45,407 nucleotides of DNA from Peptococcaceae bacterium BRH_c8a (lineage in GTDB: Bacteria; Bacillota; Desulfotomaculia; Desulfotomaculales; Desulfallaceae), in NCBI GenBank assembly GCA_000961575.1, contig LADP01000026.1, positions 1 to 45,407 on the forward strand, in the 5' to 3' direction. Below the pieces are notes generated by a model. That model saw only the letters and a list, made by a program, of their open reading frames with translations, was not told where the DNA came from and ran no database searches. The translations under genes were made by a program, and so were the position numbers. The first letter of the stretch is position 1, and each line of letters opens with the position of its first letter. Below are positions 1-45,407 of this stretch, one piece after another.

Positions 1-173
1 TCTATGTATGCTTTAGCCCATTTAATGGGTTCTTGCCCATTTAGTTTTTCCTGTAATTCAGCAACCGTTCCCAACTTTTCAACAACTCTGGTAGAACGTT
101 TACCGTTTTCGTAAACGGATTGTATGACATAAAGTGAAGTAGCATTTTTAGACTTGGATATACTAAGTCGCAC
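1..173 (-). mobile_element. IS transposase, N-terminal fragment (IS1634/IS4-like)
   Basis: The frame reads leftward from a GTG at 173 and leaves the window at base 1, so only the first 57 residues are visible. A strong Shine-Dalgarno GGAGGGG lies just upstream on the minus strand. The peptide begins VRLSISKSKNATSLYVIQS and continues with YENGKRSTRVVEKLG. This resembles the N-terminal segment of IS1634-type (DUF4277/DDE) transposases, which starts with a short beta-rich 'YVI.S.YENGK' motif. The catalytic DDE residues lie outside the window. The other IS end and any target-site duplication cannot be seen. The family is assigned from motif memory only. Confidence 0.7.
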
Positions 174-261
174 GGTAAGAAACCCCTCCAATCCCTTATA
201 TTATAACACATTACGCAAAATTACGCAACATCTATTGGAGAAAATTTGACAGTTTTCCAAT

Positions 262-285
262 AAAAAAAGCCCTGTTTTCAAGGCT
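262..285 (-). terminator. Hairpin plus T-run upstream of the IS transposase
   Basis: Read on the minus strand, a 6-bp stem (AGCCTT with a G-U pair, loop GAAAAC) is followed by seven T. It lies between the host region and the transposase and would stop outside transcription from entering the IS gene, an arrangement common in insertion sequences. The exact IS end was not identified. The hairpin-rich stretch at about 309-345 (CCCGG...CCGGG) may mark it. Confidence 0.55.
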
Positions 286-436
286 TGCAGAGATTTCTAT
301 ATTAAAGCAAGTGTCAAAGACCCGGGGAGCGCCCCGTGCCGGGCAGTATCTCTTATGTCCCATCGGTGGCGGGTCTGTGCATGGCCGGTTATGTAGTAGA
401 CAAACTATTAGGGCTGGGCGTTTTTAACAATATGAA

Positions 437-465
437 TTGACATTTTTTATCTATGCAGATATTAT
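437..465 (+). promoter_or_regulatory. Sigma-A promoter of trxA
   Basis: TTGACA (437-442), a 17-nt spacer and TATTAT (460-465) form a near-consensus vegetative promoter about 125 nt before the trxA start. The leader in between contains a short inverted repeat CTAATT/AATTAG but no riboswitch that I recognise. Confidence 0.75.
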
Positions 466-589
466 ATAAAATGTGGATATGCTATCCTTGGGAATCTATT
501 AACGGTCTTATTTTGTTATTACTAATTGTTAATTCTAATTAGGGCAGCATTGTGCAGCAACATAAGTAACGTTGAAAGGAGAGAATAAC

Positions 590-922
590 GTGGCTAGTGA
601 GAACATCAACATTCTCGGTGAATCAAACTTTCAGCAATTTATTGATAATGCCACCACACCGGTACTGGTGGATTTTTGGGCGGAGTGGTGTGGACCCTGC
701 AAAATGATTGCTCCCGTGGTGGAAGAGGTGGCCAAGGACTATGAAGGTAAAATAGCAGTGGCCAAGTTGAACGTGGATGAAAACAAGACCATCCCATCAA
801 ATTTTGGGGTTGTTAGCATCCCTACGCTGATTGTTTTTAAAGGCGGCAAAGAAGTGGAAAGAATAGTCGGATTCAAAACCAAAAAGGAACTGCAGGCAGC
901 GATAGACAAGCATATCGCGTAA
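590..922 (+). CDS. trxA: Thioredoxin
   Basis: This 110-residue cytoplasmic thiol-disulfide oxidoreductase donates electrons to reductases and repairs protein disulfides. The active site WCGPC is present, preceded by LVDFWAEW. The conserved cis-proline follows in VSIPTLIVF, and the KGGKEVERIVGF segment is typical of TrxA. The length is the usual one for a single thioredoxin domain. The GTG at 590 was chosen because AAAGGAG lies 7-8 nt upstream. An earlier in-frame TTG at 572 would sit inside or before that ribosome site and add residues unlike thioredoxin. It has its own promoter and a downstream terminator, so it is probably monocistronic. Confidence 0.96.
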   Translation: MASENINILGESNFQQFIDNATTPVLVDFWAEWCGPCKMIAPVVEEVAKDYEGKIAVAKLNVDENKTIPSNFGVVSIPTLIVFKGGKEVERIVGFKTKKELQAAIDKHIA

Positions 923-1006
923 TGCGGCCTTTATTTTTATTTTAAACTGTTTAATGCCATTTTTTAAAATCATTTTAATGGCCAAAAAAATTAATATTGT
1001 ACCAAA

Positions 1007-1049
1007 GGGCGCGCGGCTAAGGAACTTGCTTTAGTGCGTGCCTTTTTTT
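1007..1049 (+). terminator. Rho-independent terminator after trxA
   Basis: A long imperfect stem, GGCGCGCGGCTAA pairing with TTTAGTGCGTGCC, is followed by seven T. It closes the trxA transcript and also rules out the longest possible upstream start of the next gene, which would begin inside the hairpin. Confidence 0.85.
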
Positions 1050-1106
1050 ATCTTCGCACAGCCTGTAAGCTCTCTTCTTTATGATTTTTTTAGGGTGGTG
1101 ACCAAA

Positions 1107-2438
1107 TTGGAAGACATGTTTCGACAGGCGGCCGAAAAAAATATGCACAAAGCAGCTCCTCTGGCTGTACGGATGCGGCCGCGCACGCTGGAAGAGTTTG
1201 AAGAACAGCTCAGCTTGGTGGGGCCGGGCCGGCCGCTAAATAAACTCATTACCAGCGACGGGCTGCAGTCACTAATTCTTTTCGGCCCGCCCGGCACCGG
1301 CAAAACCACCCTGGCCCATATCATTGCCAACCTAACCAGCGCCCACTTTGAAAAAATAAACGCTGTGATGGCCGGGGTGGCGGATATCCGCAAAGTGGTG
1401 GAACAGGCCAAAGACCGCCTGGGCATGTACGCCCGGCGTACCGTGCTGTTCATAGATGAAATTCACCGTTTCAACAAAGCGCAACAGGACGCGCTGCTGC
1501 CTTTTGTCGAAGACGGAACCGTGGTGCTGGTGGGTTCCACCACCGAAAACCCCATGTTCGCAATAAACCGGCCCCTGTTGTCCCGGTCGCTGTTATACCG
1601 GTTGGAGCCACTATCAACAGCTGCGTTGGGCCGGCTACTGCAGCGGGCCCTGTCCGACACCGAACGCGGTCTGGGTGACTACCGGGTAGAACTGGAAGAT
1701 GGCGTGCAGAATGCGATTACCGGTTTTGCCAACGGTGATGCCAGATCAGCCCTAAACGTGCTGGAACTGGCGGTGCTAACCACGCTGCCCGGGGAAGACG
1801 GCAGGCGTTTAATCACTTTGGAAGCGGTAAAAAGCGTCTGCCAAAACCGCATCATTCAGTTTGACCGGGTGGATGAACATTACGACGTTATCTCAGCCTT
1901 CATCAAAAGCATGCGGGGCTCGGATCCCCAGGCTGTCCTTTACTGGCTGGCCAGACTGCTGCATGCCGGCGAAGCCCCTGTTTTTGTGGCCCGGCGGATT
2001 ATGATCCTGGCTGCCGAGGACATCGGACTGGCCGACCCCCAGGCCCTGGTGATAGCCACAGCCGCAGCCCAGGCAGTAGAGCGCATCGGTATGCCCGAAG
2101 CCAGAATTATCCTGGCCGAAGCCGCGGTGTACATGGCCCTGGCACCCAAGAGCAACGCCGCATACCTGGGTATCGAAGCTGCCCTGGAAGCGGTACGCAA
2201 CGAAAGAGTAACGGCGGTACCGTCGCACCTGCGCGATACCAGCTATAGTGGCGCCAAGCAAAACCTGGGTCACGGCATCGGTTATAAATACCCCCATGAT
2301 TATCAAAACCACTGGGTAATTCAGCAATACCTGCCCGATAACATGACCAACAGGATCTTTTACAGTCCTTCGGAGCAGGAAAAAGAAAAAAACATCTGGG
2401 AACGTTGGCATAGCCGAAAAAAAAATGATAAACAGTAG
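1107..2438 (+). CDS. rarA: Replication-associated recombination protein A (AAA+ ATPase)
   Basis: RarA (MgsA/YcaJ; YrvN in Bacillus) is a clamp-loader-like AAA+ ATPase that acts at stalled replication forks. Walker A GPPGTGKTT and Walker B VLFIDEIHRF are clear, followed by sensor-1 VLVGSTTENP, an arginine-finger region LLSRSL, and the family C-terminus with the GYKYPHD motif. The 443-residue length fits. The start is set at TTG 1107 because AGGGTGGTG lies 7-8 nt upstream; the upstream extension overlaps the trxA terminator and looks non-coding. The position just before an Rrf2 regulator and a cysteine desulfurase repeats the order yrvN-cymR-yrvO of Bacillus. Confidence 0.93.
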   Translation: MEDMFRQAAEKNMHKAAPLAVRMRPRTLEEFEEQLSLVGPGRPLNKLITSDGLQSLILFGPPGTGKTTLAHIIANLTSAHFEKINAVMAGVADIRKVVEQAKDRLGMYARRTVLFIDEIHRFNKAQQDALLPFVEDGTVVLVGSTTENPMFAINRPLLSRSLLYRLEPLSTAALGRLLQRALSDTERGLGDYRVELEDGVQNAITGFANGDARSALNVLELAVLTTLPGEDGRRLITLEAVKSVCQNRIIQFDRVDEHYDVISAFIKSMRGSDPQAVLYWLARLLHAGEAPVFVARRIMILAAEDIGLADPQALVIATAAAQAVERIGMPEARIILAEAAVYMALAPKSNAAYLGIEAALEAVRNERVTAVPSHLRDTSYSGAKQNLGHGIGYKYPHDYQNHWVIQQYLPDNMTNRIFYSPSEQEKEKNIWERWHSRKKNDKQ

Positions 2439-2460
2439 GACAAAAGTAAGAAAAACTTAA

Positions 2461-2509
2461 TTGACAATAACCTATCGGAATGCTAAGATATCCGTGTAAT
2501 CAATTCCGA
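2461..2509 (+). promoter_or_regulatory. Promoter and candidate operator of the Fe-S gene cluster
   Basis: TTGACA (2461-2466), a 17-nt spacer and TAAGAT (2484-2489) form a strong promoter for the Rrf2-type regulator gene. A 7-bp inverted repeat, TCGGAAT (2475-2481) and ATTCCGA (2503-2509), straddles the -10 element and start point. Autoregulation by the encoded regulator is an inference from this position. Confidence 0.7.
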
Positions 2510-2542
2510 GTGAATCAGTGTGAATTAAAGAGGGTGGGATTA

Positions 2543-2980
2543 TTGCGGCTGTCCACACGTGGACACTACGGGTTAAAGGCCATGTTCGACTTGGCCCAGC
2601 ATTACGGAACCGAACCCATTCCGCTGAAGACGGTGGCAGAACGACAAAACATTTCGGAAAACTACCTGGAACAGTTAATTGCCACCCTGCGTAAAACAGG
2701 GTTGGTAAAAAGCGTGCGGGGTTCGCAGGGAGGTTATATACTGGCCCGGGATCCCGAAAAGATAACGGTAGGTGACATTATCAGGGTCATGGAAGGGCCG
2801 ATTGCCCCGGTGGACTGCGTAAGCGAGATTGAACCCGCCGAGTGCATCCAGTCCGAATACTGCATCACCCGGTCGGTATGGGCCAGGGTCAGAGACTCAC
2901 TAGCCGAGCTCATGGACTCCATCAGTCTGGCCGATATGTTACGCGACGCCGACAAAGCGGAACAGGAAAGACGCATTTAA
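2543..2980 (+). CDS. iscR: Rrf2-family [2Fe-2S] transcriptional regulator, IscR-like
   Basis: This 145-residue winged-helix regulator opens with LRLSTRGHYGLKAMFDLA, typical of Rrf2 proteins. The recognition region is ISENYLEQLIATLRKTGLVKSVRGSQGGY. Three cysteines follow in the pattern CVSEIEPAECIQSEYC, which is expected to bind a [2Fe-2S] cluster as in IscR and argues against a cluster-less CymR. TTG 2543 was chosen because GAGGGTGGG lies just upstream; the longer reading adds 21 residues unlike the family. It precedes the cysteine desulfurase and iscU genes, so it probably senses Fe-S status and represses this cluster when loaded. Confidence 0.88.
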   Translation: MRLSTRGHYGLKAMFDLAQHYGTEPIPLKTVAERQNISENYLEQLIATLRKTGLVKSVRGSQGGYILARDPEKITVGDIIRVMEGPIAPVDCVSEIEPAECIQSEYCITRSVWARVRDSLAELMDSISLADMLRDADKAEQERRI

Positions 2981-3072
2981 ATCTTGATTAAAATATTAAA
3001 TAATAATAGTGTGCAAAATTTAATATTTCTCAATCCAGCAACAATACAAGCCCCAAAGGAGGAGCAGATCAA

Positions 3073-4302
3073 GTGCAAAGAGTTTACTTCGACCACAGCG
3101 CCACTACGCCGGTACGTCCGGAAGTTTTTGAGGAGATGCAAAAATATCTAACCGATTATTTCGGCAACCCCACTAGTTTGCATTACTTCGGCCGGGTAGT
3201 CAGAAAAGCCATTGAAGAAGCTCGTGAAAAAGTGGCCCGGGCCATCGGCGCCCAACCCAACGAAATTGTTTTTACCAGTGGCGGTACCGAGTCAGATAAC
3301 ATGGCCATCCACGGTGTAGCCATGATTAATAAAAACCGCGGCAACCACATCATCACTTCCGCCGTGGAACACCATGCTGTACTAAACACCGTCAAGTCGT
3401 TGTCCAAACAGGGTTTTACCATTACCATTCTGCCGGTTGACAAGCACGGCATGGTCGACGTTGATGATTTGGCCAATGCCATAACCGACAAGACCATCCT
3501 GGTCACCATCATGCACGCTAACAACGAAATGGGCACCATTCAACCCATTAAGGAACTGGCGGCCCTGGCCAAGAGCAAGGGTATCACTTTCCACACCGAT
3601 GCCGTGCAGACGCTGGGCAAAATACCCGTTGACGTGAACGAACTAGGGGTAGACCTGTTAACTATCAGCGGTCACAAAATATACGGGCCCAAAGGAATTG
3701 GCGCCCTGTACATCCGTAAAGGCACCCGTTGGAGACAATCCCTGTTCCATGGCGGTGCCCAAGAGAAACTGCGCCGCTCGGGCACCGAAAATGTCCCCGG
3801 CATCGTTGCCATGGGCAAAGCCTGTGAATTGGCGGTTCAGGAGCTGGATCAAGAACCCGCTTACCTGAAAGGATTGCGGGATAAATTGATTAAGGAGGTC
3901 ATGGACAGAATTCCCCACACCAGGGTAACCGGCCATCCCACTATGCGCCTGCCCAACCATGCCAGTTTCACTTTTGAATTCATTGAAGGTGAATCAATGC
4001 TGCTTAGCCTGGATATGAAAGGGTTCGCGGCATCAAGCGGGTCAGCCTGTACATCCGGTTCACTTGAACCGTCCCACGTTCTGCTGTCCATGGGCATTCC
4101 CCATGAACTGGCGCACGGTTCCATCCGCATCACTTTGGGGCGTGACAATAAGCCCGAAGACATTGATAGCTTTATGGAAGTAATGCCGCCCATCGTGGAA
4201 CGGCTAAGGGCCATGTCACCTTTGGATCAGGAAAACGAGTTTGCCATTGAAAGCGACTGTGTGTCATGTAAGGCTAGTGATACTTGTCAAAGGCAGGTAT
4301 AA
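3073..4302 (+). CDS. iscS: Cysteine desulfurase (NifS/IscS type)
   Basis: This PLP enzyme removes sulfur from cysteine for Fe-S assembly and tRNA thiolation. Visible features are the N-terminal YFDHSATTPVRPEV, the TSGGTESDN loop, HHAVLN, the PLP lysine in SGHKIYGPKGIGALY, and the mobile catalytic loop with Cys in SSGSACTSGSLEPSHVL. At 409 residues it is slightly longer than usual; the extra C-terminal tail carries three more cysteines (CVSC...C), which may bind metal or help sulfur transfer. GTG 3073 has an AAAGGAGGAG site 8-9 nt upstream. The neighbours iscU and mnmA are its natural sulfur acceptors. Whether it should be called iscS or nifS cannot be decided here. Confidence 0.94.
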   Translation: MQRVYFDHSATTPVRPEVFEEMQKYLTDYFGNPTSLHYFGRVVRKAIEEAREKVARAIGAQPNEIVFTSGGTESDNMAIHGVAMINKNRGNHIITSAVEHHAVLNTVKSLSKQGFTITILPVDKHGMVDVDDLANAITDKTILVTIMHANNEMGTIQPIKELAALAKSKGITFHTDAVQTLGKIPVDVNELGVDLLTISGHKIYGPKGIGALYIRKGTRWRQSLFHGGAQEKLRRSGTENVPGIVAMGKACELAVQELDQEPAYLKGLRDKLIKEVMDRIPHTRVTGHPTMRLPNHASFTFEFIEGESMLLSLDMKGFAASSGSACTSGSLEPSHVLLSMGIPHELAHGSIRITLGRDNKPEDIDSFMEVMPPIVERLRAMSPLDQENEFAIESDCVSCKASDTCQRQV

Positions 4303-4384
4303 CTGGTCAGGAGTCAGGATTCAGGAGTCAGAGTAAGGGAACGGTTTATTGGCTGGAAGTATTCTGAATTCTGACTACTGAATT
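4303..4384. repeat. Dispersed GTCAGGAGTCAGGA inverted-repeat element
   Basis: Between iscS and iscU lies GGAGTCAGGATTCAGGAGTCAG on the left and TTCTGAATTCTGACTACTGA on the right, forming an imperfect inverted repeat of about 75 nt. A fragment of the same motif (GGGAGTCAGGAGTCA) recurs at 16022-16036 after mltG. It looks like a small non-autonomous repeat and not coding DNA. Confidence 0.6.
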
Positions 4385-4442
4385 GAATACCTGTACGGAT
4401 ATTTTTTATCAATATGCAAAAAATACGGGGGAGGATGCGGGC

Positions 4443-4811
4443 ATGTATACTGAAAAAGTGATGGATCATTTTGAAAATCCACGTAATGTAGGCGAAATCT
4501 CCGACGCCAACGGCGTAGGACAAGTGGGTAACCCCTCCTGCGGCGACATTATGAAAATTTACCTTAAAGTTGAAGACAACGTCATTAAAGATATAAAGTT
4601 TAAAACCTTCGGTTGCGGGGCAGCCATCGCCACCAGCAGTATGGTTACCGAAATGGCTATGGGCAAAACCATTGAGGAAGCGTTGCAGCTTAGCAACAAA
4701 GCAGTGGCAGAAGCGCTGGACGGTCTGCCGCCCAAAAAAATGCACTGCTCCAACCTGGCCGCCGATGCGCTGCACGCCGCGATTAAGGACTACAAAGAAA
4801 AACAAAAATAA
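4443..4811 (+). CDS. iscU: Fe-S cluster assembly scaffold protein IscU
   Basis: This 122-residue U-type scaffold receives sulfur from the neighbouring desulfurase and builds Fe-S clusters. The three ligand cysteines are in GNPSCGD, FGCGAAIA and KKMHCSNLA. The aspartate of SCGD, which favours cluster release, is present. LPPKKMHC corresponds to the LPPVK-type chaperone-binding segment but is altered. ATG 4443 was chosen because GGGGGAGG lies 8 nt upstream; the 20 extra upstream residues lie in repeat-derived sequence. It is followed 18 nt later by mnmA, so the cluster joins Fe-S assembly to tRNA thiolation. Confidence 0.94.
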   Translation: MYTEKVMDHFENPRNVGEISDANGVGQVGNPSCGDIMKIYLKVEDNVIKDIKFKTFGCGAAIATSSMVTEMAMGKTIEEALQLSNKAVAEALDGLPPKKMHCSNLAADALHAAIKDYKEKQK

Positions 4812-4829
4812 CGGATACCGGGTGATATT

Positions 4830-5915
4830 TTGGACACAAATAATAAAACAGTAGTTGTGGCCATGAGCGGCGGCGTGGACAGTTCTGTCACCGCCGCTCT
4901 TTTACTTGAGCAGGGTTATCAGGTAATCGGAGTGACCATGCAGATATGGGACCCTGCGGTAACCGAGGTGGACGGCGATTACGTGGGGTGCTGTTCCCTG
5001 GCAGCGGTGGACGATGCCCGTGCCGTCGCCGACAAGCTGGGCATTCCGTATTACGTGCTGAACTTCCACGCCCTGTTTCGGCAGACAGTGGTACAGGATT
5101 TCATTCGCCAGTACGTCAGGGGCCGCACCCCCAACCCCTGTGTAGTCTGCAACCGGGTAATCAAATTTGAGGCCCTGCTGCAAAAAGCCAGGTCCCTGGA
5201 AGCCGACTACCTGGCCACCGGCCATTACGCCATCATCGGTTACGACCAACAAACCGGCCGCCACACGCTTAAGAAAGCCAGGGACCAACGCAAGGATCAG
5301 ACCTACTTCTTGTATTCCATGACCCAGAACCAGTTAGCTCACACCCTAATGCCGCTGGGCGGTTTCGTCAAAGATGAAGTGCGGCAGATGGCCGCGCAAA
5401 GAGACTTAAAGGTGGCGGAAAAGCCCGAAAGCCAGGAAATATGCTTTGTGCCCGACGACAACTACCGCAATTTCTTGCGGGAAAACGTTGCTGAACAGAT
5501 TAAGCCCGGCCCCTTTTTGGATTTGGCCGGTAATGAAATAGGCCGCCACGAAGGCATTGCCTTTTACACCATCGGCCAGCGCCGCGGTCTGGGCCTGGCC
5601 ACCGGGGAAAGGGTTTATGTGGTGGAAATTGACCCCCAGCGCAACGCCGTAGTTGTCGGGCCTGTAGAATCATTAAGCAAAACCAGCCTGATGGCGGCAG
5701 ACCTAAACCTGGTGCTGGTGGACAAACTCACCGGCCCCACCCAAGTTCAGGCCCAGATCAGGTACAACGGCGAACCCGCCCCAGCCACCGTAACCCCGGT
5801 AGATGAACACCGGGTACGAGTCGATTTCGAAACACCGCAGCTAGCCATCACGCCAGGCCAGGCCGTAGTTTTCTACCAGAGGGACAATCTCCTGGGCGGC
5901 GGCACCATCGAGTAA
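4830..5915 (+). CDS. mnmA: tRNA-specific 2-thiouridylase MnmA
   Basis: MnmA makes 2-thiouridine at position 34 of Lys, Glu and Gln tRNAs, taking sulfur from the cysteine desulfurase pathway. The PP-loop SGGVDSS is at residues 13-19. The catalytic cysteine is Cys104 in TPNPCVVCN, and the second one lies in PESQEICFVPD. GQRRGLGLATGERVYVV marks the central domain, and a C-terminal beta-barrel follows. The 361-residue length is standard. The start is TTG 4830 with GGGTGAT upstream. It is the last gene of the iscR-iscS-iscU-mnmA run, followed by a large hairpin. Confidence 0.95.
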   Translation: MDTNNKTVVVAMSGGVDSSVTAALLLEQGYQVIGVTMQIWDPAVTEVDGDYVGCCSLAAVDDARAVADKLGIPYYVLNFHALFRQTVVQDFIRQYVRGRTPNPCVVCNRVIKFEALLQKARSLEADYLATGHYAIIGYDQQTGRHTLKKARDQRKDQTYFLYSMTQNQLAHTLMPLGGFVKDEVRQMAAQRDLKVAEKPESQEICFVPDDNYRNFLRENVAEQIKPGPFLDLAGNEIGRHEGIAFYTIGQRRGLGLATGERVYVVEIDPQRNAVVVGPVESLSKTSLMAADLNLVLVDKLTGPTQVQAQIRYNGEPAPATVTPVDEHRVRVDFETPQLAITPGQAVVFYQRDNLLGGGTIE

Positions 5916-5919
5916 GAAG

Positions 5920-5974
5920 GGGGTCAGGCTTTTGTGTCATGGGGACGGTTCCTTTGACACAAAAGTCTGACCCC
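5920..5974. repeat. Large hairpin repeat with GGGGACGGTTC core, after mnmA
   Basis: The left arm GGGGTCAGGCTTTTGTGTCA pairs with TGACACAAAAGTCTGACCCC; the loop contains GGGGACGGTTCC. It can form a 20-bp stem with one mismatch and may stop transcription. The GGGGACGGTTC core and GGGGTCAG arms recur near 17522-17570 and 23711-23736, so it is a dispersed element and not only a local terminator. Confidence 0.75.
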
Positions 5975-6039
5975 TCTTTGCATTACCGGGTTAAAAATTG
6001 GGCATAATGTATTTATGAGAATGTCAAGGAGGCGATAGG

Positions 6040-6213
6040 TTGCATTGCCCGGTATGCGGCGGCAAAGCCACCGGCAAGGTGGGCGTAGAGCAATACTACT
6101 GCTGGGATTGCTGCGTTGAATACAGGTTAAACAAAGAAGGGGTCAACATTTTCGAAGTTGGCGAGGACGGCAGCCTGGTTTCTTTTGACCCGGCGAATGA
6201 AAACCTACTGTAA
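6040..6213 (+). CDS. Small zinc-ribbon protein, function unknown
   Basis: This 57-residue reading frame is too short for many gene callers. TTG 6040 has a strong AAGGAGG 8 nt upstream. The protein begins MHCPVCGGKATGKVG and continues EQYYCWDCCVEYRL, giving CxxC...CxxCC, which is a treble-clef or zinc-ribbon fold. The C-terminal half is acidic and has no cysteine. It stops 16 nt before the next small gene and probably shares its transcript. A nucleic-acid or protein-binding role is a guess. The ribosome site and regular cysteine spacing support it being real. Confidence 0.72.
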   Translation: MHCPVCGGKATGKVGVEQYYCWDCCVEYRLNKEGVNIFEVGEDGSLVSFDPANENLL

Positions 6214-6229
6214 TAGGAAGGTGAGTTTT

Positions 6230-6427
6230 TTGACCAGAAATTTTTGGCGGGGCTTAATAGCCGGCAGTGTTTTGGCCGCTGTTATGAACATGATGAAAAA
6301 ACCACAGCGCAAGCCAGGGGAACTGCTCGGCATGGACAGGGTCAGGCGTATGCACCCGCGTCGGGCAGCCGATAAGATGTTAAGAGGCGTAACCCGAACA
6401 GTGGACGGATTAATCAAAAAAAGGTAA
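6230..6427 (+). CDS. Small membrane-anchored basic protein, unknown
   Basis: This 65-residue protein has one predicted membrane helix near the N-terminus (GLIAGSVLAAVMNMM) and a basic tail (KKPQRKPGELL, RRMHPRRAADKML). The general plan resembles YtxH-type small envelope proteins, but I do not recognise the family. TTG 6230 was chosen because AGGAAGGTGAG lies just upstream and the longer in-frame start overlaps the preceding zinc-ribbon gene. A terminator hairpin follows. Confidence 0.65.
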   Translation: MTRNFWRGLIAGSVLAAVMNMMKKPQRKPGELLGMDRVRRMHPRRAADKMLRGVTRTVDGLIKKR

Positions 6428-6442
6428 CCGAAACCGATATCC

Positions 6443-6472
6443 GAAAAGTGGGGACCGCCATCCTCACTTTTT
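6443..6472 (+). terminator. Rho-independent terminator after the small-gene pair
   Basis: AAAAGTGGGGA pairs with TCCTCACTTTTT around the loop CCGCCA, ending in a T-run. It separates the two small genes from the AI-2E-family gene. Confidence 0.8.
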
Positions 6473-6561
6473 CATACTTTTGGGGCAAATTAATCTAATA
6501 CAGAATAAAGCGCACCGAAGAAAAACTTGGTCGTGCTTTTATTGTTGGGGTGGTGGGGATT

Positions 6562-7605
6562 TTGCCTTGGTGGCGCCGGAAAAAAAATTACTGGATCATA
6601 TTTGCGGCAATCATGGCGGTATTCATGGTCTATTTCATCTACCTCCTACGGGGTATTTTTTTATCCCTGATTCTGGCCGTGGTTATAACTTACCTGTTTT
6701 ACCCTCTGGTGCGGGCGGTAGAACACAAAGGGGTATCCAGAATATCCGCCATTTTTATTGTTTATGCGGCCATGTCATTTATTGTGGCCGGGCTGCTGCT
6801 TTACGGCATGCCCTATTTCATTGCCCAGATGTACCGGGTAGCCGAAGCAGCGCCCGGTTATGCTGCTCAGGTACAACAGTTCACCGCTTCGCTGCAAATA
6901 GAATACGCCCAGGCAGGCATTCCGGAAACCCTGCGCCGGATTATCGATGAACGCATTGGCTGGCTGGAAAACATCCTGGTGGAGCAGGCCGAGCGGGTGG
7001 TGGAAACCCTGCTGGGGCTGGCGGGGTATGTATTCAACATTATCTTGGCCCCGGTATTTGCCTTTTACCTGTTAAAAGACATTGAACTGTTCACCGACCG
7101 TACCGTCTCCTTTATACCACCCCAAAGCAGGACAGACGTGCTGGCCCTGGGCAGCGAAATTAGCAAAATCATAGACAGCTATGTTCGCGGTTACCTGCTG
7201 GTAAGCTTAATTGTAGGGATCATGACCGGCCTGGCCATGACTGTTTTAAACATGGAGTTCGCGCTGATGCTGGGCATATTCGCCGGCATGACCAACCTAA
7301 TACCCTATTTTGGCCCGCTAATCGGCGCCATCCCGGCCATTGCTCTGGCTCTGCTGGTTTCCAAGTGGATGGTGCTAAAAGTAGCTATCGCCTACCTGGT
7401 AATCCAGCAATTCGAATCCGCCATCATCGGTCCCAGGGTGATTGGTAAACGGGTTGGTTTGCATCCCCTGTTCGTAATCCTGGTGCTTTTAGCCGGCATC
7501 CAGCTTTACGGGCTCACCGGCCTAATCCTGTCCGTGCCGCTGGCCGCCATTCTACGGGTAATCTTCCGCTTCACCCTCCGCAAATTCATACCCGAGTATA
7601 ATTAG
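6562..7605 (+). CDS. AI-2E family transporter / PerM-like permease
   Basis: This integral membrane protein of about 347 residues has around eight hydrophobic segments. It matches the UPF0118/AI-2E exporter superfamily (YrrI in Bacillus), which exports small molecules or ions; the true substrate is unknown for most members. Characteristic parts are the N-terminal pair of helices, the amphipathic central region, VFAFYLLKD, GLTNLIPYFGP-like MTNLIPYFGPLIGAIPA, and the C-terminal GPRVIGKRVGLHPL. The gene order yrrI-alaS is conserved in Firmicutes. The start is uncertain: TTG 6562 is preceded by GGTGGGG, but GTG 6550 and 6553 are also in frame. No terminator is obvious before the alaS leader promoter. 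Confidence 0.88.
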   Translation: MPWWRRKKNYWIIFAAIMAVFMVYFIYLLRGIFLSLILAVVITYLFYPLVRAVEHKGVSRISAIFIVYAAMSFIVAGLLLYGMPYFIAQMYRVAEAAPGYAAQVQQFTASLQIEYAQAGIPETLRRIIDERIGWLENILVEQAERVVETLLGLAGYVFNIILAPVFAFYLLKDIELFTDRTVSFIPPQSRTDVLALGSEISKIIDSYVRGYLLVSLIVGIMTGLAMTVLNMEFALMLGIFAGMTNLIPYFGPLIGAIPAIALALLVSKWMVLKVAIAYLVIQQFESAIIGPRVIGKRVGLHPLFVILVLLAGIQLYGLTGLILSVPLAAILRVIFRFTLRKFIPEYN

Positions 7606-7622
7606 GCCCCTTACCCTACAGC

Positions 7623-7651
7623 TTGACTCTATTAAACCAATTATGTATAAT
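7623..7651 (+). promoter_or_regulatory. Promoter of the alaS T-box leader
   Basis: TTGACT (7623-7628), a 17-nt spacer and TATAAT (7646-7651) predict a start near 7658, about 340 nt before alaS. The long leader fits a T-box-regulated gene. Confidence 0.8.
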
Positions 7652-7657
7652 TATAGC

Positions 7658-7862
7658 GCCAATTAATAGGTTAAATTTGGGGAAAAAAGTAAAGATTTTT
7701 TCCATAATGCAGATGATAATTATATAAAATACGCCGCCTGACAGCGTTAACGTCTAAGGGGCGGACAACGGTCTGTTATAAACAAAATTCAGAGGCCGCT
7801 GTTAAGCAGGGTGGTACCACGGAGCCTTTCCGTCCCTGTCAGGGGAAGGAAGGCTTTTATTT
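7658..7862 (+). ncRNA. T-box leader controlling alaS
   Basis: The universal T-box bulge sequence AGGGTGGTACCACGG lies at 7807-7821, inside an antiterminator (CAGGG...CCCTG). It competes with a terminator whose GCCTTTCC...GGAAGGAAGGC stem ends in TTTTATTT. Uncharged tRNA-Ala would bind the bulge and favour read-through. The upstream half contains hairpins GGGGAAAAAA/TTTTTTCC (7680-7702) and CCGCC...GGCGG around the inner pairs GAC/GTC. I could not trace a canonical Stem I with a specifier loop and Ala codon, so the upstream architecture may be unusual. A further 136 nt with nothing recognisable separates the terminator from alaS. Confidence 0.85.
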
Positions 7863-7998
7863 ATAATTATAAAAACCGGCATCATCTTAAACCACTGAAG
7901 AAGTCCAGGTTTGCGACATTCATGCGACATTCTAATGAAACGAAGTTAGTTTTAGTGGCCGGCATCACATCTGTCACACTTTTTGGGGGTGGAGTTAA

Positions 7999-10635
7999 AT
8001 GCAAGGCAAAGAAATTAGAGCCAAATACCTAAAGTTTTTTGAACAACGGGGACACAAAATTATGCCCAGTTCCTCACTAATCCCGCATAACGATCCCAGC
8101 ATTTTATGGACAGCAGCCGGGATGGTACCCTTTAAGCCATTTTTCACCGGGGCTGCCAAGCCCGAGGTACTCAGGGCCACCACCTGCCAGAAATGCTTGC
8201 GCACTCCGGATATCGATTCGGTGGGGCGTACCGCCCGGCACCATACCTTTTTTGAAATGTTGGGCAACTTCTCTTTCGGTGATTATTTTAAAAAAGACGC
8301 CATCCCCTGGGCCTGGGAATTCGTAACCAAAGAACTGGGTCTGGCCCCTGAAAAACTGTGGATCACCATTTACCAGGACGACGACGAAGCTTTTGATATC
8401 TGGCACCAGGACGTGGGTATCCCCAAGGATCGCATCGTGCGCATGGGCAAGGATACTAACTACTGGGAAATCGGCGTTGGTCCCTGTGGACCTTGTTCTG
8501 AGATTTATTATGATCTGGGCGAAGCAAGAGGCTGCGATTTGCCCGACTGTGCCGTGGGCTGCGATTGCGACCGGTATCTGGAAATATGGAACCTGGTATT
8601 CATTCAGTTCTTCCGGGACGAGGAAGGTAACTATACACCGCTAAAAAGTAAAGGCATTGACACCGGCATGGGCCTGGAGCGGGTGGCTTCAATACTGCAA
8701 AATGTAAAAACAAATTTTGATACCGACCTGCTGCGGGATATCATGGACTTTACCGGCAACCTGACCGGCAAACCGTATGGCTCCGGTGCCGACATCGACC
8801 TGGCTCTAAAAGTGATCGCCGACCACGTGCGGGCGCTGTGCTTCGCCATCGCCGACGGCGCACTGCCATCCAACGAGGGACGCGGTTACGTGCTGCGCCG
8901 CCTGCTCAGGCGGGCTGTTCGTTTTGGCCGGGTGCTGGGGGTCCAAGACCCGTTTCTGTACCGGGTAGCCGGCGCGGTCATTGAAAAAATGGGTGACAAT
9001 TACACTGAACTGACCAAAAACGCAGACCTGATTTCCAGGGTCATTAAAACCGAGGAAGAAAGATTCGGTGAAACTCTGGCCCAGGGTACCGAATTGTTAA
9101 ACGGGTTGATATTTGAAGCCAAGCAAGCAGGTAAAGCCTCCATAGACGGGAAAAAGGCTTTCCGGCTTTACGATACTTACGGATTCCCGCTGGAACTGAC
9201 TATGGAAATAGCCGGCGAGAGCGGCCTGGCAGTGGACGAGCTTGGTTTTACCGCAGCAATGGAAAAGCAGCGCGAAAGGGCCCGCAGCGCCAGGCAGGAA
9301 ACCGAATACTTGTCGGAAAAATCAGCGCTGTTGAAATCAGTACTGGAGCAAACCGGAGAAACTGTTTTCACCGGCTACGACACTCTTAACAGCCGCTCTA
9401 AAATCAAGGCCATCTTTGTAGGCGACCAGCAGGTGGATCAAGCAGTGGCCGGGCAGGAAGTAGAAATAGTGCTGGACATCACCCCTTGTTACGCCGAGTC
9501 CGGCGGCCAGCTTGCCGACCACGCCACCCTGACCGCCCCGAGCACCGCAGTGGAAATCGGGGAAGTCACCAAGCCGGTGGAAGGTCTGCATCTGCACCGG
9601 GGCCAAGTAACCAGCGGTACCATTAATGTCAACGATGAAGTGGATGTGCAGGTGGATGTACAGCGACGGATGAATATAGCTCGTAACCACTCAGCCACGC
9701 ACCTATTGCATAAATCACTGCGGCAGGTGTTGGGCGAGCACGTGAACCAAGCAGGTTCACTGGTATCACCAGACCGACTGCGCTTCGACTTTACCCACTT
9801 TACTTCCATCAGCCAGGAAGAGCTGGCCCGGATAGAGCAAAAGGTAAACGAGGCCATCCTGCATAATCTGGCTGTGGAGACACTGCTTACCACCCTGGAC
9901 GAGGCCAAGGAAATGGGTGCGGCAGCCCTGTTCGACGAAAAATACGGCGATCGGGTACGTCTGGTTAAAATGGGCGATTTCAGCCTGGAATTGTGTGGCG
10001 GCACACACGTAAGGTCCACCGCCGAAATGGGTATTTTCAAGTTGCTCAGCGAAAGCAGCGTAGGATCGGGGCTGCGCCGGGTAGAGGCAGTGACCGGGGA
10101 AGGAACTATGCATTATTATCGTTCCCGGGATGAACAGCTAAATAATATTGCCCGGGTGGTCAAGGCGGCACCCCACGAAGTAGTGCACCGGGTCGAAAAC
10201 CTGGCCCAAACACTGCGTGAAGTAGAACGGGAAGCCGAAACGCTGCGGGCAAGGCTGGCTCGCTACGAAGTGCAAAGTATGCTGGATAATACCAGGGATG
10301 TGGCCGGGGTCAAGGTTCTGTCTGCCCGCACTGACGCTGCCGACATGGACAGCCTGCGTGCTATGGTTGACCTGCTGCGCGACAAGATGGGTTCCGGTGT
10401 AATTGTGCTGGCCTCGGCTGCGGCCGGTAAAGTTAATTTGGTGGCCGCGGTGAGCAAAGATCTGCTTGGTAACGGCCTGCACGCCGGCAAACTGATCAAA
10501 GAAATAGCCCCACTGGTGGGTGGTGGCGGCGGTGGCCGGCCGGATATGGCCCAGGCCGGAGGCAAAGACCCCTCAGGAGTGGAACTCGCCCTGGATAAAG
10601 TCTACCCCCTGGTAGCTGCCCAAGCCGGCAAATAA
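7999..10635 (+). CDS. alaS: Alanyl-tRNA synthetase
   Basis: This is an 878-residue class II synthetase that charges tRNA-Ala. Motif 1 lies around NDPSILWTAAGMVPFKPFF, and ARHHTFFEMLGNFSFGDYF is the family hallmark. The editing domain zinc ligands are in NHSATHLLH and LCGGTH. The C-terminal oligomerisation domain has the glycine-rich VGGGGGGRPDMAQAGG. ATG 7999 has GGGGGTGGAG upstream. The T-box leader gives feedback by tRNA charging. It is followed, after 400 nt of repeats, by ireB, with aldo/keto reductase, ruvX and DUF1292 beyond; alaS-ireB-ruvX-DUF1292 is a widely conserved Firmicute cluster. Confidence 0.98.
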   Translation: MQGKEIRAKYLKFFEQRGHKIMPSSSLIPHNDPSILWTAAGMVPFKPFFTGAAKPEVLRATTCQKCLRTPDIDSVGRTARHHTFFEMLGNFSFGDYFKKDAIPWAWEFVTKELGLAPEKLWITIYQDDDEAFDIWHQDVGIPKDRIVRMGKDTNYWEIGVGPCGPCSEIYYDLGEARGCDLPDCAVGCDCDRYLEIWNLVFIQFFRDEEGNYTPLKSKGIDTGMGLERVASILQNVKTNFDTDLLRDIMDFTGNLTGKPYGSGADIDLALKVIADHVRALCFAIADGALPSNEGRGYVLRRLLRRAVRFGRVLGVQDPFLYRVAGAVIEKMGDNYTELTKNADLISRVIKTEEERFGETLAQGTELLNGLIFEAKQAGKASIDGKKAFRLYDTYGFPLELTMEIAGESGLAVDELGFTAAMEKQRERARSARQETEYLSEKSALLKSVLEQTGETVFTGYDTLNSRSKIKAIFVGDQQVDQAVAGQEVEIVLDITPCYAESGGQLADHATLTAPSTAVEIGEVTKPVEGLHLHRGQVTSGTINVNDEVDVQVDVQRRMNIARNHSATHLLHKSLRQVLGEHVNQAGSLVSPDRLRFDFTHFTSISQEELARIEQKVNEAILHNLAVETLLTTLDEAKEMGAAALFDEKYGDRVRLVKMGDFSLELCGGTHVRSTAEMGIFKLLSESSVGSGLRRVEAVTGEGTMHYYRSRDEQLNNIARVVKAAPHEVVHRVENLAQTLREVEREAETLRARLARYEVQSMLDNTRDVAGVKVLSARTDAADMDSLRAMVDLLRDKMGSGVIVLASAAAGKVNLVAAVSKDLLGNGLHAGKLIKEIAPLVGGGGGGRPDMAQAGGKDPSGVELALDKVYPLVAAQAGK

Positions 10636-10646
10636 ATTATTAATTT

Positions 10647-10702
10647 GCACCAAAGCCTAACCAGAAAGTTGTATTTGTTGATCGTGTTGCGTGTACGCGT
10701 GG
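10647..10702. repeat. 55-nt dispersed module, copy 1 (without palindrome)
   Basis: CACCAAAGCCTAACCAGAAAG, then TTGTAT, ATCGTG and GTACGCGTGG. The same module follows palindromic repeats at 16110-16162 and 28290-28342. Here only the last bases of the palindrome (GCACC) remain. The 400-nt gap between alaS and ireB is mostly made of this and the next repeat. Confidence 0.7.
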
Positions 10703-10771
10703 TCATTGCTATGAATACAACAAGTGAAGAACCTTGTCATTAAGCCTGTCATTGCTATGAATACATGAATC

Positions 10772-10845
10772 CTGTCATTCTGAACGCAGTGAAGAATCTT
10801 AGTTTTTAAAAGGCTTAAGATTCTTCGCTACGCTCAGGATGACAA
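10772..10845. repeat. TGTCATTCTGAACG inverted-repeat element, copy 1
   Basis: TGTCATTCTGAACGCAGTGA and AAGAATCT on the left mirror AGATTCTTCGCTACGCTCAGGATGACA on the right. Related copies or fragments lie at 16163-16250, 26313-26460 and 28343-28360. They are non-coding and usually end in a (G)AATGACA or GGATGACA motif. Confidence 0.7.
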
Positions 10846-11034
10846 CATTTAACATATAAATTCACTTTTTTAGTATTATTTCCATACGGAATACGCGCCA
10901 TATCGTTTTTCTGGAGGCCAGCTTCAACTATGGATGAACACTTCTCATAATGACTGTTTGCGGTTATAATAGGAAATATAACCTGTGGTACGCCGCAGGG
11001 CCCGGGTGGTAATTTAATGGGGGAGGTATTTCTC

Positions 11035-11292
11035 ATGTCCAGGGAAATTACCGAAAACACAGTAATGTTTAAAGTCCAGGCGGAAGAGAACAAGGCCAGG
11101 GAAATACTGCTTGAGGTATACGACGCGCTTAAAGAAAAAGGATATAATCCCATCAACCAGCTTGTCGGGTACCTTCTTTCCGGCGACCCTGCCTACATCA
11201 CCAACCACAACAACGCTAGAAGCCTGATTCGTAAGCTGGAACGGGACGAGCTGTTGGAGGAACTGGTGAAGAAGTACCTGGCCGCCGGCTAA
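11035..11292 (+). CDS. ireB: IreB family regulatory phosphoprotein (UPF0297)
   Basis: This 85-residue small soluble protein of the DUF965 family (YrzL in Bacillus) includes TMMF-like NTVMFKVQ and the highly conserved block [27 protein letters not shown], followed by [16 protein letters not shown]. In Enterococcus, IreB is a substrate of the Ser/Thr kinase IreK and tunes cell-wall stress and cephalosporin tolerance; a similar role here is inferred. ATG 11035 has GGGGGAGG 8 nt upstream; the in-frame ATG at 11017 precedes that ribosome site. It lies between alaS and ruvX as in other Firmicutes. Confidence 0.93.
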
Positions 11293-11303
11293 CCGACCGA
11301 ACA

Positions 11304-12251
11304 TTGCAGTACAGAAAACTTGGGGGCACGGGACTCACCGTGTCCAGGCTCTGCTTTGGCGCCTTAACCATCGGCCCAATGCAGAGGAACCTGCCCCTGG
11401 ATGAAGGGTCCGGATTAATTCGTCTGGCTTTAGGCATGGGCATCAACTTTATCGATACCGCAGAAAGTTACAACTGCTACCCATATATTCGGGAGGCGCT
11501 GCGCGGTCACCCCGTTGACGTAAACATTGCCACCAAATCGTATGCTCACACCCGGGCAGAAATGGAAAAAAGTCTTCATTACGCACTTAAATCACTTGAA
11601 CGTGACACCATAGAAATATTCTTACTGCACGAACAGGAATCATATTTCACTATTAAAGGACACCAGGAAGCCTTAGATTACCTGGTGTCTGCCCGTGCTC
11701 AGGGGTTGGTGCGGGCAGTGGGTATCTCAACCCACTGCGTGGCCGGAGTGCGCGCCGCGGCCTCGATACCCGAAATAGAGGTTATCCACCCCATCATCAA
11801 CCTGGCGGGCATCGGCATTCAGGACGGCAGCCTGGATGAAATGCTGGAGGCCATATCATTTGCCGCCACTATGGGTAAAGGGATTTACGGCATGAAATGC
11901 CTGGGCGGCGGCCATCTTATCCCCGATGCCGACCGGGCTATGGAATTTGTGCTCTCCATGCCCGAGCTGGCCGCAGTGGCGGTGGGCATGCAGTCTAAAG
12001 AAGAAATCATCTATAACGCAGCCAGGTTTTCCGGGCAGACACCCGACCCGGCCCTGGTGCCCGGCCTGTCCAGCCAGGCGCGCCGGCTACATATTGAGGA
12101 ATGGTGCCGCGGCTGCGGCCAGTGTGTAGAAAGATGCACCGCCGGGGCGTTGCGTATCGAAAGCAACCGGGCCACAGTAGACGAAACCCTCTGCCGCTTA
12201 TGCAGCTACTGCGCCGCATCCTGCCCCGATTTTTGCATCAAAGTAATATAG
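11304..12251 (+). CDS. Aldo/keto reductase with C-terminal ferredoxin domain
   Basis: This 315-residue protein has a TIM-barrel aldo/keto reductase domain (residues 1-260) with the expected catalytic set: Asp and Tyr in FIDTAESY, Lys in IATKSYAH, His in FLLHEQ. A C-terminal cysteine-rich domain follows, with CRGCGQCVERC and CRLCSYCAASC, i.e. two [4Fe-4S] sites. This architecture couples a redox substrate to ferredoxin-type electron flow; the substrate is unknown. TTG 11304 is only 11 nt after ireB and no good Shine-Dalgarno is visible, so translation may be coupled. The stop codon is the first part of a palindromic repeat. It interrupts the usual ireB-ruvX order. Confidence 0.88.
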   Translation: MQYRKLGGTGLTVSRLCFGALTIGPMQRNLPLDEGSGLIRLALGMGINFIDTAESYNCYPYIREALRGHPVDVNIATKSYAHTRAEMEKSLHYALKSLERDTIEIFLLHEQESYFTIKGHQEALDYLVSARAQGLVRAVGISTHCVAGVRAAASIPEIEVIHPIINLAGIGIQDGSLDEMLEAISFAATMGKGIYGMKCLGGGHLIPDADRAMEFVLSMPELAAVAVGMQSKEEIIYNAARFSGQTPDPALVPGLSSQARRLHIEEWCRGCGQCVERCTAGALRIESNRATVDETLCRLCSYCAASCPDFCIKVI

Positions 12252-12308
12252 GTGCCAGGTGTTGCAAGTTGCAAATCAAAGATTTGCAACTTGCAACACC
12301 TGGCACCT
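12250..12308. repeat. Perfect palindrome, 28-bp arms (GGTGCCAGGTGTTG family)
   Basis: The left arm begins AGGTGCCAGGTGTTGCAAGT and ends in GCAAATC; the loop is AAA and the right arm is an exact complement. The element overlaps the aldo/keto reductase stop codon and ends 24 nt before ruvX. Four more copies occur at 16047, 21374, 28265 and 29625 with different lengths. There is no T-run, so it is not a classic terminator. Confidence 0.9.
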
Positions 12309-12331
12309 AGCACCGAGACGAAGGAGAAGAT

Positions 12332-12757
12332 ATGCGCATACTGGGACTGGATCTTGGCGAAAAGAATATTGGGATGGCGGTAAGCGACCAGTTGGGCTGG
12401 ACGGCCCAGGGGTTGGAAAGCATCCGTAGCAAAGGAAAAATTAAAGAAGATCTGGATAAAATAGACTCTGTGGTGCAAAAATACGAGGTAGAAAAAATAA
12501 TTATCGGGCTGCCGCGTAATATGGACGGCAGTTATGGCCCCCAGGCTCAAAAGGCCCTGAAATTTGCCGAGCTAATCAAAAAGCGGTCGGGCCTGCCGGT
12601 GGAAACCTGGGATGAAAGGCTTAGTACCGTTGCCGCCCAGCGGTTACTTATTGAAGCCGATGTGAGCCGCAAGAAGCGCCGCAGCGTGGTTGACCAAATG
12701 GCAGCCTCAATAATACTGCAAGGTTACTTGGACTCCCTGTCCCACAACAATTCTTGA
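12332..12757 (+). CDS. ruvX: Putative pre-16S rRNA nuclease / Holliday junction resolvase-like YqgF
   Basis: This 141-residue RNase H-fold protein opens with MRILGLDLGEKNIGMAVSD, has IIIGLPRNMDGSYGPQA and VETWDERLSTVAA, and ends with the conserved acidic/basic segment SRKKRRSVVDQMAASIILQGYL. In E. coli YqgF is required for 16S rRNA 5' end maturation; the Holliday-junction role is older and less certain. ATG 12332 has GAAGGAGAAG upstream. The stop codon TGA lies inside the TTGACA of the next gene's promoter. Confidence 0.94.
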   Translation: MRILGLDLGEKNIGMAVSDQLGWTAQGLESIRSKGKIKEDLDKIDSVVQKYEVEKIIIGLPRNMDGSYGPQAQKALKFAELIKKRSGLPVETWDERLSTVAAQRLLIEADVSRKKRRSVVDQMAASIILQGYLDSLSHNNS

Positions 12758-12782
12758 CATCATCCCTTTTTTTGGATAGAAT
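12754..12782 (+). promoter_or_regulatory. Promoter of the DUF1292 gene
   Basis: TTGACA (12754-12759), 17 nt and TAGAAT (12777-12782). It overlaps the end of ruvX and sits 31 nt before the next start. Confidence 0.75.
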
Positions 12783-12812
12783 AGCCGTAACTTTTGGAAA
12801 GAGGTGGGTTTT

Positions 12813-13100
12813 ATGCCCGAGCTGGACGATATTATAACTATTGTTGACGAAGACGGCGCCGAACACGATGTGGCTGTTTATGGCGTTCTGGACGTGGAAG
12901 GTAAGACATATGCCGTGCTGGCCCCGGCGGACGATGAAGAAGAGGTTGATGGTGAAAGTGAGACCGAGAGTGAAGCTTTCATCCTACGCTTCGACATGGA
13001 CGAGGACGGTAATGAAATAATGGTTGAGATTGACGATGAGGAATGGGACAAGGTCAAAGATAAGTGCATGGCCGAGTTCGATTTTTTTGTAGAAGAGTAA
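12813..13100 (+). CDS. DUF1292 domain protein (YrzB-like)
   Basis: This very acidic 95-residue protein has the family's pattern DIITIVDEDGAEHDVAVYGVLDVEGKTYAVLAPADDEEE and a C-terminal EEWDKVKDKCMAEFDFF. The function is unknown. The gene is part of the conserved ireB-ruvX-yrzB cluster. ATG 12813 was chosen because AGAGGTGGG lies immediately upstream; an in-frame GTG at 12804 is inside that site. It has its own promoter and a terminator. Confidence 0.88.
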   Translation: MPELDDIITIVDEDGAEHDVAVYGVLDVEGKTYAVLAPADDEEEVDGESETESEAFILRFDMDEDGNEIMVEIDDEEWDKVKDKCMAEFDFFVEE

Positions 13101-13132
13101 AGTGGTATGCTGACCACATAAACAGCATGTCA

Positions 13133-13172
13133 AGCTGGGCGTTTAATGTTTGCGGCCAGCTTTATCTTTTTT
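13133..13172 (+). terminator. Terminator after the DUF1292 gene
   Basis: AGCTGG pairs with CCAGCT across a 17-nt loop that can itself fold, followed by TTATCTTTTTT. Confidence 0.65.
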
Positions 13173-13274
13173 AACAGTTTATGTTATTTTTTGCATAATT
13201 ATCATTTAGGACTTGCCTGACCTGGAAATTTCAAGCACTATAGAGTTAATAGAAAGAATACCGGGGGGAGCGCC

Positions 13275-14903
13275 ATGTATCGGGTAGGCCTGGGTATTAT
13301 CATTGCGCTTTTACTTTTAGTCGGCGCTTTTTTTGGGCTAAATGGTGTTTCTTTCGCCGTAGACGGCATCATACCGGGTGTTCACGTAGGCCCATTGGAT
13401 TTAGGCGGTTTAACCCGGGGAGATGCGGAAAGTAAACTAAACGAACTGGCCGTCAGCATAGAATCATTGCCGGTGCAAATGGTTTACGGCGCAAACACTT
13501 GCCAGTTACCCGCAGGGGAACTGGGTTATTCCCTGGATGTAGATAAATCCTTGCGCCAGGCCGAGCAGGTGGGCAATAGCGGCTCAATTTTCACCCGCCT
13601 GGCCGAACGTCAGCGTGTCAAACTCCAAGGCCTGCACATTAAACCGGATCTGCTGCAGGATCGGCAGCAACTTGAAATTAAAGTTGCCCAGGCCTGGCCA
13701 AACATAATTGTAGAGCCCGAAAACGCTGGTTTTAAGGTGCTGCAGGATGACCGGGTGATTATTGTCCCGGGGCGTATGGGTACCAAAATTGATTTTGCGG
13801 CCCTGGAAAAGGATATCACCGAACAAATAACTGCCAACCGGGCCGAACTTTTAGAGGTTACCCTGCCGGTTATAGACGTAGCACCGCTGCGTACCACCCA
13901 GGATATTGAGTCCATGGAAATTAACGGCCTAATTGCGCAATACAGCACCAGGTTCGACGCCGGCCAAGCAGACCGTACATATAATATCCGGGTAGCCGCA
14001 GCGGCGCTGGACGGCCTATTAATTGCTCCCGGAGAAGAGTTTTCTTTCAACCGGGTAGTGGGTCCCCGCAGTTCCGAAGCCGGCTACAAAAGCGCCAACG
14101 TTATTGTCAATAACGAACTGGTGCCGGGCCTGGGTGGCGGTGTTTGCCAGGTGTCATCCACCCTTTATAACGCAGTTTTGCTGGCCAACCTGAAAATAGT
14201 TGAGAGAAACAATCACTCGCTGCCCGTCAGCTATGTGCCCATCGGCCGCGATGCCACCGTGGTATACGGTGCAGTGGACTTTAAATTTGCCAATAACGCA
14301 GATTTTTACATCTATGCCAAGTCAATTGTATCCGGCAACAACCTGACCGTTAAACTATATGGCAATACCGAAAAAACACCTCAGGTAGAACTGTCCAGCT
14401 GGGTAACGGCAAAAATTGAGCCCACTGTGGTTTACGAGAAAGATCCCAACCTGGCTGAAGGCGAAAAAGTGGTCAAGCAGGGAGGAAAAAACGGTTTTAA
14501 AGCTGCTGCCGTGCGTTACGTGTGGAAAGATGGCGAAAAGGTGGAGGAAAAGCTGACCCCAAGCTTGTACCACCCGGTGCGCCGGATTATAGCTATCGGC
14601 ACGGGGGCGACCAGCCCGGCAGTAATAGTGCCTCTGGACGAAGATCTTAAACCGCCGGCTACTGCCCAGCCTTTACCCACAGAGCCGGAATCGCCGCCAG
14701 CCATTGAAGAAGATCAGGTATTGCAGCCAGTCAATGACGAGCAGTCGGAAATTGATCCAGACTTCCAACCGCCTGATGGTGAGCAGGAAGAAAACGAGCC
14801 GGACAGCGAACCGGTTGACGGTGAAGAGGACGAAAACATAGATGAAGATGATGAAGTGCCCGACCAGGATAGCCAACTGCCCGACAGCGAACCCCTGAGC
14901 TAG
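13275..14903 (+). CDS. VanW/G5-domain cell-wall protein (YoaR-like)
   Basis: This 542-residue envelope protein has an N-terminal hydrophobic segment (GLGIIIALLLLVGAFFGLNG), a signal anchor or signal peptide. Two peptidoglycan-binding-like repeats follow (IPGVHVGPLDLGGLTRGDAESKL and a second half), then the VanW domain with SFNRVVGPRSSEAGYK and GGGVCQVSSTLYNAVLLANL, and a G5-like domain (VVYEKDPNLAEGEKVVKQGG). The last 80 residues are Pro/Glu/Asp-rich (PATAQPLPTEPESPP and repeats of the DGEQEE/DGEEDE kind), probably a flexible wall-spanning tail. ATG 13275 has GGGGGGAG upstream. Binding of wall polymer is inferred. It precedes mltG and a class B PBP, an envelope neighbourhood. Confidence 0.88.
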   Translation: MYRVGLGIIIALLLLVGAFFGLNGVSFAVDGIIPGVHVGPLDLGGLTRGDAESKLNELAVSIESLPVQMVYGANTCQLPAGELGYSLDVDKSLRQAEQVGNSGSIFTRLAERQRVKLQGLHIKPDLLQDRQQLEIKVAQAWPNIIVEPENAGFKVLQDDRVIIVPGRMGTKIDFAALEKDITEQITANRAELLEVTLPVIDVAPLRTTQDIESMEINGLIAQYSTRFDAGQADRTYNIRVAAAALDGLLIAPGEEFSFNRVVGPRSSEAGYKSANVIVNNELVPGLGGGVCQVSSTLYNAVLLANLKIVERNNHSLPVSYVPIGRDATVVYGAVDFKFANNADFYIYAKSIVSGNNLTVKLYGNTEKTPQVELSSWVTAKIEPTVVYEKDPNLAEGEKVVKQGGKNGFKAAAVRYVWKDGEKVEEKLTPSLYHPVRRIIAIGTGATSPAVIVPLDEDLKPPATAQPLPTEPESPPAIEEDQVLQPVNDEQSEIDPDFQPPDGEQEENEPDSEPVDGEEDENIDEDDEVPDQDSQLPDSEPLS

Positions 14904-14961
14904 GTTCCAGGCGCTGACTTATGCATACTAAATAGAAAAGACATCCGGAGTGTGATGCAAC

Positions 14962-16014
14962 ATGGGGTCAACGGTGGTACGAATGGGTAAAAAAAGAAAA
15001 CGTAAATCCAATTACGGACTATGGATAATTGTATTGTTGCTCTTTGTACTGGCTGTGGGATACTTACAAGCCCGCGCAGTGTTTAGCCCTGTGGATCAGG
15101 CCGGGGCAGAGGAACAAGTAAATGTGGTGGTGCCGAAAAATTCATCCACAGCATATATTGCCGGCCAGCTGGAAAGTGAAGGTTTGGTACACAGCGCCCT
15201 GGCTTTTCGACTATACGCCAGGTACCACCACATCGACGGTCAGTTCAAGCCCGGCACCTACCAGTTAAACCCGGCCATGACACTGGATGAAATAAACGGC
15301 CAGTTAATCAAAGGGCCTGACGAAACGATTAAAATTACCGTGCCGGAAGGTTTTACCGTGGCCCAGGTGGCCGGAATGTTGGAGCAAAATGGCATTACCG
15401 GCAAGGATGATTTCCTGCGGCTTACCGACAGTGAATGGAATTATCCTTACCTAAAGGATATTGCGGCCGAGAATAACAGACTGGAAGGATACCTTTATCC
15501 CGACACCTATCATGTAAGCCCCGTTACCAGTCCTGAAAAACTGGTTCAAATGATGTTGGACAGGTTTAACACGGTAATAGAAGAGCAAAACTATATCAAG
15601 CAAGCGGCAGACAGGGATCTCACTTTACACCAGGCTGTAATCATTGCCTCAATGGTTGAGCGGGAGGCCCGGGTGGCCGGAGACAGAGCTCGCATCGCCG
15701 GTGTCATATTCAACCGGCTGGCAATAGGCATGCCCCTGCAGCTCGACGCCACGATTCAGTACGTCCTGGAAACACCAAAGGAAGTATTGCTTTATAAAGA
15801 CCTGGAAGTAGATTCACCTTACAACACTTACAAGTATCCCGGCCTGCCCCCCGGCCCCATAGCCTGTCCGGGCTGGCCTTCACTGCAAGCAGTGATAGAA
15901 CCCGAAGAACACGATTTTCTTTACTACGTGGCCAAGCCCGACGGCAGCCACGCCTTTTCCCGCACCCTGCAGGAACACAACAACAATATTAACAAATACC
16001 AGGGGCAGAATTGA
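14962..16014 (+). CDS. mltG: Endolytic murein transglycosylase MltG
   Basis: MltG (YceG-like) cleaves nascent glycan strands and sets chain length at the membrane. A basic N-terminus is followed by one membrane helix (YGLWIIVLLLFVLAVGYLQ), a LysM-like subdomain (VVVPKNSSTAYIAGQLESEGLV), and the catalytic region with Glu in IIASMVEREARVAGDRARIAGVIFNRL and LQLDATIQY. YNTYKYPGLPPGPIACPG and the C-terminal SHAFSRTLQEHNNNI are also family marks. The 350-residue length fits. ATG 14962 has GGAG about 12 nt upstream; ATG 14983 is a possible later start. It lies two genes before a class B PBP. Confidence 0.93.
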   Translation: MGSTVVRMGKKRKRKSNYGLWIIVLLLFVLAVGYLQARAVFSPVDQAGAEEQVNVVVPKNSSTAYIAGQLESEGLVHSALAFRLYARYHHIDGQFKPGTYQLNPAMTLDEINGQLIKGPDETIKITVPEGFTVAQVAGMLEQNGITGKDDFLRLTDSEWNYPYLKDIAAENNRLEGYLYPDTYHVSPVTSPEKLVQMMLDRFNTVIEEQNYIKQAADRDLTLHQAVIIASMVEREARVAGDRARIAGVIFNRLAIGMPLQLDATIQYVLETPKEVLLYKDLEVDSPYNTYKYPGLPPGPIACPGWPSLQAVIEPEEHDFLYYVAKPDGSHAFSRTLQEHNNNINKYQGQN

Positions 16015-16046
16015 TAATAATGGGAGTCAGGAGTCACTACTCGTAA

Positions 16047-16111
16047 GGTGCCAGGTGTTGCAAGTTGAAAGTTGCGTATTTTGCAGCTTTCAACTTGCAA
16101 CACCTGGCACC
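16047..16111. repeat. Palindromic repeat, 25-bp arms (GGTGCCAGGTGTTG family)
   Basis: The left arm starts GGTGCCAGGTGTTGCAAGTT and ends GAAAG; the right arm complements it, around the loop TTGCGTATTTTGCAG. It is the reverse complement, with a single base difference, of the copy at 29625-29689. The 55-nt dispersed module follows directly. Confidence 0.9.
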
Positions 16112-16162
16112 AAAGCCCAACCAGCAAGTTGTATTCGTTTATCGTCGTGCTAGTACGCGTGG
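16110..16162. repeat. 55-nt dispersed module, copy 2
   Basis: CCAAAGCCCAACCAGCAAG, then TTGTATTCG, TTATCGTCGTGC and GTACGCGTGG. It is fused to the right end of the palindrome and followed by a diverged TGTCATTCTGAACG-type repeat at 16163-16250, the same order as at 28265-28360. Confidence 0.75.
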
Positions 16163-16250
16163 TAATTCTAAGCGCAGCGAAGAATTTGTGCATTTAAGTG
16201 AACTTTAAAGAAAGATTCTTCATTACACTTCGTTACATTCAGAATGACAC
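16163..16250. repeat. TGTCATTCTGAACG-type repeat, diverged copy
   Basis: This stretch contains GCGCAGCGAAGAATTTG, GTGCATTTAAGTGAAC and AGATTCTTCATTACACTTCG, ending TTACATTCAGAATGACAC. The second half closely matches 26397-26460. With the palindrome and module it fills the gap between mltG and the U32 gene. Confidence 0.65.
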
Positions 16251-16305
16251 GGCAGAATGACACGGACTTAATTTTTTAAGCGGTTTCCTTTAAGGGGGTT
16301 TTTTT

Positions 16306-17520
16306 TTGCGTAAACTGGAAATTGTGGCCCCGGCCGGCAGCCCGGAAAAGCTGGAATATGCCGTAGCCTACGGGGCGGACGCCGTTTATCTGGGCGGCAC
16401 CGATTTTGGGTTAAGAACAGCCGCGGCCTCCTTTGACCGGGAAAACTTGTCCCGAGCCGTTGAATATGCCCATCGCCGTGGGGTTAAGGTTTATGTTACG
16501 GTGAATATATTCGCTCGCAACCGGGACATCGAAGAACTGCCCGGTTATATTGAGTTTCTTAGCCAAATTGGAGTGGACGCCGTAATAGTGTCCGACCCGG
16601 GGGTACTGGCTCTGGTTCGGGAAACCGCGCCTGCGCTTCGGGTTCACATCAGTACTCAGGCCAACACCACCAACTGGCGCAGTGCGCAAACCTGGACAGC
16701 CCTGGGCGCCGAGCGGATTGTGGTAGCCCGGGAATTAAGCCTGGAAGAAATTGCAACCATCAGCGAGCGAGCTAAAACTGAACTAGAAGTATTTGTACAT
16801 GGTGCCATGTGCATCTCCTACTCGGGGCGCTGCCTGTTAAGCAATTACATGACCGGCCGCGACGCCAACCAGGGCGACTGCGCCCAATCCTGCCGCTGGA
16901 AATACCGCCTGGAGGAAGAGAAAAGGCCCGGGGAATATTTCCCGGTTTACGAGGACGACCAGGGCACCTACATTATGAGCTCCCGGGATCTGTGCCTGCT
17001 GGAGCACTTGCCCGGTCTGGTCCGGGCCGGGGTTACCGCGTTCAAGATAGAAGGCCGGGTTAAAAGCATCCACTACGTGGCCACCGTTACCGGTGTGTAC
17101 CGCCGGGCATTAGACGCCTACCTGGCCGACCCGGATGGGTACAAAGTGCAGCCTGGCTGGCTGGAGGAGATCGGCAAAGTAAGCAACCGGGATTACACCA
17201 CCGGTTTTATTGCCGGTGCCCCCGGCGGCACGCCACCCCCGGTGGATTCAATTTACCGGCGCAACTACACCTTTGTAGGGGCTGTGCTGGGTTACGACCA
17301 GGAACGGAAAATGCTCCAGGTCGAGCAGCGCAATCGTTTCGCCGTCGGTCAGACGCTGGAAATATTCGCCCCCGGCCTCGAAACATACCAAATGCAGGTT
17401 ACAAGTATCCTGGATGAACAGGGACAACCCGTAGAAGCGGCCCCACACCCGCGCCAGACAGTCTACCTCCCCTGGCCCCAACCGTTGCCCCCATACTCAC
17501 TACTTCGCCGTAGCGTTTAA
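16306..17520 (+). CDS. U32 family peptidase / tRNA-hydroxylation protein (TrhP-like)
   Basis: This 404-residue member of the U32 family (YrrN/YrrO in Bacillus, YegQ/TrhP in E. coli) starts LEIVAPAGSPEKLEYAVAYGADAVYLGG. The core holds HISTQANTTNW, the family motif region EVFVHGAMCISYSGRCLLSNYMTGRDANQGDCAQSCRW with four cysteines that probably bind an Fe-S cluster, and FKIEGRVKSIHYVATVTGVYRRALD. Family members act in prephenate-dependent 5-hydroxyuridine formation on tRNA; the old peptidase label is doubtful. A C-terminal beta-domain is present. TTG 16306 follows AAGGGGG with a T-rich spacer. The mltG-U32-PBP order recalls the yrr gene region of Bacillus. Confidence 0.9.
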   Translation: MRKLEIVAPAGSPEKLEYAVAYGADAVYLGGTDFGLRTAAASFDRENLSRAVEYAHRRGVKVYVTVNIFARNRDIEELPGYIEFLSQIGVDAVIVSDPGVLALVRETAPALRVHISTQANTTNWRSAQTWTALGAERIVVARELSLEEIATISERAKTELEVFVHGAMCISYSGRCLLSNYMTGRDANQGDCAQSCRWKYRLEEEKRPGEYFPVYEDDQGTYIMSSRDLCLLEHLPGLVRAGVTAFKIEGRVKSIHYVATVTGVYRRALDAYLADPDGYKVQPGWLEEIGKVSNRDYTTGFIAGAPGGTPPPVDSIYRRNYTFVGAVLGYDQERKMLQVEQRNRFAVGQTLEIFAPGLETYQMQVTSILDEQGQPVEAAPHPRQTVYLPWPQPLPPYSLLRRSV

Positions 17521-17521
17521 A

Positions 17522-17570
17522 GCGTTCAAGTCGGGACGTTCAAGTCAAGAACCGTCCCCGACTTGAACGC
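17522..17570. repeat. Inverted repeat with GAACCGTCCCC core
   Basis: GCGTTCAAGTCGGGACG pairs with CCGTCCCCGACTTGAACGC; the middle has a second TTCAAGTC. It shares the GGGGACGGTTC core with the hairpin at 5920-5974 but has different arms. It may terminate the U32 transcript. Confidence 0.7.
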
Positions 17571-17667
17571 CACCACCTAACGTCCTACCCAAGTCCTACC
17601 CAACGTATAACACCCCTGCTGGATGGTAACCATAATAAGGAAATAAGGAAAGGGGATATTAAGGAAA

Positions 17668-17734
17668 GGGGACACACCTCAGCTTGAAGGTCATGGCTAT
17701 GGGGTCGAGGAATGTCCCCAATTTGAGTGTCCCC
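17668..17734. repeat. Inverted repeat GGGGACAC...GTGTCCCC before the PBP gene
   Basis: An 8-bp perfect arm pair encloses about 50 nt. The sequence AAGGAAAGGGGA is directly repeated just before it. It is probably a degenerate member of the same hairpin family. The start of the PBP gene lies shortly after the right arm. Confidence 0.5.
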
Positions 17735-17759
17735 AATGTATGTAAAGGGGTTTTTGTTT

Positions 17760-19460
17760 TTGGCTGGTTTAAAAAATCACCGGTTGGGGTGGTCACGCTG
17801 GCTTTTAGTGCTGGCTTTTATGGGCATCGCCTGGCAGTTATATAATATCCAGGTTGGTCCGGGGGCCGTTTTAGCGGTACAGGCCCGGCAAATGAACGTA
17901 GAAGAGGTTCTACTGGAGGAATATGCCCGCGGGCAAATTACCGACCGCAACGGCATACCCCTCACCGGGGTCTATACCGCCAACGGTGTGGTTGTATTTC
18001 CCCAACTGATGGACGACCCGCAGCAAGATACCAAGACCTTGGCCCGCATCCTAAATATAAACCCCGATTTATTAACGGATAAAGCAATTGACGGGGCTTA
18101 TCGCCTAACCGCCCCTCTTAATACCGCCCAGCTGCACAGTTTGCAAACAACCAATCTGCCGGGTGTTTTTTTGCTGCCCGTTTCCTACCGTTACGGGACG
18201 GACACGCTGGCGGCTCACGTCACCGGCCATCTGGGCAAAATAGACAGCAACGAGCAGCTTAAACAACTGCGGTCAGACAGCGGCAAACATTATGACCTGG
18301 GCGACTGGGTGGGCAAGACCGGCCTGGAGTATTTTTACGAGGCCCAGCTCAAGGGGCAGCAGCCGAAAGAGCTAGCGTACCTGAACCTGGACGCCCGCGG
18401 AAGGATCATCAGGGGGCCGGGCTTAACGGTGGAAACAACACGCAGCGACCCGTCGCGCCGTAACGTGGTCACCACTATTGATAACCATGTGCAACAGATT
18501 GTAGAAGACGTTATGGATGCTGAGGTAGACAGTGGTGCCGTGGTAGTAATGCAGGCCGGTTCCGGCGATATCCTGGCTATGGCCAGCCGGCCCGGCTTTC
18601 ACCCGGCTCCCCGTTACATGGAGGAAACCATCAAATCACCCACCGGCGATGTTTTTATGGATCGCAATATTGCACTGTTTCAGCCGGGCTCGGTTTTTAA
18701 AGTGGTACTGGCCGCCGCCGCCCTGGAAACCGGCCTGGTTAACAACAGCGCCAAGTTTTTCTGTGCCGGCTCAGCCGCCGAACCCATTCATTGCTGGTAT
18801 GAACAGGGCCACGGGGAAATAACTTTCCCGGAAGCGTTCGCCAACTCGTGCAATCCATTCTTTGTCCATTTGGGGGAACTGCTGGGGGCAGAACAAATCA
18901 TTAATTACGCCGAAGCCCTAGGCCTGGCAGACCAAACCATTACCGGGTACCCGGTAAAACAGGCCCAGCAGGATCTGTCGCCAATCGGCAGTGCCTTCAA
19001 CCTGTCAAACAGCAGTATCGGACAGGGCCCGGTGCTGGTAACCCCGGTTCAATTAGCGGCGATGATCAACACCATCGCCAGCGGCGGAATTTATTTTACA
19101 CCCCGCCTGGTAACCGGTTTATCTGACGACAAAGATCATAGTATGGAATATATTGCAGGCCCGGAACCGCGCCGGGCACTGCAGACGGATACTGCCAAAC
19201 AGTTACAGGAACTGATGCGCCTAACCACCACCGCAGGAGCGGGGAAGCAGGCCGACCTGCCGGTTTGGGGCAGCGCCGGTAAAACCGGTTCGGCGGAAGT
19301 GGCCGGAGAGGAAGACACCGTTAACGCCTGGTTTGCCGGGTATACACCGGCAAACAATCCCCGCTACGTAATCGTGGTGCTGGCCGAAAAAGGCCACAGC
19401 GGCGGCGAAACAGCAGCCCCGGTATTTCGCGCCATCGCAGAACAACTGCTGCAGCCGTAA
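17760..19460 (+). CDS. Class B penicillin-binding protein (transpeptidase)
   Basis: This 566-residue D,D-transpeptidase of peptidoglycan synthesis (YrrR/PbpI or PbpA-like) has one N-terminal membrane helix (RWLLVLAFMGIAWQLYNIQ). A dimerisation domain follows with GQITDRNGIPLTG and YFYEAQLKG-type motifs. The transpeptidase domain shows SxxK in FQPGSVFKVV, SxN in ANSCNPFFV and KTG in SAGKTGSAEVAG, so all active-site motifs are intact. TTG 17760 was chosen because AAGGGG lies 9 nt upstream; the longer reading overlaps the inverted repeat. In spore formers such proteins often serve division or sporulation; which one applies here cannot be told. Confidence 0.93.
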   Translation: MAGLKNHRLGWSRWLLVLAFMGIAWQLYNIQVGPGAVLAVQARQMNVEEVLLEEYARGQITDRNGIPLTGVYTANGVVVFPQLMDDPQQDTKTLARILNINPDLLTDKAIDGAYRLTAPLNTAQLHSLQTTNLPGVFLLPVSYRYGTDTLAAHVTGHLGKIDSNEQLKQLRSDSGKHYDLGDWVGKTGLEYFYEAQLKGQQPKELAYLNLDARGRIIRGPGLTVETTRSDPSRRNVVTTIDNHVQQIVEDVMDAEVDSGAVVVMQAGSGDILAMASRPGFHPAPRYMEETIKSPTGDVFMDRNIALFQPGSVFKVVLAAAALETGLVNNSAKFFCAGSAAEPIHCWYEQGHGEITFPEAFANSCNPFFVHLGELLGAEQIINYAEALGLADQTITGYPVKQAQQDLSPIGSAFNLSNSSIGQGPVLVTPVQLAAMINTIASGGIYFTPRLVTGLSDDKDHSMEYIAGPEPRRALQTDTAKQLQELMRLTTTAGAGKQADLPVWGSAGKTGSAEVAGEEDTVNAWFAGYTPANNPRYVIVVLAEKGHSGGETAAPVFRAIAEQLLQP

Positions 19461-20036
19461 CTATTAATCCCAGGTAAGCACAGGGGGGTGCCCCTATAAC
19501 AAGAACTTCTCGCGGCGATCCGGTGATATCCGGAGCGAACGGTGCACCTGGATGCGTTGTTTAGCCTGTCATAGCCCCGAATTCATGGCTGCTTAGGGCG
19601 TAGCCAAACGGTTAAGCAGTTTATACCATGCGGTAACAACAACCTACTCCAAACACAACAATAAGAATTGCAAGAGAGAGCGGAGCGATATCACCGGAGC
19701 GCCGCGCCCACTACAACCAACGGTAAAAGGGGTACCCCATCCGGGTGCCCGGTTCACCCATAACTCCGAATTATTAATTAGGACAGCCGCAAGGGCTGCC
19801 CCTACGACAAGGCATGGAATATTGTTGGTTTATGACACATCCCAAAAGTCTTATTTTGGGGCATGCCGTACCCTAATAACCCTACAAATTGTAAAACCAA
19901 ATTCGAGCGTGCGCGTACTTTTGGAGCATCCTAATGAAAAGGGCTGTAAACAAGTGTAAAAATACAAGCCAACCCCTTATATCAATTGATTGTCCGATTA
20001 TATGGTCAAGCAAGTTTATATGTCTATTCTTCCCAA
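19461..20036. other. Long intergenic region between PBP and ablA
   Basis: About 650 nt separate the two genes and no convincing reading frame or RNA gene was found. The first half is GC-rich with short inverted pieces such as GGGGTACCCC and ACAGCCGCAAGGGCTGCCCC (19783 on), which resembles a common dispersed repeat. The second half is AT-rich and ends in the ablA promoter. It may be a scar of past insertions. Confidence 0.5.
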
Positions 20037-20065
20037 TTGCCACATGCAACTCATTGGTTTATAAT
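20037..20065 (+). promoter_or_regulatory. Promoter of ablA
   Basis: TTGCCA (20037-20042), 17 nt and TATAAT (20060-20065), 51 nt before the ablA start. Osmotic control is expected for this pathway but nothing in the sequence proves it. Confidence 0.65.
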
Positions 20066-20116
20066 AAGTTGTCAGTTAATCCAATGATTACTTAAATTAA
20101 ATTCGGGGAGGTCCAA

Positions 20117-21367
20117 ATGGACGAGAATGTTAAAAGGCTTTCGTACTACAGAAATATTACTACAGAACAGTGGAACGACTGGAAGTGGCAGATTAACAAT
20201 CGCATCACTGATGTTGAAACACTGCAAAAAGTAATGAACATACAAGAAAAAGAAGCCCGGGACATTGGGCAATGCCTCAAGCGTTTTCGCATGGCCATTA
20301 CACCGTATTACGCCAGCATCATGGACCCGGGGGACAAAAAATGTCCCGTCAGAAAGCAAGCTATTCCCGATTTAAAAGAACTACTTTATAATGAAGTCGA
20401 CATGAGCGACCCGCTGCATGAAGACGTGGACTCGCCGGCACCCGGCATAACCCATCGTTACCCGGACCGGGTACTGCTGTTGGTAACAGACCAGTGCTCC
20501 ATGTACTGCCGCCACTGCACCCGACGACGCATGGCCGGGGGCAGCGACCGTCCCCTGCCTAAAACACAGGTGGATCGTGCCATCGCTTACATCCAAGGGA
20601 ATAGGAAAATACGGGATGTGCTTATTTCAGGCGGAGACCCGCTTACCCTGTCCGACGAAAGATTGGAGTACATTATTGCGCGCCTGCGCAGCATTAAACA
20701 CGTAGAAATTATCCGCATCGGCAGCCGGACACCAGTGGTACTGCCCCAGCGCATTACCCCACAGCTTTGCAGCATGCTAAAAAAATACCAGCCGCTGTGG
20801 ATTAACACCCATTTCAACCACCACAAAGAAATTACCGCCGAGTCGGCAGCGGCTTGCGCCAGGCTTGTTGATGCCGGTATCCCTTTGGGCAACCAATCGG
20901 TGCTGCTGCGTGGGGTTAATGACTGCCCCAATATCATGAAAAAGCTGCTGCACAAGTTAGTCTCCATCCGGGTGCGGCCTTATTATCTGTATCAGTGCGA
21001 CTTGGCCAAAGGTATCGGTCACTTTAGAACGTCAGTAGGCAAGGGCATTGAAATTATGGAAAATCTGCGCGGGCACACCTCGGGTTTTGCTATCCCCACC
21101 TATGTAATCGACGCGCCTGGTGGCGGGGGCAAAATACCCGTGATGCCTCAGTACATGATTTCTCAGTCGGATCACAAGGTGATCCTACGCAACTTTGAAG
21201 GCAACGTTTACTCGTACACCGAACCGGCTTACGAAAGCGGCGAGTGCCAGTGCAGCGACTGTAAGTTGAAAAAAGGGCGTAATAACCCGGGCCCGGCCGG
21301 CCTGATGAAAGGCAAAAAGGTAACCCTGGAACTAGCCAACAGCACTACTAAAAAAGAAGCCGGCTAG
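20117..21367 (+). CDS. ablA: Lysine 2,3-aminomutase
   Basis: This radical SAM and PLP enzyme converts L-alpha-lysine to L-beta-lysine. The 416-residue protein has the cluster motif [12 protein letters not shown] near residue 125, the SAM-binding GGDPLTL, the substrate region [11 protein letters not shown] and HFNHHKEIT, and the PLP-lysine segment [17 protein letters not shown]-terminal CQCSDC probably binds zinc at the dimer interface. ATG 20117 has GGGGAGG upstream. The next gene encodes an acetyltransferase, so the product is most likely N-epsilon-acetyl-beta-lysine, a compatible solute, and not lysine degradation; no lysine-fermentation genes are nearby. Confidence 0.95.
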
Positions 21368-21373
21368 GCATTC

Positions 21374-21415
21374 GGTGCCAGGTGTTGCAAGTTGCAACTT
21401 GCAACACCTGGCACC
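21374..21415. repeat. Perfect loopless palindrome, 21-bp arms
   Basis: Arms start GGTGCCAGGTGTTGCAAGTT and meet with no spacer. It lies between ablA and ablB, 29 nt before the ablB start, so ablB translation and any read-through must cross it. It belongs to the same family as the copies at 12250, 16047, 28265 and 29625. Confidence 0.9.
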
Positions 21416-21443
21416 AACATCACCGAAAGGAGCGGATCGCCTA

Positions 21444-22298
21444 TTGTTTGCTACTAACGAGCATAACAACATCATCAAAGAAATGAACCGTAAATTTACG
21501 GTCACGATTACCATAGATCAATTCAGCAAGCGGGCCTGGGTTAATGATTACACTTATCAGAACCCCGGGGAACTGCTGCATTATATTAATGACACCGCAG
21601 TAAACCACGGCCTGGAAAAGATTATCTTCCCGGTGCGTAAAACACACCTGCCCGACTTGAAACACGGTTTTTCATCCGAAGGTTGGGTGGATGGCTTTTT
21701 CAACGGTGAAGACGGCTGCTTTTTAGTCGCTTACCCCACACCCCGGCGCTGCCAAAGTGAAAATAGGCGTGAACTACTGGCCCAGGTGCGGGAAATTATA
21801 GCCCGGCCACACAAGGCGCCGGCCACTCTTCCCGACGGCTGTACCATGTTGACGCCCGCATTAAAGGACGTTGTCGAGCTGGGGGAGTTGTTTACCAAAG
21901 CCTTTTCCACCTATCCTAGTCCGGTGGACCAGCCTGATTATCTGGCCGGGGTACTGGGTAAATCGGCCCTGTTCAGGGTAATTAAAGAAGAAAAACGAAT
22001 CATCAGTGCCGCAGCTGCCGAAATAGACATCTCCAAAGGCAATGCCGAGCTGACCAACTGCGCCACACTGCCGGGCAACCGGGGAGGCGGCCTGATGAGC
22101 AACCTAATCGCCGCCCTAGAGCAGGAATGCCTGGCCCGGGGCATATACAGCCTGTACAGCCTGGCCCGGGCGTCATCCTACGGAATGAACCTGGTTTTTT
22201 ACCGCCTGGGTTACCGTTATCGAGGCACACTGGTGAATAACTGCCATATTAGCGGTGATTATGAGAATATGAACATCTGGAGCAAATACGCTCGCTAA
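21444..22298 (+). CDS. ablB: Beta-lysine N-acetyltransferase (AblB-like GNAT)
   Basis: This 284-residue protein pairs with lysine 2,3-aminomutase to acetylate beta-lysine at the epsilon amine, giving an osmolyte known from methanogens and some bacteria. The C-terminal half is a GNAT domain: AELTNCATLPGNRGGGLMSNLIAALE contains the acetyl-CoA loop (RGGGL), followed by YSLARASSYGMNLVFYRLGYRYRGTL. The N-terminal half (ELLHYINDTAVNHGLEKIIFPV) matches the AblB-specific region. TTG 21444 has AAAGGAG about 12 nt upstream, a long spacing; ATG 21484 is an alternative. The longer reading would start inside the palindrome and was rejected. Confidence 0.88.
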   Translation: MFATNEHNNIIKEMNRKFTVTITIDQFSKRAWVNDYTYQNPGELLHYINDTAVNHGLEKIIFPVRKTHLPDLKHGFSSEGWVDGFFNGEDGCFLVAYPTPRRCQSENRRELLAQVREIIARPHKAPATLPDGCTMLTPALKDVVELGELFTKAFSTYPSPVDQPDYLAGVLGKSALFRVIKEEKRIISAAAAEIDISKGNAELTNCATLPGNRGGGLMSNLIAALEQECLARGIYSLYSLARASSYGMNLVFYRLGYRYRGTLVNNCHISGDYENMNIWSKYAR

Positions 22299-22322
22299 AC
22301 GTCATTCACACTCCCGCTCACA

Positions 22323-22351
22323 TTGACTATCAAATAATAGTATAGTAGGAT
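22323..22351 (+). promoter_or_regulatory. Promoter region of the triple-XRE gene
   Basis: TTGACT (22323-22328), 17 nt and TAGGAT (22346-22351). The spacer and flanks contain repeated ATAATAGTA-like words, which could be operator sites for the encoded regulator. Confidence 0.55.
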
Positions 22352-22386
22352 AATAGTAATACTGTATTGTGACGGGAGTGTCAAGC

Positions 22387-23154
22387 ATGATCGTGAGGGG
22401 AGAACAGATACGCGCACTGCGCGAAGAACGGGGTTATACGCTGCACGATTTAGCTCAGCGGGCGACCCTTTCCTTATCATATCTCAGCGAAATTGAGCGG
22501 GGTTCCAAAAGGCCTTCGCTAAAAACAATTGAAAAATTGGCTATAGCTTTAAACGTGCCTAAAACCCAGTTAATAAAAGGGGATATAACCGACACCGGAC
22601 TATCCATGGGAGACAAAATCCGCCTAATGAGGGCGGAAAAGAATCTTTCTCTGCAGGATCTGTCTCAGCGTGCCGGTATATCCCTTTCCTATTTGAGCGA
22701 AATTGAGCGCGGCACCGTTTACCCGGCCCTTAGCACGCTCAAACGGATCGCCGGGGGACTGGATGTGGTCGTTTCCTCAATTATGGGCAACGAGGGTTCG
22801 CTGGGGCACAAACTAAAAGCCCTGCGTGAGGAATACGGGCTGACCCAGGCCCAACTGGCCAACCTGGCCGGCGTAACCGCGGGACTAATCGGACAGATCG
22901 AGCACGGTAAGGTGCAGCCTTCGCTAAAAACACTGGAAAAGCTCTCCGAGGTCATGGGCGTCTCACCCTGCTATTTCATCATGGAACCCGGCGCGGTGGA
23001 CCAGATGCTAAGCTTGATGAACCCGGAACTGCGGGAAATGCTCATGCACCCCAATGTGCAGTCTGTACTGAGCCTGGTCTGCAACGTCAGCGAAAAGGAA
23101 CTGCAATTTATTTTAAACTTCATTCAGTTGTTTAAAAGATCAGAAATAAATTAA
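22387..23154 (+). CDS. Transcriptional regulator with three tandem XRE/Cro helix-turn-helix domains
   Basis: This 255-residue protein has three HTH_3 domains in a row, at about residues 5-58, 73-126 and 138-192. Each carries the signature LSLSYLSEIERG (first two) or VTAGLIGQIEHG (third). The first two are very alike and probably arose by duplication. The C-terminal 60 residues (VDQMLSLMNPELREML, LVCNVSEKELQFILNFIQLF) resemble the ending of sporulation/stress XRE regulators. ATG 22387 has GGGAG 8 nt upstream. It lies directly after ablB in the same direction but has its own promoter. Regulation of ablAB is possible but unproven. Confidence 0.88.
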   Translation: MIVRGEQIRALREERGYTLHDLAQRATLSLSYLSEIERGSKRPSLKTIEKLAIALNVPKTQLIKGDITDTGLSMGDKIRLMRAEKNLSLQDLSQRAGISLSYLSEIERGTVYPALSTLKRIAGGLDVVVSSIMGNEGSLGHKLKALREEYGLTQAQLANLAGVTAGLIGQIEHGKVQPSLKTLEKLSEVMGVSPCYFIMEPGAVDQMLSLMNPELREMLMHPNVQSVLSLVCNVSEKELQFILNFIQLFKRSEIN

Positions 23155-23254
23155 GCTTGCTCAAACCGCATCCATATATTAATATATACCTATATACAGC
23201 GAAGAGGATGACAAGTCTTAAATGGGATATATAGGTTGAAAGGATGCGTTGAAA

Positions 23255-23425
23255 ATGGCTGCCAGCGTACTTAAAGCATTATGCATAGGCTGCGGAGCGT
23301 GCACCCAAATGTGTCCATACGGCGCCATCACCGTGCAAGCCAACCAGGCCCGCATAGACACCGCCAAATGCGACGAATGCGAGGAATGCGTATTCGCCTG
23401 CCCCAACGGCGCCATCATCCTGTAA
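23255..23425 (+). CDS. Small 2[4Fe-4S] ferredoxin
   Basis: This 56-residue protein falls below common length cut-offs. Two cluster motifs are complete: CIGCGACTQMCP (residues 10-21) and CDECEECVFACP. It ends NGAIIL. ATG 23255 follows AAAGGA with a 10-nt spacing; TTG 23249 is also in frame. It is a soluble low-potential electron carrier of clostridial type. It is 29 nt upstream of the FmdB-like gene and probably cotranscribed. Confidence 0.9.
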   Translation: MAASVLKALCIGCGACTQMCPYGAITVQANQARIDTAKCDECEECVFACPNGAIIL

Positions 23426-23454
23426 CGATATCCCGACCAAAGCGAGGTGAAAAA

Positions 23455-23658
23455 ATGCCCACCTACGATTATCGCTGTGGTGAATGCGGCCACAAATTCA
23501 CGGTAATGGTCAGCCTCAGCGACAAAGAAAAAGTAACCTGCCCGTCCTGCCAAAGCAAAAAAATAGAACAGCTATTTACCGGCTGTCAGGTACGCACCGC
23601 CGGAGGCCGTGGATGTGAAACTCCACCACCGGGCTTTGGCCCCTCAGGCGGCGGCTGA
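23455..23658 (+). CDS. FmdB-family zinc-ribbon protein
   Basis: This 67-residue protein begins MPTYDYRCGECGHKFTVMVSLSD and has a second CxxC in VTCPSCQSKKIEQLF, the standard FmdB zinc ribbon. The tail is Gly/Pro-rich (CETPPPGFGPSGGG). FmdB was first seen as a putative regulator of amidase genes; its real role is unknown. ATG 23455 has GAGGTG 7 nt upstream. Longer readings run through the ferredoxin gene in another frame and are not real. A strong hairpin lies 53 nt after the stop. Confidence 0.9.
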   Translation: MPTYDYRCGECGHKFTVMVSLSDKEKVTCPSCQSKKIEQLFTGCQVRTAGGRGCETPPPGFGPSGGG

Positions 23659-23710
23659 GGCATTTAACAACCCGGCCGTGTGCCGATATGTTAATGATAT
23701 GATTTTTAAT

Positions 23711-23736
23711 GGGGTCAGGGCTGGAGCCCTGACCCC
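23711..23736. terminator. Bidirectional hairpin between convergent genes
   Basis: GGGGTCAGGGC, loop TGGA, GCCCTGACCCC: an 11-bp perfect stem. It lies between the FmdB gene and the convergent selenoprotein gene and could end both transcripts, although the T-run is poor. The GGGGTCAG arm is shared with the repeat at 5920. Confidence 0.65.
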
Positions 23737-23751
23737 AAAGTTTTGAAGCTT

Positions 23752-23982
23752 TTAATGAAACAGCTTTTCTAATTTATCCCGGTCGAAACCAACTACATAT
23801 TCGTTACCAGTGGCCACCGTTGGTACCGCCATCTTACCGGTGCGGGAAACCATTTCGTTACGGGCCTCTGTATCCTCAGCTACATTAATTTCCTGGTACG
23901 GCACACCTTTCTGGGAAAGAAACTCTTTCACCGTGCGGCAGTGTGGTCACGTTGGTGTGGTATAAAGCTTAACTTGATCCAT
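23752..23982 (-). CDS. Selenocysteine-containing glutaredoxin-like protein (in-frame TGA)
   Basis: This minus-strand gene starts at ATG 23982 with AAGGGGG 9 nt upstream and reads MDQVKLYTTPT-[TGA]-PHCRTVKEFL. It then continues as a complete glutaredoxin fold: GVPYQEINV, the cis-proline motif KMAVPTVA, VVGFDRDKLEKLF, stop at 23754. Total length is 76 residues if TGA (23949-23947) is decoded. The TGA takes the place of the first Cys of the CPxC redox motif, giving U-P-H-C, as in known Sec-containing (Uxx-type) glutaredoxins. A hairpin suited to a SECIS follows at once. The protein would be a thiol/selenol redox enzyme of the cytoplasm. The alternative is a nonsense mutation, which would have to hit exactly this codon. 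Ordinary ORF finding misses it. Confidence 0.85.
23902..23949 (-). promoter_or_regulatory. Candidate bacterial SECIS element
   Basis: On the minus strand, just after UGA, CACAC (23945-23941) pairs with GTGTG (23906-23902). Inside, GAAAG (23929-23925) pairs with CTTTC (23919-23915) around the apical loop AGTTT. The loop starts 22 nt after the UGA and has G at its second position, as expected of bacterial SECIS hairpins outside the E. coli type. It was folded by eye only. Confidence 0.7.
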
Positions 23983-24191
23983 ACCTAATTGCCCCCTTGT
24001 CAATCTTTACTTTTTATTCTGCCCGCACAAACAGCGGGGCATTACGAAATGCAGCGGTAAAATATGCTATATTTAAGTAGTGCTACTCTGATTACTGTTC
24101 CTTAAAGGAAAAATTTCGCCGGTGTTGAACATAATACCCTTAACGGATATGTTTGTTCATCCAGGGGCCGCGGACAGGAGTGTGGCACGAA

Positions 24192-24803
24192 GTGTACCAC
24201 AATGCGGGAGTTGCCGGCATCATACTGGCAGGCGGTAAAAACAGCCGCATGGGTGCGGAGAAAGCTCTGCTAAAAATAGGTGCCAAGCCAATCATCGAAA
24301 TTATATCCACAGCCTTAAAACCTTTAACCGAAGAAATAATAATTGTATCCAATCGCCCCGAACAATATTCAACTTACGGCGACCTGGTGGTAGGGGACAT
24401 CATCCCCGGCTGCGGGCCGCTGGGGGGCATCCACGCCGGGCTGTTACATTCATCAGGCCAGGCCGCACTGGTTACCGCCTGCGACACACCGTTCGTAAGT
24501 GCCAACCTGGCCCGGCTGTTAATGAAACACGCGGCCGGTTACGACTTAGTGGTGCCCAGGTACCGGGGATTCCTCGAGCCGCTATTTGCGTTGTACAATA
24601 AAAGCTGTCTAAACACCATAGAAGCACGCCTAAAACAAGGCCGGAACAAAATTACCGGTTTTTACGACGACTTGCGAGTTCGGTACGTGGAAGAGGAAGA
24701 ACTAAGATCCGCCGAGACCGAGTTGGACAGAGTATTTTTAAACGTTAATACCCCCGTCGACCTGGCCAAGGCGCAAAACATAGTCGAAGTGGCCAAAAAA
24801 TAG
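24192..24803 (+). CDS. mobA: Molybdenum cofactor guanylyltransferase (MobA-like)
   Basis: MobA links GMP to molybdopterin for enzymes of the DMSO-reductase family, such as formate dehydrogenase. The 203-residue protein shows the nucleotidyltransferase signature GIILAGGKNSRMGAEKALL, CGPLGGIHAGL, the metal-binding ACDTPFVSANL and FLNVNTPVDLAKA. The start GTG 24192 has AGGAG 11 nt upstream; TTG 24153 gives a longer N-terminus unlike the family. It is divergent from the selenoprotein gene. Formate dehydrogenases often need both Mo/W-bis-MGD and selenocysteine, but no such enzyme is in the window. Confidence 0.88.
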   Translation: MYHNAGVAGIILAGGKNSRMGAEKALLKIGAKPIIEIISTALKPLTEEIIIVSNRPEQYSTYGDLVVGDIIPGCGPLGGIHAGLLHSSGQAALVTACDTPFVSANLARLLMKHAAGYDLVVPRYRGFLEPLFALYNKSCLNTIEARLKQGRNKITGFYDDLRVRYVEEEELRSAETELDRVFLNVNTPVDLAKAQNIVEVAKK

Positions 24804-24833
24804 TCATTTTAAAGCTTTTATATTGGAGGAAAT

Positions 24834-25367
24834 ATGCTGCGTAGTATCCTTTACCCCAACATGTATGTCCCTTCGGTGACAGAGATTAACCCCGACGAAT
24901 TGAAGGCGCGCGGTATCCGCAACCTGCTGCTGGATCTGGACAACACCATTGTCCGCCGAGACCGGGACAAATTCCCCCCGGAAGTGGAAAAGTGGCTGCG
25001 GGGACTTCGGGATAGAGGCATTAATTTGTGTATCGTATCCAATAACGGCACGGGCCGGGTTAACAACCTGGCCGGCCCGCTGCAGATACCCTGCGTGGTA
25101 AGAGCGGTTAAGCCACTACGCCGAGCTTTCCGGCTCGGTATGCAGCGGCTGAATGCCGGCGCTGGCGATACCGCCGTGGTAGGGGATCAGATATTCACCG
25201 ACATCCTGGGCGGCAATATGATGGGCCTTTTCACCATCCTGGTGGTGCCCATGCCGGGTACGGAATTCTGGGGCACCTGGCTGATTAATCGGCGGTTGGA
25301 AAAACTGGTGCTGCACCGCGTGTCCCGCCTGGTATCGCACAAGGATAAGCAGTACCACGTCCGGTAG
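24834..25367 (+). CDS. yqeG: YqeG family HAD IIIA-type phosphatase
   Basis: This 177-residue HAD-superfamily phosphatase begins with LYPNMYVPSVTEINPDEL, followed by the nucleophile motif LLLDLDNTIV, motif II IVSNNG, the lysine in VVRAVKPLRRAFR and motif IV VGDQIFTDILGGN. These match YqeG, the bacterial homologue of mitochondrial PGP phosphatase GEP4. In Bacillus it lies next to yqeH and aroE. ATG 24834 has TTGGAGGAAAT upstream. aroE follows 36 nt later, as in Bacillus gene order. Confidence 0.92.
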   Translation: MLRSILYPNMYVPSVTEINPDELKARGIRNLLLDLDNTIVRRDRDKFPPEVEKWLRGLRDRGINLCIVSNNGTGRVNNLAGPLQIPCVVRAVKPLRRAFRLGMQRLNAGAGDTAVVGDQIFTDILGGNMMGLFTILVVPMPGTEFWGTWLINRRLEKLVLHRVSRLVSHKDKQYHVR

Positions 25368-25403
25368 CTCTGGTTGCCAGGTGAAGCCACATTGGAGGAC
25401 ATC

Positions 25404-26297
25404 ATGCCCGGTATAAATGGCAAAACACAGGTTTACGGTATCATCGGCCACCCGGTGGAACACAGCTTTTCACCGGCCATGCAGAACGCGGCCTTTAAAG
25501 AAACCGGCTTAAATAACATCTATGTGCCCTTTTGCCCCGCACCAGGACAAATAGAGGCGGCCGTGGCCGGTATCAAGGGGCTTGGCCTGACGGGCGTAAA
25601 CGTTACCGTACCCTATAAAGAAGCGGTAATGCCTTATCTGGATGAGTTAACTGAAGAAGCAGTGCTTTGCGGAGCGGTAAACACAATTATTAACCGGCAG
25701 GGCCGGCTAACCGGCCATAATACCGACGGCACCGGTTTTATATGCGACCTGCGGGCTAGCTGCAATTATGAACCAGCCCAAGGATCGGCTTTAATACTGG
25801 GCGCCGGAGGTTCGGCCCGGGCGGTGACGGTGTCGCTAGCCAAAGCGGGCTGCCGGGAACTGGCCCTGGTTAACCGCAACCGGGAACGGGCCCAAAGCCT
25901 GGCGGCAGACGTAACCGCAGCCACCGGTGTCACGGTACATGTATTTTTATGGCAGCCGGGCCAGGCAGAGTTGGCTGAATTCGCCCGCCGGGCCGGTTTG
26001 TTGGTTAACTGTACCCCGGTGGGCATGTCCGGCAAGCCAGGGGCTGATTTGCCACTACCCGCAGCATTACCCGGGCCGGGGCAACTGGCCTACGACCTGG
26101 TCTACAACCCACCCCGCACGCCCTTTTTGCTCCAGGCTGCAAAGAACGGAGCCAGAACCGCCAACGGCCTGGGGATGCTGCTGCACCAGGGCGCCATAGC
26201 ATTTACGGCCTGGACAGGCCTGCAAGCACCGCTGGAAGTCATGCGCCAGGCATTGCTGGAACAGGCTTACGGGAAAAAACAAGACGGGTTTGAATGA
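25404..26297 (+). CDS. aroE: Shikimate dehydrogenase
   Basis: This 297-residue NADPH enzyme catalyses the fourth step of the shikimate pathway. The substrate-binding motif is VEHSFSPAMQNAAF. The catalytic Lys/Asp region is NVTVPYKEAVMPYLDEL and HNTDGTGF. The Rossmann motif is LGAGGSARAV, with NRNRERA marking NADP selectivity. ATG 25404 has TTGGAGG upstream; an earlier in-frame TTG at 25374 was rejected. It is followed by a 240-nt gap filled with repeats before aroC. Confidence 0.95.
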   Translation: MPGINGKTQVYGIIGHPVEHSFSPAMQNAAFKETGLNNIYVPFCPAPGQIEAAVAGIKGLGLTGVNVTVPYKEAVMPYLDELTEEAVLCGAVNTIINRQGRLTGHNTDGTGFICDLRASCNYEPAQGSALILGAGGSARAVTVSLAKAGCRELALVNRNRERAQSLAADVTAATGVTVHVFLWQPGQAELAEFARRAGLLVNCTPVGMSGKPGADLPLPAALPGPGQLAYDLVYNPPRTPFLLQAAKNGARTANGLGMLLHQGAIAFTAWTGLQAPLEVMRQALLEQAYGKKQDGFE

Positions 26298-26312
26298 AAA
26301 TAAGGTTTTTTT

Positions 26313-26460
26313 TGTCATTCTGAACGAAGTGAAGAATCTTGATCCTCGCTAACGTCCAGGGTGACAACCCAAAGGCTATTGTAATATTTGTTATCCTGTG
26401 CATTTAAGTAGGCTTATAAGAAAGATTCTTCATTTCACTACGTTACATTCAGAATGACAT
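26313..26460. repeat. Two TGTCATTCTGAACG-type repeat units in tandem
   Basis: Unit one (26313-26368) reads TGTCATTCTGAACGAAGTGA, AAGAATCTTGATCC and CGTCCAGGGTGACA. Unit two (26397-26460) reads GTGCATTTAAGTAGGC, AAGATTCTTCATTTC and ACATTCAGAATGACAT and nearly repeats 16188-16250. Both lie between aroE and aroC and do not encode protein. Confidence 0.7.
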
Positions 26461-26537
26461 TAAAAGCAAAAATGGGTACCGCTGCTTTTTAACCAATCAT
26501 AAAAAGGAGCCCATGCCCTTACGGGGAGGAAAATAAA

Positions 26538-27710
26538 TTGCTGCGCTACCTGACGGCCGGTGAATCCCACGGCCCCTCACTTACCGCGGTGCTGGACGGT
26601 CTTCCGGCCGGCCTGCCCCTGACGGCAAATTACATAGACCAACAGCTGGCCCGCCGCCAGGGCGGCTACGGCCGGGGCGGACGAATGAAAATAGAACAGG
26701 ATCGGGTGATCATCACCTCGGGTGTACGGGGCGGCCTGACTATGGGCAGCCCGGTGACCCTGGTGGTGGAAAACAAGGACTGGGCCAACTGGAACCGGGT
26801 TATGGATCCCGGCCCCGGAGCCGCCACCGCTGAAAGAGTGGTCACCAGACCCAGACCTGGCCATGCCGACCTCACCGGAGCTTTTAAATACGGCCACCGG
26901 GACATGCGCAACGTGCTGGAGCGCTCCAGCGCCCGGGAGACCGCTGCGCGGGTGGCGGCAGGCACAGTAGCCCGCCGGCTGCTGGACGAACTGGGTGTGC
27001 AGGTAACCGGGTACGTAGTACAAATCGGCCCGGTAAAAGCCAGTGGGTTACCCGGCACAGGTCATATAAACCACGAAAAACTGGCTCAATCTGTCGGTGA
27101 ATCAGAAGTTTACTGCCCGGACCCCGCGGCTTCGGAAGCAATGAAAGCTGAAATAGACCGGGCCCGGGAAGAGGGCGATTCACTGGGCGGGGTGTTTGAA
27201 ATAATTGTTTACGGCCTGCCCCCCGGGTTGGGCAGCTATGCCCAGCGGGATCGTGCCCTGGACGGCCGGCTGGCCGGCGCGTTGATGAGCATCCAGGCCA
27301 TCAAGGGCGTGGAAGTGGGCGCCGGGTTTACCGCGGCATCCACCCGGGGTTCGGCACTACACGATGAAATTTTTTACGCCCCCCAGCGCGGCTTTTACAG
27401 GCAGTCCAACAGCGCGGGCGGTATCGAGGGCGGTATGTCCAACGGGGAGCCGCTGCTGCTGCGGGCAGCCATGAAGCCCATCCCCACCCTTTACAAACCC
27501 CTGCGCAGCGTAGACCTGGCCAGCAAGGAGCCATTCCAGGCTTCGGTAGAGCGCTCCGATGTCTGCGCGGTACCCGCGGCTTGCGTGGTGGGCGAGGCTG
27601 TAACGGCCTGGGCGCTGGCGGAAACGCTGCTGGAGAAACTAGGCGGCGATAATATGAAAGAAATCTGTGACCGGCTTGCGCAATACCGCGAGTCCCTGAA
27701 AGGGTTCTAA
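26538..27710 (+). CDS. aroC: Chorismate synthase
   Basis: This 390-residue FMN-dependent enzyme makes chorismate from EPSP. Signatures are [11 protein letters not shown] at the N-terminus, the [15 protein letters not shown] region, [26 protein letters not shown], and [17 protein letters not shown], with the C-terminal [12 protein letters not shown] 26538 has GGGGAGGAAA upstream. The stop overlaps the start of aroK by one base, so the two are translationally coupled. Confidence 0.97.
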
Positions 27711-28252
27711 TGAAAACGAACATCGTGCTGGTTGGTTTCATGGGCACGGGCAAGTCGTCGCTGGGCCGCGCCCTGGCCAGGCGGCTGGGCTACCGGTTTA
27801 TTGACACCGACCTGGCCATCGAAAAAATAACCGGGCTGACAGTGGAAATGATCTTCCGTCGCCACGGGGTAATTAGATTCCGATCCGAGGAAACGCTGCT
27901 GGCCAAAAGGCTGCTGGGTAAAACCGGGCTGGTCATTTCCACCGGGGGCGGGATGCTGCTAAACCGAGAGAACGTTGAACTGCTGCGCCAAAACGGCGTG
28001 CTCATCGGGCTGCGGGCCGACCCCGAAATCATTATCAACCGGGTGAAGAATAAAAGACACCGCCCGCTGTTGAAAAAACGTAATGTAAGGGAAACTGTAT
28101 ATAGGCTGCTACAGGAGCGGGAAGGTGTTTACGACGTGGCCGAATTTACCGTAGATACCGGCCAACTGCCTTTTGAAGCATCACTTAACGAAATTATTAA
28201 ATATTTAAAGGAAAGACAACCAGACCGTTACACGGCACCAAAGGAAGAATGA
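27710..28252 (+). CDS. aroK: Shikimate kinase
   Basis: This 180-residue P-loop kinase phosphorylates shikimate. GFMGTGKSSLGRALA is the Walker A, FIDTDLAIEK has the Asp that binds shikimate, FRSEET and STGGGML are the other substrate loops, and RPLLKKR covers the lid arginine. ATG 27710 overlaps the aroC stop (TAATG). It is shortly followed by a palindromic repeat, which separates it from aroB. Confidence 0.95.
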   Translation: MKTNIVLVGFMGTGKSSLGRALARRLGYRFIDTDLAIEKITGLTVEMIFRRHGVIRFRSEETLLAKRLLGKTGLVISTGGGMLLNRENVELLRQNGVLIGLRADPEIIINRVKNKRHRPLLKKRNVRETVYRLLQEREGVYDVAEFTVDTGQLPFEASLNEIIKYLKERQPDRYTAPKEE

Positions 28253-28264
28253 AACTTATCGAAA

Positions 28265-28291
28265 GGTGCCAGGTGTTGAACACCTGGCACC
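28265..28291. repeat. Minimal palindrome of the GGTGCCAGGTGTTG family
   Basis: GGTGCCAGGTGTT, one G, AACACCTGGCACC: 13-bp arms only. This is the shortest of five copies and shows that the outer 13 bp are the constant part while the centre varies. Confidence 0.85.
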
Positions 28292-28360
28292 AAAGCCCAA
28301 CCAGAAAGTTGTATTCGTATATCGTGGTGCGGGTACGCGTGGGTTGCTCAGGATGACAAT
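28290..28360. repeat. 55-nt module copy 3 plus remnant of the TGTCATTC repeat
   Basis: CCAAAGCCCAACCAGAAAG, TTGTATTCG, ATCGTGGTGC and GTACGCGTGG match the copies at 10647 and 16110. GCTCAGGATGACAA then follows, the tail of the TGTCATTC-type repeat, here truncated. Together with the palindrome this forms a three-part composite between aroK and aroB. Confidence 0.7.
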
Positions 28361-28419
28361 CCACCAAGTATAAATGGCTTCAGTTACTGAAATGTTTCAA
28401 ATGAAAGAGGGCACCTGTG

Positions 28420-29508
28420 ATGAGAGAAGTGATCATAAACCTGGGCCAGCGCAGTTACCGCATAGCCATCGGCAGCGGCATCCTGGACCAGGCCGGAGAA
28501 TTGCTGGCCCGGCTGCCGGTGGGTAAAAAGGTGCTGTTGGTGACCAACCCGGTAGTGGGAGGGCTTTACGGAGCAAGAGTGGCCGACAGCCTGAGCCGGT
28601 CAGGCTTTAAAGTTTACCAGGCCGAAATACCCGACGGTGAGCAGTACAAGTCACTGCAGAGCGCCGAGCTGCTCTACAACCAGGCTTTCGAAGCCGAGCT
28701 GGATCGCAACTGTCCCGTGGTGGCGCTGGGCGGCGGCGTGGTGGGTGACCTGGCCGGCTTCGTGGCCGCCACCTACATGCGCGGGGTGCCTTTTGTACAA
28801 ATCCCCACCACATTGCTGGCCCAGGTGGACAGCAGCGTGGGCGGCAAGGTGGCGGTAAACCACCCCCGGGGTAAAAATATTATCGGCTCCTTTTACCAAC
28901 CAGTGTTGGTGTTAACAGACACCGCCACCTTGCATACGCTGCAGCAGCGGGAGATAGGCTCGGGATTGGCCGAGGTAATTAAGTACGGGGTAATCAAAGA
29001 CCGGGAATTCTTTACTTGGCTGGAGCAGAACATGGGCCGGGTGAGGGCGCTGGAACACGAAGCGCTAGCCCACGTGGTGGAGACTTCCTGCCGCGTGAAA
29101 GCCGCGGTGGTAGAAGAGGACGAAACCGAGCAGGGTACCCGGGCCATCCTGAACCTGGGGCACACCCTGGGCCATGCCGTAGAGACTTTGACCGGCTATA
29201 ATGAGTACCGCCACGGTGAAGCGGTGGCTATAGGTACCGCAATGGCAGCCCACTTGGCGGTGAATTTGGGGTTGTTGCACAGAAATGTTGAGCAGCGTAT
29301 AGGTTTGCTGCTGGAGAGTGCCGGCCTGCCGCTAGGCGTGCCTGCGGGTCTGGACAATGACGCGCTGGTGAAAGCCATGAGTATGGATAAGAAGTCTTAC
29401 GGCGGGGAGATAACCTTTGTGCTGCCCGGGGATGTGGGGCAAGTGGTGATCAAGAAGAATGTGGCCCGGGCGGATATTGTGCGTGCCATCGCAGAGTGCC
29501 AGGGGTAA
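28420..29508 (+). CDS. aroB: 3-dehydroquinate synthase
   Basis: This 362-residue NAD- and metal-dependent enzyme catalyses the second shikimate step. Visible are IPDGEQYKSL, the nucleotide loop ALGGGVVGDLAGFVAATYMRGVPFVQIPTTLLAQVDSSVGGK, the metal ligands around GLAEVIKYGVI, LNLGHTLGHAVET and YRHGEAVAIG, and SMDKKSYGG. ATG 28420 was preferred to GTG 28417 for its spacing from AGAGGG. A strong terminator follows. With aroE, aroC and aroK it completes most of the route from DAHP to chorismate; aroA, aroD and DAHP synthase are elsewhere. Confidence 0.96.
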   Translation: MREVIINLGQRSYRIAIGSGILDQAGELLARLPVGKKVLLVTNPVVGGLYGARVADSLSRSGFKVYQAEIPDGEQYKSLQSAELLYNQAFEAELDRNCPVVALGGGVVGDLAGFVAATYMRGVPFVQIPTTLLAQVDSSVGGKVAVNHPRGKNIIGSFYQPVLVLTDTATLHTLQQREIGSGLAEVIKYGVIKDREFFTWLEQNMGRVRALEHEALAHVVETSCRVKAAVVEEDETEQGTRAILNLGHTLGHAVETLTGYNEYRHGEAVAIGTAMAAHLAVNLGLLHRNVEQRIGLLLESAGLPLGVPAGLDNDALVKAMSMDKKSYGGEITFVLPGDVGQVVIKKNVARADIVRAIAECQG

Positions 29509-29527
29509 TAAAATAGTTTGCTAATAG

Positions 29528-29581
29528 AGATGACTGGTTTCTTTTTCGTTTTTGGGAAAAGGAATCAGTCATCTTTTTTTT
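29528..29581 (+). terminator. Rho-independent terminator after aroB
   Basis: AGATGACTGGTTTCTTTTTC pairs imperfectly with GAAAAGGAATCAGTCATCT, then eight T. It closes the aro operon. Confidence 0.9.
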
Positions 29582-29624
29582 GCAAGGCGAGTGGGGGTCA
29601 AGATTACCAGGGCCACGGGGCTTT

Positions 29625-29689
29625 GGTGCCAGGTGCTGCAAGTTGAAAGCTGCAAAATACGCAACTTTCAACTTGCAACACCTGGCACC
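29625..29689. repeat. Palindromic repeat, inverted twin of the copy at 16047
   Basis: GGTGCCAGGTGCTGCAAGTT begins the left arm; the loop region contains AAAATACGC. Its reverse complement equals 16047-16111 except for one base. This suggests a recent copy or gene conversion, or strong constraint. Confidence 0.9.
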
Positions 29690-30041
29690 TTAGTTTTGGG
29701 CAATATTGGGTATTTACTTTTGAAATGTTTTTCAATTATTGCTATGTTTTTATAACAAAATTGCTCAATTTATCATTACATTTTTGATTATTCATCCTAT
29801 TTAATTGGTAACCGGCTGGTTTATCAGTTTAAAATAACGGTCTTCCACTCCAAATCACCGTGGCCCGGCGGTTCTTGGCGAGGTGAAGCAAAAGCCGTGT
29901 TGACGGGGGCTGGCGGATAATAAATATATTTATCATTTTTATACTTTTTTTTCTTTTTTTGCAGGAAATAAAGAAATATTATGGAAAAATACACTAGATG
30001 CAATTTATACGCATAAGTTTAAAACCTTCTAAACTTTTTAT
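29690..30041. other. AT-rich intergenic DNA with a GC-rich island
   Basis: No gene was found. Most of it is AT-rich (poly-T tracts near 29943-29960). At about 29856-29916 a GC-rich patch stands out: CACCGTGGCCCGGCGG, GGCGAGGTGAAGCAAAAGCC and TGACGGGGGCTGGCGG. It could be a remnant of a mobile sequence or an unrecognised RNA. I could not match it to a riboswitch class. Confidence 0.45.
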
Positions 30042-30070
30042 TTGACAAAATTGCGCAAATTTGCTATTTT
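30042..30070 (+). promoter_or_regulatory. Promoter of the type IV pilus operon
   Basis: TTGACA (30042-30047), 17 nt and TATTTT (30065-30070). The predicted RNA starts near 30077, about 50 nt before the riboswitch. Confidence 0.6.
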
Positions 30071-30123
30071 CTCTATATGACATTTGTTAATAACTAAACT
30101 ATTAAACATATAATTACCTGAAA

Positions 30124-30195
30124 AAGGCAACCGCTTCGAAAGATGCGGGCGCAAAGTGACGGGCCTAAGGGACTAGCTATGGCAGCCGAACTACC
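30124..30195 (+). ncRNA. Cyclic-di-GMP-I riboswitch (GEMM)
   Basis: The conserved core is clear: GGCAACCGC, a hairpin with GAAA tetraloop (TTCGAAAGA), GGGCGCAAAGTGACGGGCCTAAGG (tetraloop receptor CCTAAG), then CTATGGCAGCCGA. These are the class I c-di-GMP aptamer landmarks. The closing P1 helix is weak: GGCA at the 5' side faces TACC at the 3' side with one mismatch. A terminator begins directly after it. The downstream genes make type IV pili, a classic c-di-GMP target. Confidence 0.9.
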
Positions 30196-30230
30196 AGGTG
30201 CGGGATAATTTTTTATTACCGCACCTTTTT
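30196..30230 (+). terminator. Riboswitch expression-platform terminator
   Basis: AGGTGCGG and CCGCACCT form an 8-bp stem around an AT-rich loop, followed by five T. It starts right at the 3' edge of the aptamer, so P1 formation and this stem could influence each other. Whether ligand turns the operon on or off cannot be read from the sequence. Confidence 0.85.
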
Positions 30231-30360
30231 ATAACTTATACAATACTAAATATTCCATTTATAACTATATTACACACAGAATTAGACATCAACTAGACAC
30301 AAACTGCACAATTACCATAAAACGGCAAATAACTTCTTTATGCTAACGGGGTATGACAGC

Positions 30361-32049
30361 ATGAAATACGGACAACTTCAGAACTTTATGGGCACCTGGC
30401 TGGTAAAAGAAGGCGTTATTACATCTGCTCAGTTGGAAGAAGCGTTAAACGACCAAAAATTACACAAGGGCTCCAAAGGATTCCTGGGTAAAGTGCTGGT
30501 TCAAATGGGTCACTGCACCGAAGACGATATTGCCAGAGTGATGGCCAAGCGTTCGGGAGTACCCTATGTTTCGCTAGAAAACTATGACATCGACATCGCC
30601 GCGGTGGCCACCCTGCCGGTAGAAGCCTTAAAGCGCTACCGCGCGCTGCCCATCTCCTTTAAAGAGGACAAGCTGTTCGTAGCCATGCAGCACCCCAACG
30701 ACATCATCGCCCTAGACGACTTGCGCATCTTGACGGGTTACGACATTCAACAGGTAGTAGCGCCCGATACCGAACTGGATGCCGCCATTGAAAAATACAG
30801 CCGGGCCAACATGGATTTCGACCATAGCGAGGTAGAAGAAACAGTTGTTGAAGAAATCGCCGGCGAAGCCGACGACTCTTCGGCCAGACCCGCGGTACGG
30901 CTGGTGAACATGATTATCACCCAGGCCGTAAACGCCAAGGCCAGTGACATCCATATCGAAGCCTACGAGAGGTACGTGCGGGTGCGGTTTAGAATCGATG
31001 GTGTGTTGCATGACATCATGCAGCCCCCCCAACGCATGCAGGCCTCCATTGTGTCTAGAATCAAAGTGATGTCCAACATGAATATCGCCGAAAGGCGGAT
31101 TCCCCAGGACGGCCGGGTATCCATGCGTATCGAGGGCCGCACCATCGACATCCGGGTGGCCACTTTGCCCGCCGCTTTTGGCGAACGGGTCACCATGCGC
31201 CTGTTGGATCGTTCTTCCCGCATCATCACCCTGGAGGAACTGGGCGTCGTCCCCGAGATGCTAAAAAAATACAAACACGCCCTGGACATCCCCTATGGTT
31301 TTATCCTGGTTACCGGCCCCACCGGCAGCGGTAAAAGCACCACTTTGTACGCCAGCCTGGCCGCGGTGGATCGGGTAGAGAAAAACGTCATTACCGTGGA
31401 AGATCCCATTGAATACCGCATGGACGAGGTCAACCAGATTCAAATCAACCCCAAGGCCGGGTTGACCTTTGCCTCCGGGTTACGCTCCATCCTGCGCAGC
31501 GACCCGGATATTATCATGGTGGGGGAAATCAGGGACAAAGAAACGGCCCGTATCGCCATTGAATCGGCGCTGACCGGCCACCTGGTGTTTTCCACCCTGC
31601 ACACCAACGACGCCGCCGGGGCCATCAGCCGCCTGACGGAAATGGAGATTGAGCCCTTTTTAACCGCGTCGTCGCTGGTATGCGTGCTGGCCCAGCGCCT
31701 GGCCCGGGTACTCTGCCCCCACTGCAAGCGGTCGCACCCCATGTCACGCCAGGAACTACTGGATATCGTGGCCGATTTCCCGCTGGTGGAAGGCGAGCAG
31801 CAGGTCACCTTATACCGCGCCGTAGGCTGCATGCGCTGCAACAAGACCGGTTACCGCGGGCGAATTGGTATTTATGAAATGCTGTTTGTGAATGAAAAGA
31901 TACAGCGCCTGACCCTGGAACGAAGATCCGCCAGTGAAATAAAGCAGGCCGCCATAGACAACGGCATGGTCATGCTGCGCCGGGACGGATTAAACAAGGT
32001 TAAACAAGGCATTACATCCCTGGAAGAAATAATGAGGGTGGTTGTATGA
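30361..32049 (+). CDS. pilB: Type IV pilus assembly ATPase PilB
   Basis: This 562-residue hexameric ATPase drives pilus extension. The N-terminal 150 residues are a GspE/MshEN domain (FLGKVLVQMGHCTEDDIARVM, GVPYVSLENYDID), a fold that in some PilB/MshE proteins binds c-di-GMP. The ATPase part has Walker A GPTGSGKSTTLYASL, the Asp box EDPIEYRMDEVNQIQIN, Walker B RSILRSDPDIIMVGEIRD, a His box and the zinc tetracysteine CPHCKRSHP/CMRCNKTGYRG. ATG 30361 has ACGGGG upstream; ATG 30340 has no ribosome site. It is the first gene of the operon behind the riboswitch. Its stop overlaps the pilT start (ATGA). Confidence 0.95.
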   Translation: MKYGQLQNFMGTWLVKEGVITSAQLEEALNDQKLHKGSKGFLGKVLVQMGHCTEDDIARVMAKRSGVPYVSLENYDIDIAAVATLPVEALKRYRALPISFKEDKLFVAMQHPNDIIALDDLRILTGYDIQQVVAPDTELDAAIEKYSRANMDFDHSEVEETVVEEIAGEADDSSARPAVRLVNMIITQAVNAKASDIHIEAYERYVRVRFRIDGVLHDIMQPPQRMQASIVSRIKVMSNMNIAERRIPQDGRVSMRIEGRTIDIRVATLPAAFGERVTMRLLDRSSRIITLEELGVVPEMLKKYKHALDIPYGFILVTGPTGSGKSTTLYASLAAVDRVEKNVITVEDPIEYRMDEVNQIQINPKAGLTFASGLRSILRSDPDIIMVGEIRDKETARIAIESALTGHLVFSTLHTNDAAGAISRLTEMEIEPFLTASSLVCVLAQRLARVLCPHCKRSHPMSRQELLDIVADFPLVEGEQQVTLYRAVGCMRCNKTGYRGRIGIYEMLFVNEKIQRLTLERRSASEIKQAAIDNGMVMLRRDGLNKVKQGITSLEEIMRVVV

Positions 32050-33128
32050 GCGAAAAATTTGAGATTAACGAAATCCTCAAACGAGCTGTGGAAATGAAGT
32101 GTTCCGACATCCACATTACTGCCATGTCCCGGCCCATCGCCCGGGTGCACGGTGAGTTGGTGTTTATAGAAGGGTATCCCATTCTGACGCCTCAGGATAT
32201 TGAACACCTGGTGTCTCAGATTTTAGTGCCCGAGCAGCAGCACACCCTGGAAAAGGAACTTGAACTTGACTTTTCGCACTCCATTGCGGGCGTCAGCCGC
32301 TTCAGGGGCAACATCATGTGGCAGCGCGGCTCGCTGGCGGTAAACTTTCGGGTGGTGTCGGTAATCATCCCCCACATCGAAGACCTGGGCCTGCCGCCGG
32401 TGGCCCGGGAACTGTCCCGCCTGCCCCGCGGCCTGGTGCTGGTTACCGGTCCCACCGGCAGCGGCAAGTCTACTACCCTGGCCTCCATTATTCAGCACAT
32501 TAACGAGGAGCGGGCGGTGAATATCGTCACCGTCGAGCATCCCATTGAATATCTGTACACGCATAAAAAATCCATCATTAAGCAGCGTGAGGTGGGCAGC
32601 GACACTCATTCCTTCGCCAATGCCCTCAAACACGTGCTGCGCCATGACCCCGACGTCATCCTGGTCGGTGAGATGCGCGATCTGGAGAGTATCGGCATCG
32701 CGGTTACCGCTGCCGAAACCGGCCACCTGGTGTTCTCCACCCTGCACACCCAGACTGCCTCGCTGGCGGTGCACCGGATTGTCGACGTTTTCCCGGATCA
32801 CCAGCGCAACCAAGTACGCCAACAGCTGGCCGATTCGCTGCAGGGGGTTATCGCCCAGCAGTTGCTGCCCAAAGCCGACGGTACCGGGCGCGTCGCCGCC
32901 ATTGAGGTGCTGCTGAGCACCCCGGCGGTGCGCAACCTAATCCGGGAGGGCAAGGAACACCAGTTATATACTGCCATCCAAACCGGCCGGGGCGTCGGTA
33001 TGCAGACTATGGATCAGTCGCTGGCCGAGCTGTTTTTAAACGGCCAGATTAGCCGCGAAACCGCCCTGGAACGCTGCGTAGACCGCTTGGAACTGGAACG
33101 CGCCCTGCGCCGGGCCAACACTTTTTAA
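32046..33128 (+). CDS. pilT: Type IV pilus retraction ATPase PilT
   Basis: This 360-residue ATPase disassembles pili and powers twitching. It lacks the tetracysteine and MshEN parts of PilB. Walker A is GPTGSGKSTTLASII; EHPIEYLYTHKKSIIKQREVG, HDPDVILVGEMRDLESI and ETGHLVFSTLHTQTA are typical of PilT. The C-terminal AIRNLIREGK-type segment is present as AVRNLIREGKEHQLYTAIQTG. ATG 32046 overlaps the pilB stop by four bases. Its presence predicts retractable pili. Confidence 0.95.
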   Translation: MSEKFEINEILKRAVEMKCSDIHITAMSRPIARVHGELVFIEGYPILTPQDIEHLVSQILVPEQQHTLEKELELDFSHSIAGVSRFRGNIMWQRGSLAVNFRVVSVIIPHIEDLGLPPVARELSRLPRGLVLVTGPTGSGKSTTLASIIQHINEERAVNIVTVEHPIEYLYTHKKSIIKQREVGSDTHSFANALKHVLRHDPDVILVGEMRDLESIGIAVTAAETGHLVFSTLHTQTASLAVHRIVDVFPDHQRNQVRQQLADSLQGVIAQQLLPKADGTGRVAAIEVLLSTPAVRNLIREGKEHQLYTAIQTGRGVGMQTMDQSLAELFLNGQISRETALERCVDRLELERALRRANTF

Positions 33129-33207
33129 AAAGCAATCATCATTTAACTTTACATATAAGCGTCAATAAGGGTCAGAATTGTTTCACCTTACCGGGGAGGT
33201 TTCTTTA

Positions 33208-34419
33208 ATGCCCATATTCGCATACGAGGTACTGGACAGAACCGGCTCCCAGCTTACCGGCAAAATGGAGTCCGAACACGAGATATCGGCGGCTGGGCGG
33301 CTCCGTAAAATGGGTTACATTGTACTGGAACTTACCGAAATAAAGGAATCACCCTTTAAAATGGCCTTTGGGGCCCGCCGCAAAGTCAAACTGGCGGAAC
33401 TGGCCATTTTCAGCCGCCAGCTGGCCGCCATGCTGAGCGCCGGCATTCCTTTAACCCGTTGTCTGGACGCGCTGAGCAAACAGAGTAAAAACCCCACCCT
33501 GGCCGGTATCCTGGCGGTGGTGTCCCGCAACGTGGAAGGCGGTATGAGCCTTTCTGAATCGCTGCGCGCCTACCAGCCCGGCGTATTCACCTCGATGTAC
33601 GTGGACATGATTAAGGCCGGCGAAATGGGCGGCAACATGGAAGAAATGCTGCAAAGTCTCTCCGAACAACTAGATCGAGAAAAAAACCTGCGGGACAACG
33701 TCCGCTCGGCCACCACCTACCCCATCGTAGTACTGGCTTTCGCGGTTATTGTAGTGCTGGCGTTAATGTTCTTCATTGTACCCGTGTTTATCAGCTTCTT
33801 CCCGGCCGGGGCCACCCTGCCTCTACCCACCCGCATCGTTATGGGCACCAGCGAATCGCTGCGCCATTTCTGGTACATCCACCTGCTGGTTGTCATTCTG
33901 GCCGCCGGCGGCCTGCGTGCCTATATGGCCAGCGAAAGCGGCCAGCGGGCCTGGGATAGGGCCAAGTTTCGCCTGCCAGTTTTCGGCGACCTGTTTGTGA
34001 AAGTCACCGTGGCCCGTTTCTGCCGCACCCTGGCCACGCTGCTCACCGGCGGTCTCCCGGTGTTGCAGGCCTTAGATGCGGCCGGGCCGGCTTCCGGCAG
34101 CTTTAAAGTGGCCGAGGCCGTTAAACTGGCGGGCACCAGAATCCAGCAAGGGCAAAACATCAGTGTGCCCCTGGAGGAAAGCGGGTTCTTTCCGCCGATG
34201 GTGATTAACATGGTGGCGGTGGGTGAGGAAACCGGCGACCTGTCTTCTCTGCTGGCCCGGGTGGCTACCTTTTACGAAGAAGAAGTGTCTACCACCACCA
34301 AAGCGCTGACCTCGCTGATTGAACCGCTGATGATTGTCTTTGTCGGTTTGATTATCGGTGTCATCGTAATCTCGGTTTACCTGCCCATCTTCAGCGTGGT
34401 TACCAATATGGGGGGTTAA
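33208..34419 (+). CDS. pilC: Type IV pilus inner-membrane platform protein PilC
   Basis: This 403-residue polytopic protein has two T2SF/GspF domains: KLAELAIFSRQLAAMLSAGIPLTRCLDAL (about residues 60-180) and FCRTLATLLTGGLPVLQALDAA (about 265-390). Membrane helices are around YPIVVLAFAVIVVLALMFFIVPVF and at the C-terminus (LMIVFVGLIIGVIVISVYLPIF). It links the ATPases to the growing pilus. ATG 33208 has CCGGGGAGG upstream. The stop overlaps the sigma factor start region (TAATGATG). Confidence 0.95.
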   Translation: MPIFAYEVLDRTGSQLTGKMESEHEISAAGRLRKMGYIVLELTEIKESPFKMAFGARRKVKLAELAIFSRQLAAMLSAGIPLTRCLDALSKQSKNPTLAGILAVVSRNVEGGMSLSESLRAYQPGVFTSMYVDMIKAGEMGGNMEEMLQSLSEQLDREKNLRDNVRSATTYPIVVLAFAVIVVLALMFFIVPVFISFFPAGATLPLPTRIVMGTSESLRHFWYIHLLVVILAAGGLRAYMASESGQRAWDRAKFRLPVFGDLFVKVTVARFCRTLATLLTGGLPVLQALDAAGPASGSFKVAEAVKLAGTRIQQGQNISVPLEESGFFPPMVINMVAVGEETGDLSSLLARVATFYEEEVSTTTKALTSLIEPLMIVFVGLIIGVIVISVYLPIFSVVTNMGG

Positions 34420-34421
34420 TG

Positions 34422-35144
34422 ATGCAGTTACCAGCGCCAAAGCGCCAACCAGCACCAGAACTGGAAACCGCTATCGCCGCTTACACCGCGGTTCGCAGCC
34501 CCGAGCACCTGCACCGGGTGGTAGAGGCCGGCACCGGGCTGGTCTATCACTTTGCCGGCCTGTATTCCCACGGGAGCCGCCGGGACGACCTGTCCCAGGC
34601 CGGGTACGAGGGGCTAATTAAAGCCGCTCAGCGGTTCGAACCGCAGCGAGGCGTATCTTTTGCCACCTACGCCGGCCACTGCATCGTGGGCGAAATCCGC
34701 CATTACATACGTAAAGAGGCCTCCTTTGACCGTTCCGGCCGGGTGGCTGAACTGCAAATACTTATCAACGAAGCAATTGATGAGCATTTCAAGTCCACCG
34801 GGGAAGTGCCCTCCCTGGCATATATCGCCGAGGCTGTCAACGTCCACGAAGCCGGGGTGGTGCAGGCGCTGCGGGCCGGCTCGGTGCCTCTGGAAGAAGT
34901 GGACCTATCCAAAATACAAAGCCTGCGCTATGAGAGTTTCCGGCTGCCTATTGAAGACCGCATCGCGCTGGAGCAGGCGGTAAACAAACTCAGCAGTCTA
35001 CAGCGCCGGGTTATCGGGCTGCTTTATTACCGAGAACTGACTCAGGAACAAGCCGCGGTTGAACTGGGCATCAGCCAGCGCAAAGTTTCGCGCTTGTTAC
35101 ATAAAAGTTTAAACCAACTGGCCCTGTGTTTAGCTTGGCAATAG
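34422..35144 (+). CDS. Sigma-70 family RNA polymerase sigma factor inside the pilus operon
   Basis: This is a 240-residue group 3-like sigma factor. Region 2 reads HFAGLYSHGSRRDDLSQAGYEGLIKAAQRFEPQRGVSFATYAGHCIVGEIRHYIRKE, very similar to SigB/F/G and FliA regions 2.1-2.4. Region 4 reads LSSLQRRVIGLLYYRELTQEQAAVELGISQRKVSRLLHKSL. A shorter region 3 lies between them. Its place between pilC and pilM, in the same direction and with overlapping ends, ties it to pilus expression; pilin or motility genes are likely targets (inference). ATG 34419 is an alternative start, but 34422 is better spaced from GGGGGG. No anti-sigma gene is adjacent. Confidence 0.9.
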   Translation: MQLPAPKRQPAPELETAIAAYTAVRSPEHLHRVVEAGTGLVYHFAGLYSHGSRRDDLSQAGYEGLIKAAQRFEPQRGVSFATYAGHCIVGEIRHYIRKEASFDRSGRVAELQILINEAIDEHFKSTGEVPSLAYIAEAVNVHEAGVVQALRAGSVPLEEVDLSKIQSLRYESFRLPIEDRIALEQAVNKLSSLQRRVIGLLYYRELTQEQAAVELGISQRKVSRLLHKSLNQLALCLAWQ

Positions 35145-35171
35145 CACTAGAAATAGCAACAAGGAGTTGAT

Positions 35172-36224
35172 TTGCTGCCGATGGGACTGTTTAAATCCGA
35201 TGGCGCGGTAGGCCTGGAACTAGATACCGGGATGATTCGGGCCGTGGAATTGGCGGGTACCGGGCATGCCGCCAAACTGGCCGCTGCGGGGCAGATCGGG
35301 ATCCCCGATGACGCCGTGGTGGAAGGAGTAGTGGCCGACCCGGGCGCTGTAGCCGATGCCCTGCGGCAGTTGTGGGCCCAGGCCGGTTTTCGCAGCCGCA
35401 GTGTGGTTCTGGGCGTATCCAACCAGGGCCTGCTGATGCGCATGGCTAACCTGCCCCGGGTGCCCGAGAAAAAACTGGCCCAACTGATGCAGTTTCAGGC
35501 TGGTGACTATTTCCCCATCCCTCTCCCGCAACTGGTCTACGATTTTTCAGTAGTGGGCGAAATAAACGGGGAAAACGGGCCGGAGCACGAGATATTGCTG
35601 GTGGGCGTCCGGCGTGAACAGCTGAAGACCAGCCTGGCCGCGCTGGAAGGTGCTTCGCTACAGCCCGTGGTTGTGGATGCTTCCCCGTTGGCGCTGCTGC
35701 GCACTGTTGCAGACGCGCAGCTGACGGGTACGGTGGCCATGTTGGACATCTCCAACGGCCTTAGCACACTGCTGCTGGCCAGCGGCGGCATACCGCGGTT
35801 TGCCCGGGTGATACCCCACTCGCTGCAGGGCTATGCCAGGGAAAAAGGCCTGCCTCTAGCCGGGCTGCTGGAAGGGGAACGGCAAGTAGCCGCTGCGGTT
35901 GATGACCCGCTGGCCAAACCCGGGGACACTGGTGTGCCGGGCGACTGGGGCCTGGTGCTGACCGCCGAAGTACGCTCTTCCATTGAGTTCTACCTGGCCC
36001 AACGCAGCGACACCGGCCTGGATATGGTGGTGTTAAGCGGACGCGGTGCCCTTATCGGCGGTATAGCCGAATTTTTCCGCTCTCAACTAGAGGTACCGGT
36101 GGAGGTGGTTGACCCCCTGGCCGTCATTACAGGCCCGGTGGAGGCCGGCGGCGTGGATTTAAGGCGCTGCGGGCCCGAGTTTGCCGTAAGCATCGGCCTG
36201 GCCATGCGCGGATTGGAGGCCTGA
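35172..36224 (+). CDS. pilM: Type IV pilus assembly protein PilM
   Basis: This 350-residue actin-like cytoplasmic protein binds the N-terminus of PilN and links the inner-membrane complex to the motor. The nucleotide-binding segments are VGLELDTGMIRAVEL, AMLDISNGLSTLLLAS and VVLSGRGALIGGIAEFF. LPRVPEKKLAQLMQFQAGDYFPIPL is the family's central motif. TTG 35172 follows AGGAG by 5 nt; ATG 35181 is possible. It begins the pilM-N-O-P-Q run. Confidence 0.92.
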   Translation: MLPMGLFKSDGAVGLELDTGMIRAVELAGTGHAAKLAAAGQIGIPDDAVVEGVVADPGAVADALRQLWAQAGFRSRSVVLGVSNQGLLMRMANLPRVPEKKLAQLMQFQAGDYFPIPLPQLVYDFSVVGEINGENGPEHEILLVGVRREQLKTSLAALEGASLQPVVVDASPLALLRTVADAQLTGTVAMLDISNGLSTLLLASGGIPRFARVIPHSLQGYAREKGLPLAGLLEGERQVAAAVDDPLAKPGDTGVPGDWGLVLTAEVRSSIEFYLAQRSDTGLDMVVLSGRGALIGGIAEFFRSQLEVPVEVVDPLAVITGPVEAGGVDLRRCGPEFAVSIGLAMRGLEA

Positions 36225-36227
36225 TCT

Positions 36228-36881
36228 ATGAATATTAGCATCAACCTACTGCCGGGCGAAATACTGGCCCGGCGGGAACAAGAACAAAAACGCCGCTTGC
36301 TGCTGGCGGCCGGCGGCATTATATTGGCCTTATTTTTAATCATTAACGGCACACTGCTGGCCTCGGCCATGCTGGCACGAAGCCAACTTAACGATACCAA
36401 GGAGCAAAGGCTGGCTCTGGAGCAGCAGGCCCTGTCGTTAAAACCCTTTGAGGAACTGAAGGCCCGGGTGGCCGAGGTCGAGGCGCTGTTGCAAAAAGTA
36501 CAGGGCCGTGCGCCCGATTACAATCTGCTAATGTCCGACATTGGGCTGCATATCCCAGCCACTGTCAGGCTAACCGCCCTAACGGCCACTTTTAAACCAC
36601 CGGCGGCGCCCAAACCCGACGCGAAAGCAGACGCCAAGGCTGCGCCGGAACCGGCCCCCGTTGGCAGCGGCGAAGTGATCATTAGGGGCGAGACCTTCGA
36701 CCATAACTCGGTGGCGGGCTGGCTGGAAGAACTACGCGGCGTGCCGGCCTTAAGCGACATCCGCTGCCAGTTTTCAGCCTCGGACGGTGCGCAGACGGTA
36801 CAATTGGTGCGTTTCGAGATTAAGGCTACGCTAAACGCGGCACCCAAAGCCGCTGCGGCGGGCTCAAAGGCGGGTGACTAA
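36228..36881 (+). CDS. pilN: Type IV pilus assembly protein PilN
   Basis: This 217-residue bitopic membrane protein starts MNISINLLPGEILARREQEQKRR, the short cytoplasmic peptide that docks into PilM (the INLLP motif is diagnostic). One membrane helix (LLLAAGGIILALFLIINGTLLASAML) follows, then a coiled coil and a ferredoxin-like extracytoplasmic domain. An Ala/Pro/Lys linker (APKPDAKADAKAAPEPAP) is unusual. It lies 3 nt after pilM. Confidence 0.9.
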   Translation: MNISINLLPGEILARREQEQKRRLLLAAGGIILALFLIINGTLLASAMLARSQLNDTKEQRLALEQQALSLKPFEELKARVAEVEALLQKVQGRAPDYNLLMSDIGLHIPATVRLTALTATFKPPAAPKPDAKADAKAAPEPAPVGSGEVIIRGETFDHNSVAGWLEELRGVPALSDIRCQFSASDGAQTVQLVRFEIKATLNAAPKAAAAGSKAGD

Positions 36882-36885
36882 AACA

Positions 36886-37422
36886 ATGGCCGAAAAAAAG
36901 CTTGACCGCCAAATGCTGCTAACATTGGTGCTGGGCTTGGCCGCGCTGGTGCTGGCGGGTGTAATCACCTACTACCAGTTCGGGGCGCTAAAAGATGCGC
37001 GCGCCGCCGTGGCCGAGGAACGCCAGAAGTTGGCCCGGGTGCAGGCGCACCTGCGGGATTTGGAACAGGCCAAGGAACAGGCCGCCCAGTTAGAGCAGCG
37101 GCTGGAACTGCTGGAAAGTATGCTGCCCGCCGCGCCCGACGAAGACCGGTTAATCGCAGTGATGAGAGATTACGCCGACAATTCGGGGATGGAACTGCAG
37201 CAAGTGCGTTTTAAGGAACGAGTCGCCCGGGAGGGCTACCACGAGATGCCGGTAGAGATAACTTTTGAGGGGCGTTACAATGAACTGCTGTACCTGCTGA
37301 CCGACCTGCAGGCCGGGCAGCGGGCGCTGCGCATCGAAGAGCTGAAGGTGGGCAAGGGCCGGCAAGATCTACCCGAGCTAAAAGCCGACATTATCGCCAG
37401 TGCCTTCTACGCTTCCCAATGA
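36886..37422 (+). CDS. pilO: Type IV pilus assembly protein PilO
   Basis: This 178-residue PilN partner has a short cytoplasmic start, one membrane helix (LLTLVLGLAALVLAGVITYYQF), a coiled coil rich in Glu/Gln (ARAAVAEERQKLARVQAHLRDLEQAKEQ), and a ferredoxin-like domain with the ITFEGRYNELLYLLTDLQ motif. ATG 36886 is 4 nt after pilN; GTG 36874 would overlap pilN by 8 nt and cannot be excluded. Confidence 0.9.
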   Translation: MAEKKLDRQMLLTLVLGLAALVLAGVITYYQFGALKDARAAVAEERQKLARVQAHLRDLEQAKEQAAQLEQRLELLESMLPAAPDEDRLIAVMRDYADNSGMELQQVRFKERVAREGYHEMPVEITFEGRYNELLYLLTDLQAGQRALRIEELKVGKGRQDLPELKADIIASAFYASQ

Positions 37423-37496
37423 TGCGGTATAAGGCCAGCGCAGCTGGCTAACGGTTATAATCAGCCTGTTATTATAGGAAGGGATGGTGCAGCCCC

Positions 37497-38063
37497 TTGG
37501 CACAACAAGACTTTACCGGGCCGGAAAAGAAACCCTTTTTAAGCGAAAAGCAAAAAAAGTTTTTCAGTAAAAATATTATTTACCTGGCTGCCGGCGGGGT
37601 GCTGTGTATAGCACTAATTATCTTTATTGTTTTGAGCACGGCCCCGGACGAACCCGCCGACATCGCCGCTGCCGGCAAAGACGGCCAGACAGGGGAGAAT
37701 TTTACCTACCTGCCCGACCTAACCCGCACAATAGACGGGCAAAAGCCCGCTGCCGAGCCGGCCGCGCAGCAGCCCCGGGATCCCTTTGCGGGGGGTATGG
37801 CCTTAAAAGGAATTATCACCGGCGGTTCGGGGGGTGACCTGGCCGTCATTGAGGCCGGGAACACTGCCTACATCTTGGGCGTAGATGCCACGGTAGCCGG
37901 GGAATGGACGGTCAAAGAAATTAATAAGGACTCGGTAATTATGACGTCTCAGGAGCAGGAACTGCGTCTGGAATTCAACGGTAAGGCCAGACACACCAGT
38001 ATTGAACCGCCTCCACAGGCGGCAAGCAGTGCACAAGATGGGGAGGTGACCGGGAATGACTAA
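37497..38063 (+). CDS. PilP-like pilus assembly protein
   Basis: This 188-residue protein has one N-terminal membrane helix (NIIYLAAGGVLCIALIIFIVL), a Pro/Ala-rich linker and a C-terminal beta domain (RDPFAGGMALKGIITGGSGGDLAVIEAGNTAYILGVDATVAGEWTVKEINKDSVIM) that fits the PilP/GspC homology-region fold. In diderms PilP bridges PilNO to the secretin. Here it precedes a secretin-like protein without barrel. TTG 37497 has GGAAGGGATGG further upstream. It overlaps the next gene by 8 nt. Confidence 0.78.
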   Translation: MAQQDFTGPEKKPFLSEKQKKFFSKNIIYLAAGGVLCIALIIFIVLSTAPDEPADIAAAGKDGQTGENFTYLPDLTRTIDGQKPAAEPAAQQPRDPFAGGMALKGIITGGSGGDLAVIEAGNTAYILGVDATVAGEWTVKEINKDSVIMTSQEQELRLEFNGKARHTSIEPPPQAASSAQDGEVTGND

Positions 38064-39366
38064 CCGAAACCGGTGTAACAGGAGTCGGGTTAGCAAAAAC
38101 CGGGTGCATAAATTCCGGCAGGCCGTGCTGAGTTCGCTGCTGGCCGTGGCTGTTCTGGCATCGGGCAGCCTGGCGCTGATGTGCGGCGCCGCAGGCGCGT
38201 CCGCTGATACCAGTGCCTATGCAACGGCATCAACAGCGGTGGGGGGCGTTAATGACTCATCCATCACCGGCAGCGGGGGAAAAATCTCCCTGGACGTACG
38301 GGATGCCGACATCAGGGATTTAATGTCCGCGTTGTCCCTCAAAATGGGCGTTAACATTGTGCTGTTGGAAGACAAGGCCGCCAAGGTCTCGCTGCAACTG
38401 GACAACACTTCACCTCGCCAGGTATTGGAACTGCTGATGCAGAGCCAGGGGTTGGCCTACCTGCAGGAAGGCGATATTATCGTTGTGGGTTCGCCAGCTA
38501 AGCTGCACAAGGACTTTTTTAACCAAATGCACGTCACCCGGTTTGATACATACTTCATCCCGGCTGAAGAGCTTAAAAGGCTGATTAGCCAAATGGGCCT
38601 GTCTTTAAAGGGCGTTACCTCTGATGCCAACCCCAACGTCCTCTGGGTTCAGGGCACGGTGCAGGATCTGCGTAAAGTGCGGGAGTTGATCCAGGCTGTA
38701 GATTCGGTCGATGCCCAGGCGACCTTAAACCATAAGACCATTACCTTAACCCACATATCCCCGGATCGGGCGCTGGAGTTGATGATGATGGCCGGTGTAT
38801 TGCCCGAAAGGTTCGTAATGCTGGATAACCGCATCATGGTGTTTGACCGCAAGCTGTTTAACCGCTGGGACGAGGTGCAGGCGATGATGCAAAGCATAGA
38901 TACACCATCGGCGGTCAGGCAGAAGGTTTTTGTATACCAGCTGAAAAACACGGTGGCCGGGGATGCCGGGCAGCGGTTGGAAGACTTGGGTTTTGCGGGG
39001 GTTAAGACTTCGGCATATAATTATGACCGGTTTGGGAAAGAGCTGATGGTGGCCTGCCCGCCGCAGCTGGAGAATGATGTACGCAGTGCGTTGTTTAATA
39101 TTGATCAGGCTCGGTTTAAGACCCGGGTGCCGGTGATGACCGAAAACGGGGATAATGCGCGTAATAAGCTGGATGCACATAGGCAGTTGCTTAGCCAATT
39201 GTCGGGGGTGCCGGTGAGCAGTATGTACCTCTCCAACAATCTGTCGGGAACGGCGAAGGAGCCTCTATATGTGCTGTGGGTGGAAGAATCTCCGGATAAG
39301 GTGCAGTTGATTAAAGATTTGATTGAGGAGTTAGATACGGGAAGTTCGGGGAGTTCTGACGAATAG
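38056..39366 (+). CDS. PilQ-like protein with secretin N-domains but no visible beta-barrel
   Basis: This 436-residue protein has a basic N-terminus and signal sequence (AVLSSLLAVAVLASGSLALMCGAAGASA). It continues with an STN/N0-like domain (ISLDVRDADIRDLMSALSLKMGVNIVLLEDKAAKVSLQLDN, LLMQSQGLAYLQEGDIIVV) and two or three N1/NolW-like repeats (VTRFDTYFIPAEELKRLISQM, KTITLTHISPDRALELMMMAG, KVFVYQLKNTVAGDAGQRL). It ends acidic and Ser-rich without the secretin amphipathic beta-strands (usually 200 or more residues). A soluble or wall-associated pilus collar in a one-membrane cell is a reasonable idea. GTG/ATG choice: ATG 38056 overlaps the previous gene. Confidence 0.82.
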   Translation: MTNRNRCNRSRVSKNRVHKFRQAVLSSLLAVAVLASGSLALMCGAAGASADTSAYATASTAVGGVNDSSITGSGGKISLDVRDADIRDLMSALSLKMGVNIVLLEDKAAKVSLQLDNTSPRQVLELLMQSQGLAYLQEGDIIVVGSPAKLHKDFFNQMHVTRFDTYFIPAEELKRLISQMGLSLKGVTSDANPNVLWVQGTVQDLRKVRELIQAVDSVDAQATLNHKTITLTHISPDRALELMMMAGVLPERFVMLDNRIMVFDRKLFNRWDEVQAMMQSIDTPSAVRQKVFVYQLKNTVAGDAGQRLEDLGFAGVKTSAYNYDRFGKELMVACPPQLENDVRSALFNIDQARFKTRVPVMTENGDNARNKLDAHRQLLSQLSGVPVSSMYLSNNLSGTAKEPLYVLWVEESPDKVQLIKDLIEELDTGSSGSSDE

Positions 39367-39505
39367 ATGCGAATAAACGCGGATGGTTGAATATTGTGGC
39401 GGTAGATTGTGGAAGTAAATATTTAAAAGGGTGTCTAGAACTTAATTTGGGCGGTATAACTTAAAGTGAAAATATAACCTAAAGATGGGGGGAGGTGAAA
39501 ATAAA

Positions 39506-39862
39506 ATGATGAAAATCACTCGGATGATGAAGAGGAATAATAAAGGCTTCACTCTGGTGGAACTGATGGTGGTTGTTGTCATCATTGGTGTGTTGGTGGC
39601 GATTGCTATTCCTATTTACAATAATACTACCGCAAATGCCCAAGAAAAGGCCTGTTTTGCCAACCAAAGAACAATTGAAGGTGCTGCCTCTATGTACGTA
39701 GCCGATAATACTGGCAAAACTCTAGATGATGTGGACGCCATGAACCTATTAGTCGGAGCAACAAAATATATTAAGGTCGATCCTAAATGCGGCGGTAACA
39801 GTTACACTATTGCTGATGGTGTTGTAACCTGTGGCAACGCAACTCCTCATGGTCACTACTAA
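39506..39862 (+). CDS. pilA: Type IV major pilin-like prepilin
   Basis: This 118-residue prepilin has a basic leader KITRMMKRNNKG, cleavage before F, and the mature N-terminal helix FTLVELMVVVVIIGVLVAIAIPIY with Glu5. The body is small, with Cys in KACFANQ, PKCGG and VTCGN that may pair. ATG 39506 (or 39509) has GGGGGAGGTG upstream; an ATG at 39485 precedes that ribosome site. It lies 140 nt after the PilQ-like gene and has its own terminator, so separate, strong expression is likely. PilD peptidase is not in the window. Confidence 0.93.
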   Translation: MMKITRMMKRNNKGFTLVELMVVVVIIGVLVAIAIPIYNNTTANAQEKACFANQRTIEGAASMYVADNTGKTLDDVDAMNLLVGATKYIKVDPKCGGNSYTIADGVVTCGNATPHGHY

Positions 39863-39900
39863 GGAAATCTGAGGGTTAAATTTTTCTTTAATGAAAGATG

Positions 39901-39937
39901 CGCCTCCTGCCTAATTGATGGCGGGAGGCGTTTCTTT
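39901..39937 (+). terminator. Terminator after pilA
   Basis: CGCCTCCTGCC and GGCGGGAGGCG form an 11-bp stem with one mismatch, followed by TTTCTTT. Confidence 0.85.
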
Positions 39938-40015
39938 GAAGATTGAATTAATTGGGGGTGAATTAATATACCCATAGACTTTGATTACATACAAACCCAT
40001 GCTAAACGTCTCCGA

Positions 40016-40342
40016 TTGAAAGCGAACTTCAGGCGTCGCGATGGCTTTGCTCTAGTGGAACTGCTCACGGTGCTCATCATAATCGCGGTGCTGGTGGCGA
40101 TAGCCGTGCCGGTCTACAATTCCACGCAGCAGACAGCTAGGGACAATGTGGACGAGGCCAACGTCAGGATATTGAACAGCGCCACCCTCCAGTGGGTGCT
40201 GGCGGACGAGAACAACGACCCAAGGGATTATGAAACGGGGACACTGAAAACGGAACTCGCTGACTATCTGTCGGGTTGGCCAGATTCTCCCAACGAAAAG
40301 GACTATGAGCTCAATGCTAGTGGCATGTGGGAAGTCAAATGA
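40016..40342 (+). CDS. Second type IV pilin-like protein
   Basis: This 108-residue prepilin has leader KANFRRRDG, cleavage before F, and the helix FALVELLTVLIIIAVLVAIAVPVY with Glu5, then a short acidic body (DENNDPRDYETGTLKTELADYL, WPDSPNEKDYEL). It may be a minor pilin. Its start is unclear: TTG 40016 has no ribosome site, while GGGGGTG at 39954-39960 would suit a rare ATA start at 39968 that extends the same frame by 16 codons. Base composition is more GC-rich than pilA. Confidence 0.85.
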   Translation: MKANFRRRDGFALVELLTVLIIIAVLVAIAVPVYNSTQQTARDNVDEANVRILNSATLQWVLADENNDPRDYETGTLKTELADYLSGWPDSPNEKDYELNASGMWEVK

Positions 40343-40475
40343 CGTGCAGGCCTACGTCAATCAATATTAACGAGCCTGTCTAAAAGTACAACTTAATAGT
40401 TCAAAGGGAAGCTGTAATTCGCGGACTGTACCTTGACACTTAGGTGTGGCACGGCCCGGACGATGGAGGATGATT

Positions 40476-40871
40476 TTGAAATCAAGAACGGCATTGCATA
40501 CGGCATTGGCAATAAGTATCGCTTTGTTCATATATTTGGTGTGCACATGGACTATTCTCCCTTCTGAAGGGACGATAGAGTTTCAAGGGGAAGGGGTATA
40601 TGTCGGTGAACTGAAAGGCCGCACCTTCCAAGGGCAGGGAACCTGGACCAGTGTTCTTGGGCCGGTTTATGAAGGCGAGTTCAAGGACGGAGTCTTCCAC
40701 GGGCAAGGCACGATGACCTTTGCCAATGGAGCAAAGTACATAGGTGAGTTCAAGGACGGCTACATGCACGGCCATGGCAAGATGGTCTTTCCAGACGGCC
40801 ACGTCCACGAGGGCATCTGGGATGCCGACGAGTTCCAGGGCGACCACGCGGATTGCGGCCATGACCACTAG
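40476..40871 (+). CDS. Membrane-anchored MORN-repeat protein
   Basis: This 131-residue protein has an N-terminal membrane helix (ALHTALAISIALFIYLVCTWTIL) and then three to four MORN repeats of the type YEGEFKDGVFHGQGTMTFANG and YIGEFKDGYMHGHGKMVFPDG, ending in a His-rich HADCGHDH. MORN repeats bind lipids or proteins and form extended beta-sheets. The start is TTG 40476 with GGAGG 7 nt upstream. Its place after two pilins suggests a surface role, but no function is known. A terminator follows. Confidence 0.82.
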   Translation: MKSRTALHTALAISIALFIYLVCTWTILPSEGTIEFQGEGVYVGELKGRTFQGQGTWTSVLGPVYEGEFKDGVFHGQGTMTFANGAKYIGEFKDGYMHGHGKMVFPDGHVHEGIWDADEFQGDHADCGHDH

Positions 40872-40885
40872 CAAGCAATAGATTA

Positions 40886-40920
40886 CGCGCCCCTGCTGGA
40901 ACGACGGCGGGGGCGTTTCC
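40886..40920 (+). terminator. Terminator after the MORN gene
   Basis: ACGCGCCCCTGC and GGCGGGGGCGT pair imperfectly, followed by TTTCCTTT. It marks the end of the pilus region and the start of the accessory DNA. Confidence 0.7.
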
Positions 40921-40969
40921 TTTGGTGCTTGGAACTTTTGCGCCTTTGCACACCCTTTTTCCGTGAAAA

Positions 40970-41046
40970 GCGTCAACACCGCGGTAGCGGCAACGGCTAC
41001 CGGCTTGACGGTGCCGCCGCAACTGCCGCAAAACACGGTGCAAAGG
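40970..41046. repeat. Hairpin-bearing direct repeat, left copy
   Basis: GCGTCAACACCG is followed by the hairpin CGGTAGC/GCTACCG, then CTTGACGG (CGTCAA and TTGACG enclose the hairpin). The 28-nt block at 41019-41046 begins GCAACTGCCGCAAAAC and ends CAAAGG. A diverged copy at 42085-42164 has the same order and spacing; the block matches at 24 of 28 positions. The two flank a small-gene cassette. No gene was accepted between 40872 and 41275. Confidence 0.65.
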
Positions 41047-41103
41047 TGTCCGATGAAGCCCAAGTCCTTGGCAAGAACAGTGCCAAAGGCAAACATCCAG
41101 GTT

Positions 41104-41137
41104 GGCCGGCGTCCCGGTAGGGGGTGCCGGCCTTTTT
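41104..41137 (+). terminator. Terminator hairpin in the accessory region
   Basis: GGCCGGC and GCCGGCC around a 15-nt loop, then TTTTT. No gene precedes it directly; the repeat at 40970 does, so a short non-coding transcript is possible. Confidence 0.7.
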
Positions 41138-41177
41138 CGCTCGGCCGGAGGCATTTGCCCGACTGATGCTGCTCCCC

Positions 41178-41207
41178 GGCCGAAACAAAAAGGTTTCAGT
41201 TTCGGCC
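41178..41207. repeat. 9-bp perfect inverted repeat
   Basis: GGCCGAAAC, 12-nt loop, GTTTCGGCC, with GAAAC words nearby (41210). It lies before the small gene at 41275 and could be an operator or RNA hairpin. Confidence 0.55.
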
Positions 41208-41274
41208 AATGAAACAAAAACAAATTCATAAGGGTAGCGTTTACACCCCAAAAAATCCGAGGGGGGTCGAGCAC

Positions 41275-41505
41275 ATGGAACGAGGCATGAGAACAAGGAA
41301 AATACTCAGCCCCGAGATGGAGGCCGAAATCGAGGCGAAAATGCTCCGCAAGGCGGATTCTGCCGGAGAGGGCGGTGAGAGTCAGAAGAAGGTGATCACC
41401 GGGCGGAAAACAAGATCAAGCCGACACAGAGCAAAGGCGGGCAACAGGAGGCCGTGCCCGTGCCGCCCAGGGCGGAACCGTTCGAACGACGCTACCGCCG
41501 GGTGA
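41275..41505 (+). CDS. Small charged protein, 5' part of a possibly frameshifted gene
   Basis: ATG 41275 has GGGGGG upstream. The first 40 residues (RKILSPEMEAEIEAKMLRKADSAGEGG) look like a natural helical peptide. The C-terminal part (RRPCPCRPGRNRSNDATAG) looks like out-of-frame sequence. One frame back, the region from about 41403 reads ENKIKPTQSKGGQQEAVPVPP and runs smoothly into the next feature. The gene is therefore either broken by a -1 shift near 41400-41410 or read by frameshifting. Confidence 0.5.
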   Translation: MERGMRTRKILSPEMEAEIEAKMLRKADSAGEGGESQKKVITGRKTRSSRHRAKAGNRRPCPCRPGRNRSNDATAG

Positions 41506-41642
41506 CCACCTACCTGGAGAACGGCCTGCAAGCGCGGCTGGCCGAACTGAGGGGCAGGGGCACCATCGCCAGCGTCACCGCGCTGTACAACGCCGCCGTC
41601 AGGGAGTACCTGGACCGGTACCACGGAAGCAACGTCGAATAG
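41460..41642 (+). CDS. Small ribbon-helix-helix-like protein (or 3' part of a split gene)
   Basis: The 60-residue frame begins PPRAEPFERRYRRVTTYLENGLQARLAELRGRGTIASVTALYNAAVREYLDRYH. The pattern, a short basic strand then two helices (LQARLAEL; SVTALYNAAVREYL), resembles plasmid-type RHH or Arc-like DNA-binding proteins. GTG 41460 has AGGAGG 8 nt upstream, so it could be translated alone; it could also be the C-terminus of the protein started at 41275. A strong terminator hairpin follows. Confidence 0.6.
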   Translation: MPPRAEPFERRYRRVTTYLENGLQARLAELRGRGTIASVTALYNAAVREYLDRYHGSNVE

Positions 41643-41654
41643 TCAATTTATTTG

Positions 41655-41689
41655 GGCCAACCGCAGCGGCGCGGTTGGCCGCTTCTTTT
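41655..41689 (+). terminator. Terminator after the RHH-like gene
   Basis: GGCCAACCGC and GCGGTTGGCC form a perfect 10-bp stem, followed by GCTTCTTTT. Confidence 0.8.
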
Positions 41690-41735
41690 GCCCCTGGAAG
41701 GGGCGGGAATACGGGGTAAAGGGGGTGATGATGAC

Positions 41736-41981
41736 ATGAAGGAAGAAATATGCCCGTCCTGCGGTAGCGAGGCCACCTTCACCATGCTTGAGGGCGAGAG
41801 GGGCCTTTGGGTCGCCCAGTTGTACAGGTGCGATGTCTGCGGGGACACCGTGACCCGCTGTACCGTCTGCGGCAAGCCGATGGTCTGGGGCCTCCAGTGC
41901 CTGAGGTGCACCGGCGAGGCCGTGGGGTCAATCGTGAGAATTGGATTCTCGGTGCTATGGTCGGGCAAGCGGCGCTTTTAG
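41736..41981 (+). CDS. Small multi-CxxC zinc-ribbon protein
   Basis: This 81-residue protein has four CxxC pairs: CPSC, CDVC, CTVC and CLRC, enough for two zinc sites. ATG 41736 has GGGGGTG 8 nt upstream. The tail is hydrophobic and basic (VRIGFSVLWSGKRRF). The family is not recognised; such proteins are common on plasmids and integrated elements. It lies between the two direct repeats described at 40970 and 42085. Confidence 0.65.
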   Translation: MKEEICPSCGSEATFTMLEGERGLWVAQLYRCDVCGDTVTRCTVCGKPMVWGLQCLRCTGEAVGSIVRIGFSVLWSGKRRF

Positions 41982-42084
41982 GCCGACCCGGCTTCGGATG
42001 GCCAGCCGCGAGCGCCACAAGCCGGAAAAAACGGGAGTCGTTTTCTTTCTGATTGGAACGCGCGGGCGCGAAGTTCCCAAAAGT

Positions 42085-42164
42085 GCGTCAGCACCGGCAG
42101 GTGCGACACCGACAGGGGGGGGTTGACCGAACCCACGCAACTGACGCAAAAAACGGATCAAAGG
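42085..42164. repeat. Hairpin-bearing direct repeat, right copy
   Basis: GCGTCAGCACCG, a small hairpin GGTG/CACC, a run of eight G, TTGACCG, then at 42137-42164 a block beginning GCAACTGACGCAAAAAACGG and ending CAAAGG. The order equals that at 40970. GCGTCAG also pairs with CTGACGC at 42141-42147. No gene is accepted in the gap 41982-42417, which holds this repeat and two hairpins. Confidence 0.65.
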
Positions 42165-42316
42165 GGCGGGGGAAAAGACGCCACGGCTTTCGGACCGAAC
42201 AAAAACTAACTGCAAAAGGTGGTCCGGCTCGCTGCAAAAGACCGGCCCAGGTATAGCAAACCAGCGGGAAGCACGGCAGCCATGGAAAAGCGCACATTCG
42301 CACAGCATGAAACTGG

Positions 42317-42338
42317 CTGCCTAATTTGAATTAGGCAG
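42317..42338. repeat. Near-perfect palindrome before the recombinase gene
   Basis: CTGCCTAATT, two bases, AATTAGGCAG. It is immediately followed by the terminator hairpin at 42345. It may be an operator or recombination core. Confidence 0.6.
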
Positions 42339-42344
42339 TCAGCA

Positions 42345-42378
42345 GGCCAGCACCCCTAATTGGGATGCTGGCCCTTTT
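42345..42378 (+). terminator. Terminator just upstream of the recombinase
   Basis: GGCCAGCACCCC and GGGATGCTGGCC pair with one mismatch, then CTTTT. It isolates the recombinase from upstream transcription or acts as attenuator; the gene starts 40 nt later. Confidence 0.75.
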
Positions 42379-42417
42379 GCCTTTTCCGAGGACAATTCAA
42401 AAAGGAGAGTGATTAGA

Positions 42418-43314
42418 TTGCCACACACCGGAGAGCAACAGCAGGCCCTGGATGGATTCCGGTTGCACCTGGCCGGCGACGGCAAAGCCGAGAGGACGGT
42501 TCAGTCATACCTGGGTGACGTCAAGCGGTTCTTTGCCCACCTAAACCCAAGGCAAAGGCCCCTTTCCGCCCTGTGCCGGGCAGATGTGACCGGTTTCCGA
42601 GCCGGCATGGTCAGGGACGGCTTCAAGCCGGCCACCGTCAACAAGGCCGTCAACAGCCTGAGCTGTTTCTGCCGGTACCTCAAGGACCGGGGCATTCTGC
42701 CGGAAGGCGCTCAGGTGGTGGACCCCAAGAGGGACCGGGTCAAGGTGGCCGCGGGTAGCGAGGGTGAGGTTTCGGTGCTGGCCACCGAGCAAATCATCAC
42801 CCTGCTGGCCCTGGCCGCCAAACCGGCTACCGGCCAGCGGAACCGGCTCATCGTCCACCTGCTCTTGTTCACCGGCGTCAGGGTTGGCGAACTAGTGGGC
42901 ATCCGGCTCAAAGACCTGGACCCGGTGGCCGGCATCCTGACCGTGCGCGGGAAAGGTGGCAAATACCGGGAGGTTCCGCTCAGGCAGGACCTGGCCGACA
43001 TGGTCAAGGAATACCTGCGCGGCGAACGGGCCGCCAGCCGTTTCGCCGGTAGTGAACACCTGCTGGTCACCCAGCGGGCGCCAAAGATGCACCGGGACGC
43101 CGTCAACGCCCTACTGGAATGCATGGGCCACAAGCTGGGCTTTCCCCTGCACCCGCACCAGTTCCGGCACACCTTCTGTTCCACGCTGGTGAAGAGGGGC
43201 GTGCCCCTGACCACCGTGGCCAAGCTGGCGGGCCATGCTGGGGTGGAAACCACGGCCAGGTTCTACGTCAACACTAGCCGGGAGGACAAGGCCGCCGCCG
43301 TGGGCCTGCTCTGA
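42418..43314 (+). CDS. Tyrosine recombinase/integrase (XerC/D-like)
   Basis: This 298-residue protein has an N-terminal SAM-like core-binding domain (LDGFRLHLAGDGKAERTVQSYLGDVKRFFAHL) and a full catalytic domain: Arg in FTGVRVGELVGI, Lys in VRGKGGKYREVPL, HxxR in HPHQFRHTF, His in LAGHAGVETTARFY with the Tyr nucleophile. It is GC-rich and looks adapted to a high-GC host or plasmid. TTG 42418 follows AAGGAG by 10 nt; GTG 42409 is too close to that site. It sits beside the direct repeats and may act on them. Confidence 0.92.
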   Translation: MPHTGEQQQALDGFRLHLAGDGKAERTVQSYLGDVKRFFAHLNPRQRPLSALCRADVTGFRAGMVRDGFKPATVNKAVNSLSCFCRYLKDRGILPEGAQVVDPKRDRVKVAAGSEGEVSVLATEQIITLLALAAKPATGQRNRLIVHLLLFTGVRVGELVGIRLKDLDPVAGILTVRGKGGKYREVPLRQDLADMVKEYLRGERAASRFAGSEHLLVTQRAPKMHRDAVNALLECMGHKLGFPLHPHQFRHTFCSTLVKRGVPLTTVAKLAGHAGVETTARFYVNTSREDKAAAVGLL

Positions 43315-43450
43315 CGCGCCATTGCCTGATGAAAACGTAACAAAAACCCCTGTGAACATATATTCTTTCTATGATCCGAAGGACCAACCAACAATAAACC
43401 GGAAAGTGAGGTCATGAAGCAGGAAATATCAGTCCAACATTATAACATTT

Positions 43451-44227
43451 TTGGATTATCTCCGTTCTAGACACAGCCACGAGATCTGGGATCTCTACAG
43501 AGTGCAGGTCCCTACCGTGCTGGATAAATTCAACCGGCACCACCATCGGAAAGATGACAATGTCGGACAAGTGATTCCTCCGGCGCCAATTGTCTTGGAC
43601 CGGTTCTGGAACGGACTGAGGGAAATGATGAAGACCGCCAGAAATTACGCCACGGTCGCCAGGGATTACACCTTGTTCAAAATGCTTGAACTGTCCGGAC
43701 TTAGGATCTTTGAGGCAGTTATGCTGGATGTCAAGGATTGCCGTTTTGATCTGGGTGAGAACGGCAAGCTTCATGTGCGGTTCGGAAAAGGGTCCAAGGG
43801 CACTGGTTACAAAAGAAGATGGGTGCCGATGCTGGACGATCTGGACAAGCTCCTGGCGTGGTATTTACAGAAAATTCGTCCGCTGTTCACAGAAGAAGAG
43901 TCGGGTTCGCTGTTCCTATCTGAAAAGGGGCAGCGGTTGGAGAGAGACACCGGCCGCCAGGTGCTTAAGAGAAGGCAGGTTGAGCTCGGCTTTCAAAGCG
44001 ATGAAACCTTCAGCCCCCACCAACTGCGTCATGCTTTTGCCACCAGGCAGACAGAAAGAGGTGTGGATCTTTTGACCCTAAAAACACTGCTGGGTCACGC
44101 GGATGTCTCCACTACTTTTAGCTACTCCACGCCGGGTTCAGATTTCCTGGAAAAGAGAATCCGGATGTCTCAGGAAAAATGGAGGCAGCAACTATTGGCC
44201 GAAGAGCCGGATGAAAGGAAAGGATGA
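43451..44227 (+). CDS. Tyrosine recombinase, second type, with likely 5' frameshift
   Basis: This integrase of 258 residues has a short core-binding region (NYATVARDYTLFKMLELSGLRIFEAVML) and an intact catalytic set: Arg in SGLRIFEA, Lys in FGKGSKGTGYKRR, HxxR in SPHQLRHAF, His in LLGHADVSTTFSYSTPG with Tyr. An ATG at 43414 with upstream GTGAGG opens MKQEISVQHYNIF and then hits a stop. A +1 shift at TTTTTG (about 43446) would join it to the present frame. So the true N-terminus is either shifted or begins at TTG 43451. GC content is lower than in the preceding recombinase. It ends 5 nt before an XRE gene. Confidence 0.82.
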   Translation: MDYLRSRHSHEIWDLYRVQVPTVLDKFNRHHHRKDDNVGQVIPPAPIVLDRFWNGLREMMKTARNYATVARDYTLFKMLELSGLRIFEAVMLDVKDCRFDLGENGKLHVRFGKGSKGTGYKRRWVPMLDDLDKLLAWYLQKIRPLFTEEESGSLFLSEKGQRLERDTGRQVLKRRQVELGFQSDETFSPHQLRHAFATRQTERGVDLLTLKTLLGHADVSTTFSYSTPGSDFLEKRIRMSQEKWRQQLLAEEPDERKG

Positions 44228-44232
44228 AAGCT

Positions 44233-44535
44233 ATGGCTCTGGAATGGCGATTAAGAAAGGTTATGGCGGACAGGGAAATCTGGTCCGGCTCCGAACTATC
44301 CCGCCTCATGAAAGAAAAGGCGGGATACAGTTTATCCGCCCCATCCATCAGCGCCTTGTTGACTGGCAGCCCTAAACAAATGAAGTCTGAAACCATGGAT
44401 GCTTTATGCACTGCTCTGGAATGCACGCCGGCGGATCTGTGGCAACATACTCCCACGTATACGCCAAATGCCAAGAACAATAAGCATGCCAAGCTATCAC
44501 AAGCGGCTGGCAATGACAGGCTCCCGCCAATATAA
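44233..44535 (+). CDS. Small XRE/Cro-type helix-turn-helix regulator
   Basis: The 100-residue protein has one HTH domain: EIWSGSELSRLMKEKAGYSLSAPSISALLTG, followed by MKSETMDALCTALECTPADLW, which is typical of small XRE proteins of the YozG/Cro type. A polar tail follows. ATG 44233 has AAAGG 9 nt upstream; ATG 44224 overlaps the recombinase stop. It lies between two recombinase-like genes and most likely regulates them. Confidence 0.85.
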   Translation: MALEWRLRKVMADREIWSGSELSRLMKEKAGYSLSAPSISALLTGSPKQMKSETMDALCTALECTPADLWQHTPTYTPNAKNNKHAKLSQAAGNDRLPPI

Positions 44536-44540
44536 CAGGG

Positions 44541-45407
44541 ATGGAAATGAACGGTACGCCAAAATGCACAATATGCGGGCAAGCTTTGAACGCAGCGCTC
44601 ATCAGAGGCAGGCATAAGAAGTGTTATAACTGTATAGATCAGACTCATTTAGATATTATCCTATCGCCAGCACAGCTTTCCAAGACTTTTTCTAAACAAT
44701 GGACGTCCAGTCTTCTTGTTAAATATTTTTGGTATTTGAAAGAGACCGGAATAAGCATATCAGGCATTAGAAAAAACGTTGACAAGGCAAAGAAAATTCT
44801 ACTTCTGGCGGAAAGCGCTTTTTTGAATCCATCCGAGATTACTGTCGACTGGGTAGAGAAGATCTGCGAGCAGGTACCCAGGCGCTTGAGGCTCGTTAAA
44901 ACAAGCCTCTTATGCTTTTTGCAGGAACAGGGGATTCTCAAAATGCCTGATGAGAATGATTTGCTGCAAGCCAGAATCTTAAAGCAAATTGAACAGATCC
45001 CAGCCGGATTTAGAAGGCTTGTGAACATTTACTACCAAACCCGTTTAGAACTGAGAAATCGTCAAATAAGCCATAATGAAGCTACGCCCCTATCTTTGCA
45101 GACCATCAACAGCGACATCGGAATATTCTCCCGGTTCGTCAAGTGGCTTGACCATGAGCACCAGGAAGTAAGCTCCTGGAACCTGGTTCAGGAAAGCCAC
45201 GTCCACGAATTCTTGCTGATATTGACTCCCCATAATAGAGAGATAGTTAGGAAAGATCTCTACGTCTTGTTTAAGCTAGCCAGGCGCAGAAAAGCGATCA
45301 CCCACATTCCTATGACCAACTACCCTGCCAGAGAACTGCCTCCGGTCTCCGAACCGCTGAGCATGACTGAACAAAAGCGGGTAGCCAGGATCCTGCTGCA
45401 GAGCATT
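44541..45407 (+). CDS. Recombinase-like protein with N-terminal zinc ribbon, partial
   Basis: An open frame from ATG 44541 (or 44547) runs 289 codons to the end of the window without a stop. It starts with a zinc ribbon CTIC-x15-CYNC, then a helical region (QWTSSLLVKYFWYLKETGISISGIRKNV) and a likely core-binding domain (SLQTINSDIGIFSRFVKWLDHEHQEVSSWN). The last residues (LPPVSEPLSMTEQKRVARIL) look like the linker into a tyrosine-recombinase catalytic domain, as in TnpB-like proteins of Tn554-type elements. The catalytic residues would lie outside. It forms an operon with the two genes before it. Confidence 0.75.
   Translation, partial: MEMNGTPKCTICGQALNAALIRGRHKKCYNCIDQTHLDIILSPAQLSKTFSKQWTSSLLVKYFWYLKETGISISGIRKNVDKAKKILLLAESAFLNPSEITVDWVEKICEQVPRRLRLVKTSLLCFLQEQGILKMPDENDLLQARILKQIEQIPAGFRRLVNIYYQTRLELRNRQISHNEATPLSLQTINSDIGIFSRFVKWLDHEHQEVSSWNLVQESHVHEFLLILTPHNREIVRKDLYVLFKLARRRKAITHIPMTNYPARELPPVSEPLSMTEQKRVARILLQSI

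Follow-up and report, generated by a model that had tools for sequence, protein, structure and literature searches.

The gene and its surroundings

The window, that is, the whole 45,407-nucleotide stretch of DNA analysed here, carries on its minus strand (23752..23982) a gene of 76 residues for a YruB-type glutaredoxin with a predicted selenocysteine (Sec), which is recognized by its reading frame, by Pfam and NCBIfam matches and by homologues throughout the order. The gene runs from ATG to a terminal TAA, and the minus-strand translation from 23982 to 23752 is MDQVKLYTTPT*PHCRTVKEFLSQKGVPYQEINVAEDTEARNEMVSRTGKMAVPTVATGNEYVVGFDRDKLEKLFH*, with a single internal TGA. This TGA is codon 12 (23947..23949, minus strand) and occupies the position of the catalytic Cys of CPHC, the product motif being TTPT-U-P-H-C; from the translation and the order homologues it is predicted to encode Sec, the catalytic residue of UPHC. 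The TGC of codon 15 (23938..23940, minus strand) is the predicted resolving Cys of the same motif. An in-frame TAA starts 27 bases before the ATG, and a Shine-Dalgarno-like AAGGGGG, read from the sequence, lies 9 nt 5' of the ATG (23992..23998, minus strand); with a loose word set, a purine-rich word of this kind is found near the start in all 53 orthologues that have enough upstream sequence. The original prediction of a glutaredoxin frame broken only by a TGA at the first Cys of CPxC (U-P-H-C) is borne out by the translation, and a candidate for the ribosome site it claimed is present. It was also right that standard ORF callers lose the gene, since the mechanical ORF list (≥60 amino acids) has no minus-strand ORF at this place; small selenoproteins can go missing in this way.

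Between the codons 3' of the TGA and those of the nearest relative (L025) there are 16 synonymous and 5 non-synonymous changes, and third positions hold 17 of the 22 base changes. Judged from these substitutions, the codons downstream of the TGA are under purifying selection. Because the changes are mostly synonymous and the TGA is common to the order, the frame and its TGA are not due to chance.

Just 3' of the gene lies a perfect 13-bp inverted repeat with a 2-base loop (23710..23737), a possible terminator, which has a single exact copy in the genome and separates the glutaredoxin gene from a convergent small gene, presumably for an FmdB-type zinc ribbon. The repeat is possibly a bidirectional terminator. 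An Rfam search of the flank gave two mir-129 matches and one ALIL match, all under their gathering scores, and both mir-129 matches fall on this repeat. The other neighbours, which we take to be aro genes, a MobA-like gene, an XRE-type regulator and a penicillin-binding protein, include no functional partner that could be found in the genomic context of the glutaredoxin gene.

TGA and Cys forms among relatives, and the hairpin past the TGA

When 113 genomes from the order were searched with a threshold of E 1e-10, 70 matches turned up in 61 of them, and all 70 were then read: 56 have one in-frame TGA, 13 are free of stops and one has a TAA. The TGA stands at codon 12 in every one of the 56 TGA forms (48 aligned without gaps and eight more distant copies), and the 48 gap-free sequences, 47 of them distinct, have Cys three residues past the TGA in 47/47. 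At the Sec column the stop-free matches have TGT or TGC (Cys) in 13/13. Homologues with either Cys or U in this column, which the original prediction had told one to look for, therefore exist, and the downstream part, whose absence in close relatives would have spoken against it, is kept. The Cys genes are not all independent, as four of the 13 come from one genus (G080-G083); these four are outside the usual locus, judging by the one neighbourhood examined (L070). Another Cys gene (L069 of G111, TGC) shares the gene neighbourhood of the window gene, and L068 (G093, TGT) that of the Pelotomaculum-type loci. The match with a TAA (L071, contig C126 of G013) is a degraded copy, with gaps as well, in the window gene's own family, and on its sequence represents loss of the glutaredoxin gene in one lineage. 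In addition, a one-contig genome of 3,025,375 bases (G094, contig C1) has two Sec-type glutaredoxin copies (L040 and L073), the second of which is outside the usual neighbourhood.

Beyond the order, 92 of 398 genomes drawn from the phylum have a match at 1e-14, and one in-frame TGA, counted irrespective of its position, is found in 56 of 100 matches and in 26 of the best 30. The closest named record is Desulfotomaculum sp. BL5_bin.2 (a metagenome-assembled genome), whose protein is 92% identical, and further protein matches are from Desulfoscipio, Desulfotruncus, Pelotomaculum and Desulfofundulus.

A putative bacterial SECIS hairpin, proposed from folding and codon constraint, follows the TGA (23913..23932, minus strand; stem GG(U)GAAAGA, loop GUU, UCUUUCCC). 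It starts 14 nt past the TGA codon, spans 17 to 36 nt counted from the first base of the TGA and has its loop G 23 nt past the TGA. In bacterial SECIS elements the apical-loop G lies about 16-37 nt past the UGA, and the distance in the window falls within this range. Among the 47 distinct aligned Sec-class genes used for codon counts, the hairpin codons are nearly uniform (Val18 GTG 47/47, Glu20 GAG 46/46, Phe21 TTT 39/44 and Leu22 CTT 44/47), whereas outside the hairpin the Val residues of codons 27 and 53 and the Glu of codon 31 are encoded without such restriction; the other narrow-codon columns (8, 28, 43, 61 and 71) are scattered and form no run. As read from this codon usage, the hairpin fixes codon choice in the Sec-class genes. 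The loop is GTT in 44, GTA in three and TTT in one of 48 sequences.

The hairpin was scored as marked where the fold of a 27-nt segment was matched by no more than 5% of 200 synonymous recodings. This mark is passed by 47 of the 56 TGA genes, namely 43 of the 48 aligned genes (mean z -3.3) and four of the eight distant copies, the z of the window gene being -3.4, and by two of the 13 Cys genes (L068, z -4.9; L156, 1.5% of recodings); a further Cys gene, L157, comes near it (9% of recodings). With 45-nt segments the mean z of the 48 genes against synonymous recodings is only -1.7. Synonymous recodings across orthologues single out the hairpin; dinucleotide shuffling of just the window sequence does not, and by that measure the fold of longer window segments is not unusual (z -0.48, -0.60 and 0.08). 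No compensatory changes were seen in the stem among the 48 sequences: three of the six stem pairs are invariant, one is A-U or G-U, and two are broken in five of the 48 each. The lower stem with its bulged U is not constant among the sequences.

The Cys gene L068 (G093, contig C38, 5802-6044) has TGT at the Sec codon and keeps the SECIS-like hairpin. On a midpoint-rooted tree of 53 rows and 73 columns, in which many forks are unresolved, a starred branch (96/89) unites it with 47 Sec rows, and an unstarred one (90/83) puts it within a group of 22 Sec rows; two changes are needed to account for the Sec and Cys labels on this tree. Because it is nested among Sec forms and has kept the hairpin, L068 is likely to have undergone a recent reversion from Sec to Cys, its hairpin being a fossil. 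L156 (G092, contig C157) is a more distant glutaredoxin copy with TGT at the Sec codon, the motif CSHC and a hairpin that folds, and L150 and L153, which are closely related to it, carry TGA at that codon; L156 is perhaps a second such reversion. With both forms, Sec and Cys, occurring in one shared neighbourhood, a hairpin mostly confined to one class and an apparent recent reversion, the order constitutes a natural experiment, by which gain and loss of Sec become directly testable in one small protein.

Predicted Sec decoding in the window genome

The window genome (4.17 Mb in 48 contigs) has all of selA, selB, selC and selD, the genes which the original prediction wished to see. On contig C7 a single selA (612 bits) adjoins the one selB that exceeds the cut-off (388 bits), and the tRNA-Sec (selC) has the anticodon TCA. 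Two selD genes over the family cut-off, L021 (contig C46) and L022 (contig C6), each have one in-frame TGA. These two selD genes clearly differ from each other within the one genome. The tRNA-Sec was found on two contigs (L013 and L014), with no difference over 2205 bases as far as a contig end (100% identity); a duplication was rejected on this ground, and the two loci are probably one gene seen twice through an assembly overlap. Since selA was found in 107 of the 113 genomes of the order, its co-occurrence with the TGA gene is expected and not informative. Three genomes with a TGA form gave no selA match; these (G028, G059 and G099) are 64-84% complete.

That the gene is a pseudogene or the product of an error, the TGA being a true stop or a miscalled TGC or TGT, is very improbable. 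Such a reading would agree with the loss of the gene to mechanical ORF finding and with the degraded copy in G013; against it stand the fact that 56 of the 70 order matches have TGA as codon 12, including 47 distinct sequences among the 48 gap-free ones, the purifying selection 3' of the TGA and the Sec machinery in the genome. Miscalling in particular is ruled out, because the 56 TGA forms come from separately assembled genomes. Translation of the UGA as a different amino acid, by a code in which TGA is Trp or by plain read-through, is hardly credible: no point in its favour was found, the stop-free matches have Cys and not Trp in 13/13, and selA, selB, tRNA-Sec and the TGA-containing selD genes are present. 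Decoding of UGA codon 12 as Sec is strongly supported by these comparisons of sequences. SelB together with Sec-tRNA-Sec would read this UGA, as the machinery and the hairpin suggest, and insertion would be directed by the hairpin that starts 14 nt past it.

Family, proposed mechanism and known relatives

Once the stop is replaced by U, the product matches the Pfam Glutaredoxin profile PF00462 at 1.8e-20 (73.3 bits, cut-off 22.9), and the match spans residues 4-63 and the whole profile. Its AlphaFold2 model has a mean pLDDT of 90 and a pTM of 0.77, and 7c10 (TM 0.90, rmsd 1.1 Å) is second in the list of similar folds after 3ic4. By the curated cut-offs, which were compared for the window protein only, it passes TIGR02196 GlrX_YruB (96.6 bits against 88.55) and does not pass NF041212 Uxx-star (63.2 bits against 66). 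Both models match 15/15 aligned members (15 of the first 30 loci), NF041212 at E ≤0.001. By its sequence scores, the window protein is a YruB-family glutaredoxin that narrowly misses Uxx-star. The Uxx-type label of the original prediction stands in so far as Sec glutaredoxins are a known kind, and falls in so far as NF041212 stays under its cut-off and TIGR02196 is over it.

The folded glutaredoxin may act through Sec12, which would attack oxidised substrate proteins or disulfides, with Cys15 then resolving the selenenylsulfide, as the UPxC motif and glutaredoxin-1 (cGrx1) of Clostridium oremlandii suggest. Re-reduction would probably be by a thioredoxin-reductase-like flavoenzyme and not by glutathione. 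NrdH is reduced by thioredoxin reductase. The window genome has no match to the glutamate-cysteine ligase family PF04262, and it has one thioredoxin reductase over the cut-off (L143, 392 bits) and a second just under it (L144); the lack of a PF04262 ligase and the presence of thioredoxin reductase favour an NrdH-like, glutathione-free cycle. Taken together, a Sec12/Cys15 oxidoreductase that is decoded with SelB and the hairpin, and for which thioredoxin-reductase-like re-reduction is probable, is a reading of the sequence that we hold with high confidence. A wider proposal is put forward tentatively and with some doubt: the protein could be a glutathione-independent, thioredoxin-reductase-driven, NrdH-like seleno-redoxin inherited at a stable locus by many members of the Desulfotomaculales, it could provide a selenium-dependent redox step in those sulfate reducers and syntrophs which do not make glutathione, and at least one lineage, Pelotomaculum sp. 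PtaU1.Bin035, could have reverted from Sec to Cys with a fossil SECIS.

Two other views of the activity have to be weighed. It is improbable that the protein is an NCBI Uxx-star seleno-glutaredoxin which binds metal and performs no disulfide exchange. The NF041212 score just short of 66 and its matches to all 15 aligned members lend themselves to this view, and according to a 2026 review (PMC13188914) the Sec of UXX-star proteins may coordinate a metal, but TIGR02196 is passed, the second Cys is kept in 47/47, and cGrx1, the near double, is a disulfide reductant according to its paper (PMC7642778). Dependence on glutathione, as in classical glutaredoxins, is rather unlikely; the cGrx1 paper does have the disulfide then reduced by GSH (PMC7642778), but no ligase was found in the window genome in a search that used PF04262 only. 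The disulfide-exchanging Sec12/Cys15 oxidoreductase with thioredoxin-reductase-like re-reduction is preferred to both.

Among solved structures cGrx1 (PDB 7c10, 7c12 and 7c13) is the best relative by sequence, with 52% identity over 73 columns, and it is a selenoprotein with a UPHC-type site, as is predicted for the window protein; its authors give the native selenoprotein a U(or C)PXC motif, which is CPHC in the Cys variant (PMC7642778). The proposed partner of cGrx1 is a Sec-type MsrA. Such a pairing was considered for the window genome and rejected, as the single MsrA found there has no in-frame TGA. A further difference from cGrx1 is that the window gene sits in a gene neighbourhood shared by members of the order. 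The window protein exceeds the cut-off of TIGR02196 and differs from this family in having its first Cys replaced by a predicted Sec; a 2022 review already files one selenoprotein with the motif UxxT there (PMC9312934). The Uxx-star family of glutaredoxin-like (seleno)proteins (NF041212) has a similar domain, for which the window protein scores under the cut-off. The name of the model suggests that its Sec is at the same column.

The UxxC glutaredoxin is listed among known selenoproteins in two reviews (PMC13188914 and PMC9312934). Furthermore, a 2006 survey of bacteria names glutaredoxin selenoproteins in Moorella thermoacetica, Alkaliphilus metalliredigenes and Geobacter sulfurreducens, and counts three of them in its Table 1, where no Sec-to-Cys event is given for glutaredoxin (PMC1794560). 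Those proteins, like the window gene, are from anaerobes. In the open-licence literature searched there was no paper on a selenoprotein glutaredoxin in Pelotomaculum, and absence from print is not claimed. Compared with the 2006 survey, the order of the window has the Sec form as a common one together with one suggested Sec-to-Cys event (L068), which, if L068 is indeed reverted, is a kind of glutaredoxin event lacking in the table of the survey (PMC1794560). Selenoprotein glutaredoxins are therefore already known as a kind of protein, and the window gene is a well-supported further member.
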